From the NCBI GenBank assembly GCA_947653505.1, contig CANTHI010000188.1, positions 1 to 7,186 on the forward strand: a DNA stretch of 7,186 nt, given 5' to 3'. This stretch comes from an uncultured Eubacterium sp. (GTDB lineage: Bacteria > Bacillota_A > Clostridia > Lachnospirales > Lachnospiraceae). The translations under genes and the position numbers were made by a program. The notes below the pieces were generated by a model, which saw only the letters and a list, made by a program, of their open reading frames with translations, had not been told where the DNA came from and did not search any database. Shown in pieces: positions 1 to 7,186 of the stretch (the first letter of the stretch is position 1; each line of letters starts with the position of its first letter).

Positions 1-1608
1 TATCTTCCGCAGAATTGTCAAAGTCCTGTGGAACATGCAGGCATGGAATTTCAGAATCCTGTGGGAAATGCAGGCATGGGATTTCAGAATCCTGTGGAAC
101 ATGCAGACATGGGACTTCAGAATCCTGTGGAACATGCAGATATGGGACTTCATAATTCGATGGAACATGCAGAAATGGAATTTCAGAATCCTATGGAAAA
201 TACAGGCATGGGATTTCATAATTCTATAGAAAATACAGACATAGGATTTTATAATTCGATGGAACATGCAGGCACCGGATTTGACAATTCTGCGGAAGAT
301 ATTGGTACGGGATTTGATCCATTAATGGAAAATACAGGGATAGATGTTGAAAACCAGTCATCGGTTATGGGGATGACAGGTACTGGAAATTATGCATCAG
401 CTATGGGCGTGGGTGCTGGTAATGCTGCATCAGCTATGGGTGTGAATACTGGAAAATCTGTAGAAACTGGCATGGATCCTGGAGTTCCTGTGCAAAATAC
501 AGGTATGGAAACAGGAAATTCCGCAGAAAACTATTTTAAAAATCCTGATCGTTCGCGGGAATATACAGAGTTGGAGGATGATCAGGATGAAAACAGAGGA
601 CAGGAAGAGAATAGAAGGGGGAATGCAGAACCGGAGTCTGAGAATGAGCAGGATAATATATTTTTGGCAGTAAAACCAAGATTTCTTACTCAGGCACAGC
701 TTCAGGCAGGATCAGTGATGGATGGAAAGAAGAGTACACAGATTACGAAAGAGTTTTCAAAAGAATCTATGGCGGCAGCCCGGTCTGAAAGTTTTTATGA
801 CAGAGCTTCCCAGACAGACAGTCAGGATATGGACGGGATGAAGCAGCTTACACCAGATCAGAAACAGATTTTTTCTTATTTTGTGCCGATCGCAGGTATG
901 GAAGCACAAATTTACGATCTTCTGATGGGGGTATCAGAGCATTTGCAATATGATAAACATGCCCTGTCTGGTAATATTATTATTGAAGGAATCAGTGGAA
1001 GTGGAAAAACTGTACTGATTATGGATATTATCAAGGCATTGCAAAAAGAGATCCGTCGTCCGGCAGGAAAAACAGGTAAAATCGATGCCAATGCTTTGAA
1101 CCAGAAGGATCTGGACGTATTGATTGATAAAATCTGTGGCGGTTGTCTGATTATAGAGTCGGCAGGAAAAATTTCCAGAGAAACGGCAGTAAAACTGTCT
1201 AAATGTATGGAAAGGGATCATGCGGGCACACTGTATATTATAGAAGATACAGAAGAAGGAATCCAGAAAGCGCTTGATCGTGACAGTTCTTTTGCCGCAA
1301 AGTTTACAGAAAAGATATCAATACCTTTATTTTCGTCTGACGAACTGGTAGAATTTGGAAAAGCATATGCAAATGATCTGAATTATGATATTGATGAAAT
1401 GGGTGTTTTGGCGTTATACAAACGGATCAGCGCCATTCAGAAGCTGGATCACGTAACGACATTAACAGAAGTAAAAGAAATAGTGGATGAGGCGATCGAT
1501 AACGCGGAAAAAGGTGTCTTAAAGAAAGTATTTGGAATGCTGACAGCTACAAGGGCGAATGATGACAATTACATTATTTTAAGAGAGAAGGATTTTGAGG
1601 AATCGTAA
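1..1608 (+). CDS. AAA+-type P-loop protein with N-terminal 11-residue repeats (5' end outside window)
   Basis: The frame is open from base 1 to the TAA at 1606-1608, giving 535 codons here. The GTG at 28 lies inside a repeat unit, and the repeat-like pattern continues upstream of it (…QSP before the first full unit), so the true start is outside the window. Layout: 11-residue repeats (to about 522), an acidic Glu/Asp/Asn/Gln-rich linker (about 540-660), a polar linker (to about 840), then an AAA+-like domain (about 844-1540). Walker A is GISGSGKT (988-1011). The Walker B position reads GGCLIIESAG (1138-1167), with E-S where AAA+ ATPases usually have D-E. A later strand, TLYIIED, is followed by SSFAAKF (1285-1305), which has Lys where SpoVK/CbbX-type ATPases carry the arginine finger. 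A helical lid follows (DELVEFGKAYA…DEMGVLALYKRI). There is no signal peptide or membrane segment in the visible part. The overall order resembles SpoVK/CbbX-like AAA+ proteins; the substrate is unknown. Certain as a gene, moderately sure as an AAA+ relative, and possibly weak or inactive in ATP hydrolysis. Confidence 0.9.
   Translation, partial: YLPQNCQSPVEHAGMEFQNPVGNAGMGFQNPVEHADMGLQNPVEHADMGLHNSMEHAEMEFQNPMENTGMGFHNSIENTDIGFYNSMEHAGTGFDNSAEDIGTGFDPLMENTGIDVENQSSVMGMTGTGNYASAMGVGAGNAASAMGVNTGKSVETGMDPGVPVQNTGMETGNSAENYFKNPDRSREYTELEDDQDENRGQEENRRGNAEPESENEQDNIFLAVKPRFLTQAQLQAGSVMDGKKSTQITKEFSKESMAAARSESFYDRASQTDSQDMDGMKQLTPDQKQIFSYFVPIAGMEAQIYDLLMGVSEHLQYDKHALSGNIIIEGISGSGKTVLIMDIIKALQKEIRRPAGKTGKIDANALNQKDLDVLIDKICGGCLIIESAGKISRETAVKLSKCMERDHAGTLYIIEDTEEGIQKALDRDSSFAAKFTEKISIPLFSSDELVEFGKAYANDLNYDIDEMGVLALYKRISAIQKLDHVTTLTEVKEIVDEAIDNAEKGVLKKVFGMLTATRANDDNYIILREKDFEES
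28..522 (+). repeat. In-frame 33-bp tandem repeat array (11-residue units)
   Basis: Ten clear 33-bp units run from 28 to 357 with no change of phase. Typical translated units are VEHADMGLQNP, MEHAGMEFQNP, MENTGMGFHNS and IENTDIGFYNS. The first five units differ by only a few bases each. Units then diverge, and after 357 they keep the 11-residue spacing with changed residues (for example YASAMGVGAGN, AASAMGVNTGK, VQNTGMETGNS) up to about 522. The array probably continues upstream of the window. The period is a multiple of three, so unit gain or loss would keep the frame. The Gly/Asn/Pro content argues against a coiled coil; a flexible or beta-type repetitive surface is more likely. The function is unknown. 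Confidence 0.9.
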
Positions 1609-1622
1609 AGTTTATTCATAAT
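1595..1622 (+). promoter_or_regulatory. Possible weak sigma-A promoter for glgB
   Basis: TTGAGG (1595-1600) and CATAAT (1617-1622) are separated by 16 bases, matching the housekeeping consensus at 4/6 and 5/6 positions. The -35 element overlaps the end of the upstream gene. No terminator is visible between the two genes, so read-through from upstream into glgB is equally possible. AT-rich sequence gives such matches by chance, hence the low confidence. Confidence 0.3.
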
Positions 1623-1657
1623 ATCACAGCACAAAGAATGCTGGAAAGATAAGTAAC

Positions 1658-1664
1658 AGGAGGG
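1658..1664 (+). promoter_or_regulatory. Shine-Dalgarno sequence of glgB (decides start)
   Basis: AGGAGGG lies 2 bases before the ATG at 1667 and 8 bases before the ATG at 1673. The sequence reads ATG-ATA-ATG. The second ATG has the normal spacing, so 1673 is the preferred start; a third in-frame ATG at 1682 is too far away. Confidence 0.8.
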
Positions 1665-1672
1665 TTATGATA

Positions 1673-3580
1673 ATGAGAAACATGACAGAACTGGATATGT
1701 ATTTATTCGGTCAAAGCACACACTATGATATTTATAAAAAGATGGGTGCACATCTTATGACAGTTCATCAGAAGGAAGGGACCGTTTTTGACGTCTGGGC
1801 GCCTCATGCAGCGAGAGTATGGGTGATCGGTTCTTTTAATAACTGGGATGAAACACGTCATGAAATGAAACGGCTGGAACCGTTGGAAATGGGAATCTAT
1901 GAACTGTTCATTCCTGGCGTAACAAATGGAGATATGTATAAATATCTCATAGAGACGCCGGACGGAAGACGTCTTTATAAGGCTGATCCATATGCTACTT
2001 ACGCAGAACTGAGACCGGGAAGTGCATCTGTAGTTTTTGATGTTTCGCATTTAAAATGGTCTGACCAGAACTGGATGGATACACGTGCAAAGACAAATCC
2101 ATACGAAAAGCCGATGGCAATCTACGAAGTACATCCGGGTTCCTGGAAACGCCATCCTGGCAGAGAGGATGAAGGGTTTTATACATACCGTGAGTTTGCA
2201 AGAGCGCTTACCGAGTATGTAAAAGAAATGGGATATACACATGTTGAGCTGATGGGCATTTCAGAGCATCCGTTTGAAGGATCGTGGGGATATCAGGTAA
2301 CGGGATATTATGCACCGACCTCCCGTTATGGAACACCAGAAGATTTTGCTTATCTGATTAATTATCTGCATCGCAATAAAATCGGTGTCATTGTAGACTG
2401 GGTACCAGCACATTTTCCAAGAGATGCGCACGGTCTGGCTGATTTTGACGGATGTCCGCTGTATGAATATCCGGATCCAAGGATGGGAGAACATCCAGAC
2501 TGGGGAACCAAGATATTCAATTACGGAATGTCAGAAGTGAAAAACTTTCTGATCGGAAGCGCTCTGATGTGGATTGAAAATTATCATGTCGATGGTCTGC
2601 GTGTCGATGCGGTTGCTTCGATGCTGTATCTGGATTATGGTAAAAATGACGGACAGTGGGTAGCGAATAAATATGGCGATAATAAGAATCTCGAGGCAAT
2701 TGAGTTCTTTAAGCACATCAACACGTCACTGACAGGCAGAAATCCGGGTGCGGTTATGATTGCAGAAGAGTCTACAGCATGGCCGAACGTAACGGGTAAA
2801 GCAGAAGAAGACGGACTGAACTTTAACTTTAAGTGGAATATGGGCTGGATGCATGATTTCCTGGATTACATGAAGCAGGATCCATATTTCAGAAAAGGCT
2901 GTCACAACAAAATGACATTTGCAATGAGCTATAATTGCGCTGAAAAATATATCCTTGTATTGTCACACGATGAAGTAGTTCATTTAAAATGCTCAATGGT
3001 AAATAAAATGCCAGGACTTGGACAGGATAAATTCCGCAATCTGATGGTTGGCTATACATTCTTCATGGGGCACCCAGGCAAGAAGCTGCTGTTTATGGGA
3101 CAGGATTTTGCCCAGCTGCGGGAATGGAGCGAAGAACGTGAGCTGGACTGGTTCTTACTGGCCGAAGAGAGTCATAGGCAGTTAAACGACTTTTTCAAGG
3201 AGCTGCTGCACATTTACCGTAAATATCCATCTATGTACGAGCTGGACCATTCCTGGGACGGATTTGAATGGATGAATGCAAACGACGCATCACGCAGTAT
3301 TTTCAGTTTTGTGCGCAAGAGTAAGAATGGTAAGAGAAACCTGCTGTTTATCTGTAACTTTACACCAGTAGAAAGAACAGATTACCGGGTAGGCGCTCCG
3401 GCAAAAGGATCCTATAAGCTGATCTTAAACAGTGATGACAGCCGTTTTGGCGGTACTGGCAGACACAGACCACTCACCTATAAGACAGTTAAGGCAGAAT
3501 GTGACGGCAGGGATTATTCCTTTGCATATCCGCTTCCGGCGTATGGAGTCGCTGTATTTGAATATAACTATAAAGTATGA
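1673..3580 (+). CDS. glgB: 1,4-alpha-glucan (glycogen) branching enzyme
   Basis: This enzyme (EC 2.4.1.18, GH13) cuts alpha-1,4-glucan chains and re-attaches them by alpha-1,6 links during glycogen synthesis in the cytoplasm. Start 1673 gives 635 residues. A CBM48 domain comes first (about residues 33-120, with FDVWAP and GSFNNWD), then the motif EVHPGSW (152-158), the (beta/alpha)8 barrel and a C-terminal beta domain (about 530-635). Region I is DWVPAHFP (D242, H247). Region II is GLRVDAV with nucleophile D312. Region III is IAEES with acid/base E365. Region IV is LSHDEV with D433. The 53- and 121-residue spacings between the three acidic residues equal those of E. coli GlgB (D405, E458, D526). 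The extra N-terminal module of the 728-residue E. coli enzyme is absent, as in many short GlgB proteins. No other glycogen gene is visible nearby. It lies 64 bases after the upstream gene and is followed by its own terminator. Confidence 0.97.
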   Translation: MRNMTELDMYLFGQSTHYDIYKKMGAHLMTVHQKEGTVFDVWAPHAARVWVIGSFNNWDETRHEMKRLEPLEMGIYELFIPGVTNGDMYKYLIETPDGRRLYKADPYATYAELRPGSASVVFDVSHLKWSDQNWMDTRAKTNPYEKPMAIYEVHPGSWKRHPGREDEGFYTYREFARALTEYVKEMGYTHVELMGISEHPFEGSWGYQVTGYYAPTSRYGTPEDFAYLINYLHRNKIGVIVDWVPAHFPRDAHGLADFDGCPLYEYPDPRMGEHPDWGTKIFNYGMSEVKNFLIGSALMWIENYHVDGLRVDAVASMLYLDYGKNDGQWVANKYGDNKNLEAIEFFKHINTSLTGRNPGAVMIAEESTAWPNVTGKAEEDGLNFNFKWNMGWMHDFLDYMKQDPYFRKGCHNKMTFAMSYNCAEKYILVLSHDEVVHLKCSMVNKMPGLGQDKFRNLMVGYTFFMGHPGKKLLFMGQDFAQLREWSEERELDWFLLAEESHRQLNDFFKELLHIYRKYPSMYELDHSWDGFEWMNANDASRSIFSFVRKSKNGKRNLLFICNFTPVERTDYRVGAPAKGSYKLILNSDDSRFGGTGRHRPLTYKTVKAECDGRDYSFAYPLPAYGVAVFEYNYKV

Positions 3581-3590
3581 ACAAAATCGT

Positions 3591-3623
3591 AAAAAGGCAG
3601 AGGCGTAGTCCTCTGTCTTTTTT
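3591..3623 (+). terminator. Rho-independent terminator of glgB
   Basis: The stem AAAAAGGCAGAGG (3591-3603) pairs with 3610-3622 across the six-base loop CGTAGT. There is one G-T wobble, and the T run is at 3618-3623. It begins 10 bases after the glgB stop codon. The A-tract on the left arm means it could also act on the opposite strand. Confidence 0.92.
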
Positions 3624-3641
3624 ATTGGCCTCCCGGACGCC

Positions 3642-3686
3642 GGATGAGGGAACCGGCCCTGTTTCATTGTTCCGGTTTCCTCACCC
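3642..3686. repeat. Imperfect inverted repeat downstream of the glgB terminator
   Basis: Bases 3642-3656 (GGATGAGGGAACCGG) can pair with 3672-3686 (CCGGTTTCCTCACCC). There is one A-C mismatch and one G-T wobble, and the loop is 15 bases. A TTTTT run begins at 3692, a few bases after the stem, so it could be a weak second terminator. The arms are GC-rich compared with the surrounding AT-rich spacer, so a small dispersed repeat is an alternative. It sits about 20 bases beyond a strong terminator. Confidence 0.6.
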
Positions 3687-3800
3687 AGCTGTTTTTCTAA
3701 GGCGTTACATAAAACTGTAGAAGGATGTTTTTCGAATGTATGGCGAGTCTGTATCAATTTGTGTGTTTGTGCGGCCTGCCATTCCTCATGCCTGAAATAT

Positions 3801-3828
3801 TAAAGTTTTCAAAAGAAATAGCCGACAT
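3801..3828 (+). promoter_or_regulatory. Sigma-28/sigma-D (flagellar) promoter candidate
   Basis: TAAA (3801-3804) is followed after 16 bases by GCCGACAT (3821-3828). The flagellar sigma factor consensus is TAAA, about 14-16 bases, then GCCGATAT or GCCGATAA; only one base of the -10 element (C for T) differs from the Bacillus form. Transcription would start near 3835, giving a leader of roughly 80 bases before the ATG at 3918. It lies beyond the glgB terminator, upstream of a gene whose C-terminal segment looks FliK-like. Both facts favour a real late-flagellar promoter. Confidence 0.72.
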
Positions 3829-3905
3829 ATTTTATATGATTTGATTGTTTATGATTTAGATCGTTAGAAAATAATTCGTTCACATTAGGTTTTTGCAGGA
3901 AAGGC

Positions 3906-3909
3906 AGGA
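3906..3909 (+). promoter_or_regulatory. Shine-Dalgarno sequence for the 3918 gene (decides start)
   Basis: AGGA ends 8 bases before the ATG at 3918, within the purine-rich stretch AGGAAAGGCAGGA. The same frame has a TGA at 3852-3854 and no start codon between it and 3918, so 3918 is the first possible and best-placed start. Confidence 0.75.
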
Positions 3910-3917
3910 TATATAGA

Positions 3918-6900
3918 ATGCAGGGAGTGCACAAAATACAGATAGACGGCGCAAATCTGTTAGATGGAATCGGAAACAGCACCAGACAGGAAGGGTTTGA
4001 CTTTGGTACGGTATCCACAGGAACAGAGAAAATGCATGAGACAGAGAAACTGTCCAAAGGGGAGAGATCAACTGAGGTTATTTACCAGAAGCCGCAGCAG
4101 GAAAAGCAGGCTGGTACGGTTCAGGATGTGATGCAGCAGGCAGAAAATATGGATACGGCTGCCATGAAAGACAGAATGGTAGTCGCTTCCAATACAACTA
4201 CGACAGCAGACTGCAGAAAATTGGAAGAAGAAGGATTCTCTTTGCAGCAGACAGAGATCGGAACAGTAGTTACCGTAACAGATAAAATAAAAATGCAGCT
4301 GGCAAAAGCAGGAGTCGACATCAGTTATTTTGGAGATGACCTGAGTGCGGAGCAGATCGAGGCTTTTGCGGGAAATGCCGCGTTTGCGCAGGAGCTCAGT
4401 GGAAAAATCCAGCAGATGGCGGCAGACATTCCGCTGACAATGGATAATGTAACAGACTGTAAAAGAGCGCTGGATCAGGCAGGGGAACTGCAGAAGATGA
4501 GTGACGGCGCATTAAAATATATGCTGGATAATCAGCTGGATCCATCGATTGCAAATCTTTATAAAGCACAGTACAGTGGCAGTGCAGGTTATGTTAGTGA
4601 AAATGATGTACAGATGGATTTTTCCGGAATGAAAAGTCAGATTTCCAGAATTATCGCACAATCCGGACTGCCAGAGGATGAAAAGTCATTTGCGGACAGT
4701 GAATGGCTGATACAGAATCAGATTCCATTAACAACAGAAAATCTGAATTATCTTGCTCAGTTAAAGCAGATGGATGTTCCGCAGGATAAAGAAAAGCTGA
4801 TGGAGCAGATGATCACGGCAATTGCCGAAGGCAAAAGACCGGAAGATGCGATACTGCTGGACGCATATACACTGGCAGGGCGTGTGCAAAAAGCAATGGA
4901 TGTGATCAGCCAGACAACGGATGAGGATCTTGTTTCTGTTATTCGCAGCGGGGAACCGCTTACAATACAGAATCTGGAACAGGCGCACCGGCAAAATCAG
5001 GCAGGCGCATCCGATGCGGCAGAACAGGAAGCAACTGCGCAGATTATTAAAAACGCAGATCAGATTGAAAAGCGTGCTCTGGCAGCGGGTGGCGTACCAG
5101 TGGTTTCAGGTTCGCAAAACGGGCAGGAAATTTCTGGGAATACAGCAGCCGGACAGGGACAGGAAGCAGCAGGAACTGTAACAGCCGGGCAGGAAGCGGT
5201 TGGAATTGTGACAGCCGGACAGGAAACTGCTGAAACTGTAACAACCGGACAGGAAGTGACAGAAGTATGGCAGTCGGAATCTGTTTCTTATACGAGTGTG
5301 GAGATTATGCTGATTGCAGCGCGCAGGCAGCTTGAGGAAATCCGGATGTCAATGACCATAGAGGCAAGCTATAAGATGTTAAAAAATGGTATTTCCCTGG
5401 ATACGACTCCTATGGAAGAACTGATTACGAAATTAAGGGAAATCGAAGACAGTTTTTATAAACATATGCTCAAAGAAGGCGGCGTGGAAGCGACACAGGC
5501 AAATGTAAGCTTGTTTGCGGAGACGACAGCCAGACTGGAAGAGCTGAAAGGAATGCCCGCGTATGCACTTGGTGCGCGGAATATGCAGATTCATACGCTT
5601 GATGAGCTGCATCAGGAAGGCAGCGCCATGCAGCAGAGCTTCCAGCAGGCAAATGAACGTTATGAGACGATGCAGACGGAAGTCCGTAAAGATCTGGGAG
5701 ACTCTATTCAGAAAGCATTTGAAAATGTGGATGAGATATTAGAGCAGATCGGGCAGGAAGTCAGTCCGTCAAATGAACGCGCTGTCCGGATACTGGGATA
5801 TAACCGGATCGAAATTACGCCGGAAAATATAGCGAAAATGAAAGCGGCAGACCAGCAGGTACAGACAGCATTTCATAATCTGACCCCGTCAGTCGTGCGC
5901 GAGTTTATCAGCAGAGGAATGAATCCGCTGGATATGGATATTCAGGAGCTGAATGCGCAGGCAGAGCAGATCAGAAAAGAACTGCATATTGAAGCACAGG
6001 AAGATAAGTACAGTGAATACCTGTTTAAACTGGAGCAGAATCAAAATATCTCACTGGAAGAAAGAAATTCTTATATCGGCATCTATCGTCTGATGAACCA
6101 TATTGCGGAGTCTGACGGAGCAGCGATTGGCGCTCTTGTAGAGCAGGGAGCGGAAATTACCATGCGCAATCTGCTGACGGCAGTCCGTTCGCAGAAACAT
6201 GGACAGTTTGATGTGACGGTAGACCAGAAGTTTGGTGCATTTGAAAGCGGCGGATACCGTGATTCAATTACAAAGCAGATCGAATCTGGTTATCAGAATC
6301 AGTGTGCGAGGCAGGCATTTCATGAGATTTCCCCAGAGCGTCTGCGTACTGTGACAAACGAGACGGGATGGGAAGATCTGACGCCGGAGCAGTTTTTGCA
6401 AAAGCTGCAGGAAGCGCCGGAAGATCTGGCTGCACAGGAAGCTTATGACCAGCAGCAGCTCAGGGATCTGGAGGCATGCGCAAAGTCTAAGGAAGAAGTA
6501 TTTCAGGTATTGGAGCAGTATGGGATTCCAAATACGATGCTGAATGTCATGGCAGTATCAGAGCTGATGCAGGACCGCAATATTGCATTTCGCAGGTTGT
6601 TTGGCGCAGGTAACGGACGCACGCCGGATGCATCCAAAAATACGGACCAGTATATGTCAGAAAATGAAGACGGCAGCGTGGAAGTGGATTTTGAAGCTTT
6701 AAAAGAAGAATTGCTGCGCCGGTTTGGTGAGGATGTAAAGAAACCGGAAGAACTCGCAAAGGCCGTTGCAGAGCTGGCAGAATGTGCGGAAAAATGCATG
6801 AGTACGATGATACTGGAGCCGGATACGACGAGTCTGGATGTCCGGGGACTGAAATTAATGAATGCACAGATTTCTATCGGGGCAAAAATGGCGTCTACGG

Positions 6901-7186
6901 AATGTTTTTCCATGCCAATTGTTGTAGATGGAGAAGTTACGAATGTAACGATGAAGATTGTGCGCAATAAGCAGCAGAAAGGGCTGGTAAATATTACGCT
7001 GGATTCAGGCAGTTTTGGCAGAATCGCGGCACAGCTGCGGGCAAAACAGAAAGGATGCAGCGGATATATCGTTTCGGATTCCAGACAGACGACAGATATT
7101 CTGAATGCAAAAAAGGAAGCATTTACCGAAGCACTGGAAGAAGCTGCAGAAGGACCGATGGATCTGAATGTTGTTATGAGCAGTGG
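3918..7186 (+). CDS. Large repeat-motif protein with FliK-like C-terminal segment (3' end outside window)
   Basis: The frame is open from ATG 3918 to the window edge without a stop: 1089 full codons, no frameshift seen. The product lacks a signal peptide and membrane segments and is rich in Gln, Glu, Ala and Met, mostly helical. A motif x-(P/E)-(L/I)-T-x-x-N-(L/I/V) recurs near residues 171, 269, 346, 631 and 745, each time before a predicted helix. Looser copies lie near 491 and 667. A low-complexity repeat linker spans about residues 400-451. After an acidic, helix-rich stretch (about 910-985), residues 998-1080 (MPIVVDGEVTNV, VNITLDSGSFGRIAAQL, GYIVSD, then a helix ending TEALEEA) follow the strand-strand-helix pattern of the FliK C-terminal (Flg_hook) domain. 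A sigma-28-like promoter lies upstream. It may belong to the long Lachnospiraceae DUF6240-type proteins; that name is from memory. A role in hook or secretion control is inference. FliK proteins are usually about 400-500 residues, so this is far longer. Confidence 0.88.
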   Translation, partial: MQGVHKIQIDGANLLDGIGNSTRQEGFDFGTVSTGTEKMHETEKLSKGERSTEVIYQKPQQEKQAGTVQDVMQQAENMDTAAMKDRMVVASNTTTTADCRKLEEEGFSLQQTEIGTVVTVTDKIKMQLAKAGVDISYFGDDLSAEQIEAFAGNAAFAQELSGKIQQMAADIPLTMDNVTDCKRALDQAGELQKMSDGALKYMLDNQLDPSIANLYKAQYSGSAGYVSENDVQMDFSGMKSQISRIIAQSGLPEDEKSFADSEWLIQNQIPLTTENLNYLAQLKQMDVPQDKEKLMEQMITAIAEGKRPEDAILLDAYTLAGRVQKAMDVISQTTDEDLVSVIRSGEPLTIQNLEQAHRQNQAGASDAAEQEATAQIIKNADQIEKRALAAGGVPVVSGSQNGQEISGNTAAGQGQEAAGTVTAGQEAVGIVTAGQETAETVTTGQEVTEVWQSESVSYTSVEIMLIAARRQLEEIRMSMTIEASYKMLKNGISLDTTPMEELITKLREIEDSFYKHMLKEGGVEATQANVSLFAETTARLEELKGMPAYALGARNMQIHTLDELHQEGSAMQQSFQQANERYETMQTEVRKDLGDSIQKAFENVDEILEQIGQEVSPSNERAVRILGYNRIEITPENIAKMKAADQQVQTAFHNLTPSVVREFISRGMNPLDMDIQELNAQAEQIRKELHIEAQEDKYSEYLFKLEQNQNISLEERNSYIGIYRLMNHIAESDGAAIGALVEQGAEITMRNLLTAVRSQKHGQFDVTVDQKFGAFESGGYRDSITKQIESGYQNQCARQAFHEISPERLRTVTNETGWEDLTPEQFLQKLQEAPEDLAAQEAYDQQQLRDLEACAKSKEEVFQVLEQYGIPNTMLNVMAVSELMQDRNIAFRRLFGAGNGRTPDASKNTDQYMSENEDGSVEVDFEALKEELLRRFGEDVKKPEELAKAVAELAECAEKCMSTMILEPDTTSLDVRGLKLMNAQISIGAKMASTECFSMPIVVDGEVTNVTMKIVRNKQQKGLVNITLDSGSFGRIAAQLRAKQKGCSGYIVSDSRQTTDILNAKKEAFTEALEEAAEGPMDLNVVMSS
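5145..5270 (+). repeat. In-frame 30-bp tandem repeats in the 3918 gene
   Basis: Three consecutive 30-bp units (5181-5210, 5211-5240, 5241-5270) encode TAGQEAVGIV, TAGQETAETV and TTGQEVTEVW. A 36-bp variant (5145-5180, AAGQGQEAAGTV) precedes them, and a diverged unit (…NGQEISGNT) lies before that. Each unit has the GQE core at the same place. The stretch separates the N-terminal motif-bearing part from a long helical middle part, so it is probably a flexible linker whose length can vary by slippage without breaking the frame. Confidence 0.85.

Follow-up and report, generated by a model that had tools for sequence, protein, structure and literature searches.

A giant DUF6240 protein with a FliK-type C-terminal domain, linked in related genomes to a flagellin operon

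The 7,186-nt stretch of DNA analysed here, which we refer to as the window, ends in a forward-strand reading frame of 1089 codons (3918–7184) that is still open at the window end, with the 3' end of the gene outside it, and this bears out the initial annotation of a protein of more than 1000 residues at 3918..7186. The closest protein among the matches listed, P0001 (98% identity), is 1138 aa long and extends 50 residues past this point, so about 50 residues of the window protein should lie beyond the window. Upstream, the window starts with the end of an AAA-like protein (1–1608), and this is followed by a glycogen branching enzyme (1667–3580). The window protein belongs to Pfam PF19753, or DUF6240 (E 5e-124; 413.6 bits against a curated cut-off of 26.6), and no NCBIfam profile matched it above cut-off. 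Pfam describes DUF6240 as of unknown function, and its profile covers a single repeat module, to which we add here the T3S4 domain and the link to flagellin (the features are listed in Table 1). Our literature search found no paper on DUF6240 and, by title, none on a FliK-like protein in a flagellin operon of these bacteria.

Table 1. Features of the DUF6240 gene and its upstream region, in window coordinates.
Feature	Position	Strand	Basis or remark
Sigma-28-type promoter, TAAAGTTT-N12-GCCGACAT	3801..3828	+	Similar box in 31/43 orthologous loci
N-terminal part, residues 1–75, predicted disordered	3918..4142	+	AlphaFold2 of P0001, pLDDT <50
First helical-repeat module, residues 150–395, distant copy of the DUF6240 module	4365..5102	+	AlphaFold2, hhalign
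Predicted disordered linker of variable length, about residues 390–455	5085..5282	+	Prediction
Second module (Pfam DUF6240 match), residues 472–753	5331..6176	+	E 5e-124
Third helical region, about residues 781–965	6258..6812	+	AlphaFold2, profile comparison
T3S4 (FliK switch) domain core, residues 996–1087	6903..7178	+	HMMs, profile comparison, predicted fold
Pfam Flg_hook match, residues 1015–1077	6960..7148	+	Below cut-off in the window protein
Conserved Gly codon (7017–7019) and Ala codon at the FliK Ile-304 position (7029–7031)	7017..7031	+	

The body of the protein contains a duplicated module. PF19753 gives two matched stretches in the window protein, and residues 150–395 aligned with residues 455–765 by hhalign at E 2.1e-5 (a score of 43, against 12–20 for five column-shuffled controls). 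The third helical region bears a distant resemblance to the second module (E 8.7e-4), and a 30-nt tandem repeat lies at 5157–5256, inside the linker between the first and second modules. No fixed repeat period was found in our comparison of the body, and the recurring motif modules of the initial annotation are recovered as a duplicated module but not as a regularly spaced repeat. Ordinary FliK proteins of related genomes have open frames of 435–585 aa (n = 18), and the DUF6240 protein is therefore about twice as long as a FliK and not several times longer as had been suggested.

A FliK-type pattern of strands and helices had been proposed for the C-terminal segment (6909–7160), and this is present in the AlphaFold2 model of P0001, where residues 995–1086 form five strands, two helices and one further strand. 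When the C-terminal domain was predicted alone (225 residues), pLDDT values were 84–94 at positions 111–180 and 55–68 in the first two strands. A fold search with this prediction returned matches that are individually weak, the best in the PDB being the switch domain of PscP (5CUK), and the predicted domain has the fold of the SctP/PscP switch domains. The window protein alone scores under the Pfam cut-off for Flg_hook (PF02120; 14.3 bits, E 0.035, residues 1015–1077), but the similarity that the initial annotation had proposed looking for is found at the family level: among 44 relatives, 36 have a Flg_hook match with E <= 0.01 (the best at 3.6e-7) and eight do not, and the family C-domain aligns with Flg_hook by hhalign at E 1.4e-4, compared with 0.031–0.43 for eight controls. 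Precomputed annotation places PF02120 on 18 of 120 homologues among the matches listed. The T3S4 domain is retained across the DUF6240 family, in which a glycine, K1020/G1021 and other positions are invariant. As the family-wide matches, profile comparison and fold search agree, we conclude that the FliK relationship is real.

The domain nonetheless differs from that of FliK in its putative contact residues. We use the Salmonella FliK numbering, with the register of the Val-302 and Ile-304 positions taken from the profile alignment and the numbering of 2RRL. All 44 DUF6240 members have the conserved Gly and an I, V or L at the Val-302 position, but none has the Pro of the PxLG motif and all have Ala at the Ile-304 position, so that the family lacks the full FliK set of PxLG motif and contact residues. 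The FliK proteins of relatives have the PxLG Pro in 18/18 cases and L, I or V at the Ile-304 position in 17/18 (M in the other), and V or I is found there in 17/17 YlqG proteins from the family of the DUF6240 genomes (these proteins are described below). An Ala at an FlhB-contact position throughout the family speaks against the simplest model of a switch copied from FliK, and judged from sequence it may point to another partner or another way of acting, and not to lost function.

The accepted role of FliK-type proteins is to switch off hook growth, and an ordinary FliK is found alongside the DUF6240 protein. The PF02120 search of the three nearest genomes recovered in each a FliK and a second, roughly 600-aa Flg_hook protein, both above the Pfam cut-off, with the DUF6240 protein third and below it; the neighbour of this FliK is presumably FlgD. 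A further 15 of 15 DUF6240-bearing genomes also have an ordinary FliK (frames of 435–585 aa, E <= 4.3e-17), and the search for a separate fliK that had been recommended was in this way successful in all 18 relatives.

The DUF6240 gene itself is linked to flagellin. We read 43 loci (three plus 40 hand-chosen from 128 DUF6240 genomes so as to have long flanks and cover a range of scores), and in 39 of these a flagellin gene follows directly on the same strand. The gap between the two genes is −38 to 167 bp in 37/43 loci, with gaps of 487 and 515 bp in two, and a gene for FliS, the flagellin chaperone, follows the partner flagellin in 39/39 loci (the FliS of locus L001 matches PF02561 with 53.7 bits). 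In L048 and L073, two of the four loci that lack a neighbouring flagellin, the contig stops within 200 bp of the DUF6240 gene; in L059 flagellin and fliS come some 5 kb beyond it, and L068 has no flagellin nearby. We looked for a position among hook or basal-body genes and did not find one: in relatives the DUF6240 gene precedes flagellin and fliK is located elsewhere. The partner flagellins are also of one type, as a tree of flagellins for which both a locus and a complete frame (over 150 bits) were available placed all 39 in a single clade apart from 19 distinct others from DUF6240-bearing genomes (support 100/100; the others come from 76 matches in 15 genomes, reduced to 30 loci). The partner/other split requires one change on this tree compared with a mean of 16.4 in shuffles. 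Neville et al. (2013; PMC3720852) list Roseburia flagellins of clade (a) that begin with MRINYN and are assigned to sigma-28, and the partner flagellins resemble these as judged by the first residues alone.

A flagellar promoter had been noted upstream of the gene, and the sigma-28-type box in the window is exact, having zero mismatches to the search pattern where 0.16 sites are expected at three mismatches or fewer. A box of this kind precedes the DUF6240 gene in 31/43 loci, compared with 49/2150 dinucleotide shuffles and 5/283 control ORFs from the same loci, with a pattern for this count that was drawn after a first look at the loci. As only 13/40 partner flagellins have a sigma-28 box of their own, the one in front of the DUF6240 gene probably drives the whole operon. 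Such a late-type box, in the window as in the 31 loci, would speak against synthesis of the protein before the hook is complete.

We sampled 299 genomes from the family of E. plexicaudatum ASF492 (G001), which we take to be the Lachnospiraceae of GTDB (NCBI taxonomy places E. plexicaudatum under Eubacteriaceae), and found DUF6240 in 128 (127 above cut-off) and FlhA in 155. Both are present in 126 genomes, FlhA without DUF6240 in 29, and neither in 142 (Fisher p 1e-52, a value that ignores relatedness), and 127 of the 128 DUF6240 genomes have a Flg_hook match at E <= 0.1. Orthologues in non-flagellated species, which the initial annotation had named as evidence against a FliK-like role, were looked for among the 299 genomes without a convincing case being found: the two exceptions are G123, with a weak DUF6240 match (E 2.7e-5) and no Flg_hook match, and G238, in which both matches are present without FlhA. 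The DUF6240 gene thus occurs essentially only alongside flagellar genes. We note that the absence of DUF6240 from one flagellated genome, G211, may be an assembly gap because a partner-type flagellin with fliS sits at a contig start. In other flagellated genomes without DUF6240, complete flagellins read from G173, G254 and G282 belong to the other type (although short or broken pieces from G254 and G282 lean slightly towards the partner flagellins), those of G049, G152, G018, G041, G107, G270 and G114 are not clearly of one type or the other (G049 and G018 being slightly partner-side), and no flagellin match was found in G154.

Further relatives were found in a sample of 391 genomes from the wider class, in which 53 match DUF6240 (36 above cut-off), 13 with more than 150 bits and 40 with 62 bits or fewer. 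PF02120 was found in all 40 of the weakly matching genomes, and in 34 the two matches share one reading frame, as judged by a common contig and frame length. From their sequences these 34 look like YlqG-type proteins (we use the Bacillus subtilis names YlqG for the repeat plus T3S4 proteins and YlqH for free FlhB C-domain proteins). We read the neighbours of all 34. The 29 of normal size (456–657 aa) have a free FlhB C-domain gene directly behind them in 29/29 cases and no flagellin in the 0.7–5.7 kb of flank read, and the five giants (807–1125 aa) have flagellin and FliS downstream in 5/5, with an FlhB C-domain gene between the giant and flagellin in four (the fifth has the order giant–flagellin–FliS). 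The Ile-304 position is I or V in these five giants and S, T, A or V in the 29 proteins of normal size. In G565, G612 and G507 the giant may be the cell's YlqG, since FliK and the giant are the only two proteins to match Flg_hook there.

The DUF6240 proteins are like the YlqG type in having DUF6240-like repeats and a T3S4 domain in one frame, and some keep a YlqG-like N-domain: a profile of the YlqG N-terminus (N-domain and first repeats) matched 15/44 DUF6240 ORFs of the loci and 24/120 proteins among the homologues listed at E < 1e-3, compared with 0/18 FliK proteins and 2/291 background ORFs (one of the two resembles an OB/S1 protein). Matches of the DUF6240 repeat profiles to YlqG-type proteins are weak (best E 1.2e-4). 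In contrast to the normal-size YlqG type, directly before ylqH and with no flagellin in the flank, the 43 DUF6240 loci have no free FlhB C-domain gene directly behind DUF6240, and flagellin is there in 39. All 18 genomes examined nevertheless have one FlhB-C-only gene as well as FlhB (broken or partial in two), and in 14/14 DUF6240 genomes this gene lies away from DUF6240, adjoining the second Flg_hook protein in nine. In one possible history, a YlqG–YlqH pair joined flagellin–FliS in some lineages and then grew, and in the family of the window YlqH may have disappeared from beside the copy linked to flagellin, with a normal YlqG kept at another place in the genome.

Set against the known systems, the protein is like FliK in its C-terminal PF02120-type T3S4 domain with the conserved Gly and a hydrophobic Val-302 position, in its flexible linker and in belonging to the flagellar regulon, and unlike it in its size, helical-repeat body, coexistence with a FliK, Ala at the Ile-304 position, and place in a sigma-28 operon with flagellin rather than the hook operon. 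The fold predicted for its C-domain is also like the switch domain of the SctP/PscP injectisome rulers, from which it differs in being encoded in a flagellin operon. The FlhX/HP1575-type free FlhB C-domain of Helicobacter, for which PMC3040844 cites a title speaking of a ‘spare part’, is matched by the FlhB-C-only gene of the genomes examined here, and is a possible partner and not a homologue of the DUF6240 protein.

We are confident that the DUF6240 giant is a T3S4 protein tied to flagellin and not the hook-length ruler. As its gene is grouped with flagellin and not with hook genes, it probably controls the export of one particular flagellin, and this favours the alternative raised in the initial annotation of a separate sigma-28-regulated secretion partner, for which our best reading is a flagellin-dedicated, late-acting export factor of the FliK superfamily. 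An established action of the FliK T3S4 domain on FlhB, with FlhB bound by the FliK-C core, is given in PMC6972891, and PMC13344023 has FliK acting on the FlhB C-terminal domain, the removal of which sets late secretion. By analogy, once FliK ends hook growth and sigma-28 is free, the DUF6240 protein would be made with its flagellin and FliS, and at the export gate its T3S4 domain would dock onto an FlhB C-terminal domain, either that of FlhB itself or that of a free FlhB-C protein such as the one encoded between giant and flagellin in class-sample genomes. The helical repeats might then hold or sense the flagellin–FliS complex, or prolong the stay of the protein in the gate, so that the partner flagellin would take precedence over the other flagellins of the cell, or leave earlier or later than they do. 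We consider it plausible, if short of likely, that the protein docks on an FlhB C-domain and steers flagellin export. The whole statement, of a giant FliK/YlqG-superfamily protein that works for one flagellin and not for the hook by docking at the gate and steering export, we regard as evenly balanced between right and wrong.

Other explanations share much of this evidence. The protein could itself be exported, with the T3S4 domain needed only for passage through the gate, and end at the filament base, on the filament or outside the cell; the flagellin operon, sigma-28 box, predicted disordered N-terminus and Ala at the contact position would all suit this, but FliK and SctP use their T3S4 domains to act on FlhB and SctU, and these domains are not general export tags (established for FliK, PMC6972891), and in four cases an FlhB C-domain gene adjoins the giant, making this unlikely. 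We think it rather less likely that the protein serves the partner flagellin as a scaffold or chaperone in the cytoplasm, is not exported, makes no contact with FlhB and carries the T3S4 fold as a relic. The large helical-repeat body, linkage to flagellin and FliS, and changed contact residue are consistent with such a role, but the domain is conserved family-wide with its invariant positions (Gly and K1020/G1021 among them), and the chaperone role is already filled by FliS.

The hook-length ruler of the initial annotation, as a giant FliK measuring an unusually long hook, would explain the T3S4 domain, the linker of variable length and the long N-terminal part. It is very improbable because all 3/3 nearest and 15/15 further relatives keep an ordinary FliK, the promoter is of the late type, and flagellin rather than hook genes lies downstream; the Ala at the Ile-304 position also counts against it, and in our view the protein is probably not this ruler. 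It is scarcely credible that the C-terminal similarity to FliK arose by chance in an unrelated flagellin-linked scaffold: while the window protein alone is under the Pfam cut-off, eight of the 44 members have no Flg_hook match at E <= 0.01 and the fold matches are weak one by one, the other 36 do match, profile comparison and fold search concur, and 34/40 weak DUF6240 matches in the class sample share a frame with a Flg_hook match.

Returning to the flagellin-dedicated export factor, a late T3S4 protein encoded with flagellin, and elsewhere also with a spare FlhB-C, would be compatible with a further gate step in favour of a single flagellin. We suggest, speculatively and with more doubt than belief, that flagellated Clostridia may have a second specificity step after the hook in which DUF6240, made under sigma-28 control together with one flagellin and its FliS, and a free FlhB-C protein of the YlqH type set a gate mode dedicated to this flagellin, where the free copy could replace the FlhB C-domain ejected by FliK. 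If true, this step would set the order or segment of the different flagellins in the filament, and the long repeat protein would be a possible timer or ruler of it. More generally, a larger second FliK-type protein tied to one flagellin would mean that export specificity is readjusted after the hook, at the stage where a cell with several flagellins decides which of them to send. This would provide a candidate function for a family of unknown function present in 128 of the 299 genomes that we sampled from one bacterial family and a link between YlqG/YlqH-type proteins and flagellin export, and the flagellins concerned are those of gut commensals.

The AAA-like protein encoded upstream of the DUF6240 gene in the window carries degenerate tandem repeats in its N-terminal part, with the 33-nt unit present in 7.8 copies, and these are followed by an ATPase-like region having CobW, SpoVK and EccA-like matches, all of which are weak. 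In L001, a locus read in a related genome, the gene in the equivalent place (4285–7839) encodes a protein of 1184 aa with TPR-like matches.

Locations of the AAA-like gene, its repeats and the partner flagellin gene
Feature	Location	Note
AAA-like protein gene	window 1-1608	upstream of DUF6240 gene
Degenerate 33/66-nt tandem repeats	window 24-297 and 379-455	N-terminal part of AAA-like protein
Partner flagellin	L001:13485-14996	

A YlqG-like N-domain, perhaps OB/TOBE-like, was seen in the first 110 residues of the DUF6240 proteins from four related loci (L052, L053, L066 and L067) and weakly in that of L073, with a likeness noted by eye only at the N-terminus of the L068 protein; it was not seen in the DUF6240 protein of the window. 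In the metagenome-assembled genome containing L002, the DUF6240 gene is split over two frames (2404–4470, 688 aa, and 4672–5922, 416 aa), which may be a real break or an assembly error.

Irregularities were also noted in flhB. The match in the Eubacterium plexicaudatum ASF492 assembly (G001:C1:1881705-1882743) is fragmentary with in-frame stops. In a second genome (G147:C5:295127-295744) the FlhB match covers only positions 1–194 in a frame of 628 aa and the FlhA match is below the usual strength, possibly reflecting a rearrangement.

Three flagellated members of the G001 family without DUF6240 (G049, G152 and G107) have an FlhB-C-only gene of 138–163 aa located 1.3–1.9 kb from a flagellin gene (L213, L214 and L215, respectively), the two being on opposite strands in G107, and a profile search of these loci found no YlqG-type protein.

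The partner flagellin of L001 and its relatives has M(R/K)INxN or a similar sequence at its N-terminus and approximately QANxxPQxVLxLLQ at its C-terminus, and is distinct from the MVVQHN-type flagellin found in the same cells. Judged by its first residues only, it may correspond to clade (a) as listed by Neville et al. 2013 (PMC3720852).
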